From positions 1,736,001 to 1,800,000 of the forward strand of contig NZ_JACHDR010000001.1 of assembly GCF_014201135.1 (NCBI RefSeq): 64,000 nt of DNA, read 5' to 3'. Origin of the DNA: Neomicrococcus aestuarii. Its GTDB lineage: Bacteria; Actinomycetota; Actinomycetes; Actinomycetales; Micrococcaceae. Positions 1 to 64,000 of the stretch are shown piece by piece. Below the pieces are notes generated by a model. It was not told the DNA's origin. It ran no database searches and saw only the letters and a list, made by a program, of their open reading frames with translations. The translations under genes were made by a program, and so were the position numbers. The first letter of the stretch is position 1. Each line of letters starts with the position of its first letter.

Positions 1-499
1 GTTCTACGACTGCAGAAACCTTTTCGACGTCCTGAGTCCGAGCGTTGAGTGCCGCAAGGAACTCGTGAGAATGCTTTCGGACCCTGAACAGCGTGATAGC
101 AGATCCAATTTCATACAGCGCCGGTTGGGTAAAGACCGTCCGAGACAACCCGATCTTCTTCCATTCGACTCTGCGCCTATGACGATGACTCTGTTCGTTG
201 GCCGCGTACTCGTACTCACCTCGGACTATGCCGATGTTGATCGTGCTGTCTGCCTTGTAGGGCGCAATGACGACGTCGCCTATTTGGATTTCATCCCGAA
301 ATCGCAAGAGAATTCCGGCCCAAACAGGGATTGCTTTGTGCGAGTCCTCGGGGGTGCGGCGTGCCAGTTCGTCTTTGAGTTCCTCACGTCCGCCGGGAAT
401 CTTGGAAAGATCACCCATGTTGTCCCAGCTGAGGCTGACAAAACTGCCTTCGATGAGCTCCGTGCTAAGCGTGTCATTGTGGATTCCCCAAACTTGCAT
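1..499 (-). CDS. Mrr-like restriction endonuclease, N-terminal part (3' end outside window)
   Basis: The minus-strand frame is open from an ATG at 499 to the window edge, 166 codons, so only the N-terminal part is seen. It begins MQVWGIHND and continues with SLSWDNMGDL, an AGILLRFRDE segment, GDVVIAPYK, INIGIVRGEYEYA, HRHRRRVEWKK and YEIGSAITLFRVR. From memory this is the PUA/EVE-like N-terminal domain of predicted restriction-system proteins whose C-terminal half is an Mrr-type nuclease; the nuclease half itself is not visible. An AGGGAAG stretch about 7 bases before the ATG is an acceptable ribosome-binding site. The 100 bases between this gene and the GntR gene should hold its promoter. 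It points to a defence locus to the left of the window. The family assignment is good; nuclease activity is inferred. Confidence 0.68.
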   Translation of the reverse strand, partial: MQVWGIHNDTLSTELIEGSFVSLSWDNMGDLSKIPGGREELKDELARRTPEDSHKAIPVWAGILLRFRDEIQIGDVVIAPYKADSTINIGIVRGEYEYAANEQSHRHRRRVEWKKIGLSRTVFTQPALYEIGSAITLFRVRKHSHEFLAALNARTQDVEKVSAVVE

Positions 500-601
500 G
501 AACTCTGCTTCCCTAGAAATTGCGCGCCGTTGCTCGCCTCATCATACGGCGAGAAAACAGTGGTCGAAGGCGGAATACGCTACCTGACTACTAGGAAGAC
601 C

Positions 602-1282
602 CTACTCGGCCGCGACGTGCTCCAGCAGCACCGCTTCAGCGTCCACGAGGTACTCGCGAAGGCTCGCGGCAGCCTCTTCGCGCTTGCCGTCCACGATGTC
701 CTGGACCAGGGCGGCGTTGCGCTCCACGAACTGGGCGTGGAAGTCGGGGGTTTCGGCCATTGCGTGGAACACCAAGCGCATTTGGGCGAGGACTTGCTCC
801 ATCACGGTGTCTAGCGTGGGGGAGCCGCACATCGCAACAAGCTCTTGGTGGAGCCGCTGGTTGGCGGTGGCCATGGAACCCGAGGCTCCGGCGTCGCGCG
901 CGGTTCGGGCTGACGCAATGATCTCGTGCAGATGTTTGATCTGGGCAGGCGTGGGCGAGGCCCACAGAATGGCGGCCGGTTCCAGCATGCGACGCACTCG
1001 GTAAATCTCGCGAATATCCTCCACGCTGGGCCGCGCGACGAACACGCCGCGGTTGGGGATTCGCGTGATGATGGATTCGTTGGACAGGATCGCGAACGCT
1101 TCCCGCAGCGTATTGCGGGACACCCCGAGGGCTTCTGAGAGCGCTTGCTCGGACAGCTTGCTGCCCGGCGTCAGCTTCCCCTCGGAGATCCTTTTACGCA
1201 GCACGGAAACAATCCACGCGCTCGTGTGCGCGTGCTCGGCGGATCCTTTCGCAATTGATCCCAGTACGTTCGCGGCAACCAT
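602..1282 (-). CDS. GntR-family (FCD/FadR subfamily) transcriptional regulator of the 5-oxoproline operon
   Basis: 226 residues. The N-terminal winged helix (about residues 20-85) contains KLSEQALSEALGVSRNTLREAF and ends with the wing RIPNRGVFVARPS. The rest is an all-helical FCD ligand-binding domain beginning IREIYRVRRMLEP. It is the last gene of a minus-strand operon after pxpA, pxpBC and the biotin carboxylase gene, with 40 bases separating it from the latter. An AGAGG stretch precedes the ATG. FCD regulators usually sense small organic acids, so sensing 5-oxoproline or a downstream acid and acting on the pxpA promoter (palindrome at 5659-5671) is the natural inference. The ligand cannot be read from the sequence. 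Confidence 0.9.
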   Translation of the reverse strand: MVAANVLGSIAKGSAEHAHTSAWIVSVLRKRISEGKLTPGSKLSEQALSEALGVSRNTLREAFAILSNESIITRIPNRGVFVARPSVEDIREIYRVRRMLEPAAILWASPTPAQIKHLHEIIASARTARDAGASGSMATANQRLHQELVAMCGSPTLDTVMEQVLAQMRLVFHAMAETPDFHAQFVERNAALVQDIVDGKREEAAASLREYLVDAEAVLLEHVAAE

Positions 1283-1322
1283 GACCTCTAATTTACCGGG
1301 TGATGAAACACGCCCGTTACCT

Positions 1323-3071
1323 TCAGGAAATAGTGACGAGGACTTCTCCGCGAACTACACCGTTACCCGGCTTCACTTGGGCCCTTTTTAGGGTGCCAGC
1401 CCGGTGCGCAACCACCGTGGTTTCCATCTTCATGGCCTCAAGCACCACGATCGGCTCGCCGGCCGCAACGGTGGCGCCATCCTCAGCCACCCACTTCACG
1501 AGGTTGCCGTTCATCGGGGAGCGCAGATCCGCAGGGTTCGCTGGGGCGGAAGCTGCGGCGTCGTCCTTGGAAGAGGAGGGAGCGCCGGAACCGCCACCGG
1601 ACAAGATCGCCCGAATCAAGTTGGACGGGAGCCCTAGCTGAACGACCTTGCCGTCGAGCTCAATGGTGAGGGTCTCGCGCGAGGAGTCCGGCGTTGCCTT
1701 CGTGAGGTACTCGGAGGCGGCGAGCTCCACGGCGAAGTCGTTCTCGATCCACGTGGTGTGAACGCGCAGTTCGTTCGGATCCGTGAAATCAGCCGAACGC
1801 ACTACGGCCTGGTGGAACGGGATGACGGTGGGCAGGCCCTTGATGGCGAGCTCGTCGAGGGCTTTGCGCGCCCGGACCAGCGCTTGCTGGCGGTCCGCAC
1901 CGTGAACAATGAGCTTGGCGAGCAGCGAATCGTAGAACTCGGGCACCACGGAACCGGTCCGGACGCCGGTATCCACGCGGATTCCTGCGCCCGTGGGGGC
2001 CGCGAATTCGGTGACTTCGCCGGGGCCGGGAAGGAAGCCGGCGGCGGGATCTTCGGCGTTGAGTCGGAACTCGAACGCGTGACCGCGCGGAGTGGGATCC
2101 TCGGTGATGGAGAGCGGCAGACCGGCCGCGATGCGGAACTGCTCCTGCACCAGGTCGATTCCGGCGGTTTCTTCCGTGACGGGGTGCTCCACCTGCAAGC
2201 GGGTGTTGACTTCGAGGAAGCTGATCACGCCGTCTGGGGCGACGAGGTATTCCACGGTGCCAGCGCCGGTGTAGCCGGCCTCGCGGCAGATCGCCTTCGC
2301 GGATTCGTGGATGCGGGTGCGCTGCTCATCCGTGAGGAACGGCGCGGGGGCTTCCTCGACGAGCTTCTGGTTGCGGCGCTGGAGGGAGCAGTCGCGGGTT
2401 CCCACTACGACGACGTTGCCATGCGTATCGGCGATAACTTGCGCTTCGACGTGGCGCGGCTTGTCCAAAAAGCGTTCCACGAAGCACTCGCCGCGACCGA
2501 ACGCGGCCGTCGCCTCGCGAACAGCGGAGTGGTAGGCGTCTTCAACCTCGTCCAGGGAGCGGGCGATCTTCATGCCGCGACCGCCACCGCCGAACGCCGC
2601 CTTGATGGCAACCGGAAGACCAAATTCCTCGGCGAACGCGCGGACCTCTTCACCCGTGGTGACGGGGCCGTCCGTGCCTGGAACCAGCGGGGCGCCGGCC
2701 GTGACGGCGACGTCGCGAGCGGTGACCTTGTTGCCCAGCAAGCGGATGGCCTCCGGGGTGGGGCCAATCCAGGTGATGCCTGCGTCGATGACGGCCTGCG
2801 CGAAGTCCGCGTTCTCGCTCAAGAAGCCGTAGCCGGGGTGGATCGCATCCGCGCCGGAGTCCTTCGCAGCCTTCAAAATCTTGTCGATGACCAAGTAGGA
2901 ATCGGTGGACGCTTGCCCGGCGAGCGGGAACGCCTCATCCGCGAGCTTCACGTGCAGAGCGTCCGCATCCGCGTCCGAATACACCGCCACCGAGGTCAGG
3001 CCAGCATCCGCGCACGCGCGCGCCACTCGAACTGCGATCTCGCCGCGATTAGCAATGAGCACCTTTTTCAT
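1323..3071 (-). CDS. Biotin carboxylase / biotin carboxyl carrier protein (acyl-CoA carboxylase alpha-type), pxp-associated
   Basis: 582 residues. It begins with the biotin carboxylase N-domain ([20 protein letters not shown]). The ATP-grasp fold has the glycine-rich [13 protein letters not shown] loop, [13 protein letters not shown] and the catalytic [17 protein letters not shown] Ser/Ala-rich linker (about residues 490-520) leads to the biotinyl domain with VLEAMKMET; the lysine at about 548 is the biotin attachment site. The ATG overlaps the pxpBC stop by 4 bp. No carboxyltransferase subunit lies nearby. Biotin carboxylase genes are often found beside pxpABC, and the real acceptor there is not settled, so a role with 5-oxoprolinase rather than fatty-acid synthesis is inferred from context. 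The linker encodes KDDAAAS, a variant copy of the local repeat. Confidence 0.93.
1548..1566. repeat. Variant copy of the 'TACGACGACGC' repeat inside the biotin carboxylase linker
   Basis: GGAAGCTGCGGCGTCGTCC on the plus strand, read as KDDAAAS in the minus-strand gene. It carries one extra codon and lacks the terminal TACT. It sits in the flexible linker before the biotinyl domain. Degenerate, so a chance match is possible. Confidence 0.4.
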
Positions 3072-4852
3072 GCGGATGGTCCTTTGAGTGAAGGGGTGGA
3101 GGGTGATGTGGTTGAGGGTGAAAGAGGGGTCAACGAATCCGGGTCAACGGGCGTGAACTTCACGCGAGCGCCCGGCGGAAGCTGAGCGGCTAGTGCAAGA
3201 TCCGATTCGATCACCACACCTGCCACCGGATAACCGCCGGTGACCGGATGATCGGCCAAAAACAGCACGGGAAGCCCAGAAGGTGGGATCTGCAAAGAGC
3301 CGGGGACGGCGCCTTCGCTTGCGAGTTCGCCGTCCTTCGCTCGCGTCATGGGGCGGGAGCCGTCGCTGAGCTCAAATCGCACGCCGATTCGGTTCGATTG
3401 GCTGGTCGCGAGCCACTCTTGCTCCGTGAGCGCCGCAATTCCGGCCGCATCAAACCAGTCGTCGCGCGGGCCTAGCGTGATGCGCAGCTCGGTCAGTTTC
3501 CCGGCTTGGGGAAGATCCGCGATGGCCGGTTCCGCTTGACCTACTACTGCCTGTACGACGCCGCCTGCTCGCGCCGGGCTTCCCACGTTGAGGACATGTC
3601 CGGTTGCGAGAGGCGACGGGCCGATCCCGGACATTGAGTCGGTGGCGCGGCTGTTCAAGAACTTTGGCGCATCGAAACCACCGCGGACACCCACGTAGGT
3701 GCGCAATCCGGCTCGAGGGGCGCCCAAGCGTAGGGTCTCGCCGTCGTGAAGCTTGAACGCCGAGCGCATAGGGGCCGTGCGCTGCTGGACGTGGAACTGT
3801 GGGCCAGTGTCGATGTCCTCGTCGGACTCTTCAAGTTCTTTGGGTTCCGATGGTTGTTCGGGCTCTGCTGGCTGCTCGATTTCCGTGACTCGTTCGATCT
3901 CGATAGAGACTTCTGCGCCCGTGACGGCCAGGATGAGTTCGCCGAGCGCTCGCAGTTCCAGCTCGCCGAGGACGTTTTCGATCACCGCCGCATTCGAATC
4001 GTTGCCGAGAATGCGATTGGCTTGGCGGACGGACGTCTTATCCGCAGCGCCAGAGGCGGAAACGCCAAGATCGCCGAGGCCGGGACGGCCCAAGTCCTGA
4101 ATGAGCGACTGCAATCCCGGATGGATCACTTCGAGGGACGCCGGGCTCTCGCCGGAACCGCCACCTGAACCGTCCGGGGTGTTCTCAGCTGAAACACCAT
4201 TGATCTCGATGAGCTCGCGGACCGCTTCATAAACCACGGTGTCGCCGGGCCGGACCAGGGCCGGCTTGTCTCGGTCCAAGTCCCACATCTGTGCGCTGGT
4301 GCGTCCAATCAGCTGCCAACCACCGGGGGACTGGCGCGGGTAGACCGCCGAGAAGTTTCCGGCCAGCGCAACGGATCCCGCGGGAACCGCGGTCCTTGGC
4401 GTCTCACGACGAGGAACCACCAGCGGATCGCTGTCCGAAACAAGGTAAGTGAAACCCGGTGCAAAGCCGCCGAAAGCGCCTCGCCACTGGGTCTGCGTGT
4501 GAGCTGCGATAACTCCCTCAACGCTCATGTTCGTCAAATTGGCAACGGCCGCGAGATCCTCGCCGTCGTACAGCACAGGAATGCGGATGGTGTCCCCGGA
4601 AACGGAAGCTGCGTCGTCGTAATCCAAAGAAGCGACCGCCTGCGCACCGGAAACCGCGTACTTACGGGAATCAAACGCCACCATCACGGTGCGACCGGCC
4701 GCGAGCAGCTCGCGCTGACCCGGCAACGGATGCGCCGCGAGGTGAGCGTGAAGGTTCACCACCTCGGTGAGGTCCGCGCATTCGATCAAGAACGCGCGCG
4801 TACCGGTCCAGCAGATAGAACGCTGAGCTTCTACTGACGGGGGAGTGCTCAC
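3068..4852 (-). CDS. pxpBC: 5-oxoprolinase subunits B and C, fused (PxpB-PxpC)
   Basis: 594 residues from the GTG at 4852, which overlaps the pxpA stop as GTGA; the longer upstream frame is out-of-frame pxpA sequence. Residues 1 to about 210 are the subunit-1 (AHS1/KipI-like) domain with [30 protein letters not shown] and [11 protein letters not shown]. From about 245 on is the subunit-2 (AHS2/KipA-like) domain with [28 protein letters not shown] and [18 protein letters not shown]. With PxpA this forms the ATP-dependent 5-oxoprolinase that opens pyroglutamate to glutamate. B and C are usually separate proteins. Here the C part is interrupted by an acidic stretch rich in Glu and Pro ([20 protein letters not shown]). 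A repeat-derived YDDAAS lies in the B domain. The gene ends in a 4-bp overlap with the next. Confidence 0.93.
4604..4625. repeat. Copy of the 'TACGACGACGC' repeat inside pxpBC
   Basis: GAAGCTGCGTCGTCGTAA, with flanks GG and TCC, on the plus strand. In the minus-strand gene it is read in frame as DYDDAAS. It matches the intergenic copies over 14 or more bases. Confidence 0.6.
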
Positions 4853-5607
4853 GCGAAGGCCTTGATGGTGACGCCAGCGTCTTCCAGAGCGGTGCGGACC
4901 TGGCGGGCCATTTCGACCGCTCCGGCGGTGTCGCCGTGGACACAAATGCTTTCGGCGGGCATATCGATCTCAGAGCCGTCGATCGCAATGATCTTTCCCG
5001 TGGTGGCCAAGCGGACCATGTTGCGGGCCACTTCCGTGGAATCGTGCAGGACGGCGCCGGGTTCACGGCGGCTCACGAGCGTACCTTCAGGGGTGTAAGC
5101 GCGGTCCGCGAAAGCTTCGGCGACGGCGCGAAGGCCAGCCTGTTCAGCTTTCGCGAGAGCCACCGATCCAGGAAGAAGGAGTAGCGGGAGTTCCAGTCCG
5201 GAAGCCTTGACGGCGTCAACCACAGCCTGTGCGTGGGCCTCATGGTGAACGATCGTGTTGTAGAGCGCGCCGTGCGGCTTGACGTACTTGATGGTGCCGC
5301 CGACCGCGCGCGCCATGGCTTCTAGGGCGCCGATTTGGTACAGCACGTCATCGGCGAGCTCTTGCGGGGAGCAATCCAAGAACCGACGGCCAAAGCCCGC
5401 GAGATCGCGATAAGCTACGTGAGCACCGATGGTGATGTTCTTCGCGACGGCGTCCTTGCAAGTCTGCTTGATGGTGGACGGGTCTCCCGCGTGGAAACCA
5501 CAGGCCACGTTGGCGCTTGAGACGGACTCGAAGATGGCAGCGTCATCTCCCATGGTCCAGTTGCCGAAAGATTCTCCAACATCGCTGTTGAGGTCAATAG
5601 TGCTCAT
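4849..5607 (-). CDS. pxpA: 5-oxoprolinase subunit A (LamB/YcsF family, PxpA)
   Basis: 252 residues, the usual length. Family motifs are clear: [13 protein letters not shown] at the N-terminus, [40 protein letters not shown], a long [17 protein letters not shown] segment and [14 protein letters not shown]. PxpA belongs to the LamB/YcsF family and is required with PxpB and PxpC for ATP-driven 5-oxoprolinase activity in the cytoplasm. The ATG at 5607 is chosen over an upstream in-frame TTG because GGAGATCACC sits directly before it and the protein family starts here. It is the first gene of the operon and its 3' end overlaps pxpBC by 4 bp. A perfect inverted repeat lies about 50 bases upstream. 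Confidence 0.95.
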
Positions 5608-5658
5608 GGTGATCTCCGTCTCAAGAAGTGTTCCACTAAGAATGCACCATTGCGGGCG

Positions 5659-5671
5659 ATTGTTCAACAAT
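5659..5671. promoter_or_regulatory. Candidate GntR operator upstream of pxpA
   Basis: ATTGTTCAACAAT: perfect 6-bp arms around one central base, 52 bases before the pxpA start. Short symmetrical TTGT..ACAA sites are typical of FCD-type GntR regulators, and the operon's last gene encodes one. Confidence 0.5.
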
Positions 5672-5703
5672 TTATTTCTAAGACTTTTGTGACATGTTCT
5701 CTC

Positions 5704-6252
5704 TCACGCGCGAAGCGCATACCGGGCGCCGTCGGAACTGCGGTCCAAAAACCCGGAATCAACTCCATCGCGCCTCACCAGAGCAACATCTTCAACAAAC
5801 ATCGCGAGGCCGGCGTTGAGCTCGGGCTCGGTGAGGAATTTTCGAGGTTTAACTCGTTGGAAAACCGTCCGAATAATGAGTTGGGACTGCGTAATCCGTT
5901 CCGGTTCCTTAGCGGGAAGTTGGTCCAGGCGGCCCACACGAAGAATGAGATCCTCGCTGAGAAGGTTCTTGAGCTGAGTGGAAGTCTCTCGCAACAGTGG
6001 TTCATTGATGATGCCGCGGGCGAGCCAGTCGTACTGTGCGCGCTTTGAACGGGAGCTGTCGGCGGTGTCTTCTGCGGTGTTCTGGGCCGTGTTCTCGGTA
6101 GGGTCTCGGTGCGGATCCAGACGCGGTTCTTCCCGCGCTTCCATGATGTCCCGGAGCAACGGTCTCCGGAGCGTAGAACTTGCAAGAGCAGCAACGATCA
6201 TGCGCGCTCGCTTCAGTGCCTCAGCATCCTGATTCGGTAGGGGAGAGCTCAT
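5704..6252 (-). CDS. DUF2087 domain protein
   Basis: 182 residues. The C-terminal 80 residues fit DUF2087: RLDQLPAKEPERITQSQLI, then RKFLTEPELNAGLAMF, VALVRRDGVDSGFLDR and a final GARYAL. In known members this small domain follows an HTH or stands alone, and it is thought to be regulatory or nucleic-acid binding. Here the N-terminal 50 residues are helical (MSSPLPNQDAEALKRARMIV), followed by a polar low-complexity linker with NTAQNTAEDTADSS. No recognisable HTH was found. It is monocistronic, divergent from the SRPBCC gene and separated from it by a repeat copy. The molecular function is unknown. Confidence 0.75.
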   Translation of the reverse strand: MSSPLPNQDAEALKRARMIVAALASSTLRRPLLRDIMEAREEPRLDPHRDPTENTAQNTAEDTADSSRSKRAQYDWLARGIINEPLLRETSTQLKNLLSEDLILRVGRLDQLPAKEPERITQSQLIIRTVFQRVKPRKFLTEPELNAGLAMFVEDVALVRRDGVDSGFLDRSSDGARYALRA

Positions 6253-6295
6253 GGGGACTATCTTGCCTCATGCGAAAAATGGGGCCGCGCTGGGA

Positions 6296-6316
6296 GGTGA
6301 GCTGCGTCGTCGTACT
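6296..6316. repeat. Intergenic copy of the 'TACGACGACGC' repeat (minus orientation)
   Basis: GGTGAGCTGCGTCGTCGTACT. It lies between the divergent DUF2087 and SRPBCC genes and matches the consensus over its full 20-21 bases. Confidence 0.75.
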
Positions 6317-6368
6317 GAACTGGTCCCGAATAAGTGACGCCAACAAGCTCCGCCGATATTCTCATTGC

Positions 6369-6818
6369 ATGACTACTGAAAAGCAGCAATTGAAACTTGA
6401 GCGCGTGCTGAAGGCGCCCCGCGCCACCGTCTGGTCCGCGTGGACCGAAGTGCCCGTTTTGGTGCAGTGGTTTGCGCCCGACGGCTGGACCGTCCGCGAG
6501 TCCGACGCCGTCATTGACGCCCGCGTAGGCGGCCGCGAGCACTTCGTGATGCACTCAATCGAGAACCCAGACATGCAGTCGCCGGTGGACGCCGTTTTCG
6601 TTGAAGTTCGCGAACCAGAACTATTGGTGGGACAGACCGAAGCCACCCCGCAGAACGGCGGAAACGTCATGGAACTGCGTGTGGAGCTGGAAGAAGTGGA
6701 CGCCGAAACCACCCTCATGAAGGTCTCCCAAGGTCCCTACGACGCAGAGATTCTGCCGCTCGCCCAAGAAGGCTGGGGCAGCACGCTGCGCAAACTTGAG
6801 GCTTTGCTCGCGAAGTAA
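6369..6818 (+). CDS. SRPBCC / AHSA1-like (START-fold) protein
   Basis: 149 residues. The N-terminal LKLERVLKAPRATVWSAWTE and the following WFAPDGWTV are the hallmark of the AHA1/SRPBCC family. The middle strands (DAVFVEVREPELLV) and the final long helix starting around EILPLAQEGWGSTLRKLEALL complete the helix-grip fold. Such proteins bind hydrophobic ligands; no substrate can be inferred. The ATG at 6369 is chosen because the family starts there. No strong Shine-Dalgarno sequence precedes it, so the message could be leaderless. A strong hairpin terminator follows. Confidence 0.88.
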   Translation: MTTEKQQLKLERVLKAPRATVWSAWTEVPVLVQWFAPDGWTVRESDAVIDARVGGREHFVMHSIENPDMQSPVDAVFVEVREPELLVGQTEATPQNGGNVMELRVELEEVDAETTLMKVSQGPYDAEILPLAQEGWGSTLRKLEALLAK

Positions 6819-6838
6819 ATCTCGCTACAACTCTCTGG

Positions 6839-6894
6839 ATACGTGCTTGTTCTAGTGCCTCTAAAGAGCGCCTGACAGGCACGTATTTAGTTTT
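6839..6894 (+). terminator. Rho-independent terminator after the SRPBCC gene
   Basis: ATACGTGC (6839-6846) pairs perfectly with GCACGTAT (6879-6886) around a 32-base loop that can form its own inner pairs. TTAGTTTT follows. Confidence 0.6.
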
Positions 6895-6966
6895 AGCGAC
6901 GAGCTTCACAAGAGGTTTCGGGAATCAGACTCCCGGGTGGCGAGTTGAGTTCCCTTGATAGTTCAA

Positions 6967-6980
6967 CCGGCTTCGGCCGG
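6967..6980 (+). other. UUCG hairpin in the 5' leader of the flavin reductase gene
   Basis: CCGGC-TTCG-GCCGG is a 5-bp stem with a UUCG tetraloop, 23 bases before the ATG and just ahead of the AAGGAG site. It may stabilise the message; no ligand-binding structure was recognised. Confidence 0.45.
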
Positions 6981-7002
6981 CTAACAGTTCAAGGAGAACA
7001 AC

Positions 7003-7557
7003 ATGGCAACTAACGTCCTAGCACTCGTAGGATCGCTTCGAAACGGATCCCACAACGCACAGCTCGCAGACGCTGCCGTAGCAACCGCTCCCGAAGGTGT
7101 AGAGGTTTCCGTCTTCAAGGGCCTCGAGAACATCCCGTTCTACAACGAAGACATCGACATTGAAGGCCAGGTTCCTGCCGCTGCCGCCGAATTGCGCGCC
7201 GCAGCTGCAGATGCAGACGCTTTGCTCTTTGTTTCCCCTGAGTACAACGGCACCACCCCTGCTGTCTTGAACAACGCCATCGACTGGCTCTCCCGCCCAT
7301 TCGGCGCTTCCGCAGCATCCGGCATGCCAACCGCAGTCATCGGAACCGCTTACGGCCAGTTCGGTGGAGTGTGGGCACAGGATGAGGCCCGCAAGTCTGC
7401 TGGTATCGCCGGCGCCAACGTCTTGGAAGACGCCAAGCTTTCCATCCCTAACTCCGTGGGTCGCTTCGCTGAAACCCACCCGAAGGATGACGCCGAGGTA
7501 GTGGCACAGCTTCAGGACGTCCTGGGCAAGCTTCGCGCTGCTGCGGAAAGCAACTAA
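7003..7557 (+). CDS. NAD(P)H-dependent FMN reductase (flavodoxin-like, ChrR/YieF type)
   Basis: 184 residues. The flavodoxin-like fold starts with LALVGSLRNGSHNAQLADA, where the SLRxxSxN loop binds the FMN phosphate. It continues with LLFVSPEYNGTTPAVLNNAIDWLSRP, the family signature (PEYNxxxPxxLKNxIDW). Proteins of this type reduce FMN, quinones, chromate or azo compounds; the physiological substrate cannot be chosen. A strong AAGGAG lies 7 bases before the ATG. The C-terminal ETHPKDDAEVVAQL region is variable in the family. It is a single gene closed by a terminator hairpin. Confidence 0.92.
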   Translation: MATNVLALVGSLRNGSHNAQLADAAVATAPEGVEVSVFKGLENIPFYNEDIDIEGQVPAAAAELRAAAADADALLFVSPEYNGTTPAVLNNAIDWLSRPFGASAASGMPTAVIGTAYGQFGGVWAQDEARKSAGIAGANVLEDAKLSIPNSVGRFAETHPKDDAEVVAQLQDVLGKLRAAAESN

Positions 7558-7586
7558 TTTCGAGTTCTTCCTGGTTCTAGTGGTTT

Positions 7587-7626
7587 GAGAGCGTCGTTCC
7601 GTTCGCGGGACGGCGCTCTTTCGCTT
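7587..7626 (+). terminator. Rho-independent terminator after the flavin reductase gene
   Basis: AGAGCG (7588-7593) and the following TCGTTCC pair with GGGACGG and CGCTCT (to 7619) around a GTTCGC loop. T-rich sequence follows. Confidence 0.75.
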
Positions 7627-7759
7627 TCCCATTACCAAGAACGCGGCGGTGTTCGGAAGCGCCCGCTCACCACTAGGCTTGAGCTTGGAGACACGCATCA
7701 CGGCCACCTCCGTAAAAATTTACTTGATCTTTCAACTAAATGATCGTAAGGTTGTACTC

Positions 7760-8569
7760 ATGACCACCGAATCTTTGGCAACCACCAAGCAACCGCCAGT
7801 TCTTTTCTTGAGCCACGGCGCGCCGCCCCTTGCGGACGATGCACTGTGGACCAGCCAGCTCAACACGTGGTCGTCCACGTTTGAGAAGCCCAAAGACATC
7901 CTCATGATTTCCGCGCACTGGGAGAACGCCCCGGTGACGCTTTCTGCAACGCAGCGCCCTACCGAACTCGTTTACGACTTCTGGGGTTTCCCACAGCGCT
8001 ACTACGACGTCCGCTACGACGCCCCTCAGGCTCCCGAGCTCGCTGACGAAGTCACCCGTTTGGTCGGGAGCCACGGTCACCACGTGGAGCGCGACGAAGA
8101 GCGCGGCCTGGACCACGGCGCCTACGTTCCGCTCAAGGAAATGTTCCCTGAAGCTGACGTGCCGGTAGTGCAGATGTCCATGCCAACCCTTGATCCACAG
8201 GGACTTTTTGAGCTCGGCAAGTCGCTGGCTCCGTTGCGCGATCGCGGCACGCTGATTGTGGGTTCGGGCTTCACCACCCACAACCTGCGCTGGTTCAACC
8301 CAGCCGGCGGCCCTGATAGCACGCCACCGTCTGCTTCGAGCGAGTTCGACCACTGGGCCGAAGAAGCCATGGCCCGCGGCGACGTGGACTCCATCCTTGA
8401 CTTCTTGCACAAGGCTCCGGCTGCCCGCGAGGCACACCCTCGCTCCGAGCACTGGGCTCCGCTCTATGTCGCTTTGGGTGCCGCGTACACTTCCGGCGAC
8501 ATCAATGCGAAGACCGCGATCGACGGTTTCTGGTTCGGTCTCTCGAAGCGCTCCTGGACTCTTACCTAA
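7760..8569 (+). CDS. LigB-type extradiol ring-cleavage dioxygenase (4,5-DOPA dioxygenase-like)
   Basis: 269 residues. The LigB superfamily motifs are present: FLSHGAPPLADDALWT with the first metal-binding His, ILMISAHWE with the second, RGLDHGAYVPLKEMFPEADVPVVQMSM, and GSGFTTHNLRW with a further His. These residues bind the metal in YgiD/DODA enzymes, which open catechol rings such as L-DOPA. The natural substrate in bacteria is often unclear. The ATG at 7760 follows GTAAGG and gives the family's normal N-terminus; a longer in-frame start upstream lies in non-coding sequence. The gene stands alone and is followed by the paired repeat at 8596-8700. Confidence 0.92.
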   Translation: MTTESLATTKQPPVLFLSHGAPPLADDALWTSQLNTWSSTFEKPKDILMISAHWENAPVTLSATQRPTELVYDFWGFPQRYYDVRYDAPQAPELADEVTRLVGSHGHHVERDEERGLDHGAYVPLKEMFPEADVPVVQMSMPTLDPQGLFELGKSLAPLRDRGTLIVGSGFTTHNLRWFNPAGGPDSTPPSASSEFDHWAEEAMARGDVDSILDFLHKAPAAREAHPRSEHWAPLYVALGAAYTSGDINAKTAIDGFWFGLSKRSWTLT

Positions 8570-8595
8570 AGAGGACACTGCAGTAGTTCTCTTCT

Positions 8596-8700
8596 AGTAC
8601 GACGACGCCGCTCACTTCACGCTCCCTTCCGCGGACATGGTTCTTACTGAATCACCGCGGGTCCAAGGGTGGGCACCGGGGTGAGCGGCGTCGTCGTATT
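8596..8700. repeat. Inverted pair of the 'TACGACGACGC' repeat (REP/BIME-like hairpin)
   Basis: The left arm AGTACGACGACGCCGCTCAC (8596-8615) is matched by GTGAGCGGCGTCGTCGTATT (8681-8700), 19 of 20 bases complementary. The arms enclose 65 bases containing a smaller CGCGG/CCGCG pairing. It fills most of the gap between the dioxygenase and ABC genes and may also act as a terminator. Confidence 0.85.
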
Positions 8701-8798
8701 TTCATCCCTAAGAGCGATACGGAAACGTCAATACCACCGTGTAAAGTGACCTTTGCTCGCGGGAGATGCTGTGTATCTGATTGGGGAATTGCCACGCC

Positions 8799-10544
8799 AT
8801 GCTGCTTAAGTTGTTAATCCAATATTCAAAGCCGTATGCGGCTTGGATCGTGGCAGTGGTGGTGCTGCAATTGCTCTCCACAATCGCTGCTTTGTACTTG
8901 CCATCGCTGAACGCCAGCATCATCGATGAAGGCGTCTCAAAGGGTGACACCGACTTCATCTGGCGCACCGGTGGCGTCATGTTGGCCGTTGCGTTCGCTC
9001 AGGTCATTACCGCAATTCTGGCGGTCTACTTCGGCGCCAAAACGTCCATGGCTGTGGGCCGGGACTTGCGTCGGGCGGTATTCCGCAACGTGTCAGCGTT
9101 CAGCGCGCGCGAAGTAAATTCTTTTGGAGCCGCAACGCTCATCACCCGTAACACCAACGACGTCCAGCAAGTACAAATGCTCTTGCTCATGGCCCTGAAT
9201 TTCATGGTGTCCGCGCCGATCATGTGCGTGGGTGGCGTGATCATGGCGCTGCGCGAAGACATCGGATTGTCCTGGTTGGTGTGGGTGTCCGTGCCGCTGC
9301 TTGGCATTGTGGTAGGCATCCTCGTGGCGCTGCTCATGCCGATGTTCCGCACCATGCAGGATCGCTTGGACGGAATCAACGGTGTCCTGCGCGAGCAGAT
9401 CACTGGTATCCGCGTCATCCGCGCCTTCACACGCGAGAAGTATGAGACCGAGCGTTTTGACGCGGCGAACCTGCGATTGACGGAAATCGGCGTGAAGGTC
9501 GGCCAGATCTTCGTGCTCATGTTCCCGCTCATCATGATGATCCTGCACCTGTCCACTGCGGCGGTGCTGTGGTTCGGCGGTCAGCGCGTGGACTCCGGCG
9601 AGATGCAAGTAGGCGCCCTGACGGCGTTCTTGCAATACCTCTTGCAGATCCTCATGGCCGTCATGATGGGAACGTTCATGGCCATGATGATTCCGCGTGC
9701 CGTGGTGTGTGCTGAGCGCATCGATGAAGTGCTCTCTACCCGTTCCACGCTCGAGGATCCCAAGGTGTCCGTCGCTGGTGTGGCAGCTCCGGTGGATGGC
9801 GCCCCGGCTGTCGAATTCAAGAACGTCAGCTTTGTGTACCCGGGCGCTGAGAAGCCAATTCTCAACAGTATTTCGTTTACAGCTCCGGTGGGCAAGACCA
9901 CCGCGATCATCGGTTCCACGGGCGCCGGCAAGACCAGCTTGCTGAACCTGATTCCGCGGCTCTATGACCCGGATCAGGGCGAAGTCCTGCTCGATGGTCG
10001 GCCCACCAACACCTTGCCGCGCGAGGAAATCTCCCGCTTGGTATCCGCCGTTCCTCAGAAGCCGTTCTTGTTCTCCGGAACCGTGGCTACCAACCTGCGC
10101 TTCGGTGCTCAGGATGCCACCGACGACGAGCTGTGGGAAGCGCTGCGGATTGCTCAGGCGGAGGACTTTGTCCGCGAGAAGGGCGAAGGCCTGGACCTGA
10201 AGATCTCTCAGGGTGGCACCAACGTCTCCGGCGGTCAGCGTCAGCGTTTGTGCATCGCGCGCTCGCTGGCCTCGAAGCCGCGCGTCTACTTGTTCGATGA
10301 CTCCTTCTCCGCTTTGGACGTGTCCACGGATGCGCGCTTGCGGGCAGCGCTCGAGGAACCTACCAAGGACGCGGCCGTGATCATCGTGGCGCAGCGCGTT
10401 TCCACCATCACCTCCGCAGATCAGATCCTGGTCATGGAAAACGGTGAAATTGTGGGCCGTGGAACGCACGAAGAACTCTTGGAATCCAATGAGACCTACC
10501 GCGAAATCGTGGAATCTCAGATCAGCGCGGAGGAGGTGGCCTAA
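8799..10544 (+). CDS. Heterodimeric ABC exporter, half-transporter with degenerate catalytic site
   Basis: 581 residues: a six-helix exporter membrane domain (about 1-310) followed by a nucleotide-binding domain. The NBD has Walker A GSTGAGKTSL, signature VSGGQRQRL, Walker B RVYLFDD and D-loop SALD. The residue after the Walker B aspartate is Asp (FDDSFSALD), not the catalytic Glu. This is the pattern of the TM287/LmrC/BmrC half of asymmetric exporters, which pairs with a competent half. The partner follows 2 bases downstream. The ATG at 8799 is preferred to a TTG at 8781 because homologues begin at MLLKLLIQYSKPY. Substrates of such exporters are lipophilic drugs or lipids; none can be named here. 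Confidence 0.92.
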   Translation: MLLKLLIQYSKPYAAWIVAVVVLQLLSTIAALYLPSLNASIIDEGVSKGDTDFIWRTGGVMLAVAFAQVITAILAVYFGAKTSMAVGRDLRRAVFRNVSAFSAREVNSFGAATLITRNTNDVQQVQMLLLMALNFMVSAPIMCVGGVIMALREDIGLSWLVWVSVPLLGIVVGILVALLMPMFRTMQDRLDGINGVLREQITGIRVIRAFTREKYETERFDAANLRLTEIGVKVGQIFVLMFPLIMMILHLSTAAVLWFGGQRVDSGEMQVGALTAFLQYLLQILMAVMMGTFMAMMIPRAVVCAERIDEVLSTRSTLEDPKVSVAGVAAPVDGAPAVEFKNVSFVYPGAEKPILNSISFTAPVGKTTAIIGSTGAGKTSLLNLIPRLYDPDQGEVLLDGRPTNTLPREEISRLVSAVPQKPFLFSGTVATNLRFGAQDATDDELWEALRIAQAEDFVREKGEGLDLKISQGGTNVSGGQRQRLCIARSLASKPRVYLFDDSFSALDVSTDARLRAALEEPTKDAAVIIVAQRVSTITSADQILVMENGEIVGRGTHEELLESNETYREIVESQISAEEVA

Positions 10545-10546
10545 CT

Positions 10547-12706
10547 ATGGCTAAGAAAACTACGGCTAAGAAGAATTCGAAAGCAGAAGCACCGGTCATC
10601 ACCGACGAAGAGACTGAGCAATTCGGCGACGCCATCATGGATGACGGTTTCGGCGGCCAGCAAGGACTGCGCAAGGCCAAGAACTTCTGGCCTTCTGCGA
10701 AGCGCCTTGTAGGGCTGTTGTTGCCGTACAAGCTCTCCTTGTGGCTGGTCTTCGTGTTCGTGGCCATCTCCGTGGTGCTGAACGTGATTGCACCGCGCAT
10801 CTTGGGTCAGGCCATGGACGTGATCTTTGGCGGCATGGTGGGCAAGGATATGCCTGCCGGTCTGACCAAGCAGCAAGTGGTAGACGGCGTCCGCGCGAGC
10901 GGAAACTCTGATCAGGCGGACATGCTTGCGGGCATGAAGTTCACGCCCGGCCAAGGCATTGATTTCGCCGAGCTGGGTCGCTTGATCATCATTGTGCTCA
11001 CGCTCTACTTAGTGGCCGCGTTCATGATGTGGCTCAATGGCTACATCCTCAACGCCATCACCATGAAGGCCGTGCGGAACCTGCGCGCGGAGGTGGAAGC
11101 GAAGATCAACCGCTTGCCGCTGAACTACTTTGACACTCGCCAGCGCGGCGACGTACTCTCCCGCGTCACGAACGATGTGGACAACATTCAGCAAGCCCTC
11201 CAGCAGGCGCTATCCCAGCTGGTCAGCTCAATTCTGACCGTCCTGGGCATTGTGGTCATGATGTTCATCGTGTCCTGGCAGCTCGCGCTCATCGCCCTTA
11301 TTGCGTTGCCGATCTCCGGTGTCGCCGCAGGTATCATCGGCAAGAACGCTCAGGGCAAGTTCGTGGAGCAGTGGAAGGCTACCGGTCACCTCAACGGGCA
11401 GATCGAAGAGTCCTTCTCCGGCCATGATCTGGTGAAGGTCTTCGGCCGCGAGAATGACATGCTGGAGCGCTTCGAAGAACGCAACCAGGGCCTCTACAAG
11501 TCGGCCTTCGGCGCCCAGTTTGTTTCCGGCATGATCTTCCCGATCATGACCTTCGTGACCTACTTGTCCTACGTGGGCATCGCCGTGGCGGGCGGCCTCC
11601 GTGTTGCGAGCGGTCAGATGACCTTGGGTGATGCCACCGCGTTCATTCAGTACTCGCGCGAGTTCACGCAGCCGCTGGGCCAGATTGCGGGCATGGCCAA
11701 CATGCTACAGTCCGGTGTGGCTTCGGCGGAGCGCACGTTTGAGCTGCTGGACGCCGAGGAGCAGGAGCCGGAGACGGCGACCAGCCACCTTCCGGAGCGT
11801 ACGGATGGTCACGTGGAGTTTGAGAACGTGTCCTTCTCCTACACGCAGGATCGCCCGCTCATCGAGAACCTGTCCCTCGAAGCTCGCCCGGGTCACACCG
11901 TGGCGATCGTAGGTCCGACGGGCGCCGGCAAGACCACGCTCGTGAACCTAGTGATGCGTTTCTACGAGTTGAACTCGGGCCGCATCACGCTGGACAACGT
12001 GGATATTCGCGATCTTTCCCGCGAAGAGCTGCGGTCAAAGACTGGCATGGTGCTTCAGGATGCGTGGCTCTTCGGGGGCACCATCATGGAGAACATCCGC
12101 TACGGCCGATTGGACGCCACGGATGAAGAAGTCATCGCGGCGGCTCAGGCCACTTACGTGGACCGCTTCGTGCGCCAGCTTCCAGAGGGTTACAACACCA
12201 AGATCGACGAAGACGGCACCAACGTTTCCGCGGGTGAGAAGCAGTTGCTGACGATCGCGCGCGCGTTCTTGGCCGATCCTTCGCTGCTCATCCTGGATGA
12301 GGCAACCTCGTCAGTGGATACCCGCACCGAGGTCCTGGTGCAGCACGCGATGGCTGCGCTCCGCACGGATCGCACGTCCTTCGTGATCGCGCACCGCCTC
12401 TCCACCATCCGCGATGCTGACGTCATCCTGGTGATGGAGAACGGACAGATCGTGGAGCAGGGCAACCACGAGGAGCTCCTCAAGCGCGAGGGTGCCTACT
12501 ACCGCCTCTACATGTCGCAGTTCCGCGGGCCTTCCGCGGATATTGACGCTGAGGTCGCCGTGGGGGCGCCGGTTGCGAAGGAAACAGAGGAGCCTACCCA
12601 GCACGACGACGCAGCTTCCGTCCCAGCCGAGGCTCCCGCAGCCGCTGTGGTGGAGGAAGAAGGAACCACCTCTACCTACCGCGGTAAGCACGCTGCCGAA
12701 GACTGA
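10547..12706 (+). CDS. Heterodimeric ABC exporter, catalytically competent half-transporter
   Basis: 719 residues. A 60-residue polar N-terminus (AKKTTAKKNSKAEAP) precedes the exporter membrane domain. The NBD (about 435-670) has Walker A GPTGAGKTTL, a signature written NVSAGEKQLL instead of LSGGQ, and Walker B LLILDEATSSVD with the catalytic Glu. The non-canonical signature with an intact Glu is the complement of the preceding gene, so the two should form one asymmetric exporter. The start is 2 bases after the previous stop, with GGAGGAGG inside that gene's end. The Ala/Glu-rich tail contains HDDAAS, a repeat-derived segment at 12601-12620. It is about 100 residues longer than typical partners because of the two tails. 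Confidence 0.93.
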   Translation: MAKKTTAKKNSKAEAPVITDEETEQFGDAIMDDGFGGQQGLRKAKNFWPSAKRLVGLLLPYKLSLWLVFVFVAISVVLNVIAPRILGQAMDVIFGGMVGKDMPAGLTKQQVVDGVRASGNSDQADMLAGMKFTPGQGIDFAELGRLIIIVLTLYLVAAFMMWLNGYILNAITMKAVRNLRAEVEAKINRLPLNYFDTRQRGDVLSRVTNDVDNIQQALQQALSQLVSSILTVLGIVVMMFIVSWQLALIALIALPISGVAAGIIGKNAQGKFVEQWKATGHLNGQIEESFSGHDLVKVFGRENDMLERFEERNQGLYKSAFGAQFVSGMIFPIMTFVTYLSYVGIAVAGGLRVASGQMTLGDATAFIQYSREFTQPLGQIAGMANMLQSGVASAERTFELLDAEEQEPETATSHLPERTDGHVEFENVSFSYTQDRPLIENLSLEARPGHTVAIVGPTGAGKTTLVNLVMRFYELNSGRITLDNVDIRDLSREELRSKTGMVLQDAWLFGGTIMENIRYGRLDATDEEVIAAAQATYVDRFVRQLPEGYNTKIDEDGTNVSAGEKQLLTIARAFLADPSLLILDEATSSVDTRTEVLVQHAMAALRTDRTSFVIAHRLSTIRDADVILVMENGQIVEQGNHEELLKREGAYYRLYMSQFRGPSADIDAEVAVGAPVAKETEEPTQHDDAASVPAEAPAAAVVEEEGTTSTYRGKHAAED
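12601..12620. repeat. Copy of the 'TACGACGACGC' repeat in the ABC exporter tail
   Basis: GCACGACGACGCAGCTTCCG, read in frame as HDDAAS in the non-conserved C-terminal tail. Confidence 0.6.
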
Positions 12707-12736
12707 TCCCTCAAACGACTCATCACTCACACCATC

Positions 12737-14077
12737 ATGAAACCCATCTCTTGGCCGGTCGCTGCCCCTACTGCAGAACAGTGGGGGCGCGTTCCCGTGC
12801 GCTTTTCCATGCCGCTCAGCATGGTTCCAACCTGGATGATCCTGATCGCATGTGCTGTGGGAACCTTCATCGCGGAGCGACCATGGGAAGCGCCCGAGGA
12901 ACCGTTGTGGCAGGGCGGGCTCACGGTCTACACAGTGTTCGAGGGCGCCGCGTGGATGTCGATGATGAGTCTCGTTTTTGGGTGCTGGGCGTTTGCGCGG
13001 TTCGCGGTGCTCCTTGTCCCACTCGTCTTGACCGGCGTTGCCTACACGGCTTCCCACACGGGTGAAACTACTGCCGGGGTGTGGTGGGTTGGAGCGGCGT
13101 TGACCACCATCTGGTTGGTGGTGCACGTGGTGATGTCCGTGCGGCAATTGCACTACGTTGCGAAGCTAGCCAAGTCGGCAGCCACCACGGAGACCATGGC
13201 TATTGGTGCCACGCTGCAGACCAATATGGCGAAAGCCCAGCGGTACAGCATCAACTGGGCGTTCGGCCTGACGATCGCCGCAGTGCTCGCGTGGACTATT
13301 GTTCGTTGGGTTATGGGTTCGGAGCTCGGCAAGACCTCTCAAGAGTTGGACGACTTCCCCTGGTCTGCTTTATGGGCACTTCCGGCTTTGGCGCTGAGTG
13401 TCTTCGCGGTGGGACAGATCGCGAAGGTCGTTTGGCGGGGTATTTCCCGTGCGGTAGTGGGTAACTACGTGTGGCAAGTCCCGCCAAATACGTTGGGGCC
13501 GGTTATCGGCGATTTCTCCAGCGCGGGCTTTAATGACGAGCTGTCCATGCTGAAAAAGAGTCTGGCAGAAGTCACTCCCGGTTGCCTGTGCTGGACCGAG
13601 TCGCAGCGCGAAGATCACCGGTTCGATGACGATGAAGACTTCATGTTGAACCCTGACACCGACCTCATTCTCGCAACGGATTACTGTGTCCACCACGGAA
13701 TCGATGCCGTGAACTCTTTGACCCCGCAGGACTTCAAGCGCCAGCTGGAAAAGGGCTGGCTCTGGAGCGAGCACACGCGCTTTCCGTTGCGCATTAAAGG
13801 TGCCGCTCAGACAGCCGTTTTGGTGGGCTTTGCGGGCCACGGTTTCACCGGGATGATCGCGGATCATCGCCGGGGTGCCGCCGACGTCCGCGAATGGGAC
13901 ACGGACCTCGCGTGGGAGCGTGAGTCGTCAGACGAAGACGTGTGGGGGCCTGAGGATTCGTTCTTGCCCCTCGGTGGCGAGGTGGATCGCATTGACCTGC
14001 ACGACGACGGCTGGGCGGGTATCGCAGTTCGCTTCAAGCATGAGCGTGCTTGGTTCTTGGCAGATAAGCAGGAGTAG
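12737..14077 (+). CDS. Membrane protein of unknown function
   Basis: 446 residues; no family recognised. The N-terminal 240 residues contain about six hydrophobic segments (for example MVPTWMILIACAVGTFIAE and FARFAVLLVPLVLTGVAY), with a cytoplasmic helix holding TNMAKAQRYSINWAF. The C-terminal 200 residues are soluble and acidic, with CLCWTESQREDHRFDDDEDF, a possible nucleotide- or protein-binding region GHGFTGMIADHRRG, and a final strand-rich part ending FKHERAWFLADK. It starts 30 bases after the ABC exporter operon and could be co-transcribed with it. The ATG is the first codon in frame after the previous stop. Only the membrane topology is supported. Confidence 0.8.
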   Translation: MKPISWPVAAPTAEQWGRVPVRFSMPLSMVPTWMILIACAVGTFIAERPWEAPEEPLWQGGLTVYTVFEGAAWMSMMSLVFGCWAFARFAVLLVPLVLTGVAYTASHTGETTAGVWWVGAALTTIWLVVHVVMSVRQLHYVAKLAKSAATTETMAIGATLQTNMAKAQRYSINWAFGLTIAAVLAWTIVRWVMGSELGKTSQELDDFPWSALWALPALALSVFAVGQIAKVVWRGISRAVVGNYVWQVPPNTLGPVIGDFSSAGFNDELSMLKKSLAEVTPGCLCWTESQREDHRFDDDEDFMLNPDTDLILATDYCVHHGIDAVNSLTPQDFKRQLEKGWLWSEHTRFPLRIKGAAQTAVLVGFAGHGFTGMIADHRRGAADVREWDTDLAWERESSDEDVWGPEDSFLPLGGEVDRIDLHDDGWAGIAVRFKHERAWFLADKQE

Positions 14078-14119
14078 CCAGCTCACGGAGATAGGGTGGA
14101 ACGGCGATAGGGTGGAAGA

Positions 14120-14899
14120 ATGCACCAAAACCGCACGAATTCGTATGGGTCACAAGCGCAGTACATGCTTCCCCGTAGGCTCAAGCAGCCAGATTTCGGG
14201 CCCGGGAAGTTCGTGTGGGGAGACTTTGCAGCCGTAGCGCTCTACGCGTTGATCTTCGTTGTCGGCGGCGCCGCGTTGCTACTGCTCGTTCCGGGTTTCC
14301 GCGGGATGTTCCCGAGCGATAACCTGGCGATTTTCGGCGTGAACCTTGTGGTCTACGCGTTCATGTTCACCATCGCCATGCTCTTGGCCAGGCACGACCT
14401 GTGGAGTTCCTTCAAGACCTTCCAGTGGAACCCGTGGGCCAAGGTCATGCTCATTCCTGGCGGCTGGTTTGCCAGCCTCATGCTCACTGCCACGATCATC
14501 AGCACGCTCGGGGAACCCGTCAAGAGCGAGAACCAGCTAGCCATTGAGGGCCTCACCACCGAGGTCCCATTTCTGACCATGTTCGTGGTCACGGCCATCA
14601 TGGGTCCACTGGTTGAAGAGTTCATCTTCCGCCACTTGCTGATCGGCAAGCTCAGCCGCTACATCAACAAGTGGGTCTGCGCGCTGATCTCGATCGCCCT
14701 GTTTGCCGGCATGCACTTCATCGGCAGCGGAACCTTCGAATGGGTCTCCGTCATCCCGTACCTCACGCTCGGCACGGTCATTACGCTCGCGTACATTCTT
14801 TCCGGAAAGTCCCTCGCGTACTCGTATGTGCTCCACTTCTTCAACAACGCGGTAGCGCTCATCATCTCCTATACGGTGCTACCGCTCATGGCGTCGTGA
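14120..14899 (+). CDS. CPBP-family intramembrane glutamic endopeptidase
   Basis: 259 residues with about seven membrane segments. The family signature is complete: LVEEFIFRHLL (EExxxR motif), FAGMHFIG with the second-motif His, and VLHFFNN with the third. CPBP/Abi proteases cleave within the membrane and in bacteria are linked to maturation or immunity for peptides, or to protein secretion. No bacteriocin gene is adjacent. The stop overlaps the GTG of the next MFS gene by 3 bases (GTGA), so the two are translationally coupled. The start is the first ATG, preceded by GGGTGGAAGA. Confidence 0.92.
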   Translation: MHQNRTNSYGSQAQYMLPRRLKQPDFGPGKFVWGDFAAVALYALIFVVGGAALLLLVPGFRGMFPSDNLAIFGVNLVVYAFMFTIAMLLARHDLWSSFKTFQWNPWAKVMLIPGGWFASLMLTATIISTLGEPVKSENQLAIEGLTTEVPFLTMFVVTAIMGPLVEEFIFRHLLIGKLSRYINKWVCALISIALFAGMHFIGSGTFEWVSVIPYLTLGTVITLAYILSGKSLAYSYVLHFFNNAVALIISYTVLPLMAS

Positions 14900-16155
14900 C
14901 AGGCTCAGCTGACAGCGACTTCGATGGCCACCGGCACGGTTCCACAGACTACAAAAACCTGATCTTGGCGCTCTTCGCTGCGGGCGTCGCCACGTTCTCC
15001 CAGCTCTACAGCCTCCAAGGTGTCCTGCCCGAGCTCGCTCGCAACCTCCACATCGAGGATTCCCACGCTGCGCTCGCAGTCTCCGCGGCAACACTGGGTC
15101 TCGCGATCGCCGTGATCCCGTGGTCCATGGTGGCGGATCGCATTGGTCGTTTGAAGACCATGACGTACTCGATCATCGGGGCGGTCATCTTCGGCCTCGC
15201 CGTTCCGTGGTCGCCCACGTTCGAGTGGCTCTTGCTCCTTCGCCTCGGCGAAGGACTCGTTCTCGGCGGCATCCCCGCGGTGGCGCTCGTGTACTTGAGT
15301 GAAGAAGTCACGCGCACGCACGCGGCTATCGCCGCGGCCACTTACGTCTCCGGCACCACGATTGGCGGCCTGCTAGGACGACTCATCGCCGGCCCACTCA
15401 GCGAGTTCGTCAACTGGCGCATCGGCACCTTTGTAGTCAGTTGCCTCGCCGCGGTAGCAGCGCTGATCTTCATCAAGAAAGCCCCACAACCGCGCGGATT
15501 CCAGCACCCGCAACAGAGCGAACTCGAGAACGAAACCGCGCTCAAACGGATCACCGGAAAACTGACATGGGCCATCAGTCGGCCGGCTCTCCTGGCGATC
15601 TATGCGCAGGGTTTCTTGCTCATGGGCGGCTTCGTCGCCACCTACAACTACCTAGCGTTCCGGCTCGAGGCGCCACCCTTCTTTGTCCCGGCATCGCTCG
15701 CCTCTTTGATGTTCACCGCTTACCTCGCCGGCACGTGGAGTTCGCGCCAAGCCGGAAAATTCGTTCTCCCGTTGGGCCGACTCACGGTCCTGCTCGCCAC
15801 GCTCGTCATAGCGCTCATAGGCCTTGCGATCACCTTGTTCGAGTCAATTCCGCTCATCATCATTGGCCTGCTGATCTACACGGCGGGCTTCTTCGGTGCT
15901 CACGCCGTGGCGTCAGGCTGGATCGGCCGCCTCGCGACTCATAATCGTGCGCAAGCCACCAGCCTCTACAACCTCTTCTACTACGTGGGTTCTAGTCTCT
16001 TCGGCTGGCTCATTGGCTACGCGTTCACCGCCGCAGGCTGGCCCTTGCTGGTGGCCTGCGTTGCCGGGCTCGTGGCACTTGCCGGGGCCATCGCCGTCGT
16101 ACTTCTGAGAAATCAACCCGGATCCGCCCCGCAACCGCGAGAGGTACTTTCATGA
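14896..16155 (+). CDS. MFS transporter (YnfM-like)
   Basis: 419 residues and about 12 membrane segments. The major-facilitator motif between helices 2 and 3 is seen as PWSMVADRIGRLKTM. Helix 1 carries AAGVATFSQLYSLQGVLPELA, which resembles the YnfM/AraJ-like efflux group, whose substrates are mostly unknown. The GTG at 14896 overlaps the CPBP protease stop; the longer in-frame extension to the left is antisense-like reading of that gene. It ends in a 4-bp ATGA overlap with the MATE gene, giving a tight three-gene operon. Confidence 0.9.
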   Translation: MTGSADSDFDGHRHGSTDYKNLILALFAAGVATFSQLYSLQGVLPELARNLHIEDSHAALAVSAATLGLAIAVIPWSMVADRIGRLKTMTYSIIGAVIFGLAVPWSPTFEWLLLLRLGEGLVLGGIPAVALVYLSEEVTRTHAAIAAATYVSGTTIGGLLGRLIAGPLSEFVNWRIGTFVVSCLAAVAALIFIKKAPQPRGFQHPQQSELENETALKRITGKLTWAISRPALLAIYAQGFLLMGGFVATYNYLAFRLEAPPFFVPASLASLMFTAYLAGTWSSRQAGKFVLPLGRLTVLLATLVIALIGLAITLFESIPLIIIGLLIYTAGFFGAHAVASGWIGRLATHNRAQATSLYNLFYYVGSSLFGWLIGYAFTAAGWPLLVACVAGLVALAGAIAVVLLRNQPGSAPQPREVLS

Positions 16156-17465
16156 CGCAGCATCGCGGAATTGGCCGCAAAATTCTGGCCCTCGCGATCC
16201 CCGCGCTAGGCGCCCTCATCGCGGAACCGCTGTTTTTGATGGCGGACACTGCGATCGTCGGGCACCTCGGCGTTTCCGAGCTCGCCGGCGCGGGCCTTGG
16301 CACCGCGGTAGTCCACACCACGGTGGGGCTAATGATTTTCCTCGCGTACTCCACCACTCCGGCGGTCGCGCGGCACTTCGGCGCGCACCGCTTGCACCAG
16401 GCGTACGCTGCGGGCCGCGATGGCGTGTGGCTTGCGCTGATCGTCGGCGCGATTCTGGGGGTGGTGCTGTGGATTGCCGCGCCGTGGCTGGTTTCCTTGA
16501 TGGGAGGGCACGACGACGTAGCTCGCTTTGCCATTGACTACATCCGTTGGTCGATGCCCGGGTTGCCCGCCATGCTTTTGGTCCTCGCAGCCACCGGCGT
16601 GCTCCGCGGACTGCAAGACACGAAGACGCCGCTGTACGTGGCCGCCGTGGGTTTCGGCACCAACATTGGGCTCAACGTCCTCTTCGTGTACGGGTTGGGG
16701 ATGTCCGTGGCCGGATCCGCGCTCGGCACCTCCGTCACGCAATGGGGCATGGCGCTTGCTTACCTGTGGATGCTGATTCCGCGCGCGCAAGAGCACAGCG
16801 TAAATCTGGCGCCCACCTGGAGTGGAGTGCTGGGCATGGCGCACGTGGGCGGCTGGCTCATGCTCCGCACGCTCACCCTGCGCGTGGGAATCCTCGCAAC
16901 AGTCTTTGTGGCCACCGGCCAAGGGGCCGCGACGCTCGCAGCGCACCAAGTGATCTTCACGCTCTTCACGTTCATGGCGTTTGCGTTGGATGCCTTAGCG
17001 ATTGCGGCTCAAGCGCTCATCGGTAAGGAACTCGGCGCCGGGGATGTGGGTGAAGTTCGCTCGCTGACCCGCGTCATGACGCGGTGGGGTATCTACTTTG
17101 GGCTCTTCACTGGCCTAGTTCTGGCGATCGCGGCGCCGTTCGCGGGACGCTTGTTTACCAGCGATCCTGACGTTCAGGCACTCATCACCGTCGGTGTGTG
17201 GGTGTTGGCCGCCAGCCAGCCGCTCTGCGGTGTGGTGTTCGTTCTGGACGGTGTGTTGATCGGTGCGGGGGATGCCCGGTATCTGGCGCTCGCGGGCGTC
17301 ATTGCTCTGGCTGTGTACGCGCCGTTGTTGTGGCTGACCACGTTGGCAGCCCCTGGCGCTGGCGCGATTATTGCCATCTGGCTGGCTTTCGCCGTGGGGT
17401 ATATGGCTGCCCGAGCCGCAACGTTGTGGCTGCGGGCGCGTACCGACGTGTGGATGAAAATCTAA
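16152..17465 (+). CDS. MATE-family efflux transporter (DinF-like)
   Basis: 437 residues and twelve predicted helices in two related halves. The N-terminal half carries LALAIPALGALIAEPLFLMADTAIVG, the DinF-type MATE signature, and the C-terminal half LAAHQVIFTLFTFMAFALDALAIAAQ. Such proteins expel cationic or toxic compounds with Na+ or H+. The start overlaps the MFS stop (ATGA). It converges with the TetR gene, with 22 bases between the stops. A repeat-like sequence (CACGACGACGTAGCTCGC, 16508-16525) lies within the coding region, read as HDDVAR. Confidence 0.93.
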   Translation: MTQHRGIGRKILALAIPALGALIAEPLFLMADTAIVGHLGVSELAGAGLGTAVVHTTVGLMIFLAYSTTPAVARHFGAHRLHQAYAAGRDGVWLALIVGAILGVVLWIAAPWLVSLMGGHDDVARFAIDYIRWSMPGLPAMLLVLAATGVLRGLQDTKTPLYVAAVGFGTNIGLNVLFVYGLGMSVAGSALGTSVTQWGMALAYLWMLIPRAQEHSVNLAPTWSGVLGMAHVGGWLMLRTLTLRVGILATVFVATGQGAATLAAHQVIFTLFTFMAFALDALAIAAQALIGKELGAGDVGEVRSLTRVMTRWGIYFGLFTGLVLAIAAPFAGRLFTSDPDVQALITVGVWVLAASQPLCGVVFVLDGVLIGAGDARYLALAGVIALAVYAPLLWLTTLAAPGAGAIIAIWLAFAVGYMAARAATLWLRARTDVWMKI

Positions 17466-17487
17466 GGGTTCTGGAGGCCGCGGAAAG

Positions 17488-18135
17488 CTATATCTTCAAG
17501 CCTTGCGCGATGGAGTTGATGGTGGTCTCGAAGAGGCTGCGCTTGTGTTCCACCGGTTCTAGCCGAAGCGGCCCGGTGGCGCACATGGTGGTGATGCCGT
17601 GGACCGCAGCCCACACCACAAGGGCGGTGTCGAAGCGTTCATTCCGTGACGCTTGCGTCTGCGCCACGAGGGTGAGCATGTACGTGAACGGGAAGCGCGT
17701 GGAGGGATACACCATCTCCACAGCGTCCAGATCCGTGGCAACTTTTTCTTGGACGTCTCGCGAGAGGTGCGGCAGGTTATCCACCGTATCCAACAGGACT
17801 CCGTAGAGGCCGGTGGTCAGAATTCCGAATTCGAAGTAGGCCGCAGAGGCGGCTCTGACCTTGGCGAACGGAGAAGAATCCTCCGGTAGCGCTTGGACTT
17901 TTGCAGTCATCGCTACGGTCAATTCGCGCAGCACTTCGGCCTTTACTGCGAGCAAAAGTCCTTCTTGCCCGGCGAAGTGTCGATACGCCGCGGAGGGGGT
18001 AACTCCAATGCGCCTGGCGGCTTCGCGTAGCTTGATTGCTGGCGGCCCACCCTCGCGCGCTAAGTCCAACCCCACCCGCACCAGTTCTTCACGGAGGTTC
18101 CCGTGATGGTAACGCTTCGTTTTGACAGGGATCAC
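17488..18135 (-). CDS. TetR-family transcriptional regulator
   Basis: 215 residues. The N-terminal TetR HTH has KLREAARRIGVTPSAAYRHFAGQEGLL. The C-terminal domain contains residues of the WHG type (VVWAAVHGITTM). It lies convergent to the MFS/MATE operon and 317 bases from the DUF308 membrane protein gene on the other side. A perfect 19-bp palindrome begins 23 bases upstream of its start, so self-repression is very likely. Which efflux or membrane genes it controls, if any, cannot be decided. Confidence 0.93.
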   Translation of the reverse strand: MIPVKTKRYHHGNLREELVRVGLDLAREGGPPAIKLREAARRIGVTPSAAYRHFAGQEGLLLAVKAEVLRELTVAMTAKVQALPEDSSPFAKVRAASAAYFEFGILTTGLYGVLLDTVDNLPHLSRDVQEKVATDLDAVEMVYPSTRFPFTYMLTLVAQTQASRNERFDTALVVWAAVHGITTMCATGPLRLEPVEHKRSLFETTINSIAQGLKI

Positions 18136-18452
18136 GGTACTAGCCTACGGTGTAATAATGTAAACAGTGTTTACATAAGACGATTCAGTGTCACATTTCG
18201 TGTGTGTCGCGGTGGGAGAACCGGGGAACGGAGGCGATCTCCCGCCAGGAATCGACGAGTGATCACTGTTTACGGAGGATGTTGCAACGGGCACTACACG
18301 TGCGCGATTGGTCTTAGGGAGGACGAGCCGCAGTTGGGGGGTGGCTCGTCACGACCAGTTGTGAAGACGCTGGGGCCCGTTGTGATGTCATGTGGTTCGC
18401 CTTGGCGTGCGAACCGAGAGTTCGCGTTCAGCGGGGGCTCTAAACTTGAGGG
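18136..18452. other. Intergenic region between tetR and the DUF308 gene
   Basis: 317 bases without a convincing gene. It holds the TetR palindrome, a second 10-bp palindrome AGTGATCACT (18259-18268) followed directly by GTTTAC, a half-site of the first palindrome, and GC-rich sequence near 18320-18345. A plus-strand open frame through it has no family match and unlikely composition. Confidence 0.5.
18158..18176. promoter_or_regulatory. Probable TetR operator
   Basis: ATGTAAACAGTGTTTACAT: perfect 8-bp arms around a 3-base centre, 23 bases upstream of the TetR gene start. The sequence GTTTAC recurs at 18269-18274. Confidence 0.8.
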
Positions 18453-19037
18453 GTGACTTCTTCCCCCTCTTCCGCACAGCCTTCATCGCCCGAGCTCAAC
18501 AAGATTCCCGTTGAGGTTGCCGCTGCGGCATGGAAACCCTTGCTCTTGCGCGGCGCCGTAGCCCTCATTCTTGGTTTGGTCACGGTTTTCTGGACGACGC
18601 CGCAGCTCACCGCCGCGAGCTTCCTTCTGGGCGCGGTGATGGTGGTGGGCGGAAAATCGCTCTTCGACTTCGGTTCCATTCCGGGTGCTCCGGAGCCTAT
18701 GCGCCGCGCACTGGGAATTGGCGCGATGGTGTCCATCTTGGCCGGGTTGAGCGTACTGCCGTTTCAGTCCGAGTTCGTGATCGCGTGGATGGGTGGCGCG
18801 GGACTGGCGCTTGCTGGCGTGTGCGAGGTGTGGGCGTGGGCTGTGGGCCGAAAGTCCTTTGTGCCAGCGCGTGATCTGCTTATTCCAGGCGTGGTGACCG
18901 CTGGCGCAGGCGTGGCGATGATGATTGGCAACCAGTTGGACCTGCACGGATTGTTGGGCATTGCGGGTGGCGGTCACATCATCGTTGCTGTGTTCACCCT
19001 CATTGCTGCTCTGACCTACCGTTTCGACGCTAAGTAG
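18453..19037 (+). CDS. HdeD-like (DUF308) membrane protein
   Basis: 194 residues. After a 30-residue cytoplasmic N-terminus come about six short membrane segments (LLLRGAVALILGLVTVFW, FLLGAVMVVGGKSLFDFG, and so on) in the repeated two-helix pattern of the HdeD/DUF308 family, implicated in acid resistance in enterobacteria but uncharacterised here. The GTG at 18453 has no spaced Shine-Dalgarno sequence. A TAAACT hexamer lies 7 bases before it, so a leaderless transcript is plausible. Confidence 0.8.
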   Translation: MTSSPSSAQPSSPELNKIPVEVAAAAWKPLLLRGAVALILGLVTVFWTTPQLTAASFLLGAVMVVGGKSLFDFGSIPGAPEPMRRALGIGAMVSILAGLSVLPFQSEFVIAWMGGAGLALAGVCEVWAWAVGRKSFVPARDLLIPGVVTAGAGVAMMIGNQLDLHGLLGIAGGGHIIVAVFTLIAALTYRFDAK

Positions 19038-19088
19038 AAGAAGTCACGTAGAATAAAGCAGTCATTTGGTTTCAGGAGGCCTTCTTTC

Positions 19089-19409
19089 GTGAGCAATCAA
19101 GCCGGCGAACCCGGAAAGAGCAACACCCAGCGCAGCTGGAAGCAGACCGTTAAGGGACCGTTGTTGTTCTCTTTGGTGCTAGCACTCATTGCCGGAGTTG
19201 TCTCCACCATTGCTGCAACGGGCGGTTCTGAAAACGCACTGCGCTTCGACATCGGTCTGATCATGTTCGGCATTGCGTTCATTGCATCGCTTTTGTTGAT
19301 CTCGCTGCTCATCATGGCAGCCAAGGACAACCCAGAAGACTTGGGAACGGGTGCGGGCGTCAACCGTGTTTCAGCCCGCCCCGCCAAGCGAAAAGACTTC
19401 GGCCACTAA
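19089..19409 (+). CDS. Small membrane protein of unknown function
   Basis: 106 residues with two hydrophobic segments (GPLLFSLVLALIAGVVSTIA and a second around IGLIMFGIAFIASLLLISLL) and a basic C-terminus ending AKRKDFGH. The GTG start is preceded by CAGGAGGCC at good spacing. No family recognised; it reads like a lineage-specific conserved protein. It lies 51 bases after the DUF308 gene and may be co-transcribed with it. It converges with the next gene. Confidence 0.75.
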   Translation: MSNQAGEPGKSNTQRSWKQTVKGPLLFSLVLALIAGVVSTIAATGGSENALRFDIGLIMFGIAFIASLLLISLLIMAAKDNPEDLGTGAGVNRVSARPAKRKDFGH

Positions 19410-19423
19410 GACCGAGTTTTGGC

Positions 19424-19768
19424 TTAGGCCTCGGGATCCATCACTTCGGTGTCATCCCGAGCGCCCCATTCGCGCAAGAATTCCTCTTGGCTGAGGTTTT
19501 CTAGATCGTTGCGAATGAGAGCCACAAGGCTTTCCGCTTCATCCACTCCGCCTGCCGTGATGCGCAGGATTTCTTTGTCATCGCTCAATCGGCGCACAAC
19601 GGCCGTGGCCCCTGCCGCTTCCGAACCGTCGCCGCCGAGTGCAGCGTCAAAGATTCCGATCACCCAGCGGCCAGCCTTGCGCCATGGGCCGTCGGTTGCT
19701 TCTTCTAGCTCGACGTCATAGTTCTCTGCTGCGTGGTGATCGCCAACCTGGGGAACTTCAGCACTCAT
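19424..19768 (-). CDS. Conserved small protein of unknown function
   Basis: 114 residues, acidic, with no signal peptide or membrane segment. It contains WRKAGRWVIGIFDAA, VVRRLSDDKEILRITAGG and LIRNDLENLSQEEFLREWG. The pattern suggests a small alpha/beta domain. Codon use matches the neighbours, so it is probably real. The ATG is preceded by AAAGAGGACACC. No function can be suggested. Confidence 0.7.
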   Translation of the reverse strand: MSAEVPQVGDHHAAENYDVELEEATDGPWRKAGRWVIGIFDAALGGDGSEAAGATAVVRRLSDDKEILRITAGGVDEAESLVALIRNDLENLSQEEFLREWGARDDTEVMDPEA

Positions 19769-19810
19769 GGTGTCCTCTTTTGTGTGTGGTGGTCATCTTC
19801 GACCATTGTT

Positions 19811-20356
19811 CTAGATTACGGCTTGGCGGGCCCGGTAGGCACGGACGTTCTCACGATTTCCACAGTTTCCGGAGTCGCAGAACTTCTTGGACCTGTTCCG
19901 GGACAAATCCAAGTGCACGTTGTTGCACTCTGGTGACGCACACGTTTTGAGTCGGTTCCACTCGCGTGAGCGCACCACATCCACCAGTGCCATGGCGGCC
20001 TCTGTTCCCAAGCGATCCGAGAGTGAGGCATCAGGGGATGTGGCGTGAATGTGGTAATCCCAGTCATCGTGCTTGACCAGCTGGGGGAGGGCTCGCGCAG
20101 ACCGCAAGAGGGAATTGATCTCGGGGACGGCGGCGTGGTCCTCTAATCCCCAAATTTCCGTCAGACGACGACGCAGCTGGCGTACGTCGCGAAGCTCGGC
20201 CGGGGTGCCGGCGACGAATCCGGAGAAGCGCTCGGTTGCGAGGAATTCTGCGAGGTCTGCCACGGTGATCAACCCATCCACTGGTGAGGTGCCGGTATTG
20301 ATGAGATTCACGAGCGAGGTGAGGCTCGTGACAGTGTCTGGGGCAAAGAGTGGCAT
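19811..20356 (-). CDS. CGNR zinc-finger (ABATE domain) transcriptional regulator
   Basis: 181 residues. The N-terminal ABATE domain (LVNLINTG and LRDVRQLRRRLTEIWG) is followed by the C-terminal CGNR zinc finger with CASPECNNVHLDLS, NRSKKFC and CGNRENVRAYRAR. The four Cys residues are expected to bind zinc, and the domain binds DNA. It is divergent from an EamA transporter with 94 bases between starts. That pairing is common in actinobacteria and suggests it controls the transporter. The start has an excellent CGGAGGAACC site. Confidence 0.92.
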   Translation of the reverse strand: MPLFAPDTVTSLTSLVNLINTGTSPVDGLITVADLAEFLATERFSGFVAGTPAELRDVRQLRRRLTEIWGLEDHAAVPEINSLLRSARALPQLVKHDDWDYHIHATSPDASLSDRLGTEAAMALVDVVRSREWNRLKTCASPECNNVHLDLSRNRSKKFCDSGNCGNRENVRAYRARQAVI

Positions 20357-20373
20357 TCGGTTCCTCCGGTGAT

Positions 20374-20408
20374 ATTCTTACGCAAGATTATGTCACTGGT
20401 ATAAGAAT
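20374..20408. promoter_or_regulatory. Inverted repeat between the CGNR and EamA genes
   Basis: ATTCTTAC (20374-20381) is matched by GTATAAGAAT (20399-20408), imperfectly, in the shared promoter region. It is a candidate operator for the CGNR regulator. Confidence 0.35.
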
Positions 20409-20450
20409 TTTTGATCATGACACGCAACGAGATTACAGGCAACTAGAAGT

Positions 20451-21461
20451 ATGAAACCCCTCACAGGAATTGGTGTGGCGCTGGTGTCCGCCATCATTTT
20501 TGGCACCTCCGGCTCTTTCGCGAAGTCGCTGCTTGAAGCAGGATGGAGCACGGGCGCGGCCGTCACCTGGCGCATGACCGGGGCCGGTCTGGTGCTGCTG
20601 ATTCCTGCGATCCTTGCGCTGCGCGGCCAATGGCGGATCCTGCTTGCCAACTGGAAGCCCATCCTGCTGTTTGGTGCTTTCGGTGTGGCCGCCTGTCAGC
20701 TCGCGTACTTCCATGCCGTGGAGCGGTTGAGCGTAGGCGTTGCGCTCATGCTCGAGTACTTGGCGCCCGTCATGATCGTCTTGATCCTGTGGATTCAACA
20801 CCGCAAAGCGCCACGCGCCATGACCATCGTGGGTACCATCTTGGCATTTGGCGGGCTGGTACTTGTGCTCAACCTGGGCGCTTCTGAGCGGATCGACTTC
20901 ATCGGCGTGCTCTGGGGACTCGTGGCCGCCGTGGGCCTGGTGGTCTACTTCTTCGTGACCGCTGAAGAGAACGACACTCTGCCGCCTATTGTTCTTGCCA
21001 CCGCGGGCCTCTTCGTCGGTGCCGCCATCATGGGCCTCGCCGGTCTGCTTCGCATCATTCCCATGGAAACGTCATTCGTGGACGTGACTCTTGCAGGTGC
21101 CGTGGTCCCATGGTGGGTTGCGCTGCTGGGATTGATCCTGATTTCGACGGCGTTCGCGTACGTCACCGGAATCATGGCGGCTCGCGCGCTGGGTTCGAAG
21201 GTCGCTTCCTTCGTGTCCCTCTTTGAGGTGGTGGCCGCCGTGCTCTGGGCGTGGCTGTTCCTCGGCGAACTCCCGCTCCCCATCCAGCTCTTGGGCGGCT
21301 TGCTGATCTTCGCCGGCGTGGTGCTGGTGCGGTGGGACGAGCTGCGTTCCGAACCCACCGATGATGACCACGTTATGCCGAGCGACTATCCGATTCCCGG
21401 CGTTCCGGCCGAGACCGGAGCTATTAACGTGGTGCGGGCATCGGAACCAAGTTCCCGCTGA
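20451..21461 (+). CDS. EamA/DMT-family transporter
   Basis: 336 residues with ten membrane helices in two EamA repeats. The first repeat has GTSGSFAKSLLEAGWSTGAA and MLEYLAPVMIVLILW; the second has GIMAARALGSKVASFVSLFE and AWLFLGELPLPIQLLGG. EamA proteins export amino acids, metabolites or drugs; the substrate is unknown. The hydrophilic tail after about residue 300 is variable. It is divergent from the CGNR regulator. The ATG is the first in the helix-1 frame. Confidence 0.92.
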   Translation: MKPLTGIGVALVSAIIFGTSGSFAKSLLEAGWSTGAAVTWRMTGAGLVLLIPAILALRGQWRILLANWKPILLFGAFGVAACQLAYFHAVERLSVGVALMLEYLAPVMIVLILWIQHRKAPRAMTIVGTILAFGGLVLVLNLGASERIDFIGVLWGLVAAVGLVVYFFVTAEENDTLPPIVLATAGLFVGAAIMGLAGLLRIIPMETSFVDVTLAGAVVPWWVALLGLILISTAFAYVTGIMAARALGSKVASFVSLFEVVAAVLWAWLFLGELPLPIQLLGGLLIFAGVVLVRWDELRSEPTDDDHVMPSDYPIPGVPAETGAINVVRASEPSSR

Positions 21462-21495
21462 CTTTCGCTGGTGATTTGTCCGGTGTTTTGCGGGG

Positions 21496-22764
21496 TTATC
21501 GACTCAGAACCTGATTCCATAGATAGTCCTCGCTGACCACGGGAATGCCGTAGTCGCGAGCCTTCTTTGCCTTACCTGACAAAGAGTCGGGGTCGGCTGC
21601 GACTAGCAGTCCCACCTTTTTCGTAACTCCACTGTGAGGTACGTAGCCTGCATCGCGAAGCTTCGTTTCGATGAAGTCCCGTGGCTCTCGCATTTCGCCA
21701 GTAAGAACTACAAGAGTGCCCGGTTCAAGTGAAAAGCGTCCGCTGTGCGAGGCGGTCGTAGTAGATGGTGACTCTGCGGATTGGGCTGACGAGACTACGG
21801 TGTTCTTCGGCTTGATGAGAGCAGCATGCACCGTAGTCAGATCAATTTGCAGCAAGTTCGCCACTTGGTAGAGATCTGAGGTTTCATCCTCCGTCAGCAC
21901 CCCGTCTTGCCAGCACGCCTGAACGAGGTCTTGGAAGTATCGGTGGTGAAGGGCTTTAGCTTCCTCTTGCCCGATGCCCAGATCGTTAGCTACTGACACC
22001 AATTGCTGTTCTTCATGCGCCGAGAGAACTCGGTCCACAAGTGCAAGGTCGAGGACCGCGAGATAGTTTTCGTGCTCGGCAGGTCCCTTGAATTCGGGCA
22101 GTCGGTTAACGATTCGGTCCAAGAAATGCTGTGGCCTTGATCCGGAGAATTCCGATCGGAGGACCGGGTTAATGATTTCTCGAGGCTCGCTCAAGCGCCA
22201 CGATCCAGAAACGGCACCAGAGAGAGCAGCATCCCACTCTGGGAGATCCGGGTCCAACTCAAGGTAGCGAGACAGGAGAGTTGCCGCGGCAAGGGCATCG
22301 CTTCCGGCGGTATGCGCGTGATCTAGCGTGATATCAAAGGCGTCGCAGCAGTCTTGCAGTGAACGTCCGCCGCCTTCAAGGTAACGGTGAACCATCCGCA
22401 TGGTACACATGCCGCTGTTCAAGTAGTACTGAGGCAAAGGGGTGCCGGCACGGTGGAATTCCGCGTCGAGGAAGCGTGCATCGAAGGACAGATTGTGAGC
22501 CACAATTACGTTTCCCGATAGGCGCCATTCCAGCTCGTCCACGATGTCCTCGAAAGTAGGTGCGCTGAGGATATCGCGAGCGGAGATGCCATGAATCGAC
22601 TGCTTGCCGAGGTCGCGTTGAGGATTGACGAGTGTTTCCCAGCGATCCACCACTTCGCCGGAGCGGTCCAGAGTTACCACCGCAATTTCGGCGATGCGGT
22701 CGTGTTTTCCAGGGAAAAGTCCCGTGGTTTCCGTATCCACCACGACGAAGTGTCCGTTAAACAA
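21496..22764 (-). CDS. DEDDh 3'-5' exonuclease with BRCT domain (DNA polymerase III epsilon-like)
   Basis: About 422 residues. The N-terminal exonuclease has the DEDDh motifs FVVVDTETTGL, VIVAHNLSFDARFLD and HTAGSDALAAATLL. A helical middle (about 200-330) follows. The C-terminal BRCT domain reads LVVLTGEMREPRDFIETKLRDAGY, TKKVGLLVAADPDSLSGKAKKA and VVSEDYLW. This architecture is found in actinobacterial proofreading or repair exonucleases acting apart from the replicase. The TTG at 22764, with GGGGGA just before it, gives the normal N-terminus. A TTG at 22821 would add 19 residues lacking family similarity. Confidence 0.88.
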   Translation of the reverse strand: MFNGHFVVVDTETTGLFPGKHDRIAEIAVVTLDRSGEVVDRWETLVNPQRDLGKQSIHGISARDILSAPTFEDIVDELEWRLSGNVIVAHNLSFDARFLDAEFHRAGTPLPQYYLNSGMCTMRMVHRYLEGGGRSLQDCCDAFDITLDHAHTAGSDALAAATLLSRYLELDPDLPEWDAALSGAVSGSWRLSEPREIINPVLRSEFSGSRPQHFLDRIVNRLPEFKGPAEHENYLAVLDLALVDRVLSAHEEQQLVSVANDLGIGQEEAKALHHRYFQDLVQACWQDGVLTEDETSDLYQVANLLQIDLTTVHAALIKPKNTVVSSAQSAESPSTTTASHSGRFSLEPGTLVVLTGEMREPRDFIETKLRDAGYVPHSGVTKKVGLLVAADPDSLSGKAKKARDYGIPVVSEDYLWNQVLSR

Positions 22765-22874
22765 AATTCCCCCTGGAAAGTGCCTGAAATTGTGGGATGA
22801 GCCAGCGTCATCCGCTTTCAATCTAAGGGACCATCCAGGGGGATTGAAGAGGGTAAACCCTAAATGACTAGTTG

Positions 22875-25232
22875 TTACTTGGCTTCTTGGTTCCGAGCGA
22901 ATCCGCGCAAACGCAACGAATTCAACACCACGAGGACTGAGCTCGCAGCCATGGCGGCGCCGGCGATCATGGGGTTGAGTAAGCCGAAGGCGGCGATCGG
23001 AATACCGAGCGTGTTGTAGGCGAAGGCCCAGAACAGGTTGGTCTTGATGGTGGACAACGTTTTCCGGGACAGCGCGATGGACTGAGCTACCTGGGTGAGC
23101 GAATTGCCCATCAAGGTGATGTCCGCGGCTTCGATGGCCACATCCGTGCCCGAGCCCATGGCGATTCCAAGGTCTGCCTGAGCCAGCGCGGGGGCGTCGT
23201 TCACGCCATCGCCCACCATTGCAACCACGGACCCTTGAGCCTGCAAGTGCTTGACGGACTCCACCTTGCCTTCAGGAAGCACATCCGCGAAGACGTCCTC
23301 GGGGGCAATACCGACTTCAGCAGCAACCTTCTCGGCAACGGCCTTGTTGTCGCCGGTCAGCAATACGGGACGAAGGCCCATCGCCTTGAGCTCCGCGATA
23401 GCCGCGGCTGACGACGGCTTGATGGTGTCCTGGAGGCTAATGTAACCGAGAGCTTTACCGCCCACGGCAAGAGCCACCACGGTCTCACCCTTTTCCTGAG
23501 CCTCCGTGAAGGATTCGAGCTGATCCTTGCCGAAGATGATGCTTTGCTGCATCAAGAACAAGGGTCGGCCCACTAAGACATCCACCCCGGTGGGGGTGCC
23601 GGAGTGCCAGCGCGCAGGGGTAAGGACGCGAGACTTCACGCCACCACCCGCGGACGACTCAAACGTCTGTGGCGTGGGGAGATCTTCCAGCTTTCCTTCG
23701 GAACGAAGCGCGGCGGCATGATCCACAATCGCCTTGGCGATGGGGTGTTCGGAGCCTTGTTCCGCGGCTGCGGCCAGAGCCACGAGCTTGGTGCGGGAGG
23801 CGCCGCCGAAAGCGATCACGGAAGAAACAGATAGCTTGCCCTCAGTGATGGTTCCGGTCTTATCCAACAGCACAGTGTTGACGGTGCGGGTGTCCTCGAG
23901 AACCTCTGGTCCGCGGATAAGGATGCCCAGCTGTGCGCCTCGGCCGGTTCCCACCAGCAAGCCAATGGGGGTCGCAAGGCCAAGAGCGCACGGGCAGGCA
24001 ATGACCAGCACGGAAACGGCGGCCACAAAAGCAGGTTCCAGCTCCCCGCCAATTAGCCACCACAGCACGAAGGTCAGCAGTGCGATGCCAATGACCACCG
24101 GTACGAAGATGCCCGAAATGCGATCGGCCAAGCGGGCGATCTTGGATTTACCGGTTTGAGCTTCCGAGACCAAGCGTGCCATCGAGGCCAGAGTGGTGTC
24201 TGCGCCAACGCGGGTGGCGCGAACTACCAGTCGGCCAGAGGTGTTGATGGTGGCCCCGGTGACGGTTTCATCTGGGCCGACTTCCACCGGAACGGACTCG
24301 CCTGTCACCAAAGAAGTATCGATCGCGGAATTGCCTTCCACCACATAGCCATCCGTCGCGATCTTCTCGCCAGGGCGAACAACCAACAGATCCCCGGGAA
24401 CCAGAGACGTGGCGGCAACGCGAACTTCCTTGCCATCGCGCAGAACATTCGCCTCTTTAGCACCAAGATCCAACAGTGCACGCAAAGCATCTCCGGCACG
24501 AGTCTTCGCGCGGGCTTCAAGATAGCGGCCCAACAAGAGGAACGTGGTGATCACGCCCGCGGTCTCGAAGTACAACTGGTGCTGGGACATGTCCATGGCC
24601 ATGCCGAAGTGGGCATGGGACGTCATTCCCGGATCGCGTAGCAATTGCCACACCGAGAACAGGTACGCGGCGGCAACACCCAAGGACACCAATGTGTCCA
24701 TCGTGGACGCACCGTGACGCGCATTCACCAAGGTGGCGCGGTGGAACGGCCAGGCCGCCCACAGCACCACGGGGGTAGCAAGCGCGAAGGCCCACCAGCC
24801 CCAGTTGGCGAACTGCATTCCAGGAATCATGGAAATAATGAACAACGGAACGGTGAAAACCGCAGCCACAATCAACCGTGGCTTCAAGTACTCCGCAGTT
24901 CCACGCTTACCCATATGGTTCACGTGATCCTGCGGAGCCTCGGCGTCGTTATCCATCGAAGGATCCGTGTCCGCACCGTGCTCACCGTGGTGAGCTGCGG
25001 CGTCGTACTGGGCATGAAGAGGTGCCTTGAGCGAGGCCTGATAGCCGGCAGCCTGAACTGTCTCCAGCAACTGCGCGTCCGTGACCTCATCGGGAACCGT
25101 CACCCGCGCGGATTCGAGCGGCAGGTTAACTGTCGCCTCCACGCCCGGAAGCTTCCCGAGCTTTCGCTCCACCCGATTAACGCAGGATGCGCACGTCATC
25201 CCTTGAATATCGAGCTCGACGACCCGTTCCAT
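22875..25232 (-). CDS. copA: Copper-translocating P1B-type ATPase
   Basis: 785 residues. An N-terminal heavy-metal-associated domain has GMTCASC. A polar, His-rich linker (about 70-110) includes a repeat-derived QYDAAAHH. Eight membrane helices follow. The ion-channel motif ACPCALGL marks a Cu+ exporter, DKTGTITEG holds the phosphorylated Asp, SEHPIAKAI the HP motif, and GDGVNDAPALAQAD the hinge. It pumps Cu+ out of the cytoplasm. It is the last gene of csoR-copZ-copA, 30 bases after copZ, with AGAAGGGACATC before its ATG. Confidence 0.96.
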   Translation of the reverse strand: MERVVELDIQGMTCASCVNRVERKLGKLPGVEATVNLPLESARVTVPDEVTDAQLLETVQAAGYQASLKAPLHAQYDAAAHHGEHGADTDPSMDNDAEAPQDHVNHMGKRGTAEYLKPRLIVAAVFTVPLFIISMIPGMQFANWGWWAFALATPVVLWAAWPFHRATLVNARHGASTMDTLVSLGVAAAYLFSVWQLLRDPGMTSHAHFGMAMDMSQHQLYFETAGVITTFLLLGRYLEARAKTRAGDALRALLDLGAKEANVLRDGKEVRVAATSLVPGDLLVVRPGEKIATDGYVVEGNSAIDTSLVTGESVPVEVGPDETVTGATINTSGRLVVRATRVGADTTLASMARLVSEAQTGKSKIARLADRISGIFVPVVIGIALLTFVLWWLIGGELEPAFVAAVSVLVIACPCALGLATPIGLLVGTGRGAQLGILIRGPEVLEDTRTVNTVLLDKTGTITEGKLSVSSVIAFGGASRTKLVALAAAAEQGSEHPIAKAIVDHAAALRSEGKLEDLPTPQTFESSAGGGVKSRVLTPARWHSGTPTGVDVLVGRPLFLMQQSIIFGKDQLESFTEAQEKGETVVALAVGGKALGYISLQDTIKPSSAAAIAELKAMGLRPVLLTGDNKAVAEKVAAEVGIAPEDVFADVLPEGKVESVKHLQAQGSVVAMVGDGVNDAPALAQADLGIAMGSGTDVAIEAADITLMGNSLTQVAQSIALSRKTLSTIKTNLFWAFAYNTLGIPIAAFGLLNPMIAGAAMAASSVLVVLNSLRLRGFARNQEAK
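24989..25010. repeat. Copy of the 'TACGACGACGC' repeat inside copA (one codon shorter)
   Basis: GGTGAGCTGCGGCGTCGTAC followed by TG. It has the GGTGAGC flank of the intergenic copies but one GTC triplet replaced or missing. It is read QYDAAAHH in the linker between the metal-binding domain and the first helix. Confidence 0.6.
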
Positions 25233-25262
25233 GATGTCCCTTCTAAGGTAAAAGTGCTGTGA

Positions 25263-25607
25263 CTAGCCGTTGTTGGAAACTAGCGTGTAGCCAGCTTCCG
25301 CAACAGCTTCGCCGACTGCGGTTTCGTCGATCGGCTTCGAGCTAGTGATGGTTGCGGTCGAAATTCCGCCGGCGTTCAGGTCAACATCGACCTTCTCGAC
25401 GCCTTCAATGGAGGAAATTTCTTCCGTAACGGATGCGACGCAGTGGCCGCACGTCATGCCGTCAATGCTGACTTTGAGGGACTCGCTCATGGTGTTCTCC
25501 TGAGAATTGCTGAGATTGATAGTGGCCGAGCTGCTACCGTGCTCGTCGCCGCCCTTGGGGGAGCAGCAGCTGCACGATGAATTGTTGGTGACAGGAAGTA
25601 GGTTCAT
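25263..25607 (-). CDS. copZ: Copper chaperone (CopZ-like HMA domain) with Cys-rich N-terminal extension
   Basis: 114 residues from the ATG at 25607, or 75 from the internal ATG at 25490. The C-terminal 70 residues are a heavy-metal-associated domain with GMTCGHC and a beta-alpha-beta layout. The extension contains SSCSCCSPKGGDEH, three Cys in four residues, which looks metal-binding. The internal ATG has the stronger ribosome-binding site (CAGGAGAACACC); the upstream ATG has GAAAGAG. Either both forms are made, or the short one is the protein and the upstream part a leader peptide region. It lies between csoR and copA and delivers Cu+ to CopA or CsoR. Confidence 0.85.
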   Translation of the reverse strand: MNLLPVTNNSSCSCCSPKGGDEHGSSSATINLSNSQENTMSESLKVSIDGMTCGHCVASVTEEISSIEGVEKVDVDLNAGGISTATITSSKPIDETAVGEAVAEAGYTLVSNNG

Positions 25608-25624
25608 GGGTAACTCTTTCAGGG

Positions 25625-25936
25625 TTATCGCAACAAGCGACCGATGGCGGCCGTGGCTTCGTCGATCTTTTCTTCAAGCTGGGTCATATCCCCGGACTCG
25701 TTTGCGGCTTGCGCGGCGTTGACCACGCAGTGACCGATGTGATCGTTGACGAGTCCCAGCGAGACCTTGTGAAGTGCCGCATTGATCGCTGACATTTGAG
25801 TCAGGATGTCAATGCAGTACTTGTCCTCTTCAACCATGCGCGCGACCCCGCGGACTTGCCCTTCAATGCGCTTGAGGCGCTTGAGGAGGGCGTCCTTGTT
25901 TTCGGTATAGCCATAGGTGGTCTCGTGCTGGTCCAT
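25625..25936 (-). CDS. csoR: CsoR-family copper-sensing repressor
   Basis: 103 residues. The DUF156/CsoR core is KDALLKRLKRIEGQVRGVARMVEEDKYCIDILTQMSAINAAL followed by GHCV. The Cys-His-Cys Cu+ site is visible: Cys in DKYC, then His and Cys in DHIGHCV. The ATG at 25936 is chosen; longer frames would start inside the operator. No Shine-Dalgarno sequence is present and the operator begins 10 bases upstream, so translation is probably leaderless. It is the first gene of csoR-copZ-copA and should repress the operon until Cu+ binds. Confidence 0.93.
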   Translation of the reverse strand: MDQHETTYGYTENKDALLKRLKRIEGQVRGVARMVEEDKYCIDILTQMSAINAALHKVSLGLVNDHIGHCVVNAAQAANESGDMTQLEEKIDEATAAIGRLLR

Positions 25937-25945
25937 AGAGCGAAT

Positions 25946-25962
25946 ATACCCCCAGTGGGTAT
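25946..25962. promoter_or_regulatory. CsoR operator
   Basis: ATACCCCCAGTGGGTAT: ATACCC and GGGTAT are perfect 6-bp arms, the form typical of CsoR sites. It lies 10 bases before csoR, so bound CsoR would cover the promoter. Confidence 0.8.
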
Positions 25963-26089
25963 GGTTGGGCAATTGTGGGCGCTATCGGTTCGCTCGCGGC
26001 GCATGGAACTCAGTTTCTTGACTTGAAACTGAGAACCATGACACGCTTTCGGGTGACCCGCCTCACAGCTTTTCACGAATGGACACCCG

Positions 26090-27658
26090 GTGACTGCTTC
26101 TTCGAATTCTGCAAATGAATCCTTCTCCACCATCTCGGTAGCGTCGATCGTTTTCGAATCCGCGAAAAGATTCCCGAACGACATCGCCATTGTGGTGGAT
26201 GACCAGCAGATCACCTACCGCGAACTGTGGGAGCAGACCCGGCGCTACGCCGGCGCGCTGAAGGCTCAAGGAGTGGGTCCGGGAGTGCCCGTTGCCGTGC
26301 TGATCCCAAATGTTCCTGACTTCGCCCGCGTGTACTACGCGATTCTGGCGCTCGGCGGAATCGTGGTCCCCATTCACGCTTTGCTCAAGGGCCGCGAAAT
26401 CGAGTACGTGCTGCGGGACAGCGGCGCGAAGACGTTGATCTGCGCGGCTCCTCTCCTGGAGCAGGGCGCGGCAGGCGCGGCCGCGGCCGAAGCCACGGTC
26501 CTCACGGTGTTGGCGCCCGAAGGTGCCACCGAATTCGCGCGGCTTGAAGCGCTCGCAGAAACCGCCGAGCCCGTCGCCACCTACGAGCCGTGCCGCCCGG
26601 ACCAGACCGCCACGATTCTCTACACCTCCGGCACTACCGGCCAGCCGAAGGGTGCACTCGGCAGCCACCTCGCACTCGTAGAGCAGACCTCCGTGTTGCT
26701 AACGAGTACGTTCGAGATGAGGCGTGGAGACAAGATCTTCGGCGGCCTCCCGCTCTTTCATACGTTCGGGCAGACCGTAGTTCTCAACGCCGGACTGCGC
26801 GCCGGTTGCACCGTGGTTCTTTGCCCTCGATTCTCCGGTGCCGCGGCCCTAGATTTGCTGGAAAAGCATGACATCGACCTGTTCTTCGGCGTCCCCACCA
26901 TGTACATGGCGATGCTCGAAGAGAGCAAGACCAACCCGAAGCGCTCCAAGAACCTTCGCTACGGCGTTTCCGGTGGCGCGGCCCTGCCGGTTGCCGTCCA
27001 CGAGAAGTTCAAGGAAGTTTTCGGCGTGAGCATTCATGAAGGCTACGGACTCACCGAAACGTCGCCGGTAGCAAGCTTCAATCACGTAGGCGTCCCGCCG
27101 CGCCCAGGAACCATTGGCCAACCCGTGTGGGGCATCCAGATGGGCATTGCTCGGCCAGAAGTTATGGACTCGATTGAACTGTTGCCCCTCGGTGAACTCG
27201 GAGAGATTGTCATCCGCGGACACAACCTGTTCAAGGGGTACCTCAACCGACCAGAGGCAACCGCGGAAGCCGTGGTGGACGGTTGGTTCCGCACCGGTGA
27301 CCTAGGCACCGAGGACGAAGACGGCTACTTCACCATTGTGGACCGCAAGAAGGACATGATCCTGCGCAATGGCTACAACGTGTACCCGCGCGAAGTCGAG
27401 GAAGTGCTGTCCAAGCACCCGGAGATCGTGAGCGTTGCGGTCTACGGCGTCCCTCACGAGATCCAAGGGCAAGAAATTGTTGCGGCCGTGGTGGTATCTC
27501 AAGGCAGCGCGGTCACCTCTGAGGAAATCCTCGCCTACGCGAAAGAACAATTGGCCGCCTACAAATACCCGCGCATCGTGGAGCTCATGCCCGAATTCCC
27601 GCTGGGTCCTAGCGGCAAAATTCTGAAGCGTGAGCTCGTCGCCCGACACGCAGAGTGA
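26090..27658 (+). CDS. Acyl-CoA synthetase (AMP-forming, long-chain fatty acid-CoA ligase type)
   Basis: 522 residues. Motifs of the ANL superfamily: TILYTSGTTGQPKGAL (ATP phosphate loop), GYGLTETSPV, GWFRTGDLG, and the A8-A10 region VDRKKDMILRNGYNVYPREVEE with GKILKRELV carrying the catalytic Lys. It activates a fatty or other carboxylic acid to its CoA thioester via an acyl-adenylate. Chain length cannot be read. The GTG start at 26090 lacks a clear Shine-Dalgarno sequence. The stop codon lies within a repeat copy. No beta-oxidation genes are adjacent. Confidence 0.93.
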   Translation: MTASSNSANESFSTISVASIVFESAKRFPNDIAIVVDDQQITYRELWEQTRRYAGALKAQGVGPGVPVAVLIPNVPDFARVYYAILALGGIVVPIHALLKGREIEYVLRDSGAKTLICAAPLLEQGAAGAAAAEATVLTVLAPEGATEFARLEALAETAEPVATYEPCRPDQTATILYTSGTTGQPKGALGSHLALVEQTSVLLTSTFEMRRGDKIFGGLPLFHTFGQTVVLNAGLRAGCTVVLCPRFSGAAALDLLEKHDIDLFFGVPTMYMAMLEESKTNPKRSKNLRYGVSGGAALPVAVHEKFKEVFGVSIHEGYGLTETSPVASFNHVGVPPRPGTIGQPVWGIQMGIARPEVMDSIELLPLGELGEIVIRGHNLFKGYLNRPEATAEAVVDGWFRTGDLGTEDEDGYFTIVDRKKDMILRNGYNVYPREVEEVLSKHPEIVSVAVYGVPHEIQGQEIVAAVVVSQGSAVTSEEILAYAKEQLAAYKYPRIVELMPEFPLGPSGKILKRELVARHAE

Positions 27659-27682
27659 GCGCCACGAGGCGTCGTCGTACTG
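27654..27682. repeat. 'TACGACGACGC' repeat copy at the end of the acyl-CoA ligase gene
   Basis: GGCGTCGTCGTACT (27668-27681) with GTGAGC at 27655-27660, separated by a short insertion. The stop codon of the ligase gene falls inside the GTGAGC part. Confidence 0.6.
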
Positions 27683-27725
27683 TGTACTCCCGCAGCCCAG
27701 CGCTTCCCGTTGGTAGGCTGGGAAG

Positions 27726-28868
27726 GTGAGTGCCTCTTCTGTTTCCGTGCGTCCCATTACCGCTTCCGAGCACCGCGCTCACCTCGAGCAGCACCCGCGC
27801 TCGTCCTTCCTCCAATTGCCCGCGTGGGCTGAGGTGAAGAAGGAATGGCGCGCCGAGTATCTGGGGTGGTTCCGCGATTCCGCGTTGGTAGGGTCTGCGC
27901 TGGTCCTGCACCGCCCGGTTCCCGTGGTGAAGTACACGCTCGCGTACCTTCCCGAAGGCCCAGTTTTTGATTGGGAGAACGAGGATTTCAAGGAATTCCT
28001 CAAGCCGATGGTGTCGCACTTCAAGAAGAACCGCGTCTTTATGGTCAAGATGGGGGCGCCGCTGATCCGCCGTTCCTGGAAGGCTGCGGATGTTCGCAAG
28101 GCGCTCTCTCAAGGTTCCGCGGCGCTCATTTCCGAGCTCCCCGAGGCTTTCGCATCACCGCGAGCCGATTTTGTGGCCGCTTCCTTGCGCGCCGCCGGCT
28201 GGCGGAAAGAAGAAGCTGGCGAAGATTTCACGGTGGGGCAGCCAGAATTTCAGGCTCGGATTCCTTTAGTGGACGACGACGGAGCCCAGCTGGACGTCGA
28301 CGGTGTTTTGGGGCAAATGAACCAGAACGCGCGCCGCGAAACGCGTAAGGCTGCATCGGGTCCGCTGGATGTGACCGTGGGTTCGCACGACGACATCGCC
28401 CGCTTCCACACCTTGTACCGCGAGACCGCCGAGCGCGACGGGTTCACCGGCCGCCCACAGTCTTACTTTGAGAACATGTTCGCGGCGCTGAACAACCACA
28501 AGCCCGGAACGTGCACGGTGTACATCGCTTCGCACGAGGGCGTGGACTTGGCGGCCGCGATACGCGTGCACTCCGGAGAGGGTGCCTGGTACGTCTACGG
28601 CGCTTCGTCCGCCGTTGAGCGCAAACTGTTTGCCCCAAAGGCATTGATGCACCGCATGATCACCGATTCCGTGGCCGAAGGATGCGCGTTCTTGGATCAG
28701 GGTGGCGTCTCCGCAACGCTTTCCAAGGAGCACCACTTGGCCGGGTTGACGCTGTTCAAGACCACCCTTGGCTGCGATGTTGTCCAAACGCTCGGCGAAT
28801 GGGATCTGACGCTCAACAAGGTGTTCACCACCGCGTACGAGCTCTACATGAAGCGGCGGGGGAAGTAG
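27726..28868 (+). CDS. FemAB/FemX-like aminoacyltransferase (peptidoglycan interpeptide bridge)
   Basis: 380 residues. Two GNAT-like domains are seen: the first with SSFLQLPAWAEVKKEWRAEYLGW and YLPEGPVFDWEN, the second with MNQNARRETRKAASGPLDV, FHTLYRETAERDGFTGRP, AAIRVHSGEGAWYVYGASS and LYMKRRGK at the end. These are typical of FemX/FemAB transferases that move amino acids from aminoacyl-tRNA to lipid II. The residue added cannot be told. The GTG at 27726 is preceded by GGGAAG. It converges with the RES toxin gene. Confidence 0.9.
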   Translation: MSASSVSVRPITASEHRAHLEQHPRSSFLQLPAWAEVKKEWRAEYLGWFRDSALVGSALVLHRPVPVVKYTLAYLPEGPVFDWENEDFKEFLKPMVSHFKKNRVFMVKMGAPLIRRSWKAADVRKALSQGSAALISELPEAFASPRADFVAASLRAAGWRKEEAGEDFTVGQPEFQARIPLVDDDGAQLDVDGVLGQMNQNARRETRKAASGPLDVTVGSHDDIARFHTLYRETAERDGFTGRPQSYFENMFAALNNHKPGTCTVYIASHEGVDLAAAIRVHSGEGAWYVYGASSAVERKLFAPKALMHRMITDSVAEGCAFLDQGGVSATLSKEHHLAGLTLFKTTLGCDVVQTLGEWDLTLNKVFTTAYELYMKRRGK

Positions 28869-28891
28869 GGGTTCGCCGGCCGCTAAGAACT

Positions 28892-29572
28892 CTATTTAAT
28901 AGTTACTGACCACATTTCGGACCAAGCAACAAGGTCCTGGTGGTTTACTTCGATAGACCGGACGCCAGCTTCGGAGACATTGACATACTCTTTATGCTCG
29001 AATATCGCCCAACACTCACCGTTGTTCAAGCGGGATATATAGCGAATTCCTGCGAAACGCGGACCTTTGGCATCGGTAGCTGTGTAGATTTCACCGGCCA
29101 GCTGGCGGGTTAGGCTTCGATCGCTACTGTAAACGTGCTCGGCATCGAAATGATCGAGCTTCCGCTGAAAGAGCACCCCGGGAAGTCGCTCGTCGAGCCA
29201 CTTCCACGTTTTCGGATGGCGAATATCCACGAATGGTAAGTCCGTGGATATTTCTAGATCGTAGAACCTACGGTTGAGCCGCCAGTCCTCGGGGAGTTCG
29301 TTGCTGAATCCCTCTTGTTCGTCAAGTGAGATATTGAGTGACCTGTAAAAGGCGCTCGGCCGAAATCTTGAGCAGACCTCATGGATGCAGGTTGCATCGA
29401 GGGTAGCCGCATAAAGTACACCGCCGCCAGGTACGTCAAAGCGATTCCCCTGCTTAGCTTTTCTAGCTTCCACAGCACCGACTCTGGAATAAGCAAGCGG
29501 GTCAATAGTCCTTGTTATTCTCACAACCTTTTGAGGATTGGCTATCAATGCTGGTTCCGCTTCAGGTGCCAC
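28892..29572 (-). CDS. RES-domain toxin (NAD+-consuming family), module 1
   Basis: 226 residues. RES family features: an N-terminal Arg strand (VRITRTIDPLAYSRVG), GGGVLYAATLDATCIHEVCSR with the conserved Tyr and Glu-65, DIRHP, and the C-terminal GIRYISRLNNGECWAIFE with Ser-180 and the closing strand. Characterised RES toxins such as MbcT and the Pseudomonas putida and Sinorhizobium enzymes break down NAD+ by hydrolysis or phosphorolysis; activity here is inferred. The GTG start at 29572 is 6 bases after the antitoxin stop, with GGGAGGATAAGG serving as its ribosome-binding site. It differs strongly in sequence from the second module's toxin. The key residues appear intact. Confidence 0.88.
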   Translation of the reverse strand: MAPEAEPALIANPQKVVRITRTIDPLAYSRVGAVEARKAKQGNRFDVPGGGVLYAATLDATCIHEVCSRFRPSAFYRSLNISLDEQEGFSNELPEDWRLNRRFYDLEISTDLPFVDIRHPKTWKWLDERLPGVLFQRKLDHFDAEHVYSSDRSLTRQLAGEIYTATDAKGPRFAGIRYISRLNNGECWAIFEHKEYVNVSEAGVRSIEVNHQDLVAWSEMWSVTIK

Positions 29573-29578
29573 CGGACC

Positions 29579-29950
29579 TTATCCTCCCGTTACAAATGCC
29601 TTTGCGGCGGCCAGCACATCGCTAGGGTGGCCACCGACAAGCTCTTCGATGGGCGACTTGTCATCAAGTTGGGGGTTCATTCCCATGAACCAGGCCCTTA
29701 CGGTTGCTGGGCTGTCTACCTGTGCAAGGTAAGTGAAGACGTGATAGGCATCCCGCAGTTGTTTTTCGGCCGTTTCGGGAACATCTAGGGCGCCCTTCGC
29801 ATATCGACGAATGGTCTGCAGTGACTTACCTGCTAGAGCCGTTGTCATGGTTGGTCCTAAATTGCTCAGCAAATACGCGACGATGTCAGCAATCCCAATC
29901 TGGGTGACCTGATGGTGGATAGCCCTTTCCGTCTGGATGGTGCTGCTCAT
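29579..29950 (-). CDS. Xre/MbcA/ParS-type antitoxin (DUF2384), module 1
   Basis: 123 residues. The N-terminal part holds a helix-turn-helix-like segment (MTTALAGKSLQTIRRYAKGA). The C-terminal 50 residues are the DUF2384 toxin-binding domain: TVRAWFMGMNPQLDDKSPIEELVGG, ending DVLAAAKAFVTGG. In the family this C-terminus inserts into the RES active site. It precedes the toxin gene, as usual for RES/Xre loci. The start has GGAACCCC upstream. It probably also represses its own promoter; an inverted repeat GTACGG/CCGTAC lies upstream at 29969-30010. Confidence 0.88.
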   Translation of the reverse strand: MSSTIQTERAIHHQVTQIGIADIVAYLLSNLGPTMTTALAGKSLQTIRRYAKGALDVPETAEKQLRDAYHVFTYLAQVDSPATVRAWFMGMNPQLDDKSPIEELVGGHPSDVLAAAKAFVTGG

Positions 29951-30302
29951 GGTGGGGTTCCTTTGCTTGTACGGTCTATCTGCGTGGCCTCATTGTTGGG
30001 CAGGCCGTACCTGTTTCCTCAACTTACGCTCATCTGACGGCCAAATCAATGCCCTGTGAGTCTCAAATGACACAAAAATGAATCGAATCTGATCGTGTTT
30101 TGAGCGAATGCGGACACTCAAGTTGTTTCCAGCGCGTTGCACCTACTTCTGAACCATTGATTATCTGCCGACTTCGAGAAGCTTCAAGCGAACATCACAG
30201 TAAGTGGTGTTATAGTCAATCTGACTATAACGAAGGTTGGAGACTTCACGAGGGGCTTTCATTGCAGATAGCCCCGGTAGATCGCAGAGAGGAAGGGCGC
30301 GA
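29951..30302. other. Divergent promoter region between toxin-antitoxin module 1 and the NAD operon
   Basis: 352 bases without a gene. It is more AT-rich than its surroundings. From left to right it holds the antitoxin promoter with inverted repeat GTACGG (29969-29974) and CCGTAC (30005-30010), then sequence with no assigned function, then the probable NrtR operator (30209-30231) and the leader of nrtR with GGAAGGG before its ATG. Confidence 0.6.
30209..30231. promoter_or_regulatory. Probable NrtR operator of the NAD operon
   Basis: A 23-bp perfect inverted repeat: GTTATAGTCA, spacer ATC, TGACTATAAC. A TATAGT hexamer inside the left arm could be the -10 element. It is 72 bases before nrtR. 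The TAGTC..GACTA core is consistent with published NrtR sites as I recall them. Confidence 0.78.
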
Positions 30303-31082
30303 ATGAGTCTCTTCGGCGAACCGTTCGTTGCCGCTGGCAACGTGGGCACCATCCCCGCCGCCAACATTTCCGAACGCGAACACCTCCAGCCCCAACTGGC
30401 CATTTCCACCGTGATCTTCGCGCTTCGGCCCAAAGAAGACGGAAAACTTGGACTGTGGCTACCGCTCGTCAAGCGCGTTCGGGAACCCTTCTTGAGCCTG
30501 TGGGCGCTCCCCGGGGGTCCACTCCGGGCTGACGAATCGCTCGAAGGTGCAGCCCGCCGGAACCTGCAAGAGACCACGGGCATCGAACCCGCCTACCTTG
30601 AACAGCTCTACGCCTTCGGTGGACTCCAACGAGCGCAGCACAAAGATGTTGGAGCGCACCGCGTGGTGTCCATTGTGTACTGGGCGCTCGTGCGGGACTC
30701 TGACTTCCCCGAGGATTTCGAGGCACGCCATAACGTCGAGTGGCATCCCGCGGAACCGGCTGACGGCTGCCCCGAAGAACTCGCCTTCGACCACCGCGAA
30801 ATCGTGGATTACGCCCTATGGCGCCTGCGCAACAAGGTGGAGCACGGGCAAGCCGGCTACCACTTCTTGGGCGAACTCTTCACGCTCGCCCAGCTAAGAG
30901 AAGTCCACCAGGCCGTCCTGAATAAGACCCTCGACAAAGCCAATTTCCGGCGAGACATGCTCGCCAGCAACACCCTCGAAGAGACAGACCTCTTCCAAAG
31001 CGGCGGCCGTCATAGACCACCGAAACTATTCAAATACACCGGCCCCCGTGGGCTCGGTTCCCCTTCCAGGAGCACCACATGA
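30303..31082 (+). CDS. nrtR: NrtR: Nudix-like transcriptional regulator of NAD biosynthesis
   Basis: 259 residues. The N-terminal Nudix fold contains the box region GGPLRADESLEGAARRNLQE followed by TTG. The canonical REUXEE is RNLQET here, so catalytic Glu residues are missing and hydrolase activity is unlikely. The C-terminal winged helix is the NrtR type: FTLAQLREVHQAVLN, LDKANFRRDML and GGRHRPPKLFKY. In known NrtR proteins the Nudix domain senses ADP-ribose, which releases DNA. The ATG at 30303 has AGGAAGGGCGCG before it. It overlaps nadA by 4 bp, so the regulator is part of the operon it should control, through the palindrome at 30209. Confidence 0.92.
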   Translation: MSLFGEPFVAAGNVGTIPAANISEREHLQPQLAISTVIFALRPKEDGKLGLWLPLVKRVREPFLSLWALPGGPLRADESLEGAARRNLQETTGIEPAYLEQLYAFGGLQRAQHKDVGAHRVVSIVYWALVRDSDFPEDFEARHNVEWHPAEPADGCPEELAFDHREIVDYALWRLRNKVEHGQAGYHFLGELFTLAQLREVHQAVLNKTLDKANFRRDMLASNTLEETDLFQSGGRHRPPKLFKYTGPRGLGSPSRSTT

Positions 31083-32395
31083 CATCCGTCGCTACCTCCA
31101 TCAAGCTCATCACTCGCGAAGAAGCAGAGCTCAAGCGCAACAACGCAGGCTCTTTCGCCCCGCAGACCTGCTCCACGGACCTGAATCAGGGACCGTGGGA
31201 ATTCGATGCCCTCGCGGACAAGCTGGGCATGCCCACCTACGGTCCGGGCGCCTCGATGGCTGACGTCGCACCAAAGGAAACCCCGCGACAGGGCCAGCTC
31301 CCGCAAGAGTACAAGGACGCAACGGACGAAGAACTGGACCAGCGCATTCTGAAAGCCAAGGAAGTGCTGGGGGACAGCGTCGTCGTACTGGGGCACTTCT
31401 ATCAGCGTGACGAAGTCGTGAAGTATGCGGACTTCGTGGGCGACTCCTTCCAGCTCGCAAATGCGGCGCTGACTAAGCCGGATGCGAAAGCGATTGTGTT
31501 CTGCGGCGTGCACTTCATGGCCGAAACCGCGGACATTCTCTCCACCCCGGAGCAGGCCGTGATCCTGCCGAACCTCGCGGCCGGCTGCTCCATGGCTGAC
31601 ATGGCGGACATCGATTCCGTCGAGGCGGCGTGGGCGGAGCTTGAGGCACAGTTTGGCACTGAGCCGGACGCGGACGGCAAGGTCCCCGTCATCCCCGTGA
31701 CCTACATGAATTCCAGTGCCGCGCTCAAGGGATTCTGTGGCGAGCACGGCGGAATCGTGTGTACGTCCTCGAACGCAGAAACCGTGCTGACCTGGGCGTT
31801 TGATCGTGCGCAGCGCGTGCTGTTCTTTCCGGACCAGCACTTGGGTCGCAACACCGCCAAGGCCATGGGCGTGCCGCTTGAGCAGATGCCCATGTGGAAT
31901 CCGCGCAAGCCGCTCGGTGGAAACACCGAGGACGAACTGCAGGATTCGCGCGTGATTTTGTGGCACGGCTTCTGCAGCGTGCACAAGCGCTTCAACGTCT
32001 CCCAGATTGAGAAGGCCCGCGCTGAATTCCCGGGCGTGCGAGTGATCGTGCACCCTGAATGCCCTATGGAGGTCGTGGACGCCGCGGACGAATATGGCTC
32101 CACGGACTACATCCGTAAGGCCATCGCGGCCGCGACGGAACCCACCACGTTTGCGATCGGCACCGAGATCAACCTCGTCAACCGTCTCGCGAATGAGTAT
32201 CCGCAGCACACTATTTTCTGCCTGGACCCGGTGATTTGCCCGTGCTCCACGATGTACCGCATCCACCCGGGCTACCTTGCCTGGGTGCTTGAAGGCTTGG
32301 TTGACGGCGAAGTGCGCAACCAGATCTCGGTGGATCCGCACGTCTCCGCGACCGCGAAGATCGCGCTCGAGCGCATGTTGGCGGCCAAGCCGTGA
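31079..32395 (+). CDS. nadA: Quinolinate synthase A
   Basis: 438 residues. It condenses iminoaspartate with dihydroxyacetone phosphate to quinolinate, using a [4Fe-4S] cluster. Motifs: VVVLGHFYQRDEVVKYADFVGDS, FCGVHFMAETADIL, NLAAGCSMADMA, GFCGEHGGIVCTSSN, VHPECPMEV and the C-terminal CPCSTMYR. The Cys residues in these last segments supply the cluster. The N-terminal 90 residues are longer than in E. coli NadA, as in other actinobacteria. The ATG overlaps the nrtR stop (ATGA) and the 3' end overlaps nadB. Confidence 0.96.
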   Translation: MTSVATSIKLITREEAELKRNNAGSFAPQTCSTDLNQGPWEFDALADKLGMPTYGPGASMADVAPKETPRQGQLPQEYKDATDEELDQRILKAKEVLGDSVVVLGHFYQRDEVVKYADFVGDSFQLANAALTKPDAKAIVFCGVHFMAETADILSTPEQAVILPNLAAGCSMADMADIDSVEAAWAELEAQFGTEPDADGKVPVIPVTYMNSSAALKGFCGEHGGIVCTSSNAETVLTWAFDRAQRVLFFPDQHLGRNTAKAMGVPLEQMPMWNPRKPLGGNTEDELQDSRVILWHGFCSVHKRFNVSQIEKARAEFPGVRVIVHPECPMEVVDAADEYGSTDYIRKAIAAATEPTTFAIGTEINLVNRLANEYPQHTIFCLDPVICPCSTMYRIHPGYLAWVLEGLVDGEVRNQISVDPHVSATAKIALERMLAAKP

Positions 32396-34038
32396 GCATT
32401 TTGGTGATCGGCAGCGGTGTTGCCGGGCTGAGCGCCGCGATCTCCGCCGTGCAACGCGGCGCCGAGGTCACGCTGTTGACCAAGGCGGCGCTCGAGGATT
32501 CGAACTCGATGATGGCCCAAGGCGGGTACGCCGCCGTGCTGCGCGAGGGCGAACGGTCCCCGGGCGATTCCGTGGAGAGCCATGTGCAGGACACGCTGTC
32601 TGCCGGTTCGATGCACGGGCTGCCCGCCGCTGTGCGACAGATTTGCGCTGGCGGCGCGGACTCGGTGGATCAGCTGGTGGCGCGCGGCGTGCCCTTTGAT
32701 CGGGACGCGTTCGGCCGCTATTTGCTCACGCTCGAGGCCGCGCACAGTTTTCCGCGCATCCTCCACGTGGGCGGCGACGCCTCCGGCCGCGGCATCACCT
32801 CCGCCCTGGTGGCGACTGCGAAAAGCCTTGCTGATCAGGGGCGATTGCGCGTGATTGAGGGCGCTGAAGTTGGTTCTTTGGTGCTGGATTCCGGCGCGGT
32901 GACGGGCGTTGAGTACTTGTCTTCTACCGGAGTACGACGACGCCTGCTCGCCTCCGCAGTCATCCTCGCCACAGGCGGGGCTGGGCAATTGTTCGCTCAC
33001 ACCACGAACCCATCCGTGGCTACCGGCGACGGCGTCCTGTTGGCCGCGCGTGCCGGCGCGATCTTGAAAGACCTCGAGTTCTACCAGTTCCACCCCACAG
33101 TGTTGACGGTGCAAGGCGCGGACGGATCGGTGTCTTCGCAGCTCGTGTCCGAGGCCGTGCGCGGTGAAGGCGCCGTGATTCGCGATGCTCGCGGGAAGCG
33201 TTTTGTACAGGAGTATCACTCGCTGGGTGAGTTGGCTCCGCGCGATGCGGTATCCCGAGCCTTGGCGTTGCATGCGCGCGCCGAACGCGAGAATGGCGCG
33301 GCGTTCCTGGACGCTACCGCGATTGAGGCCGAGCGCGGCAAGGGTTTCCTAGCTCAACGTTTCCCGACACTGGATGCCATGACCCGAGCCGCGGGCTTCG
33401 ACTGGACCCGCGAACTCCTTCCCATCAGCCCCGCGGCCCACTATTGGATGGGCGGCGTGGCCACGGACTTGAACGGCGCCACGAGCGTGCCCGGTCTGTA
33501 TGCGGTGGGCGAGGTGGCCTGCACGGGAGTTCATGGGGCGAACCGTTTGGCCTCGAACTCTCTGCTGGAGGGCGTGGTCTTCGCCGAGCGCGCCGTGGAG
33601 CACGCGCTTTCTGGTGCTCACGACTCCCTGGACGCAGGCGTTTTCCGCGGCGCTGCCTCCTCCCGGCCAGCACCGCGCGAAGTGTCGATTCCTGCCGCCT
33701 CATCCTCGGAGATTTCGGCGTCCATCAATTCGCTCACGCGTGAAGACGTCCAGGCCGCCATGGAGCGAGACGCCGGCATCATCCGAGATGCGGCCGGACT
33801 CAACCGCATCCGCAAACTCCTCGCGAACACCCCAGGCGAAGACGCAGCCGCGGACAACCTCCGAACCCTCGGACTACTCCTCGCCGAATCGGCCCTCGCC
33901 CGCGAAGAATCACTCGGCGCACACTACCGCCAAGACTCCCGCAAGGGTGGCACCTGGGTGAGCTCCGGCGTCGTACTCAAAGAAGAAAACCGCACGTCAA
34001 CGCATGAATTGGCGTTCGCGGAAAGGACTGCATCGTGA
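32392..34038 (+). CDS. nadB: L-aspartate oxidase
   Basis: 548 residues. It oxidises L-aspartate to iminoaspartate with FAD. It begins with the FAD-binding VIGSGVAGLSAAISAVQRG, then MAQGGYAAVL, GGDASGRGI, AVILATGGAGQLF, EFYQFHPTV, VSEAVRGEGAV and PISPAAHYWMGGVATDLNG, and near the end GEVACTGVHGANRLASNSLLEGVVF. The GTG start overlaps nadA by 4 bp. Two repeat-like stretches lie in the gene (32931-32950 and 33958-33978), read as VRRRL and SSGVVL. The C-terminal arginine-rich cap of some homologues is shortened. Confidence 0.96.
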   Translation: MSILVIGSGVAGLSAAISAVQRGAEVTLLTKAALEDSNSMMAQGGYAAVLREGERSPGDSVESHVQDTLSAGSMHGLPAAVRQICAGGADSVDQLVARGVPFDRDAFGRYLLTLEAAHSFPRILHVGGDASGRGITSALVATAKSLADQGRLRVIEGAEVGSLVLDSGAVTGVEYLSSTGVRRRLLASAVILATGGAGQLFAHTTNPSVATGDGVLLAARAGAILKDLEFYQFHPTVLTVQGADGSVSSQLVSEAVRGEGAVIRDARGKRFVQEYHSLGELAPRDAVSRALALHARAERENGAAFLDATAIEAERGKGFLAQRFPTLDAMTRAAGFDWTRELLPISPAAHYWMGGVATDLNGATSVPGLYAVGEVACTGVHGANRLASNSLLEGVVFAERAVEHALSGAHDSLDAGVFRGAASSRPAPREVSIPAASSSEISASINSLTREDVQAAMERDAGIIRDAAGLNRIRKLLANTPGEDAAADNLRTLGLLLAESALAREESLGAHYRQDSRKGGTWVSSGVVLKEENRTSTHELAFAERTAS

Positions 34039-34907
34039 CCCTAGAACCCATCCCGCTGGCACCTGCCGCCATCCGGCGCGTCCTCGAGAACGCGTACGCC
34101 GAGGATGCGCCGAGCGGCGACCTGACCTCGCTCTTGCTCATCCCCGCCGACGCCCGCGCGACCGCCGAGCTGCGCGCCCGCGAGGCCGGGGTGATGTCCG
34201 GCGGCCCCGTCATTAACGCGGGATTCTTGATGCACGACGACGCCGCTGAGGTCTCGCTCTTGGTGCCAGAAGGCGCCGCTTTCGACGCCGGAGCGGTGCT
34301 CGCGCGAGTGAGCGGAAACGCGCGTTCCTTGCTGACCGCGGAGCGCGTGGTCCTGAACTTGGTGCAACGCATGAGCGCGATTGCCCAGCTGACCTCACAA
34401 TATGTGGCGTTGACCGCGGGAACCGCCGCACGGATTGTGGATACGCGCAAGACCACGCCAGGGCTGCGCGAACTCGAACGCTACGCCGTGCGATGCGGCG
34501 GTGGGCGGAACCACCGCTTCAGCCTGTCCGATGCCGTGATGGCCAAGGACAATCACCTCGCCGTGCTGACCGGGGGCGACGCTTCGAAGCTGACGTCGGT
34601 GCTGCGTTCGGCGCGCGAACGCCTGGGGCACACCACGCACTTTGAGGTGGAAGTGGATTCTTTGGAACAGATCCCGTTCGTGCTGGATGCCGGTGTGGAC
34701 ACCATCATGTTGGATAACTTCACCGTGGAAGAGCTGCGCGAAGGCGTGGCGCTGATTGGCGGGCGTGCGCTGGTGGAGGCCAGCGGCGGCGTGAACCTTT
34801 CCACCGTGGCTGATATTGCGGCGACCGGCGTTGATGTCATCTCCGTCGGCGCGCTCACGCACTCGGTGTCCAATCTGGATATTGGGCTTGACGTGGTGAT
34901 TTCGTGA
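34035..34907 (+). CDS. nadC: Nicotinate-nucleotide pyrophosphorylase (quinolinate phosphoribosyltransferase)
   Basis: 290 residues. It converts quinolinate and PRPP to nicotinate mononucleotide. Motifs: EDAPSGDLTSLLL, ERVVLNLVQRMSAIAQLT, IVDTRKTTPGLRELERYAVRCGGGRNHRFSLSD (described here only by its key residues R, K, T, R, H), VEVDSLEQIPF, IMLDNFT and LVEASGGVNL. All expected substrate-binding residues are seen. It overlaps nadB (GTGA) and the desulfurase gene by 4 bp each. A repeat-like MHDDAAEV is encoded at 34232-34251. Confidence 0.95.
   Translation: MTLEPIPLAPAAIRRVLENAYAEDAPSGDLTSLLLIPADARATAELRAREAGVMSGGPVINAGFLMHDDAAEVSLLVPEGAAFDAGAVLARVSGNARSLLTAERVVLNLVQRMSAIAQLTSQYVALTAGTAARIVDTRKTTPGLRELERYAVRCGGGRNHRFSLSDAVMAKDNHLAVLTGGDASKLTSVLRSARERLGHTTHFEVEVDSLEQIPFVLDAGVDTIMLDNFTVEELREGVALIGGRALVEASGGVNLSTVADIAATGVDVISVGALTHSVSNLDIGLDVVIS
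34232..34251. repeat. Repeat-like sequence inside nadC
   Basis: GCACGACGACGCCGCTGAGG, read as HDDAAE. It matches the consensus at 14 bases and then diverges. It may be chance. Confidence 0.4.
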
Positions 34908-36112
34908 TCTACCTGGACGCCGCGGCCACCACCCCGGTGCGGCGCGAAGTGCTCGAGGCGATGTGGCCATACCTGACCGGGGAATTTGGGAACCCGGCCT
35001 CGCACCACGAACTCGGGGCTCGTGCTTTGGACGGGCTCGACGATGCCCGCGCTCGCGTGGCTTCGGTTTTGGGGTGCAGTCCGTCCGAAGTGGTGTTCAC
35101 CTCTGGTGGAACGGAATCGGACAATCTGGCCATCAAGGGACTCGTGTTGCCGATGGTGGGTCAGGCGCTGAACGCTGGTGGGTCCGGAGCTGTGGACGCA
35201 GGAGCGGGTCAGGTTCACGTTGCGGTGTCCGCGATTGAGCACTCAGCCGTCTTGGAATCGGCGCGATATCTGGAGCGTTGGCACGGCGTTGATGTTTCTG
35301 TGCTGCCCGTGGATTCTTCGGGGGTTGTGAGCGCTGATGCGCTCGAGTCCCGCTTGGTGTCATGGGGCGGAAAAGGCCTTGTCAGCATCATGTATGCCAA
35401 CAACGAGGTAGGAACCGTGCAGGACATCGCGGCCTTGTCCGCGATTGCACACCAGCACGGCGCACTCTTTCATACCGATGCCGTTCAGGCGGCCGGCTGG
35501 TTGCCGTTGAAGGTTTCGGAGCTTGGGGTTGATGCGTTGAGCATTTCGGGGCACAAGCTCGGGGCGCCCAAGGGTTGCGGTGTTTTGTATGTTTCCCGCT
35601 CCGCGCAGATTGAGCCGGTCATGAGCGGTGGCGGCCAAGAACGAGGACTGCGTTCTGGAACCGTGAGCGTGGCCAACGCCGTGGCAATGGCTACTGCGCT
35701 GGAACTCGCCGAATCCGAGCGACTTTCACGCGTTTCGGACATGATCGCCATGCGTGATCGCTTCATTTCGCGCGTCCGCGAGCTGGTGCCCTCGGTGGTT
35801 CTTACTGGACTCGAACCAGCTGAGGGTAACCGTCTGCCGAACAATGTGTCCTTCATCTTCTCTGGCTTCAATGGCGAATCCGTGTTGCTGGAACTCGAAC
35901 GCCGAGGAGTTATCTGCTCGTCCGGCTCAGCCTGCGCGGCCGGATCCACAGACCCAAGTCACGTGCTGATCGCCCTGGGAATCAGCGAAGACGATGCCCG
36001 AACGGTCGTCCGCTTCACTTTGCCCTCAACCATCACCTCCGAAGACCTCGAACGCGCTGCGAACCTGCTCTCGGAGTCGATTGCTCACTTAGCGAATCTG
36101 CGCCAGAAATGA
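34904..36112 (+). CDS. Cysteine desulfurase (NifS/IscS family), NAD-operon associated
   Basis: 402 residues, PLP-dependent. It starts IYLDAAATTPVRREVLEAMW, then GGTESDNLAIKG, MYANNEVGTVQDI, FHTDAVQAAGWL, SISGHKLGAPKG with the PLP Lys, RSGTVSVANAVA, and GVICSSGSACAAGSTDPSHVL with the catalytic Cys. It supplies sulfur from cysteine for Fe-S cluster assembly. As the last gene of nrtR-nadABC, with a 4-bp overlap to nadC, its likely client is the [4Fe-4S] cluster of NadA; this link is known in other bacteria and inferred here. Confidence 0.95.
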   Translation: MIYLDAAATTPVRREVLEAMWPYLTGEFGNPASHHELGARALDGLDDARARVASVLGCSPSEVVFTSGGTESDNLAIKGLVLPMVGQALNAGGSGAVDAGAGQVHVAVSAIEHSAVLESARYLERWHGVDVSVLPVDSSGVVSADALESRLVSWGGKGLVSIMYANNEVGTVQDIAALSAIAHQHGALFHTDAVQAAGWLPLKVSELGVDALSISGHKLGAPKGCGVLYVSRSAQIEPVMSGGGQERGLRSGTVSVANAVAMATALELAESERLSRVSDMIAMRDRFISRVRELVPSVVLTGLEPAEGNRLPNNVSFIFSGFNGESVLLELERRGVICSSGSACAAGSTDPSHVLIALGISEDDARTVVRFTLPSTITSEDLERAANLLSESIAHLANLRQK

Positions 36113-36227
36113 CGAACTTTTCGGGATGAAACGAAAGCTGGTCAAAAGTCTCACCTTTTGTCGAGTCGACGCGTAGTCTCAAAAGAGTAGGGCCAATTCA
36201 TATCCCATCGGCAGCTAGGTGATCTCC

Positions 36228-36365
36228 ATGCAAGTTTGGCAGTACGTGGTCATAGCTATGGCTGTTGTGATCGTTGCCGTTTTGGCGTTGAGTGTCCGCC
36301 AGTTCATCATCGGCTGGAAAACGCCCGTCGAGGAGCGCACTGCGGAGAAGTCCAAAAAACTCTGA
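36228..36365 (+). CDS. 45-residue single-pass membrane protein
   Basis: 45 residues: MQVWQYVVIAMAVVIVAVLA begins a hydrophobic segment to about residue 29, then WKTPVEERTAEKSKKL, a charged cytoplasmic-type tail. AGGTGATCTCC precedes the ATG. It sits between the NAD operon and toxin-antitoxin module 2. Codon use and ribosome-binding site favour a real gene. No family recognised. Confidence 0.55.
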   Translation: MQVWQYVVIAMAVVIVAVLALSVRQFIIGWKTPVEERTAEKSKKL

Positions 36366-36414
36366 TCTCACGCGTTTTTGGGACGGACGGAAACCAGCTA
36401 TGTTGGGATATAAA

Positions 36415-36439
36415 CTGTGATTTAGTATGTGATTCACAG
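36415..36439. promoter_or_regulatory. Candidate operator of toxin-antitoxin module 2
   Basis: CTGTGA (36415-36420) and TCACAG (36434-36439) form perfect 6-bp arms 13 bases apart, 46 bases before the antitoxin start, in AT-rich sequence. Xre-type antitoxins usually repress their own promoters. Confidence 0.45.
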
Positions 36440-36484
36440 GTTATTTTACTGGTGATTGATCGCTAGAGCGGCCATAATTGGCGT

Positions 36485-36871
36485 ATGGGACAGACCGCTT
36501 CACCTGGAATCAACGCGTATCAAAATTCTATTCGCCTGGAATTCCCTGAGCTCATGCAAGAACTCACCAAGATCTTGGGTGCGAAACTCGTCGCGTACAT
36601 AGGGAACGTGCGCGAGACTCGGGCGGTACGAGAGTGGTGTGAAGGCAAAAGGGTGCCGTCGCAGGCCACCCAAGCCTCAATGCGTTTCACATACCACGTG
36701 GCCGAATTGGTGCGTGAAAGCAACGGTGAACGCATTACTCAGAACTGGTTTCAGGGAATGAACCCGCATCTTCAAGATCAGGCACCCGCACGGCTCATCA
36801 GAGAAGGCGCTACGGCCGAGAGAGAGCGTGACATCTTAGACGCCGCCCGAGCGTTTGCGCGTCTCGGATGA
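36485..36871 (+). CDS. Xre/MbcA/ParS-type antitoxin (DUF2384), module 2
   Basis: 128 residues. The N-terminal part has helices with MQELTKILGAKLVAYIGNVR and a possible HTH (TRAVREWCEGKRVPSQATQA). The C-terminal DUF2384 domain is ITQNWFQGMNPHLQDQAPA followed by RLIREGATAERERDILDAARAFA. The WFxGMNPxLxDxxP core is shared with module 1's antitoxin, but the rest differs, so this is a paralogue from a different lineage and not a recent duplicate. The stop overlaps the toxin start by 4 bp. Confidence 0.87.
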   Translation: MGQTASPGINAYQNSIRLEFPELMQELTKILGAKLVAYIGNVRETRAVREWCEGKRVPSQATQASMRFTYHVAELVRESNGERITQNWFQGMNPHLQDQAPARLIREGATAERERDILDAARAFARLG

Positions 36872-37581
36872 AGATCGTGATGGCCCAAGGGTGGGTATGG
36901 AGGGTTGGCTTTCCGCCGGAACCTTGGGCCTGGGCCGGATGGCGATGGGCTGGATCGGAAGGTCGGTTTAACGGGCGCTGGGATTCTTTGACTGCCAAGC
37001 TTTATCGAACTGTCTACGCTGGCGAAAGCTTGTACGCGTGTTTCGTAGAGCTCCTTGCACCCCTGAGGCCCGACGAATTCTTGGCGGAAGAACTTGATGA
37101 GATTCTTGAAAATGAAGAGGACGCCAAAGAATGGCCCACTGTAACCCCCGGTCATATAGACATCGACGAATGGTGTGGCAAGAGACTTGCAGGGTCAGCT
37201 CAGCTGGCCGGAAGATTTGTTGATATCACCGCCTCGGCAACTGTTGCTGAACTTTACTCACACTTCATAGAACAAGCGCGGGTAATTCACGGGTTGAAAG
37301 ATTTTGACGCCTCAGCGTTGAAGAACCCGGAACAGCGGTCTCTGACTCAATCAGTCTCCGAGTTTCTGTGGAAGAAGTCTGAGAAAGGCACGTCTAACTT
37401 TTGCGACGGTATTAATTTCCGTTCGCGGCACGGTGACGATTTAGTTTTATGGGCGATATTCGAACGTCCCGAGGACGGTGAACGCAGCCGGTTGGTAACC
37501 GACATTCAGACAGTTCCAGTGGACCGGGAAATGCCTGAATTAGTCGCGGCAATCAAGCAATTGGGGCTTATTACTGTCTAG
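36868..37581 (+). CDS. RES-domain toxin (NAD+-consuming family), module 2
   Basis: 237 residues from ATG at 36868 (ATGA overlap with the antitoxin). RES features: WVWRVGFPPEPWAWAGW, GRFNGRWDSLTAKLYRTVYAG, SLYACFVELLAPLRP with Glu-61, FVDITAS, and GINFRSRHGDDLVLWAIFE with the conserved Ser/Arg. The family degrades NAD+; activity is inferred. Longer and more typical than module 1's toxin (the GRFN motif is intact). Its base composition is lower in GC than the NAD operon, which suggests separate acquisition. Confidence 0.9.
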   Translation: MKIVMAQGWVWRVGFPPEPWAWAGWRWAGSEGRFNGRWDSLTAKLYRTVYAGESLYACFVELLAPLRPDEFLAEELDEILENEEDAKEWPTVTPGHIDIDEWCGKRLAGSAQLAGRFVDITASATVAELYSHFIEQARVIHGLKDFDASALKNPEQRSLTQSVSEFLWKKSEKGTSNFCDGINFRSRHGDDLVLWAIFERPEDGERSRLVTDIQTVPVDREMPELVAAIKQLGLITV

Positions 37582-37614
37582 TCTGGATCAATCTCTAGCT
37601 GTCTTAGTCGCCAG

Positions 37615-38043
37615 CTACTGTGCCTCGTTACCCTCGGCCCAGGCGCTCATGTCCATGTAGACGATTTCCCACACGTGCCCGTCCGGATCCACGATCGCGG
37701 CCGAGTACATGCCGGGCGCGTCAGCCTTCGCCGGCCGATAAATAGCGCCGCCGTTAGCCGTTGCGTTGGCGACGAACTGGTCCACCTCTGCCTCTGACTC
37801 GGCCGAGATAGCGTTGAGCATCTGCTTGGTGCCCTCACCGAAGGACGCTTTGTCCCCGTTGACAAGGAACGAGTTGTAGAAGTCCTCGTTGAGGGACATC
37901 ACCAAGATTTGCTCCGAAAGCTTCCACGAGGTGGCGTTCTCGTGAGAGAACATCTCATTCTTCTCAAAGCCGAGCGCTGCGTAGAACGCATCCGTCGCCG
38001 CTGCGTCGCGGCGTGGGAGGTTCACAAAAATCATGCGGTCCAT
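37615..38043 (-). CDS. VOC-superfamily (glyoxalase/bleomycin-resistance-like) protein
   Basis: 142 residues. It opens MDRMIFVNLPRRDAAATDAFYAALGF, the VOC fold's first module, and closes with GMYSAAIVDPDGHVWEIVYMDMS, where the Glu is a typical metal ligand. This variant resembles the PhnB/YP_-type lactoylglutathione lyase relatives in actinobacteria; no substrate can be assigned. The ATG at 38043 has AAAGGTGACGACC before it. The longer upstream frame runs into non-coding sequence. Confidence 0.9.
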   Translation of the reverse strand: MDRMIFVNLPRRDAAATDAFYAALGFEKNEMFSHENATSWKLSEQILVMSLNEDFYNSFLVNGDKASFGEGTKQMLNAISAESEAEVDQFVANATANGGAIYRPAKADAPGMYSAAIVDPDGHVWEIVYMDMSAWAEGNEAQ

Positions 38044-38261
38044 GGTCGTCACCTTTACTTCTTCATCGATGGTGGGTGCACGCTCGAGTCTTCCACTCGG
38101 ATGGGACGGTGGGAAGAGGCGTGAAGCTGAGTTCCAGCGGCTAGGCGTAGCTCGTGTTGCGTGATCGTCGGTGCGGAGACGACGATCATGCAACTGCAGC
38201 TACATGTGGATTGTGGGCGGCCCCTTCGAGGGGCCCGGAAGCGCTGTTCGGCGCAACATTC

Positions 38262-38278
38262 AGTACGACGACGCAGCC
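38262..38278. repeat. Intergenic copy of the 'TACGACGACGC' repeat
   Basis: AGTACGACGACGCAGCC, full core plus GCAGC, in the gap between the VOC and soxG genes. Confidence 0.75.
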
Positions 38279-38425
38279 CTTGCGGCAGGTGCGCCGGGCC
38301 GTGTGGCCGGTGGTCATGCAACGTTCAATACGTGGACGCAAGGATTGCTACGAAGAGGCGACTGGCACAGGCGAATGGCGAGGCTCCATGCGACAGATTT
38401 ACGTGGCCGAGGCGAAAAGGGCATG

Positions 38426-38464
38426 AAAAGGGGACGCGCGCACCCCACAGCAACACGCGTCCCC
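38426..38464 (-). terminator. Rho-independent terminator of the sarcosine oxidase operon
   Basis: On the minus strand GGGGACGCG and CGCGTCCCC (38456-38464 and 38430-38438) form a 9-bp stem, followed by TTTT. It starts 22 bases after the soxG stop. Confidence 0.8.
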
Positions 38465-38485
38465 CGGTTTCAGGAGTGAGAAGCG

Positions 38486-39121
38486 CTAGTTCGCGTACTC
38501 ACGCATTCCATCGAGCAACCAACCGGCGATGTGCACGGTGAAAGATGCTCGGGGGAGGACCTGCCAGGTGTTCTCTTCCGTACGGGAGAGGATGATGCCC
38601 GTGTTTTCCAACAGCGTCTGGACGGTGTAGCCCACTGGGAAGACGGACGGGTGGAGGTCCAGCTGGATGGTCTTTTCGAGAACGTCGCGAGCGAATTCAC
38701 CCGAGAGCTCCAAGATGGTGCGGTTGGCCGAGAGGTCAAGCACCTGACCGGACAAGGAACCCAACGCGGTTTCCAAACGAGAGAACAACAGTTCCTCGCC
38801 AGGAGCGGCATCGGGGGCAATGACCAAGAACTCGTCAGGGGAAAGCCACACCACGGAACCTCCAGCTGGGAGAGCCACGCGAGCGCCAACAGTGGTGGGC
38901 AAAGCGGCACCGAGGACGGCCTCCAAAGCCGAGCGTGCGTCGTCGTCCTTCGCGCGGAGCCCTACGAGCTGAGCAAAAGGCACCTCCTTGAGGGAAACTG
39001 CCTCAGAAGAACCTTCTGACAACCGCTGCGCCAAGTGAGCCGCTGGGCTCACGCGGAACGCGAGCACCTCAGCGGATGGCTGGACCTGGTGTGGTGCGAG
39101 GGAAAGGGTGTTAGCCGTCAC
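38486..39121 (-). CDS. soxG: Heterotetrameric sarcosine oxidase gamma subunit
   Basis: 211 residues. SoxG-type features: LREVPFAQ-like segment SLKEVPFAQLVGLRAK, VVWLSPDEFLVI, LEL-type SANRTILELSG, LDLHPSVFPVG and ILSRTEENTWQVLPRASFTVHIAGWLLDG. It is a structural subunit of the cytoplasmic enzyme converting sarcosine to glycine. The GTG at 39121 overlaps soxA by 11 bases and has AAGGAGCTCGCC before it; the longer frame upstream is soxA in another frame. It is the last gene of the operon. Confidence 0.9.
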   Translation of the reverse strand: MTANTLSLAPHQVQPSAEVLAFRVSPAAHLAQRLSEGSSEAVSLKEVPFAQLVGLRAKDDDARSALEAVLGAALPTTVGARVALPAGGSVVWLSPDEFLVIAPDAAPGEELLFSRLETALGSLSGQVLDLSANRTILELSGEFARDVLEKTIQLDLHPSVFPVGYTVQTLLENTGIILSRTEENTWQVLPRASFTVHIAGWLLDGMREYAN

Positions 39122-42023
39122 GGCGAGCTCCTTCAGGGTCGAAGAGAACGGTATTGCCAACTTCGACGCCTGCGAAGCGGCCATCGAACGATGCCACCAA
39201 CTGAGTACCAATCAGGTTGAGACCGTCCTTGAGCAGCGCCAAGCCGAAGGTTCGGCCGAGTGCTTGGGAATCGTAGGAAGAGGTCACGTGACCCACCATC
39301 GGGATCGGCGCGGACGGAAGCCCGGTGCCGTCGTAGGAGCCAAGATCTTCCTTGCGGACAATCTGCGTGCCTTCTGGCAAGCGCAAGGTCTTGTCCACAG
39401 GGAGCACGGAAACCCACTGCTTGCGCACGTGGTCCGTGTGGGAGAGGCGAGCGAAGGATCGTTTTCCAACGAATTCCTTGTTCTTGCCAATGATCCATTC
39501 CATGTTCAAGTCCTGCGGGGTGACGGTGCCGTCGGTGTCCTGCCCAACAATCGGGTATGCCTTTTCGGCGCGCAGCACGTGCATGGTCTCGGTGCCGTAC
39601 GGGGTGATGTTGAATTCCTCGCCGGCAGCGACGATGTCCTCCCACACCTTGAGCCCGTACGTGGTGGGCACGTTGACTTCGTAGGCGAGTTCGCCGGAGA
39701 ACGTGATGCGGCAAATGCGGGCCGGGATGCCGCTCGCCAGGACGGTTTCACGGAACTCCATGAAGCCGAAGCCTTCCTTGGAGACGTCGAGTCCTGGGGC
39801 GAGCTTGGCGATGACCTCGCGGGACTTCGGTCCCACCACGGCGGTAGTTGCCCACTGCTCGGTGACGGAGCTGAAGAAGACGTCCAGTTCTGGCCATTCG
39901 GTCTGGGACCACTCCTCGAGCCAGTCCAGGACCTTCGCGGCGCCGCCCGTGGTGGTGGTCATGAAGAAGCGGTCTTCGGCCAGGCGCAGGGTCACGCCGT
40001 CGTCAAAGATCATGCCGTCAGGGGAGCACATGATGCCGTAGCGGGCCTTGCCGACGGGCAGCTTGAGGAACGGGTTGGTATACATGCGGTTGAGGAATTC
40101 GGCCGCATCCTTGCCGCGGATCTCGATCTTGCCGAGGGTGGAGGCGTCCATCATGGCCACGGATTCGCGGGCTGCGATGCATTCGCGCGCCACGGCCTGG
40201 TCCATGTCTTCGTTGCCCTGCGGGTAGAACCATGGGCGCTTCCACTGTCCTACGTCCTCGAACTTGGCGCCGTGGGCCACGTGCCACGAGTGGGCGGCGG
40301 TGGTGCGGGCGGGGTCGTAGAGTTCGCCGATGCTGCGGCCCGCGAGGGCTGCGAATGCCACTGGGGTGAACGGTGCGCGGAACGTGGTGGTTCCGAAGAG
40401 GCCTGGTGCCACTGGCTTTGGCTTGGCTTCGGTTGCTTCGCCGCCGTCGTTGATGAGTCCGGATTCGGCGCCACCGGAGGCGTCCTGTCCGGGCTGACCT
40501 GCGGCGATAGCGCGAGCGTCCTCGCCCTTGAGCAAACGGGTCAGGATGCCGATGGTGTTGACGCCACCGATCTTGCCCTGATCCACGCCCGTGGAAATCG
40601 AGGTGTAACGCTTGACGTGCTCGATAGATCGCATGCCCGCGCCGGTTGCGCGCAGGATGTCCTTGGCGGTGTTGTCGCGCTGCGGATCCACGAAGTGTTG
40701 GTCCCATTCGCCGTTTGGCGCGGCCACACTCCACAGTTGGAGGGTGGTGCCGGCGATGCGGATGCGGTCTTCAATGGAGGACGACGACGCAGCTTCCGTT
40801 TCGCCCGCTGCTTTACCTTCGGCGATGCTCGCTTCGAGCGAGTAGGTGCCGTTGACGGAGCCAGCGAGGGTCTGGTTCTTGACGGTTGGTTCTGGGATGA
40901 AGCCGGCGAGCTCGTTGTTCCAGTGCATGACGCCCTGGCGCTGGCTGTGCAGGTTGACCGTGGGGCTCCAACCGCCGGAGACGGCTACGAGGTCTGCTGA
41001 AACTTCGCGGGTTTCGCCCGTGATGTCGCCGAGCTCGTTGATCGGGGCGATGGTCACGGAGGTCACGCGGTCACCGTTGGAGGTCACGTCCACCACGGCT
41101 TCGCCGTTGCGGGCGTCCACTACCGTGACGGTAGCGCCGGCCGCTTCGAGCGCACGAACCGTTGCCTGAGCGGAATCGTTGGTGGTGAAGACCACCGCGT
41201 TCTTGCCCGGAAGGACGCCGTAGCGGTTGATGTAGGTGCGCACCGCGGAGGCGAGCATGACGCCGGGGACGTCATTGTTTGCGAACACGATCTGGCGTTC
41301 CATAGCGCCCACCGCGAGCACCACGCGCTTGGCGGTGATGTGCCACAAGCGCTGACGGGATGCGTTGGGGTTGGTGGCGACGCGCTTTTCGAGGGCGATC
41401 ACATAGTTGTTGTCATAGGAGCCGAACGCCGACGTACGGGTCAGCACCGTGACGTTTGCGGCTGCTTCAAGTTCGGCAGAAACGGTTGCAAGGTAGTCAG
41501 CGGCGGACTGGCCGTTGACGGTCTCATCAGCGTTAGCCGAGAGGAGATCGCCACCGAGGGCGAAGTCCTGCTCGAGGATCATGACGCGCTGGCCGGTCTT
41601 CGCTGCGGCACTCGCAGCGGCGAGGCCCGCAGGTCCGGCACCGATCACGAGGACGTCGGTGAAGACATGCTTCTTGTCATACTCGGCGGTGTCTTTGCGC
41701 TGATCCAAAGTGCCGATGCCGTCCTGGAACAACAGCTCCATGCCGTCTTCAAGCTCGAGGCTGGTGGCTGGGATCATCGATTCGTTGTGGCTGCCCTTGA
41801 CCATGACGAAGGCGTTGGGTTCTTCCACGCCTGCTGAGAGGACGCCGCGAGGGCGACCCAAGTAGATCGAGTTGCCTACGCGAATGTTGCCGGAGGCGAG
41901 GAACGCGGACGCTGCCGTATCTCCGGCGAAACCGGTGAAAGACTGGCCGTCAATGGTGAAGGAGAGGGCAGCGTCACGGTTGACGACGCCGCCGCTTGCC
42001 AAGCGGTTGTTCTGAGCGGTCAT
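39111..42023 (-). CDS. soxA: Heterotetrameric sarcosine oxidase alpha subunit
   Basis: 970 residues. The N-terminal part has a 2Fe-2S-like fold (SFTIDGQSFTGFAGDTAASAFLASG), then an NAD-binding region with DVLVIGAGPAGLAAASAAAKTG. The C-terminal half is the folate-binding aminomethyltransferase domain (KIEIRGKDAAEFLNRMYTN, FDDGVTLRLAEDRFFM, GELAYEVNVP, MEWIIGKNKEFVGKRSF). It takes the methyl carbon to tetrahydrofolate as 5,10-methylene-THF. CAGGAGCCTGAC precedes the ATG at 42023. A repeat copy at 40779-40798 is read EAASSSS in a linker. Confidence 0.96.
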   Translation of the reverse strand: MTAQNNRLASGGVVNRDAALSFTIDGQSFTGFAGDTAASAFLASGNIRVGNSIYLGRPRGVLSAGVEEPNAFVMVKGSHNESMIPATSLELEDGMELLFQDGIGTLDQRKDTAEYDKKHVFTDVLVIGAGPAGLAAASAAAKTGQRVMILEQDFALGGDLLSANADETVNGQSAADYLATVSAELEAAANVTVLTRTSAFGSYDNNYVIALEKRVATNPNASRQRLWHITAKRVVLAVGAMERQIVFANNDVPGVMLASAVRTYINRYGVLPGKNAVVFTTNDSAQATVRALEAAGATVTVVDARNGEAVVDVTSNGDRVTSVTIAPINELGDITGETREVSADLVAVSGGWSPTVNLHSQRQGVMHWNNELAGFIPEPTVKNQTLAGSVNGTYSLEASIAEGKAAGETEAASSSSIEDRIRIAGTTLQLWSVAAPNGEWDQHFVDPQRDNTAKDILRATGAGMRSIEHVKRYTSISTGVDQGKIGGVNTIGILTRLLKGEDARAIAAGQPGQDASGGAESGLINDGGEATEAKPKPVAPGLFGTTTFRAPFTPVAFAALAGRSIGELYDPARTTAAHSWHVAHGAKFEDVGQWKRPWFYPQGNEDMDQAVARECIAARESVAMMDASTLGKIEIRGKDAAEFLNRMYTNPFLKLPVGKARYGIMCSPDGMIFDDGVTLRLAEDRFFMTTTTGGAAKVLDWLEEWSQTEWPELDVFFSSVTEQWATTAVVGPKSREVIAKLAPGLDVSKEGFGFMEFRETVLASGIPARICRITFSGELAYEVNVPTTYGLKVWEDIVAAGEEFNITPYGTETMHVLRAEKAYPIVGQDTDGTVTPQDLNMEWIIGKNKEFVGKRSFARLSHTDHVRKQWVSVLPVDKTLRLPEGTQIVRKEDLGSYDGTGLPSAPIPMVGHVTSSYDSQALGRTFGLALLKDGLNLIGTQLVASFDGRFAGVEVGNTVLFDPEGARRDG
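40779..40798. repeat. Copy of the 'TACGACGACGC' repeat inside soxA
   Basis: GGACGACGACGCAGCTTCCG. It is read EAASSSS on the minus strand, a different frame from the YDDAA copies. It shares GACGACGACGCAGCTTCCG almost exactly with the copy at 12601. Confidence 0.55.
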
Positions 42024-42024
42024 G

Positions 42025-42315
42025 TCAGGCTCCTGCAGAGGTAGAAGTGGGGCGAGATTCTCCGGCCTTGTACGTCGCGGAGATCTCATACGTGCGAGTG
42101 TCGCGAATCGCGTTGAACCACTTGCGGCAGCCAGCGGAGTGGCTCCAGCGTTCGGCGTATTCGCCCTTGGGGTTCTCGCGGTAGAACAGGTACTCGGCCC
42201 ATTCTTTGTCGCTCAGCGCGTAGGGATCTTCGGGGTAGGCAACGTGTGCCTGTCCGCCGTAGTGGAATTCCGTTTCATTGCGTGGCCCACAGAATGGGCA
42301 CTCGATGATCAGCAT
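42025..42315 (-). CDS. soxD: Heterotetrameric sarcosine oxidase delta subunit
   Basis: 96 residues, the usual small size. It has LIIECPFCGPRNETEFHYGG, YLFYRENPKG and ERWSHSAGCRKWFNAIRDT. The three Cys and a His bind the structural zinc. It lies between soxB (31 bases) and soxA (1 base). CAGGAGCAATC precedes the ATG. Confidence 0.95.
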   Translation of the reverse strand: MLIIECPFCGPRNETEFHYGGQAHVAYPEDPYALSDKEWAEYLFYRENPKGEYAERWSHSAGCRKWFNAIRDTRTYEISATYKAGESRPTSTSAGA

Positions 42316-42346
42316 GATTGCTCCTGTTAATCCTTAGTAGTGACCA

Positions 42347-43567
42347 CTAGTGGGCGACGGCGGCTGCGCCGTGTTCGTCGATGAGGGCTCCGGTCTCGAA
42401 ACGCTCGAGGCCAAACGCGGAGTTCGTCTCGTGAGCCGAATCGTTCGCGATGGTGTGCGCGTACGCCCAACCCGCGCCAGGTACACCCTTGAAGCCGCCG
42501 GTGCCCCAGCCGCAGTTGATGTACATGTTGTCCACCGGCGTCTTGCCCATGATCGGCGAAGCGTCCATGGTGACGTCCACGATTCCGCCCCAGGTGCGCA
42601 ACAAGTGAGCGCGAGCGAAGGCCGGGAACAGCTCCACAGCAGCGGACATCTGGTGTTCGATCACGTGGAAGGAACCGCGCTGGCCGTAACCGTTGAAGGT
42701 ATCAACGCCAGCACCCATGACGAGTTCGCCCTTGTGAGCTTGGGAGACGTAGACGTGCACGTGGTTGGACATCACCACGGTGGGGTGAATGATCTCGTGC
42801 AGTTCGGAGACCAGTGCCTGGAGTGGGTGGGACTGGATTGGAACGCGGAAGCCTGCCATGTCAGCCAACACCGAGGTGTGGCCGGCTGCGGCAAGAGCCA
42901 CCTTGCCGGCGTTGATGGTGCCGCGGGTGGTCTTCACGCCGGTGATCTTGTTGCCGTCTTTGACAAAGCCGGTGACTTCGCAGTTCTGGATGAGGTCTAC
43001 ACCGAGTTCGGACGCGCGGCGAGCGTAGCCCCAGGCCACCCAGTCGTGCTTCGCGATGCCAGCGCGTGGCTGGTAGGTTCCGCCCATGACGGGGTAGCGG
43101 ATGTCATCGTTGATGTTGATGATGGGGCACAGTTCCTTGACCTGCTTAGGGTCAATCCACTCTGCATCGATGCCGTTGAGGCGGTTGGCCTCCACACGAC
43201 GCACCGATTCGCGAACGTCCTGAAGAGTGTGCGCGAGGTTCATGACGCCGCGCTGGGAGAAGAACATGTTGTAGCCGAGTTCTTCTTCGAGGCCTTCCCA
43301 TAGCTTGAGAGAGTGCTCGTAGATCGCTGCCGATTCATCCCACAAGTAGTTTGAGCGAATGATGGTGGTGTTGCGGGCCATGTTGCCGCCAGCGAGCCAG
43401 CCCTTTTCGAGGACGGCCACGTTGGTGATGCCGTGGTTCTTGGCTAGGTAGTAAGCAGTTGCAATGCCGTGTCCGCCGCCACCAATGATGATGACGTCGT
43501 AGCTCTTCTTTGGCTCAGGGTTGCTCCACAAGAAGTCCGGGTGTTCCGGAAGATGACGCTGATCCAT
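42347..43567 (-). CDS. soxB: Heterotetrameric sarcosine oxidase beta subunit
   Basis: 406 residues. The flavoprotein subunit: [24 protein letters not shown] (FAD loop), [46 protein letters not shown] and, at the end, [23 protein letters not shown]. It binds FAD and a covalent FMN through a His; the His in AKHDWVAWG is the likely site. It oxidises sarcosine. It starts 2 bases after glyA. Confidence 0.96.
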
Positions 43568-43569
43568 CT

Positions 43570-44937
43570 CTAGCCTTTCGTGAGGTGTGGGTACAGAGGG
43601 AAACGCTGAGCGAGTTCGCGCACGCGGGTACGAAGAGAATCGAGTTCGTTCGTCGCGTCGCTAGCGGCGGTGTTGTCCCCTTCGGTGGCAGCAGCGCGCT
43701 GAGCGCCGATCACCAAGGCGAGGGCAATAATGTCGGCGACTTCGCGGAAAGCGTCGTCGTCGAATCCGCGGGTTGCGAGCGCCGGCGTACCGATGCGCAA
43801 GCCCGAGGAAATCATGGGTGGGCGTGGGTCAAATGGAACCGCGTTGCGGTTGATGGTGATCCCGACCTCGTGCAAAAGGTCTTCGCCCTGCTGGCCGTCA
43901 AGAGCGGAGTGACGCAAGTCCACGAGGTTCAAGTGAACTTCCGTGCCGCCCGTGAGCACGGAGATGCCCGCGTTCTGGACGTCCTGCTGGCTCAAGCGTT
44001 CGGCCAGAATCTTGGAGCCGCGCAACGTGCGCTCCTGACGTTCCTTGAAGCCTTCGCCCAACGCGACACCGAAGGCCACAGCCTTAGCAGCAATGACGTG
44101 CTCGAGCGGTCCGCCCTGCTGACCTGGGAACACTGCAGAGTTGATCTTCTTCGCGATGTCCGGATCGTTCGTGAGGATCACACCGCCGCGAGGACCGCCG
44201 AGGGTCTTGTGTGTAGTAGAGGAGGTGACGTGTGCAAAAGGAACCGGGTTGGGGTGCAAACCTGCTGCTACGAGTCCGGCGAAGTGGGACATATCCACCA
44301 TGAGGTACGCGCCCACCGAGTCCGCGATTTCGCGGAAACGAGCGAAGTCCAGCTGACGAGGGTACGCGGACCAGCCGGCGATGATGAGCTTGGGCTCGCT
44401 CTCCTTGGCGATGCGCTCCACTTCATCCATGTCGATGGTGTGGGTGTCTTCGCTCACGCCGTAGGCCGCAACGTTGTACAAACGTCCGGAGAAGTTGATC
44501 TTCATGCCGTGCGTCAAGTGGCCGCCGTGCGCCAAGTTCAGGCCCAAGATGGTGTCGCCGGGCTTGATGAGCGCGTGCATGACGGCAGCGTTTGCCTGAG
44601 CGCCGGAGTGCGGCTGAACGTTCGCAAATTCTGCGCCAAACAGTTCCTTCAAGCGATCGATCGCAATGGTTTCGATCTGGTCCACGTATTCGCAACCACC
44701 GTAGTAGCGCTTTCCGGGGTAGCCCTCGGCGTACTTGTTGGTGAGGACACTTCCTTGTGCCTGCATCACTGCGAAGGGCGCGAAGTTTTCAGAGGCGATC
44801 ATTTCCAGCGTGTTTTGCTGGCGCTGTAGTTCTAGATCAATCAACCCAGAAATCTGTGGATCAAGCTGGGAAAGATCCTCGTTGAGGACGTTGGCAAGGG
44901 TAGCGGTAGCACCCTGCGTAGCGGACTGTTCCGTCAT
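43570..44937 (-). CDS. glyA: Serine hydroxymethyltransferase, sarcosine-operon copy
   Basis: 455 residues. Motifs: [67 protein letters not shown] and [15 protein letters not shown] with the PLP Lys. It joins glycine with the 5,10-methylene-THF made by SoxBDAG to give serine, draining both products. It is the first gene of the sox operon, so this is probably a dedicated catabolic copy. CAAAGGAACCTC precedes the ATG. Confidence 0.96.
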
Positions 44938-45031
44938 GAGGTTCCTTTGAGCGTTCGTGAGAATGTTCGTGAATTCCTGGAGGTGATCTAAAAATCAACG
45001 ATTCGTCGTCAACTGATACATCAACTGTGAG

Positions 45032-45044
45032 ACCATAGTATGGT
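45032..45044. promoter_or_regulatory. Candidate GntR operator in the glyA/gntR divergent region
   Basis: ACCATAGTATGGT: perfect 6-bp arms around one base. It lies 95 bases before glyA and 162 before the GntR gene. A second short palindrome TGATACATCA is at 45014-45023. Confidence 0.5.
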
Positions 45045-45127
45045 GGTGGTCACAAGGGGTCAATACCCCGCATCTTTAAACTGAAATATGACACCGCTCA
45101 CGAAGCTGTGGGTGGGCTGGAACGCAA

Positions 45128-45146
45128 GCCAGCGTCGTCGTAATTT
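45128..45146. repeat. Intergenic copy of the 'TACGACGACGC' repeat
   Basis: GCCAGCGTCGTCGTAATTT, upstream of the GntR gene. The outer GTGAGC part is absent. Confidence 0.55.
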
Positions 45147-45205
45147 AGGGAAAAGTAACCCACGAGTGCACTGGAACAAGCAACCAACCCGCGGAAGGGC
45201 TTCCC

Positions 45206-45865
45206 GTGAAAACTGCAGACGAAACGGGCGAATATGTCTCGCTCGCTGAGCGCGCCTACAACATTTTGCGGGACCGGCTCGTGATGCTGGAGATCGCGCC
45301 AGGCTCGCCCATCAACGAAGGTGCGCTCGCCGCCGAACTGGGAATTGGGCGTACACCCATTCGTGAATCGCTCAAAAAGCTGGAAGTTGACCACTTGGTG
45401 GTGTCCTATCCGCGGCGCGGTACCTTTGCGACCGCGGTGGATATCAAGGACCTGGCGTCTATTTCCGATGTGCGCCGGGCGTTGGAACCACTGGCTGCGG
45501 CCAAAGCGGCCGCGAATGCACCGGCGGCTGTGCGCAAGCGGCTGTTGGAAAAAGCGGAACAGATTGAAGCGCTGGACATTGAATCGATGACCAACCGCGA
45601 GCTTTTAGAATATGACCTTGCCGTGCATCGGATGATCTACAGCGCCGTGGATAATCCGCATTTGGAGGAACCGTTAGTGCGCCTGGACAATCTGGTGACG
45701 CGCATTTGGGTCATGGTGTTTGACCGCCTGCCCTCCGTGGGGGAGCACGTGCGCGAGCACTCCACCTTGCTACGCACTATCGCCTCGGGTGACGCCGAGG
45801 AAGCCGAGCGGCTAGTGCGCGATCACGTGCACAACTTTGAAATGGCGATGCGCGGCGCGCTTTGA
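45206..45865 (+). CDS. GntR-family (FCD) regulator, probable regulator of the sarcosine operon
   Basis: 219 residues. The winged helix has GALAAELGIGRTPIRESLKKLE and the wing SYPRRGTFATAVD; the FCD domain begins ISDVRRALEPLAAAKA and carries DLAVHRMIYSAVDNP and HSTLLRTIASGDAEEAERLVRDHV, whose His and Asp residues typically hold a metal or acid ligand. It is divergent from glyA-soxBDAG with 268 bases between, so it most likely controls that operon. The GTG at 45206 has GCGGAAGGGC upstream. Its stop is 3 bases from the convergent permease stop. Confidence 0.92.
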   Translation: MKTADETGEYVSLAERAYNILRDRLVMLEIAPGSPINEGALAAELGIGRTPIRESLKKLEVDHLVVSYPRRGTFATAVDIKDLASISDVRRALEPLAAAKAAANAPAAVRKRLLEKAEQIEALDIESMTNRELLEYDLAVHRMIYSAVDNPHLEEPLVRLDNLVTRIWVMVFDRLPSVGEHVREHSTLLRTIASGDAEEAERLVRDHVHNFEMAMRGAL

Positions 45866-45868
45866 TGT

Positions 45869-47023
45869 CTAATCCCGCAACAATTCGCTGGGAGCGACTC
45901 TGGTGGCAGCCAGCGCGGGTAAGAGTGCGCTCAAGAAGCCAAGTACGCCGCCCGCTAAAGGAAGGCCAAGAAGGATTGGCGGTAAGAAGAACAGCGGAAA
46001 GCTGAAAGCACTAATGGTGCCGGCGATGGCGGTGCCCACGAGGAAGCCCGTCAGTCCGCCGAGGAATCCTACGATCATGCCTTCAACAACAATTTGGCTT
46101 GCCACAAAGCGGGTTCCATAGCCCAAGGCTAGATAAAGTCCCATCTCGCGGCGGCGTTCCGTGAGCGATGCAAAAGTCGTTGCGGCCAAGGTCAAGAAAC
46201 CGGTGACGCCTGCGATGATCGCGATCAGTGTGGTGAGGCTATTTCCGCGTTCCAAGATTTCAGCCCTGAGCTCTTGAGCGCTGGGGGCGCTCAGCACGGT
46301 GGCGGCTTCCGGGTTCTCAGGGGAGACGGCGGTGGCAATCCATTTTTTAAGCTTCTCAGTTACTTCGCCTGAAGTGGCGACCGTAAGTTCTCGCTGGTTG
46401 GGGGTCAGTCCCGCCGTTTGCGCCGAGGCTGGTGTGAAAAGCACGCTCGCTGAAATCCAAGCCTCTTCGCTCGAAACTATTCCAAGAACGGAATATTTGA
46501 CCCCATCGATGACCAGGCCGCCTGAGGCCACGTTTGAGTAGCTCAGTTCCATAGCGATTCGCGACCCAACGTAGACAGCCTGGGGGAGGTTGGAGATCAC
46601 AGAATCCGCACCGATGCCTCCTGAGCGCACTGCAACTTTTGCCGTGCGTAGGCCGCTGGGTGTTGCAATTCCCGCCGTCGATTGAACGGATTGATCGCTG
46701 ACTTTGTCATTGCTGACTGTCACAGAAGTGGACATCCGTTCAGGTTTGACCAATGTGCCTGCGTCAGTAATGGCTGACGAGTTTTTCAGCGGTGTTATCA
46801 ACGATTGCTCGGTTCTTTCCCAGGTTTCCCACGGTAGGAGGACAGTGATGCGACTCCTGGTAGCTTCATCTAATCGGTTAGACACCGCTTCCGATGAGCC
46901 AATGGACATGGATGGCAGGACCACCAGCGCAGCTACTCCAGCCGCCGTCACGATCAGCGAGATGAGGTTTCGGCGCCATCGTCTGAGCACGGATTTGAGC
47001 GAAAGCATGAGCGAGTTCTTCAC
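45869..47023 (-). CDS. MacB/FtsX-like ABC transporter permease
   Basis: 384 residues. It has an N-terminal helix (RRNLISLIVTAAGVAALVVL), an extracytoplasmic domain to about 245, and three C-terminal helices (LTTLIAIIAGVTGFLTLAAT, VGFLGGLTGFLVGTAIAG, LGLPLAGGVLGFLSALLPAL) ending in the FtsX signature ALAATRVAPSELLRD. Such permeases work mechanically on periplasmic or cell-surface substrates. It is the last gene of the five-gene operon and overlaps the ATPase gene by 4 bp. Confidence 0.93.
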   Translation of the reverse strand: MKNSLMLSLKSVLRRWRRNLISLIVTAAGVAALVVLPSMSIGSSEAVSNRLDEATRSRITVLLPWETWERTEQSLITPLKNSSAITDAGTLVKPERMSTSVTVSNDKVSDQSVQSTAGIATPSGLRTAKVAVRSGGIGADSVISNLPQAVYVGSRIAMELSYSNVASGGLVIDGVKYSVLGIVSSEEAWISASVLFTPASAQTAGLTPNQRELTVATSGEVTEKLKKWIATAVSPENPEAATVLSAPSAQELRAEILERGNSLTTLIAIIAGVTGFLTLAATTFASLTERRREMGLYLALGYGTRFVASQIVVEGMIVGFLGGLTGFLVGTAIAGTISAFSFPLFFLPPILLGLPLAGGVLGFLSALLPALAATRVAPSELLRD

Positions 47024-47709
47024 AGCGAGTCACCCGTGGCGATTCCGTCCTTGACGCGAATGCGATGGGAGCACCGTGCAGCCAAGTCTTCATCATGTGT
47101 CACGATCACCACCGCCGAATCATTAGATACTGAATTCAGAAGCGCCTGAATCACAATCTCGCCGTTGGTGCTATCAAGATTTCCGGTGGGTTCATCGCAT
47201 AAAAGAAGTTTGGGGCGCCGGACAAGCGCCCTAGCGATTGCGACTCGCTGTTGCTGGCCGCCGGACAACGTTTTTGGGAACGCATTTGCGTGGGTTTCCA
47301 GCCCAAGCGCCATCAGCTGGTCCGTGACTCTTTGCTTTCGGTCCGATTGCCCTGTCTCCGCTGGGTGTAATCCCAGCATGACGTTTTCAGAGACATTGAG
47401 ATGTTGGATCAAATGAAATGCTTGAAAAATGAATCCCAACTCGTGGCGGCGGATTTTGGTTGCCTCGGTCAGAGTTAAGCTTTTGGAGTCGCTGCCAAAC
47501 AGCGTCAGCTCTCCACTATCCGGTTTTTCCAAGAGCCCCAGTAGCGTCATAAGGGTGGTTTTCCCAGAGCCGCTGGGCCCCACGATAGCCGTGGAAGTCC
47601 CGGAGTTGATGCTGAACGAGCCGCTACGTACGCCTTGTTCACCGGGCTCAAAGACCTTCCGAACGTTGTGTGCGCGGACAAGTTGTTGTCTGTTTTCGTC
47701 GTTATTCAA
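47020..47709 (-). CDS. MacB/LolD-type ABC transporter ATP-binding protein
   Basis: 229 residues. Walker A GPSGSGKTTL, signature LSGGQQQRVAIARAL, Walker B LLLCDEPTGNLD, and the H-loop VTHDEDLA. The IRRHELGFIFQAFHL Q-loop is typical of the MacB/LolD/BceA group that pairs with FtsX-like permeases. All catalytic residues are intact, unlike the decayed copy at 59 kb. It overlaps the adaptor gene by 8 bp and the permease gene by 4 bp. Confidence 0.95.
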   Translation of the reverse strand: MNNDENRQQLVRAHNVRKVFEPGEQGVRSGSFSINSGTSTAIVGPSGSGKTTLMTLLGLLEKPDSGELTLFGSDSKSLTLTEATKIRRHELGFIFQAFHLIQHLNVSENVMLGLHPAETGQSDRKQRVTDQLMALGLETHANAFPKTLSGGQQQRVAIARALVRRPKLLLCDEPTGNLDSTNGEIVIQALLNSVSNDSAVVIVTHDEDLAARCSHRIRVKDGIATGDSL

Positions 47710-48856
47710 GGACGCTGAATTCCATTCCCGCCGCTAATTTTTCGCCCTTAATAGCGCAATAGCTATTGGCGCAAAAAAGGACATTGACGGGATGGTTGGT
47801 GGTCGCTTTTTCTCCCGAGTCTGCTTCTGATGCAGATTGCAAGAACGATTGACCATTAGCGTCTTCGTGAATAGCTGTTGCTGGGATTCTGAGCCCATCC
47901 TTGGCTGATGTTTGCACCACCACTCGAGCGTTCTCGGCGAACTCGGCGCTGTCTTTAGGCAGGCCGGTGAGGCTGAACCAGCGCTCTGTGGCCGGTTGCG
48001 CCGCTTCTTGAGCAGTATCCGCTTCTTTGCGGACAGTGGCCTGTTGTTTGACCGTGGGCTTGCCAACAGTAGCGACAACCGGTTGACCACTCACACTTGT
48101 CAACAGGACCTGCATGCCTTGCAGATCCCGGTCTGCGCTTGAAGAAATCACGGTGCTGGTAGCGCTGGATTGCAGTACACACTTGAAATCCGCGGCTTGT
48201 TGGCCCGCAGGTCCGCAGTCCTCGGCAATTTCAAGAGGCATGCTTTTCGCGAAAAAGTATCGTGAGAGGGGTAGGCCGGCTTGCCGCAAAGAGGTTGTTA
48301 GTTCACCGTTTTCATTCACCACGGGAAGGTTGCGCTCTTTGTAGAACTTTGCCAGCGCCAACGCGGTGGAGGCACCAAAAACTCCCTTCTTGTCCCAGTG
48401 CTTGAAATTCTCTCGTACAAGGAACTCTTGGAGTTGGGTGACATCGTCACCTTTCAACCCTGGACCAAGAGGTCTATAGGCGGGAATCTCACCCTGAATA
48501 ATCAAGACGGGCTTCTCGTTGATAGAAAGTATCGAGTCGCCATCCTTAATTGTGGAACCAACTGGTAGCGGGGGACCTGTTACCACCCCTGCGCCCAAAT
48601 AAGCGCCAGTAAGTGTCATGGAGGCATTTCGTAGCGAGTGGACTTTGACGTCGACGGTCTCCTCCACGGCACCTTTTTCTGCAGTGACTGTAATGGCCGG
48701 GGTGGTTGCTGCTGGCTGTTGCGTCGCTTGAAAGTTGTTGATTCCCACTGCAGCAAGTAACGCTAAACTCGCCACTGCAATGATGACGGCAGTGATCAAG
48801 CCGCCGAGCAGTGCTACAAATGAGGTTCGGGTATTCTGTTTATTGCCGCTACCCAT
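47702..48856 (-). CDS. Membrane-anchored adaptor with peptidoglycan-binding domain (HlyD/MacA-like)
   Basis: 384 residues. One N-terminal membrane anchor (FVALLGGLITAVIIAVASLA) precedes an extracytoplasmic region. A PG_binding_1 motif is at about 130-165 (LGPGLKGDDVTQLQEFL). Later beta-rich segments (MQVLLTSVSGQPVVATV, ENARVVVQTSAKDGLRIPATAI) resemble the barrel/lipoyl parts of MacA-type adaptors. The C-terminal FCANSYCAIKG has two Cys that could pair. In Gram-positives such proteins link a MacB-type transporter to the wall. It overlaps the lipoprotein and ATPase genes by 8 bp each. Confidence 0.82.
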   Translation of the reverse strand: MGSGNKQNTRTSFVALLGGLITAVIIAVASLALLAAVGINNFQATQQPAATTPAITVTAEKGAVEETVDVKVHSLRNASMTLTGAYLGAGVVTGPPLPVGSTIKDGDSILSINEKPVLIIQGEIPAYRPLGPGLKGDDVTQLQEFLVRENFKHWDKKGVFGASTALALAKFYKERNLPVVNENGELTTSLRQAGLPLSRYFFAKSMPLEIAEDCGPAGQQAADFKCVLQSSATSTVISSSADRDLQGMQVLLTSVSGQPVVATVGKPTVKQQATVRKEADTAQEAAQPATERWFSLTGLPKDSAEFAENARVVVQTSAKDGLRIPATAIHEDANGQSFLQSASEADSGEKATTNHPVNVLFCANSYCAIKGEKLAAGMEFSVLE

Positions 48857-49757
48857 TGATGATCTTTATGGCTCGATCCTTCGCTTTATTAAGTTCTTCC
48901 TGCATAGCCAGTAGCTTGCCTTCGTTTGCCTGTAGCCAAGCATCCGCCCCTTGTGCGAAGTTTTTGTTGATTACTCCAAGGAGATCAATTTCGTTTTGAC
49001 AAGCGAAGTCTGCGGCGGCGAGTTTCTGCTCTTCCGCATTGGGTTTTTCGCCCAGTTTTCTATACTTTCCCAACATGGTGGCTGCAAGATTTTGAACACC
49101 AAAGCCCGTGACGCTGTATCCGTGATCTTTCATGCACTGCTCAAACTTCGGAACCAAGCGGGTGAGTTCGGCATCTCGGTTGCCAGCAGAACTATAAGCG
49201 GCGACGAGGTACTCGTTGATCATTAAGGTAAGCGAAAGATTACTTTCGATGGAGCCATACACTTGAGCAATGGCACTGGAATTGCAACCCGCTTTTGCCG
49301 TGCTCACAATCTGACCGTTTGAGCCCGCGACTTCAACCTCCGGTCCGTCCGGGGGCCCTGTGAAAGCGGTCCAATATCTCTGTTGATCCTGGACGGACAA
49401 GCTCTTTATCCAGAGTTCAAGTGCGTCAGGTTCATCTTTGAACGTAGTGATGTAGCCCAATTGTTTCGCTTCGGCTTCGGAAGTGAACACATTGGACATT
49501 GGATGCGTGAGGGGGCGTCGGTTGACCTCGGATATATTCAACGGAGGGTTGAGGCCGGTTTCCCTTCTAATGCATTCCTGAATCAAGATTTCATTTGCCA
49601 TAGAAATTTCCATTGGAAATTCAGTGAGTGTCGAGACTGCCCTCAACGATTTCTCGTTAGGTGGCGTAGCCGAGTTTGAGCCGCACCCGCTCAACATGCC
49701 AACAGCCGCAAGAAGCACCAGAGGGGCCAGGAAAACCTTTTTCAAAGTTTGGTTCAT
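48849..49757 (-). CDS. Lipoprotein of unknown function, ABC operon
   Basis: 302 residues. A classic lipoprotein signal: KKVFLAPLVLLAAVGMLSGC with lipobox LSGC, then a short Ser/Asn/Pro linker. The mature part is helical with Cys in LIQECIRRETG, AKAGCNSS, FEQCMKDHGY and ADFACQNE, suggesting two disulphides. It carries no recognised domain. The CMKDHGY segment resembles a pattern often seen in actinobacterial lipoproteins beside peptidoglycan-binding/MacB operons. The ATG is 6 bases after the stop of the 35-residue peptide gene. Confidence 0.85.
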   Translation of the reverse strand: MNQTLKKVFLAPLVLLAAVGMLSGCGSNSATPPNEKSLRAVSTLTEFPMEISMANEILIQECIRRETGLNPPLNISEVNRRPLTHPMSNVFTSEAEAKQLGYITTFKDEPDALELWIKSLSVQDQQRYWTAFTGPPDGPEVEVAGSNGQIVSTAKAGCNSSAIAQVYGSIESNLSLTLMINEYLVAAYSSAGNRDAELTRLVPKFEQCMKDHGYSVTGFGVQNLAATMLGKYRKLGEKPNAEEQKLAAADFACQNEIDLLGVINKNFAQGADAWLQANEGKLLAMQEELNKAKDRAIKIING

Positions 49758-49763
49758 GTGAAT

Positions 49764-49871
49764 TTAGTTTGTGTCTCCTGAAAGGCACGCGACTCCCAAT
49801 GCGGGTGAGGCCCCTGCGATTACTAAGGATGCGGCGAACGCTCCGCCAATTGCTTTTCCCGCGAACTTCAT
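49764..49871 (-). CDS. 35-residue secreted peptide, first gene of the lipoprotein/MacB operon
   Basis: 35 residues, too short for routine gene calling. It starts MKFAGKAIGGAFAASLVIAG, a signal-like Lys start and hydrophobic core, then ASPALGVACLSGDTN. A GGGGGAAC site is 3 bases before the ATG. A signal peptidase cut near ALG/GVA would release a short peptide containing the single Cys, such as CLSGDTN. The gene is followed after 6 bases by the lipoprotein gene, so it is clearly operon-linked. It could be a signalling or antimicrobial peptide, or a leader whose translation sets expression of the operon. No family was recognised. Confidence 0.65.
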   Translation of the reverse strand: MKFAGKAIGGAFAASLVIAGASPALGVACLSGDTN

Positions 49872-49901
49872 GATGTTCCCCCATCTTCGAAATTGCTGAC
49901 G

Positions 49902-49917
49902 GCCGAGAATTCTCGGC
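49902..49917. promoter_or_regulatory. Perfect palindrome in the leader of the peptide/MacB operon
   Basis: GCCGAGAATTCTCGGC, a perfect 16-bp palindrome 30 bases before the peptide gene. It could be an operator, or a hairpin in the leader RNA. Confidence 0.5.
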
Positions 49918-50084
49918 GTTTAGAAAATCAAAAACTTTGATGTTCTATGGCGATCCTATGCTAGGCCTGGACAGTGCACAAGGGTCTGGCTGGGGGTTGA
50001 GCGCCGCTATTCCTTTATGACGAAAGTTGCTCCGGAGTGCACGGAAGCCTCCAGGGCCATTGCGTATTTAGCGCGATCCCAAGC

Positions 50085-51104
50085 TTAGATCTCAGTCCGC
50101 AATTGAGACATCCGCAAAGCCAGGTGCAACCCCAGTAAATCCGCGTCATGCCGGGGATCGCCCTCGAGAATTTCGAAGATCTTGGTGAGTCGTTTGTGCA
50201 GGGTCTGCCGCTCCACGTGCAGCACCGCCGCGGTCTCCGTGGTGTTGCATGCACGGTCCAGCCACGTGGTGAGAGTGTCCACGAGTTGTGTGCTGTGTTT
50301 TTCATCCCAGAGCCGCAAAGGTTCCACTTGCGCATGGATATAACTTCGCGAAAAGTATTGATTTTCTAAATTCCTTAAAGCGCGTGTGGGATAGTGGCGC
50401 ATGGAGTCGATAACGCCGGCGTTGCTGAAGTGCTCATCGTTGAGGACGGCCACCGCATCCGTATAGGACAAATACGCGAACGTTTGGTTCCAGCTCAGTG
50501 TGCTAACCACTGCGCGGGACGGGAACTTAGTGGCGATGGAATTCAGGCTCGCCGCGAATTTCTCGCGGGCGGCTCGCGTTCCCGCGTCCGGGAGCGGGAT
50601 GACTCCAATTAAATCCGTTCCCACGCTGTCCATCGCCCCATGTCCCAGGATTCTCCGGACCGCCGCATAGACACTGGTATTCAGTGTGCCGCTGTTGAAC
50701 GGCCGCACCACAAAAATCGCGAACGGCCCCAGAGGCACATTGGCGCGGTCCCACAAGTTCGCCAGCGTGGCGTAGAGGGCGTCCTCCATGATCGCTCGGA
50801 TGAGACGTTGCTCCACAATGTGGGACGAAGAAGGGCGCAAGAGATGCGCGAGCGCAATGGAGAGGACTTCCGCCGTGCGGGACGTTGCGGATTGGAGGAG
50901 CTCTACCGGTTGCGTGGTTGCGCTGATTTCTAGGGTTGCGGTGATATTTCCAGCTATGACGACGACGGCGTCCGCTTGATGCGGAACCTTATCCACGTCG
51001 GCGGTCTCTTTGGTGGCCAACTTCGACGCGGATTTAGCCAGGACTTCGCCTGAGTGATCGTAGAGGACGGCTTGCGCGTCAAGGGTTTGGGCAATGAGTT
51101 CCAT
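50085..51104 (-). pseudogene. PucR-family regulator, N-terminally truncated
   Basis: 339 residues from the first ATG. The C-terminal PucR HTH domain is present (LVDTLTTWLDRACNTTETAA, HVERQTLHKRLTKIFEILEG, LLGLHLALRMSQL), as is the middle GGDEF-like region (FAIFVVRPF). Full-length PucR regulators start about 100 or more residues earlier. Reading upstream of the ATG, the frame stays open with plausible coding (SSAKHPDLGHI) to about 51135 and then meets the creatininase fragment, whose own 5' end is also missing. Loss of the N-terminal sensor and of the promoter makes this a probable pseudogene, though translation from 51104 cannot be excluded. Confidence 0.7.
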
Positions 51105-51136
51105 GATGTGCCCGAGGTCCGGGTGCTTGGCGCTGC

Positions 51137-51658
51137 TTGTCTGCAGCCACGGTCATTGCTCAGACCAAGGACCTTGTGACCTCTTACCTGAAGCGAGGGT
51201 TTGAGCACATCATCTTCCTGAATGGTCACTACGAGAACTACCAGTTCTTAGATGAGGGCATTGACCTCGCGATGGAGTCTCTTAATAGAGAACAGCAGGG
51301 CGACCGCTTTGGCCTCCTGTTGTCTTACTGGGACTACGTCGGCGAAGAAACCTTGGCGCAGGTATATCCGCAGGGCTTCCCCGGCTGGGACATTGAGCAC
51401 GGTGGGGTTCTGGAAACGGCGCTCATGCTGCACTTGTCACCCAACTCGGTGGACATGTCCCGAGCCCCCGTGGGCCCCGCAGCTGTCCTACCCAAATTCG
51501 ATCGCCTGCCTGCGGTTGCAGCGCGCACCCCGCGGTCCGGTTGCCTCTCGGCTCCGGATGGGGCCAGCACTGAGAAGGGGAAATTGTTGTACGACGACGT
51601 CGTGTCAGCTATTTCCTCCGACCTCGCCTTCGAGCTCCACAAAGCAGTGGCGGTCTGA
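51137..51658 (+). pseudogene. Creatininase, 5'-truncated remnant
   Basis: 173 residues are left of about 250. Creatininase features: IAQTKDLVTSYLKRGFEHII, FLNGHYENYQFLDEGIDLA (His and Glu metal ligands, the equivalents of His-120 and Glu-122), and WDIEHGGVLETALML. The first 80 residues, with the other metal ligands (Glu-34, His-36 and Asp-45 in the Pseudomonas enzyme, in the GATEQHG region), are missing. There is no real start codon or ribosome-binding site. The gene runs head to head into the truncated pucR, so one deletion took both 5' ends. It would have made creatine from creatinine, feeding the creatinase gene 169 bases downstream. It encodes a repeat-like YDDVVS. Confidence 0.82.
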
Positions 51659-51743
51659 CGCTCCTCTTGGTCCGCACGCAGTCGTAGAGAAGCCGACTCC
51701 GCTGTGCGGAACGAGGGTGTCGAAGAAATATCACCGAAACCTC

Positions 51744-51782
51744 TTGACCAATACCTCCAATCATGTTGTGATAATCGCAACA
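51744..51782 (+). promoter_or_regulatory. Creatinase promoter and operator
   Basis: TTGACC (51744-51749), 17-base spacer, TGTGAT (51767-51772). The operator TGTTGTGATAATCGCAACA (51764-51782) has 9-bp arms with one mismatch and covers the -10. A further half-site TTGCAACA follows at 51795-51802. The same arrangement recurs before the MHS transporter gene. Confidence 0.7.
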
Positions 51783-51827
51783 CCGTAGTAAAAATTGCAA
51801 CACCTACTCAACTCATAGGAGAGTGAA

Positions 51828-53075
51828 ATGACCACCATCCCAGCATCGTCCATCGCCGAGCTCGAGCGCACCAAGGTTCTTCACAACGGTGAAAAGGTTT
51901 CCTTGACCTTCTCCGACGCTGAAATGGAGCGCCGCCTCAACGGTCTGCGCAAGATCATGGAGGATAAGGGCCTCGAAGCCACCGTGCTCACCTCATACCA
52001 CGGCATCAAGTACTACTCGGACTTCCTCTTCACCAGCTTCGGCCGCGCCTACGCACTCGTGGTTACCCCACAGGATTCCGTCTCCGTGACCGCCAACATC
52101 GACGCCGGCATGCCATGGCGTCGCTCCTACGGCGACAATCTCGTTTACACGGACTGGAAGCGCGACAACTACCAGTTCGCCATTGCCGAAGTACTCGCGC
52201 AGCGAGCCATTACCCCGAAGCGTCTTGGTGTCGAGTTCGACTTCCTCTCACTGGATCAGCATGCAAAGCTGCAAGCACAGTTCCCCGGAGTAGAGCTCGT
52301 GGACATCTCCAAGGAAGCCATGCGCCAGCGCATGATCAAGTCCGCCGAGGAGATCGAGGTCATCAAGCACGGTGCGCGCATCGGTGACTTGGGTGGCGAA
52401 GCTATCAAGGCGGCCATCCGTGAAGGAATCACGGAATACGAAGTCGCTTTGATTGGCGCCGAGGCCATGACGCACGAGATTGCTCGGACGTTCCCTGACT
52501 CCGAAATCCGCGATACCTGGGTATGGTTCCAGTCCGGCATCAACACCGACGGCGCTCACAACTGGGCCACCACTCGAAAGTTGCAGAAGGGCGACATCCT
52601 CTCCCTCAACTGCTTCCCGATGACGTCCGGCTACTACACCGCTCTTGAGCGCACCATGTTCTTGGGCCAGCCGGACGAGCGTTCCCTTGAATTGTGGAAC
52701 ATCAACGTTGAGGTACACCGCGCGGGCCTAGAGCTCATCAAGCCGGGGGCAGTCTGCAAGGACATCGCGGCTGAACTCAACGAGATCTACATTGGCTACG
52801 GCCTCCTCCCGAACCGCACTTTCGGTTACGGCCACTCCTTCGGTGTTCTCTCGCACTACTACGGCCGCGAAGCTGGCCTCGAATTGCGCGAAGATATCGA
52901 CACCGTGTTGGAGCCGGGCATGGTTGTCTCCATGGAACCTATGATCACCGTCATGGACGGCGAGCCAGGCGCCGGCGGCTACCGCGAGCACGACATCCTC
53001 GTTGTCGGTGAAGACGGCGCAGAGAACATCACGAAGTTCGGCTTCGGCCCGGAGCACAACATCATCGATGCCTAA
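51828..53075 (+). CDS. Creatinase (creatine amidinohydrolase)
   Basis: 415 residues, pita-bread fold without the usual metal site. It hydrolyses creatine to sarcosine and urea. Motifs: TSYHGIKYYSDFLF, VWFQSGINTDGAHNWAT with His-244 (the catalytic His-232 of the Pseudomonas enzyme), SLNCFPMTSGYYTALERT, FGYGHSFGVLSHYYGREAG and VVSMEPMITV. The length fits the family. It has a good TAGGAGAGTGAA site before the ATG. The product feeds the sox operon. No urease or urea amidolyase genes occur in the window. It has its own promoter/operator and a strong terminator. Confidence 0.95.
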   Translation: MTTIPASSIAELERTKVLHNGEKVSLTFSDAEMERRLNGLRKIMEDKGLEATVLTSYHGIKYYSDFLFTSFGRAYALVVTPQDSVSVTANIDAGMPWRRSYGDNLVYTDWKRDNYQFAIAEVLAQRAITPKRLGVEFDFLSLDQHAKLQAQFPGVELVDISKEAMRQRMIKSAEEIEVIKHGARIGDLGGEAIKAAIREGITEYEVALIGAEAMTHEIARTFPDSEIRDTWVWFQSGINTDGAHNWATTRKLQKGDILSLNCFPMTSGYYTALERTMFLGQPDERSLELWNINVEVHRAGLELIKPGAVCKDIAAELNEIYIGYGLLPNRTFGYGHSFGVLSHYYGREAGLELREDIDTVLEPGMVVSMEPMITVMDGEPGAGGYREHDILVVGEDGAENITKFGFGPEHNIIDA

Positions 53076-53093
53076 TTAAGAGGCTCCGCTGGG

Positions 53094-53146
53094 CCCCCGC
53101 TTCACGCATCTCTTTCGGGAGATCCGCGAAGCGGGGGCTCTTTGGT
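53094..53146 (+). terminator. Rho-independent terminator after creatinase
   Basis: CCCCCGCTTC (53094-53103) pairs perfectly with GAAGCGGGGG (53128-53137), followed by T-rich CTCTTTGGTTTT. Confidence 0.85.
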
Positions 53147-53360
53147 TTTGGGAAATCCCTTCGGAAGTCGTCATATTTGGGGCACTTCCCGAGTCTTTAT
53201 CGACGAACGGTAGTGAGGGTGCGCCAAGCGGTGAACTTTCTGAGTTTCAGTTGAGAGTTTGAGGATTTCCTGTTGTGTGAGACTAAATATGACTAGGCTC
53301 ACATTTACGCGGTGGTGCCAGCAAACGGAGCGCCGGCTGCGACGACGCAAAGGAGCAAAC

Positions 53361-54884
53361 GTGACCGTTTACGCAAACCCTGGAACTGAGGGTTCGGTCG
53401 TTACTTTCAAGAGCCGTTATGAGCACTACATTGGCGGCGAATGGAAAGCACCCATCAAGGGTCAGTACTTCGAGAACGTTTCCCCAGTCAACGGCAAAGT
53501 GTTTTGCGAAGTTGGCCGCGGCACCCCTGAGGACATTGAGGCGGCACTTGATGCTGCGCACGCAGCGGCACCGGCCTGGGGCAAGACCAGCCCCGCCGAG
53601 CGCGCGGTAATCCTCAACAAGATCGCGGACCGTATGGAAGCGAACCTTGAGCTCATCGCAGTTGCTGAGTCATGGGATAACGGCAAAGCTGTTCGCGAAA
53701 CCTTGAACGCTGACATTCCGTTGGCCATCGATCACTTCCGCTACTTCGCCGGCGCCATCCGAGCTCAAGAAGGTTCGCTCTCACAGCTCGACGACAACAC
53801 CACGGCCTACCATTACCATGAGCCTCTCGGTGTCGTGGGCCAGATCATCCCGTGGAACTTCCCGATCCTCATGGCGGTCTGGAAGCTGGCTCCGGCACTC
53901 GCTGCAGGCAACGCCGTCGTTTTGAAGCCGGCCGAACAGACCCCCGCCAGCATCTTGGTCCTCTTTGAGATCATCGGAGATCTCCTTCCGCCCGGCGTAG
54001 TGAACATCGTTAATGGCTTCGGTCTCGAGGCCGGCAAGCCACTCGCGTCCAACAAGCGCATCCGCAAGATCGCGTTCACGGGTGAGACCACCACGGGCCG
54101 ACTCATCATGCAGTACGCCTCTGAAAACCTCATCCCCGTCACGCTCGAATTGGGTGGCAAGAGCCCTAACCTCTTCTTCGAGGACATCATGGCAGCGGAT
54201 GACGCTTTCTATGACAAGGCTCAAGAAGGCTTCACGCTGTTCGCACTGAACCAGGGCGAAGTCTGCACGTGCCCGTCCCGCGCGCTGATTCAGGAGTCCA
54301 TCGCGGACAAGTTCCTGGAGGCCGTGGTGGCTCGCACACATGCCATCAAGCAGGGTAACCCGCTGGACACGGACACCATGATGGGCGCTCAGGCGTCCAA
54401 TGATCAGCTCGAAAAGATCCTTTCCTACATGGATATTGGACGCCAAGAAGGTGCTCAGGTGCTGACCGGTGGCGGCCGCGCCGAACTCGGTGGCGACCTC
54501 GAAGGTGGCTACTACGTGCAGCCCACCATCTTCCGCGGCCAGAACAAGATGCGCGTCTTCCAGGAAGAGATCTTCGGCCCCGTGGTCTCCGTGACGACGT
54601 TCAAGGACTACGCGGACGCAATCTCCATTGCCAACGACACCCTCTATGGCTTGGGCGCTGGCGTCTGGAGCCGCAATGGCAACGTTGCGTACCGTGCTGG
54701 CCGTGACATTCAGGCTGGCCGTGTGTGGGTCAACCAGTACCACGCGTACCCTGCGCACTCGGCGTTCGGCGGCTACAAGTCCTCGGGCATCGGCCGTGAG
54801 AACCACCTCATGATGCTCAACCACTACCAGCAGACTAAGAACCTTTTGGTCTCCTACTCTGAGAACAAGCTCGGTTTCTTCTAA
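53361..54884 (+). CDS. Aldehyde dehydrogenase, ExaC/AcoD acetaldehyde dehydrogenase group
   Basis: 507 residues. NAD-dependent ALDH motifs: [64 protein letters not shown], and [21 protein letters not shown] with the catalytic Cys. The [11 protein letters not shown] form is characteristic of the acetaldehyde-type group. The adjacent DUF779 gene supports this. The GTG at 53361 has AAAGGAGCAAAC before it; the longer frame upstream is non-coding. Its place between creatinase and the IclR regulator suggests shared use, for example aldehyde removal, but this is not shown. Confidence 0.93.
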
Positions 54885-54905
54885 ACCGAAAAATAGAGGG
54901 AGGGC

Positions 54906-55316
54906 ATGATGACAACACGTGTTGAGGCTCGGCCGGAGATTGCGGGCGAGGAAGTCTCGCGCGTGGCGCTCACGCCCGCAGCCGTGGAGCTTCTGCAAAA
55001 ACTGTGGGGCATCCACGGCCCACTCATGTTTCACCAATCGGGCGGTTGCTGCGACGGCTCCGCGCCCATGTGTTTTCCGGAAGGGGACTTCAAGACGGGG
55101 GATTCGGACGTGCTTTTGGGTACGTTCGAGCTTCCGTCGCCGGAAGGCGATTCTGTCTTGGGGAACATTGGGTTTTGGATGTCCCGCGAGCAATTCGAGT
55201 ACTGGAAACACACTCACCTCACCGTGGATGTGGTCAATGGTCGCGGCGCCGGTTTCTCGGTTGAGGCGCCGGAAGGCAAGCGATTCTTGATTCGCAGTAC
55301 GCTCATGAACGCCTGA
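54906..55316 (+). CDS. DUF779 family protein
   Basis: 136 residues. DUF779 signature: GPLMFHQSGGCCDGSAPMCFPEGDF, where Cys residues form a possible metal site, then GNIGFWMSREQFEYWKHTHLTVDVV and the end GKRFLIRSTLMNA. The family almost always sits next to acetaldehyde-type ALDH genes, as here (21 bases away), and its role is unknown. It starts at ATG 54906; an adjacent ATG at 54909 is equally possible, with GAGGGAGGGC before both. Confidence 0.92.
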   Translation: MMTTRVEARPEIAGEEVSRVALTPAAVELLQKLWGIHGPLMFHQSGGCCDGSAPMCFPEGDFKTGDSDVLLGTFELPSPEGDSVLGNIGFWMSREQFEYWKHTHLTVDVVNGRGAGFSVEAPEGKRFLIRSTLMNA

Positions 55317-55328
55317 TAGGGCCCTATA

Positions 55329-55349
55329 AGTACGACGACGCAGCTCACC
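55329..55349. repeat. Intergenic copy of the 'TACGACGACGC' repeat
   Basis: AGTACGACGACGCAGCTCAC followed by C, the full consensus, 13 bases after the DUF779 stop. A CCGTGCACC/GGTGCGCGG hairpin follows, so the unit may also serve as a terminator. Confidence 0.8.
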
Positions 55350-55401
55350 CCCGTGCACCAGTTTCCGGTGCGCGGAGGTGCTGTTGTGTCAGCGGTTGGG
55401 T

Positions 55402-56598
55402 TTAGTCGGCTGTGCGGGGGAGTGCCTTGCGCGAGTTGAGCGCGACGGCAACGATGGAGCCTGAAAGCAGTACGGCCAGAAGGCCGAGTTGCCACCATGG
55501 TGAAAGCCAAATACCTACAAACGCCAGAATGGCGGGGCCCAAGAAGCCAATGTAAGCAAGGGTGTAGTACTTGCCGTTGTACCTGCCCAGCTGACCCACG
55601 GGAGCTAGTCGCTGGGTTTCCAAGAGGCCGGACACCATGAGAGTTCCGTATGCACAGCCCAGCACCGTGGATGCGAGCAGCCCCAACGCCGGACTTTCAA
55701 GCCACATTGCGAGCGCAAGAATCCCTAAACCGGCGGCTGACGTACTCATTCCCACCAAGAGTGCGCGAGCACTGGTGGGGGTGTCGAGCTTGCGGGCGAG
55801 AGGCTGGATGAGGACGCCGAAGCCTTGGACGAGTCCTACACAGGCGGTGGCGTAGAGCAAGCGGTTCACGCCGTAGTTGGCCATGAAGGCGGGAACCACT
55901 GCGAAACCGGTGGTCACGGAGCCGAAAACCCATGGGGCCGCCGGTCCCACTACGCGCGCGAATCGACGCTTTGAGAGCGCCACGTCCTCGGTGGGAAGCG
56001 CGGCGTGAGCGGCCTGTCGATGCGGGTGCAAAGTTTCCGGGAGCGCCCGGATGACCGCAAGCATGACAAGGCTGAGTGCAATGTGAACCGCGTATGGAAG
56101 GACCTGCGGCAAGGGGGCGAAGGACGCAAGTAGCCCCGCCACGATGGCCCCCAGCATGAATCCGCTCGCTGAATATAGCGAACCGCGCTGTGCCCCGGTG
56201 CTGAAGGCGGCGTCGTCGTACGGTGCTTGCGAAAGTTCCTTCACCCAACTGGTGGTGACGGCCATCGCGAGACCCGTGGCGACTCCCGCTACGAAACGGC
56301 CTACAAAGAGCAGCCACAACCAAGCCGAGCCGCCGATCATGAGGACGCTTGCGACCACCGCCAACACGAGGGCGAGGCGAGTGAGTCCGGCTCGGCCGCG
56401 CTGATCCGACAGCGATCCGCCGCGCAAGAGCGCGGGGATCAAACCTAAAACGTAAATGCCGAGCATGGCGGTGACGGCCAGCTCGCTGATGCCATGTTCT
56501 TGGCGGTATAGCGCCAAGAGGGACGCGAATTGGTTGGCGCCCCAGCCCACCATCAACAGCGACAGCGCGGCGCCTAACCAATATCTTCTGGCAATCAT
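55402..56598 (-). CDS. MFS transporter
   Basis: 398 residues with about 12 helices. The helix 2-3 loop reads RGGSLSDQRGRAGLTR, a major-facilitator motif A form. AVTTSWVKELSQAPYDDAAFSTGAQRG lies between helices 4 and 5; its YDDAAF is a repeat-derived insertion at the DNA level. The gene is divergent from the IclR regulator with 66 bases between, sharing an operator-like site. The substrate is unknown. The ATG is at 56598. Confidence 0.9.
   Translation of the reverse strand: MIARRYWLGAALSLLMVGWGANQFASLLALYRQEHGISELAVTAMLGIYVLGLIPALLRGGSLSDQRGRAGLTRLALVLAVVASVLMIGGSAWLWLLFVGRFVAGVATGLAMAVTTSWVKELSQAPYDDAAFSTGAQRGSLYSASGFMLGAIVAGLLASFAPLPQVLPYAVHIALSLVMLAVIRALPETLHPHRQAAHAALPTEDVALSKRRFARVVGPAAPWVFGSVTTGFAVVPAFMANYGVNRLLYATACVGLVQGFGVLIQPLARKLDTPTSARALLVGMSTSAAGLGILALAMWLESPALGLLASTVLGCAYGTLMVSGLLETQRLAPVGQLGRYNGKYYTLAYIGFLGPAILAFVGIWLSPWWQLGLLAVLLSGSIVAVALNSRKALPRTAD
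56206..56221. repeat. Copy of the 'TACGACGACGC' repeat in the MFS gene
   Basis: GGCGGCGTCGTCGTAC, read PYDDAAF on the minus strand in a cytoplasmic loop. Confidence 0.5.
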
Positions 56599-56619
56599 GT
56601 GACTATCTTGTCAGTGAGT

Positions 56620-56638
56620 TGTTGTGAAATCCGCACCA
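56620..56638. promoter_or_regulatory. IclR-type operator-like site between the MFS and iclR genes
   Basis: TGTTGTGAAATCCGCACCA. It matches the creatinase and MHS operators in TGTTGTGA and CGCA.CA. The larger GTTGTTG...CACCAAC arrangement is also symmetric. Confidence 0.5.
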
Positions 56639-56664
56639 ACGTTCCGTAGATGTGAGGAGCCCTT

Positions 56665-57402
56665 GTGAGTGAAGAAGCCGCAGCGGCGGGAAAGGCGACG
56701 CGCGAAGGGTCTTCCGTGATCGCGAATGTTTTTGAAGTGCTCAAGTGCTTCACGGTGGACGAGCCGTTGTTGGGCGTCACGGAAATCGCCGCGCGGGTGG
56801 GACTGCACAAGTCCAGCGTGTCCCGCATTTTGTCCACGCTCGAGCTCTTGGAAATCGTGGAGCGGGACGAGGAAAGCCGGAAGTTCCGGCTGGGACTGGG
56901 ACTCATTAGTGTCGCAGGACCGTTGCTCGCGGGCCTTGATATTCGCCGATTGGCGTTGCCGTTTATGCGCGAACTCGCGGAGGAAACTCAGGAGTCCGTG
57001 GCGCTCCAGGTGTGGTCTGGCTCGGAGTCTGTGACCGTAGAGCAGGTTCCTTCGCCGCAGCAGATCAAGCACATGGCAGCACTCGGTACGCGCTATTCCA
57101 CGTATGAAAGTGCGTCAGTGCAAGTGTTGGAATCGCATGCGAATCCAACCAAGGCGCGCTCCAAGGCCACGCTCAAAGAGCTGGCCGAGCAGGGCTATCT
57201 CGCTAACTACGGACGCACTTCACCGGACGAGGTGGGTGTCTCCGCGCCGGTCTTTGACCATCGCGGGGAAGTGGTGGGTGCCATCATCATGTTGGCTCCG
57301 CGATACCGCGTGCCGGAGGAGCGCGTGGCAGATTTGGGGCGGGCCACACGCGACTGCGCGGCTCGGATTTCCGCGCGAATGGGTGCCCCGGGAGAGGCGT
57401 AA
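56665..57402 (+). CDS. IclR-family transcriptional regulator, probable regulator of the creatine genes
   Basis: 245 residues. The IclR winged helix has VIANVFEVLKCFT and LGVTEIAARVGLHKSSVSRILSTLE; the effector domain begins LDIRRLALPFMRELAEETQES and includes GVSAPVFDHRGEVVGAI. The GTG at 56665 has TGAGGAGCCC before it. It lies beside an MFS gene and upstream of the MHS transporter gene. A shared 19-bp site occurs at its own promoter, at the MHS gene and at creatinase. Control of creatine uptake and breakdown is therefore inferred. Confidence 0.92.
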   Translation: MSEEAAAAGKATREGSSVIANVFEVLKCFTVDEPLLGVTEIAARVGLHKSSVSRILSTLELLEIVERDEESRKFRLGLGLISVAGPLLAGLDIRRLALPFMRELAEETQESVALQVWSGSESVTVEQVPSPQQIKHMAALGTRYSTYESASVQVLESHANPTKARSKATLKELAEQGYLANYGRTSPDEVGVSAPVFDHRGEVVGAIIMLAPRYRVPEERVADLGRATRDCAARISARMGAPGEA

Positions 57403-57437
57403 TCGGGGGCTGCCGCAGATTAATATTTGCCGATCTA

Positions 57438-57476
57438 TTGACGTTCAGACGCAACCGTGTTGTGATTTACGCAACA
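57438..57476 (+). promoter_or_regulatory. Promoter and operator of the MHS transporter gene
   Basis: TTGACG (57438-57443), 17-base spacer, TGTGAT (57461-57466). The operator TGTTGTGATTTACGCAACA (57458-57476) covers the -10, the same geometry as at creatinase. Confidence 0.7.
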
Positions 57477-57581
57477 AAATTGTTCCTTCTGGATCCCCCA
57501 CTGCTGCAGCACGAGGGCAATTTCGTTAAGACACAGGCAACCGGATAACGGTCGCCATACTCTGACGTCAAGGACAGGCAC

Positions 57582-58934
57582 ATGTCTTCTAATTCACCTG
57601 CGAATCACGCTCAGGACCTCGGACCTACGCTGAGCGGTCAAGCGCGACCACGCCCTGAAGGCATCGGCAAAGACGCCCGCCGCCGGGTGGTAACAGCATC
57701 CTTCATTGGAAACTTCGTGGAATGGTTCGATTACGCCGCCTACGGCTACCTCGCCACCACCATCGCTGTGGTCTTCTTCCCAGAACAAGACCGGCAGTTG
57801 GCACTTCTCTCTACCTTTGCATTATTCGCGATCTCGTTCTTGGTCCGCCCATTGGGTGGCTTCATTTGGGGCCACTTGGGCGACCGCATTGGACGCCGCA
57901 ACGCGCTGAGCTGGTCCATTCTCATCATGTCTTTCGCGACCTTCTGCGTGGGACTACTCCCCGGCTATGCGGTGTTGGGCTTCGGCGCCCCGCTGTTGTT
58001 GTTGCTCCTACGATTGGTGCAGGGCTTCTCCGCTTCCGGCGAGTACGCGGGAGCGTCGGCGTTCCTCGTGGAATACGCGCCGGCTAACAAGCGTGGACTG
58101 TATGCCGCCGTCGTACCGGCTTCTACAGCTGCCGGCCTGCTTTTGGGCTCCTTGTTTGCCGCTGCGTTGACCGGACTATTGGACGCGCAAGCGCTCCAGG
58201 ACTGGGGTTGGCGTATTCCGTTCCTCTTGGCTGCGCCGATGGGGCTCATCGGCCGCTACATCAGGACCAAGCTTGAGGACACCCCGGCCTTCCGCGAGCT
58301 GACCCTCGAGGACGAGGCCGTGAAGGCTCCCGCGATGGATCTGTTCAAGAACTACTGGCGTCCGCTGCTGCTCGCGGTGGGTGCGGTATTGCTGAACGCC
58401 GTGGGCTTCTACGTGATTCTGTCCTACATGCCTACCTACTTGTCAGAGGTCATGGGGCTGAATCAGACGCTGTCCTTCATCGCCACCACTGTGGCCCTGT
58501 TGACGTACATCGGCTTCATCCTGCTGACCGGCATGCTGTCCGACCGCTTTGGTCGCAAGAAGGTCCTCATGGCCGCATCCGTGCTGTTCATTCTCTTCAC
58601 CGTCCCAGCGTTCGCACTGTTGGATTCCGATTCCTTCGCAGTGATCTTGCTGATCCAGATTGCTCTCGGCGCCATGCTCACGCTCAACGATGGAACGCTC
58701 CCATCCTTCCTCGCGGAAATGTTCCCCACGCGCGTCCGCTACTCCGGCTTCGCGGTGAGCTTCAACTTGGCGAACGCGATCTTCGGCGGCACCGCGCCGT
58801 TCGTAGCCACGTTGCTGATTCAGGTCACCGGTAACAACCTCGCTCCGGCCTGGTACCTCGTGGGTGCCGCGGCGATCTCGCTGATTGCGGTCGCCCTCGC
58901 GAAGGAGACCTCGAAGGACGCGCTGCGTCACTAG
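57582..58934 (+). CDS. MHS-family (MFS) metabolite:H+ symporter, candidate creatine transporter
   Basis: 450 residues with twelve helices. MHS features: ASFIGNFVEWFDYAAYGYLAT near the N-terminus, FLVRPLGGFIWGHLGDRIGRRNALSW, and LVQGFSASGEYAGASAFLVEYAP. MHS members carry proline, betaine, shikimate or organic acids into the cell. Its promoter carries the same operator as creatinase, so creatine or a related guanidino compound is the likely substrate (inference). The ATG is the first in frame after the operator leader. A hairpin terminator follows. Confidence 0.9.
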   Translation: MSSNSPANHAQDLGPTLSGQARPRPEGIGKDARRRVVTASFIGNFVEWFDYAAYGYLATTIAVVFFPEQDRQLALLSTFALFAISFLVRPLGGFIWGHLGDRIGRRNALSWSILIMSFATFCVGLLPGYAVLGFGAPLLLLLLRLVQGFSASGEYAGASAFLVEYAPANKRGLYAAVVPASTAAGLLLGSLFAAALTGLLDAQALQDWGWRIPFLLAAPMGLIGRYIRTKLEDTPAFRELTLEDEAVKAPAMDLFKNYWRPLLLAVGAVLLNAVGFYVILSYMPTYLSEVMGLNQTLSFIATTVALLTYIGFILLTGMLSDRFGRKKVLMAASVLFILFTVPAFALLDSDSFAVILLIQIALGAMLTLNDGTLPSFLAEMFPTRVRYSGFAVSFNLANAIFGGTAPFVATLLIQVTGNNLAPAWYLVGAAAISLIAVALAKETSKDALRH

Positions 58935-58956
58935 CGTTTCCCATTTGTTAACGGCA

Positions 58957-59016
58957 GAAGCCGGGTTGATTGGAGATTCTTACAACACATCTCCAAGCAG
59001 CCCGGTTTCAGCTTTT
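58957..59016 (+). terminator. Rho-independent terminator after the MHS gene
   Basis: GAAGCCGGG (58957-58965) pairs with CCCGGTTTC (59001-59009), with an inner ATTGGAGAT/ATCTCCAA stem. AGCTTTT follows. Confidence 0.7.
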
Positions 59017-59023
59017 CCTCTTG

Positions 59024-59040
59024 AATACGACGACGCGGCT
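59024..59040. repeat. Intergenic copy of the 'TACGACGACGC' repeat
   Basis: AATACGACGACGCGGCT, just after the MHS terminator and beside the decayed ABC gene. Confidence 0.7.
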
Positions 59041-59080
59041 TGCGTCCTGCGATACCTCTTGCGGCTAGTGGCCCTTGCGT

Positions 59081-59518
59081 TTAGTGGCGGCGCAGCGCGG
59101 GATCCGACTCGTCGAAGATCTGCCCGCCCTACAAGTGCAGGCAACGCTCGGCACGAGCTGCAACCCCTGAATCATGCGTGACCGCGATGATCGTGAGGCC
59201 TCCGGCGTTGGAAATCGCGCGGCCTTCCAGTGCGGTGTTGACGTTCTCGTAGGCGTTGAGCGTGGGGATCAAGTTGAAGTCTTGGAAGACAAACCCGATG
59301 TAATCCCGGCGCACCCTGGTCAGCTGACCGCTCGATGACTTGGTCAGTTGGTGAGTGCCAAGCTGGATGGTTCCTTCGTCCGGCGTATCGAGAGCGCCAA
59401 GGAACTGAAACAGCGTCGACTTTCCGCCGCCCGTGGGTCCCTGAATCGTAGCGAACTCGCCCGGTGCCACCTCGAGGTTGAGGTTCTTGAGGACCACCAG
59501 GTTCTCGCCGCGCGCCAA
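59081..59518 (-). pseudogene. Decayed ABC transporter ATPase
   Basis: Walker A GPTGGGKSTLFQFLGALDT and the Q-loop YIGFVFQDFNLIPTL are present. The frame then jumps from NTALEGR directly to AISNAGGLTIIAVTHDS, so about 90 residues holding the LSGGQ signature and Walker B are gone. A stop codon after CLHL (59129) cuts off the natural end, which can be read on as GGQIFDESDPALRRH to 59081. It cannot hydrolyse ATP. It was of the MacB/LolD type, partnered by the permease remnant that follows on the right. Confidence 0.85.
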
Positions 59519-60079
59519 CCGCCGAAGGCACTAGTGGCCAAGCCACTGAGGATGGCTAGGCCACTTGCGAGCAAGACGATCCACAAGGACACCGGAGCGT
59601 GGAGCACCCTGTCCGCCAGCCGGCGTCGTCGTAGTCCCTCCATCGCTGATCGTGGGACCAATCGCGTAGATGATCGCCACGGCACCGAGGCCCAGCGCGA
59701 GTCCGGCGATGCCGCCAATGATGGACTGAATCATGGATTCGCCTGCCACCTGAGCTACCACTCGGTTGTTAGACCAGCCGAGTGCCTTCAGCGTTCCGAA
59801 CTCACGGGTGCGGCGCGCTACGCCGGAGCTCGTGAGCAGCATGGCGATCAAGAGTGCCACAGCGAGGACCGCGATCGAGAACCACGTGCCGAGGTTGGAA
59901 ATCAACGAGGATGCGCTCGCGAGCGCGCTGGAAACCTGCGACGCCAACTCCGACTGCGTGCTGATCGTGCTGTCTGGGACGGCGCTTTCCAGTGCGGTGA
60001 CTTTTCCGGGCCCACCCATGCGGACTAAAGGTTCGGGACTCGCGGCCTTTGCGGTGGCCTGCGCACTGGGGTAGTTCAC
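59519..60079 (-). pseudogene. Decayed MacB/FtsX-like permease fragment
   Basis: Only the C-terminal part is left: SNLGTWFSIAVLAVALLIAM, VARRTREFGTLKALGWSNN, AGLALGLGAVAIIYAIGPTI. After this the frame breaks near 59625, where a repeat-like GGCGTCGTCGTAG lies. The last helix continues in another frame (LWIVLLASGLAILSGLATSA, then FGGWRAAR) and runs straight into the ATPase remnant. The N-terminal helix and extracytoplasmic domain are missing. At the other end it abuts the kinase remnant. Confidence 0.82.
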
Positions 60080-60498
60080 GGTCGCGCCAAGAGTATTTGG
60101 TATCCCTCACGGAGCGAGCACAGCGTGCTGACCAGACCCGCGAAGCCGAGGCACGTCGTCGTATGGCAGTGGAACGCCTCCGCTGCTGCAGCCTGATCTC
60201 GGCGAACTGAATGGCTCATTGGAGCGCATGCGCCTAGCGGGCCTCGATGCTCACGTGACCATTCGCGGCCAACTTTCTGACGTGGTGGGTGCCACCGATC
60301 ATGTCGCTTTCCGTGGCTAACCCGGTGTCTTTAACGGCTCCGGAACGCGATGCTGAAACCGGCGGCGGCTTTGGGCTCGTGGGGCTACGCGGGCGCGCGG
60401 CGGCGATCGGCGGAACCGTCTGGACAGACACCACGCCCGGCTATTTCTGGCTGTATGCGCAGTTAGCCATGACGCCATCTGCGGCGGTGACGCCTTGA
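60080..60498 (+). pseudogene. Decayed NarL-type sensor histidine kinase
   Basis: Three pieces in different frames: YLVSLTERAQRADQTREAEA with RRRMAVERL (the helix before the H-box); LQPDLGELNGSLERMRLAGL then DAHVTIRGQL; and NPVSLTAPERDAETGGGFGL with VGLRGRAAAIGG to a stop at 60498. The phosphorylated His region, the N-box and the membrane part are deleted. The N-terminal end meets the permease remnant. Confidence 0.78.
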
Positions 60499-61174
60499 CC
60501 AGAGTTTTGGTGGTGGATGATCAGTCGCTCACCCGCCAAGGGTGACGGACGTTCTTGGATCCCACCCGGATATTGAGGTGGTGGGGGAGGCTGTTGACGA
60601 CGCCCAGGCCGTGGCGTGCGTCCAGAGTCTTCGCCCGAGCGTGGTCCTCATGGACATTCGCATGCCGCTCGTTGACGGTATCGAGGCGACCCGCCGGATA
60701 TTCGAGGACCCCAACAACGCTGACGCACGCGACCTCATTCTGACCACGTTCGAGGAAGACGAAAACGTGGTTTCCGCCATTCGCGCGGGAGCCAGCGGAT
60801 TTATCGGCAAGGGCGCTGAGCCTGAGGACATTGTGAAGGCAGTTTTAGCGGTGTACGACGGCGAAGCTCTGCTGTCGCCCGTCGCCACCCGGGCGTTGAT
60901 CACCCGTTATGTCGCTGAAGTTCCGCGAAACTCCTCCGCGGGGACGCCGCATTTTCCCGAGCTAGAGCAACTGACGGTTCGTGAACAAGAAGTGTTGGTG
61001 CTCGTGGCGAGGGGATTCTCCAACACGGACATTGCAGAGCATCTGCAGATCTCGCCGTACACCTCGAAGACGCACGTCAATCGCATCATGGATAAGGTGC
61101 AGGCGCATGATCGCGCTCAGTTGGTGGTCCTGGCTTATGAGTCAGGACTCCTGACGCCGGGCCAGCAGAACTAG
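60495..61174 (+). pseudogene. NarL/LuxR-type response regulator with frameshift
   Basis: It starts TRVLVVDDQSLTRQG from a TTG overlapping the kinase stop, then hits a stop at 60543. The gene resumes in another frame as DVLGSHPDIEVVGEAVDDAQ, so a small indel lies near 60541. The remaining receiver has MDIRMPLVDG with the phosphoacceptor Asp. The C-terminal HTH is LTVREQEVLVLVARGFSNTD. If translated from GTG 60542 (210 residues) the first strand and acidic DD pair are lost. Its kinase and probable ABC targets are also broken, so it is most likely a pseudogene. Confidence 0.75.
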
Positions 61175-61207
61175 CCCGGCGGATTTCAGGAATTGGTGCT
61201 TTAGTCG

Positions 61208-61840
61208 CTAGGCCGCCGCGTGGCGGGCGCTCGTGGAGAGCTCCTTGGTGAACTCGTCGACGTGGCGTTCGATCAGATCGACGATCTCCCGAACTTCCTC
61301 GACAGACTTTTCTGCAAGGAGCGGGATGTCCCACTCGATGTAGGTGCTATCTGGCCGCTGCTCGATCTGGTCCAAGCAACCCATGGCGACTACGTATTCG
61401 GCGGCGTCATGGACGTCAGTGTCGATGGGCTTGGGGAACATGCCGCTCAAGTCGATGCCGCGCTCCTGAAGGACTTCCACGGCACGGTGATGCAAGTGGC
61501 CGCCCGGGTTGACGCCGCCGGAGCGCGTCCCGACAGCGCCTTCTGTCCGGCGTCCCATGAGGGCAGCTCCAATTTGCGAGCGTCCGGTGTTGGACGGGCA
61601 CACGAACAATACACGCGGCTTGTCGCCCTCGATGAGTCCATGCGAAATAGCCAGTGCGTGGAGGCGCTGATCCGCGAAGTGCTCCGTGGTGGTGAAAAGG
61701 TGAGTCTTGACTTTACTTTGGGCGTCGAGCGTCGCGAACGAGTAGTTGACGACATCGGCAATTTTCTCGGGGCTGAAGAGCTTTCCGTACTTCTCGGTCA
61801 GGTGTTCAGCGATGCGTGGCAGCATGCGTCGTGTTTCCAT
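61208..61840 (-). CDS. Arsenate-reductase-like / low-molecular-weight phosphatase protein with N-terminal helical domain
   Basis: 210 residues. Residues 1 to about 75 form a helical domain (MLPRIAEHLTEKYGKLFSPE). From about 77 on is an LMW-PTPase fold with the phosphate loop VLFVCPSNTGRSQIGAALM (C-x5-R), GTRSGGVNPGGHLHHRAVEVL and VAMGCLDQIEQRP, then WDIPLLAEKSVEEVREI. This architecture resembles actinobacterial arsenate reductases that use mycothiol. The usual DPxG-like segment reads WDIP here, and CPSNTGRS replaces the common CxHNAGRS. The ATG at 61840 has AAAAGGAGTGGCC. No other ars genes are near. Confidence 0.82.
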   Translation of the reverse strand: METRRMLPRIAEHLTEKYGKLFSPEKIADVVNYSFATLDAQSKVKTHLFTTTEHFADQRLHALAISHGLIEGDKPRVLFVCPSNTGRSQIGAALMGRRTEGAVGTRSGGVNPGGHLHHRAVEVLQERGIDLSGMFPKPIDTDVHDAAEYVVAMGCLDQIEQRPDSTYIEWDIPLLAEKSVEEVREIVDLIERHVDEFTKELSTSARHAAA

Positions 61841-61990
61841 GGCCACTCCTTTTGAGTCGAGTCCCTATCTGAACCTCAGTTGAACAGAAAGTGAACTTTA
61901 GGTTAACAAGCATAATGACGCCGCTGTGATTTGTAACTAGTTCAGAGTGATTTTTTAGGCCATCGCAGGGGTTCCAGTACTTTGGGAAGT

Positions 61991-63229
61991 ATGCCCCCTA
62001 GATCTGAAGAGAAGGCACCCAAGCCGAGCGGCGGCGTGGTACTCCTTTCTGAAAATGACGGAAACGTAGCGCGCCAAACGCAAGCCCAAAAGCTCAATAC
62101 CCTGAACCACAAGTACTTGGTGCGCGTGGAATCCCGCGCCACCTGGTCCGGAATTGTGGCCGCGGTGCTGGCGGGCGGCTTCGCTTTTCTCGCGTTCCAG
62201 GGGTACCGACCGCCGCTGTCTGGAGACAATTCGGTGGCCGTGTATGCGGCAATTCTGTCTGCGATTGCCTCGGCGCTCGCGTTCTTCATGGGGTTTCTCT
62301 TCGCAACGCAGCAAGCGCTGAAGTGGCTCTCGGAACGACCATTGCCGCGCCGGATTCTCGACGCTCTGGCGCTCATGGCCATGCACGGATCCATCGCGAT
62401 GATGGGATCCTTAGCACTGTTTCGGATGTTCCAAGCGTCTTTCGTGGGCCTGACTGTTGATGCGATCGCGGGATCGGCCATGGTGGCTGGCGCTGCGGCG
62501 ATGGCTGCGTACTTGTCCTACTCTTCGGGCGCCAAGATCAGCACGGCAAGCCTGTCAGTGCTGTTGGCTTCTTATGTCGCCGCGGGCGTTGTGGTGAGCA
62601 TGCTGTACGCCGAAAATCCCTTCTGGTGGCACTCGATGTTCAGTGAACTGGGCACGGGGCAGGCAGGCCCCACCAGCTATTGGACGTTCAACACCACGCT
62701 GGTGACTTCAGGAATTCTGCTCGCACTGCTCGCCGACTTCATCACGCGTGAACTCAAGGACTGGAGCGAAGTGAAATGGCTGGCCAAGCGAGAGCTGATT
62801 GATTTTTCGCCGGCTCTGCCCGTGCGGTTCTTGAGGCGAGTGGAGACGCGGTTTGTGCGGCCGCGCGTCTCGATTGTGCGCGGATGCCTCATTGGAATCG
62901 GCGTGTGCTTGGTGGGGATCGGACTGGCTCCCGTGCACACCATGACTGACCTGCACACGGCGTTTGTCTGGGTGGCCGCGTTCTTGATTGTTTTCATGAT
63001 GCTCGGGGTGCCGGTGTGGATGCCGTATTTCCCGGGAGCGTTCTACATCATGAGTTTTGGTGCGGTGCTGGTCTTGGTGGGCGCTTCATATCTGTGGTTT
63101 GGGCTGGGGTACTACAACCTCACGGCCCTTGAACTGGTGGCGGCAGGCGTGTTGTTTGGTTGGTTGGTGGTCCTGATCCGCAACATTGACGCCGTGATGA
63201 GCCAGCCGGAAACCGAACGCGCGGCGTAG
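61991..63229 (+). CDS. DUF998-like multi-pass membrane protein
   Basis: 412 residues with about ten hydrophobic segments. The N-terminal 50 residues are polar (PPRSEEKAPKPSGG). The segment SMFSELGTGQAGPTSYWTFN then TTLVTSGI resembles the SELG...FN motif of DUF998 proteins. A cytoplasmic loop (ELKDWSEVKWLAKRELIDFS) separates two halves. Function unknown. The ATG at 61991 has GGGAAG too close for good spacing, so a leaderless start is possible; a TTG at 61982 is the alternative. Confidence 0.78.
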   Translation: MPPRSEEKAPKPSGGVVLLSENDGNVARQTQAQKLNTLNHKYLVRVESRATWSGIVAAVLAGGFAFLAFQGYRPPLSGDNSVAVYAAILSAIASALAFFMGFLFATQQALKWLSERPLPRRILDALALMAMHGSIAMMGSLALFRMFQASFVGLTVDAIAGSAMVAGAAAMAAYLSYSSGAKISTASLSVLLASYVAAGVVVSMLYAENPFWWHSMFSELGTGQAGPTSYWTFNTTLVTSGILLALLADFITRELKDWSEVKWLAKRELIDFSPALPVRFLRRVETRFVRPRVSIVRGCLIGIGVCLVGIGLAPVHTMTDLHTAFVWVAAFLIVFMMLGVPVWMPYFPGAFYIMSFGAVLVLVGASYLWFGLGYYNLTALELVAAGVLFGWLVVLIRNIDAVMSQPETERAA

Positions 63230-63325
63230 GGCTTTCGTGGGATTGAGATGTCACAATCCGTAGCCCGCGAGGGCGGTGAGTGACCAGGATGTGAGTTGCA
63301 ACCTAAGTTGTGACATGGTGCAAAG

Positions 63326-64000
63326 GTGACCAATCTCTTCGTGAAACAACCTCTCGCCGGGCGCATCGCTGCGCTTGTTGGCATCTTCATGCTTGCGCTG
63401 GCGCTTCGAGCCGCCGCTCTGGTGGTGGCGCCACTGCTTCCCGAAGCCGGACCTGCTCTCGGTTTCAATTCGGCATCCACGGGTCTCTTGGCGATGCTCG
63501 CGCCCGGAACCTTCGCGGTGTTTGGGTTCTTCGCTCCGGCGCTCATTAAACGGTTGGGGCTGGAACGCGCTCTGGCTGTCTCCATCACGCTGGCTGTAGT
63601 GGGTCAGGTGCTGCGCGTCTTCATGCCAAACGTGTGGTCCTTCTTGGCGCTGTCCATTGTGGCGCTCGCAGGATACGGAATCGGCAACGTGGTGCTTCCG
63701 CCTCTCATCAAGAAGTACTACCCGGACCGATTGGCGCTGGTCACGGCGATCTACGTAACGCTCATATCTATTGGTACGGCCGTCAGCCCTTTGTTTGCGG
63801 TACCCATTGCCCAAGCCACCAACTGGCAGTTCTCCATGGCTATTTGGGCACTCCTGAGTCTGGTGGTTGCCGTACCGTGGGCCATTCAGTTGGCTCAGGA
63901 TCGTCGCGTTGAAAGACTCACCGGCAAAAAGCGACCGGACGATCCCTTCGCAACCTCAGCCACCCCCGCAAAGATCAATCCGTTCCGCTCGCCCGTTGCT
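63326..64000 (+). CDS. MFS transporter, CynX/NimT-like (partial, runs off window)
   Basis: 225 codons are seen from a GTG at 63326. Features: GRIAALVGIFMLALALRAAA, LLPEAGPALGFNSASTGLLA, APALIKRLGLERALAVSITL and GYGIGNVVLPPLIKKYYPDR, typical of the cyanate/2-nitroimidazole transporter group. The substrate is unknown. The start has no clear ribosome-binding site; an ATG at 63315 is out of frame. The hydrophilic loop RRVERLTGKKRPDD marks the middle of the protein. Confidence 0.85.
   Translation, partial: MTNLFVKQPLAGRIAALVGIFMLALALRAAALVVAPLLPEAGPALGFNSASTGLLAMLAPGTFAVFGFFAPALIKRLGLERALAVSITLAVVGQVLRVFMPNVWSFLALSIVALAGYGIGNVVLPPLIKKYYPDRLALVTAIYVTLISIGTAVSPLFAVPIAQATNWQFSMAIWALLSLVVAVPWAIQLAQDRRVERLTGKKRPDDPFATSATPAKINPFRSPVA

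Follow-up and report, generated by a model that had tools for sequence, protein, structure and literature searches.

The five genes at 45869-49871 of the window (the whole stretch of DNA analyzed, 64,000 nucleotides from Neomicrococcus aestuarii) probably make up the immunity and pump half of a bacteriocin-like system of the I36 type from which the effector gene was lost. The operon has, in order, a long Cys-bearing lipoprotein, a peptidoglycan (PG)-binding adaptor, an ATPase, and a permease, and it belongs to a clade of I36-type systems. An intact secreted I36-type precursor is absent from it; only a signal sequence and nine residues occupy that place. We infer that the I36 protein would be toxic and that the lipoprotein would act in immunity, and likewise the direction of transport.

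Gene order and history of the site

All five genes are encoded on the minus strand, where an earlier note on this DNA had placed them, in the order 35-aa ORF, lipoprotein, adaptor, ATPase, and permease. The evidence for each feature is given in parentheses.

49764..49871, minus strand: 35-aa ORF, a Sec signal sequence followed by about nine residues (ORF, shuffles, homologous loci)
48849..49757, minus strand: lipoprotein, 302 aa, lipobox LSGC (ORF, family alignment)
47702..48856, minus strand: adaptor, 384 aa, with an N-terminal TM segment, a MacA-like part, a PG-binding domain, and a CusB-like part (profiles)
47020..47709, minus strand: ABC ATPase, 229 aa (ABC_tran, NCBIfam)
45869..47023, minus strand: FtsX/MacB-like permease, 384 aa (FtsX, structure-family match)
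45866..45887, no strand assigned: 3' end of the permease gene beside the GntR stop, with the SELLRD-stop codons (comparison with G001)

The lipoprotein, adaptor, ATPase, and permease genes are all intact and full-length. The gene overlaps reported previously exist from the lipoprotein through the permease (8 nt for lipoprotein/adaptor, 8 nt for adaptor/ATPase, and 4 nt for ATPase/permease) but not for the 35-aa ORF, whose stop lies 6 nt ahead of the lipoprotein ATG. The operon is flanked by a GntR/FCD regulator on the glyA/sox side and by a PucR-type regulator on the creatinase side. A sigma-70 scan found no promoter for the operon, an uninformative result, and PADLOC (anti-phage defence) recovered no specific component, matching only the generic ATPase and permease.

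In the sister species G001, the only other species of the genus compared, the operon is absent and about 31 bp separate GntR from PucR, yet this species keeps the last codons of the permease at the identical place. On the minus strand its junction reads AGC GAA TTG CTG CGT GAC TAA, and the window reads AGC GAA TTG TTG CGG GAT TAG. Both encode Ser-Glu-Leu-Leu-Arg-Asp-stop (SELLRD-stop) with synonymous differences only, and the 3-nt spacing to the GntR stop is the same. Because permease codons are kept at the same site, the permease was present in the common ancestor. Judged by these codons, the operon is ancestral at this site and was deleted in G001, where SELLRD-stop is the deletion scar. The same evidence rules out a recent cassette insertion; the earlier note had suggested that the block might be an inserted cassette.

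The reading frame at the head of the operon

The frame of the 35-aa ORF is intact and is preceded by a good ribosome-binding site. It encodes a clear Sec-type signal sequence, and the likely cleavage, after SPA or ALG, would leave about nine residues. When the 327 nt upstream of the lipoprotein were dinucleotide-shuffled 5000 times, an ORF that carries a signal and stops beside the lipoprotein gene arose in 0.14% of cases, and the signal-encoding stretch is therefore not a product of chance. The 35 aa matched neither Pfam nor the NCBIfam lactococcin 972 family, and the profile of I36-type precursors gave them 2.4 bits, a meaningless score. No remnant of an I36 mature domain was detected in the window in any frame, and no close homologue of the operon was present in the searched genomes.

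Judging from the homologous operons, which have a ~110-aa I36-type gene at this position, we infer that the 35-aa ORF is most likely what remains, essentially the signal sequence, of a secreted I36-type protein of about that length that was otherwise lost. The earlier note was right to expect a small secreted product at the head of the operon and to see a real signal sequence there; its reading of the ORF as an active micro-peptide is probably wrong. The ACLSGDTN end, which it had proposed to check for conservation, is confined, among 138 loci (928 kb) compared, to copies of the window locus, and the micro-peptide reading thereby fails the refuting condition that the note itself had set.

A genuine new peptide of about nine residues, a signal or antimicrobial that replaced the I36 protein and is sensed or removed by the lipoprotein and the pump, is an unlikely explanation. 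It would account for an intact frame, ribosome-binding site, and signal sequence that are not expected by chance, and the head of the operon is where a cognate product belongs. However, the end of the ORF is unconserved in any relative, and all recognizable precursors of the clade have about 110 aa. Furthermore, the best Shine-Dalgarno-like stretch before the lipoprotein sits in the final codons of the ORF, at an unusual spacing of ~17 nt from the ATG, and this overlap explains those codons without a peptide function.

Precursors in related operons

The comparison was based on about 60 related loci. The adaptor was searched in 148 genomes, and the lipoprotein in 395 and 396 genomes (partly the same). 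The lipoprotein-adaptor-ATPase-permease module was found in many Micrococcales, always divergent, and the nearest relatives were ~25-30% identical. The order just given is the commonest one; the ATPase and permease are sometimes fused, and a secreted protein of 100-150 aa often precedes the module. A profile scan of genome contigs gave seven loci, and a plasmid search gave matches at 20-32% coverage, mainly from Streptomyces.

Other precursor types stand ahead of similar modules in Streptomyces and in an acidimicrobial assembly. Two Streptomyces loci (L111, 4532-4978; L112, 2014-2463) encode a lipoprotein and a PG-binding adaptor behind a secreted protein of ~149 aa that contains two YNS-type repeats; the L111 protein had no match in Pfam. 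A sister module with a short lipoprotein lies beside a response regulator and a histidine kinase, with no precursor (L043, L048, L051), and may be a resistance pump. Elsewhere in the window's genome, L044 (4609-11605; G000 C1 ~300.6-307.6 kb) has two tandem adaptor-ATPase-permease sets, each behind a short Cys-bearing secreted or lipoprotein gene; both sets are conserved in G001 (L045), and no precursor is visible.

In the adaptor tree, the window is on a long branch within a clade of eight (support 97/98), together with L034, L036, L039, L041, L088, L089, and L090. All operons of this clade have the long lipoprotein. An intact I36-type precursor is encoded at or near the head of five of the seven other operons (L036, L039, L088, L089, and L090). 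The precursor of L034 is decayed, with the signal sequence in one frame and a C-terminal remnant in another. In L041 (5735-9368), a single adaptor and pump follow four diverged lipoproteins in tandem; no precursor is visible, and the locus looks like an orphan immunity array. Since a precursor or a remnant of one is found in all operons of the clade but L041, the ancestral operon had, by bracketing, a ~110-aa I36-type precursor gene. Decay of the precursor ahead of intact pump genes is seen twice more, in two relatives (G033, G217): in L034, as described above, and in L129 (5170-5550), where an I36 precursor pseudogene with a frameshift and two stops precedes intact lipoprotein, adaptor, and permease genes.

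The precursors of the window's clade form one homologous family of ~110 aa. Most of them fall below the Pfam Inhibitor_I36 (PF03995) cut-off when taken singly, and an iterated profile links them to proteins that reach it; the precursors of L052 (E 1.6e-10), L107, L101, and L091 are at or above this cut-off. With the precursor profile, 20 of the 20 matches with E <= 1e-10 in 395 family genomes adjoin a lipoprotein and/or an adaptor, a figure that covers this I36 branch and not all PF03995 because the profile was built from such loci. A crystallin-like fold of the precursor is predicted from the I36 profile only; the AlphaFold model of one Rothia precursor, with a pLDDT of 51, was unusable. The precursors of L037, L042, and L113 resemble lactococcin-972 members by eye, and they were rejected as such, having no Pfam or NCBIfam match.

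The window's genome has a second, apparently intact operon of this kind (L052, 3510-7729; G000 C1 ~29.0-33.2 kb), which encodes the I36 protein, a lipoprotein, an adaptor, and a fused ATPase-permease in that order.

The lipoprotein as a candidate immunity factor

The window lipoprotein has the lipobox cysteine and, by comparison with its family, four further near-invariant cysteines. It matched no Pfam family, and its AlphaFold model (pLDDT 66) had no match in the PDB. Copies of the lipoprotein are found in tandem or as orphans (e.g., L041, L090, L091), often adjoining precursors, and the stretches seen of one Rothia genome hold several precursor/lipoprotein pairs and one pump. The paralogous lipoproteins of this Rothia genome are 32-40% alike in the N-part but 58-88% alike over the final ~100 residues, as would be expected if recognition varies and the contact to the pump is shared. 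These three features, the tandem and orphan copies, the several pairs per pump, and the variable N-part with a conserved end, favor an immunity role for the lipoprotein, a candidate immunity or capture factor. One member of the family (L093, 5057-5878) lacks the signal sequence, the lipobox, and the conserved cysteines, and has no pump nearby.

The Pfam family is named after metalloprotease inhibitors of Streptomyces. The I36-type protein could then be a protease inhibitor or a wall-stabilizing protein that the lipoprotein and the MacAB-like pump place on the wall or clear from it, with no toxin involved and with the inhibitor lost from the window. Placement at the surface would suit a Sec-secreted protein encoded near a wall-binding adaptor, but we consider this improbable: it leaves unexplained the tandem and orphan lipoproteins, their variable N-parts, and the loss of precursors while the rest is retained.

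The adaptor and the ABC pair

The wall-binding adaptor and the MacB-type ABC pair of the earlier note were both confirmed. Taken alone, the adaptor scored 18 bits against the PG-binding domain PF01471 (cut-off 23); with a profile of the adaptor family the domain is clearly found, flanked by a MacA match (3e-7) in the N-part and a CusB match (3e-4) in the C-part. The PG-binding domain occupies roughly the position of the hairpin in MacA. The ATPase matched ABC_tran (E 2.5e-34), and its best NCBIfam model was L_ocin_972_ABC (TIGR03608), with 194.8 bits, below the cut-off of 254.85. The permease matched FtsX (E 6e-16) and is MacB-like (PDB 5nik, 7e-8; 5lil). Neither the operon nor its neighbors encode a TolC-type outer-membrane partner, and the family resides in Gram-positive actinobacteria.

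The least probable reading makes the lipoprotein, adaptor, ATPase, and permease a MacAB-like pump for general resistance to peptides of foreign origin that act on the envelope. The 35-codon ORF would then be no more than a translation-coupling leader for the lipoprotein gene. In favor of this reading, the sister modules beside two-component genes (L048, L051) do without a precursor, and the lipoprotein gene lacks a well-spaced Shine-Dalgarno sequence and starts 6 nt after the stop of the ORF, but the window's clade is associated with precursors and not with regulators, and a leader has no need of a signal sequence.

Proposed function

In our preferred reading, the immunity half of an I36-type system, intact versions encode a secreted protein of ~110 aa, in which a Sec signal precedes a mature domain of the Inhibitor_I36 type (beta/gamma-crystallin-like). 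The lipoprotein, anchored at the outer side of the membrane, would capture the secreted protein near the membrane and hand it to the pump. The MacAB-like pump, with the PG-binding domain between the MacA- and CusB-like halves of its adaptor, would then drive the protein out through the wall, and one pump may be common to several effector/lipoprotein pairs. In the window, the effector gene would have been cut to the signal sequence and about nine residues, so that the cell could keep resistance without making the effector.

The earlier note had proposed that the gene set exports its product or responds to it. The set probably does deal with the product, but the Sec signal of this product makes it unlikely that export depends on the ABC pair. 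By analogy with lactococcin 972-type loci, the ABC genes are more likely protective than required for export.

More tentatively, and with somewhat more doubt than confidence, I36-type proteins with a lipoprotein and a wall-anchored MacAB-like pump may be an undescribed, widespread class of actinobacterial antibacterial effectors with paired lipoprotein immunity and one pump for several effector/lipoprotein pairs, of which the window would be a natural resistant non-producer. Our literature search found no published description of such a lipoprotein and wall-anchored pump alongside I36-type proteins, and we know of no member of PF03995 from these operons shown to be antibacterial. If the proposal is true, many actinobacterial proteins annotated as peptidase inhibitor family I36 would be effectors of competition systems with protective genes adjacent, and many orphan lipoproteins and "peptidoglycan-binding/MacB" operons would become open to direct tests. 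Two stages of loss would then be visible in the window and its sister species, the effector cut to a stub and the whole operon deleted.

Comparison with known systems

In the related operons, L052 included, the first gene encodes a member of the I36 peptidase inhibitors (PF03995; type member, Streptomyces SMPI) or of a divergent branch of this family, whereas the window copy is without the mature domain. The yeast-active SKLP has a fold similar to that of the I36 family.

Immunity pumps of the BceAB and LanFEG types are ABC pumps believed to remove peptides that act at the cell surface; some work together with a lipoprotein (LanI) or with a two-component system. The window operon resembles them in having an ABC pump with a lipoprotein, but it has a MacB-like permease with an adaptor, and the likeness is a general one. 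With the MacAB-type tripartite exporters it shares the MacB-like permease (PDB 5nik, 5lil) and the MacA- and CusB-like adaptor halves. It differs from them in its separate ATPase and permease, the PG-binding domain between the adaptor halves, the partner lipoprotein, and the lack of an outer-membrane partner.

In the lactococcin 972-type loci (lactococcin 972; streptococcin scbABC), the gene for a small unmodified Sec-secreted protein stands ahead of predicted genes for immunity and an ABC transporter, and the best NCBIfam model of the window ATPase is from this group. The window differs in its precursor family, its MacB-like permease, its lipoprotein, and its wall-binding adaptor, and its ATPase is below the cut-off. 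In these loci the small protein exits by Sec, and immunity and transport are the predicted functions of its partner genes; what the B and C proteins do is stated to be unverified (PMC11796350). The retention of partner genes without the effector, as proposed for the window, has a precedent in pneumococcal genomes, where 157 of 571 keep only scbBC of the lactococcin-972-like scbABC, without the bacteriocin (PMC11796350).
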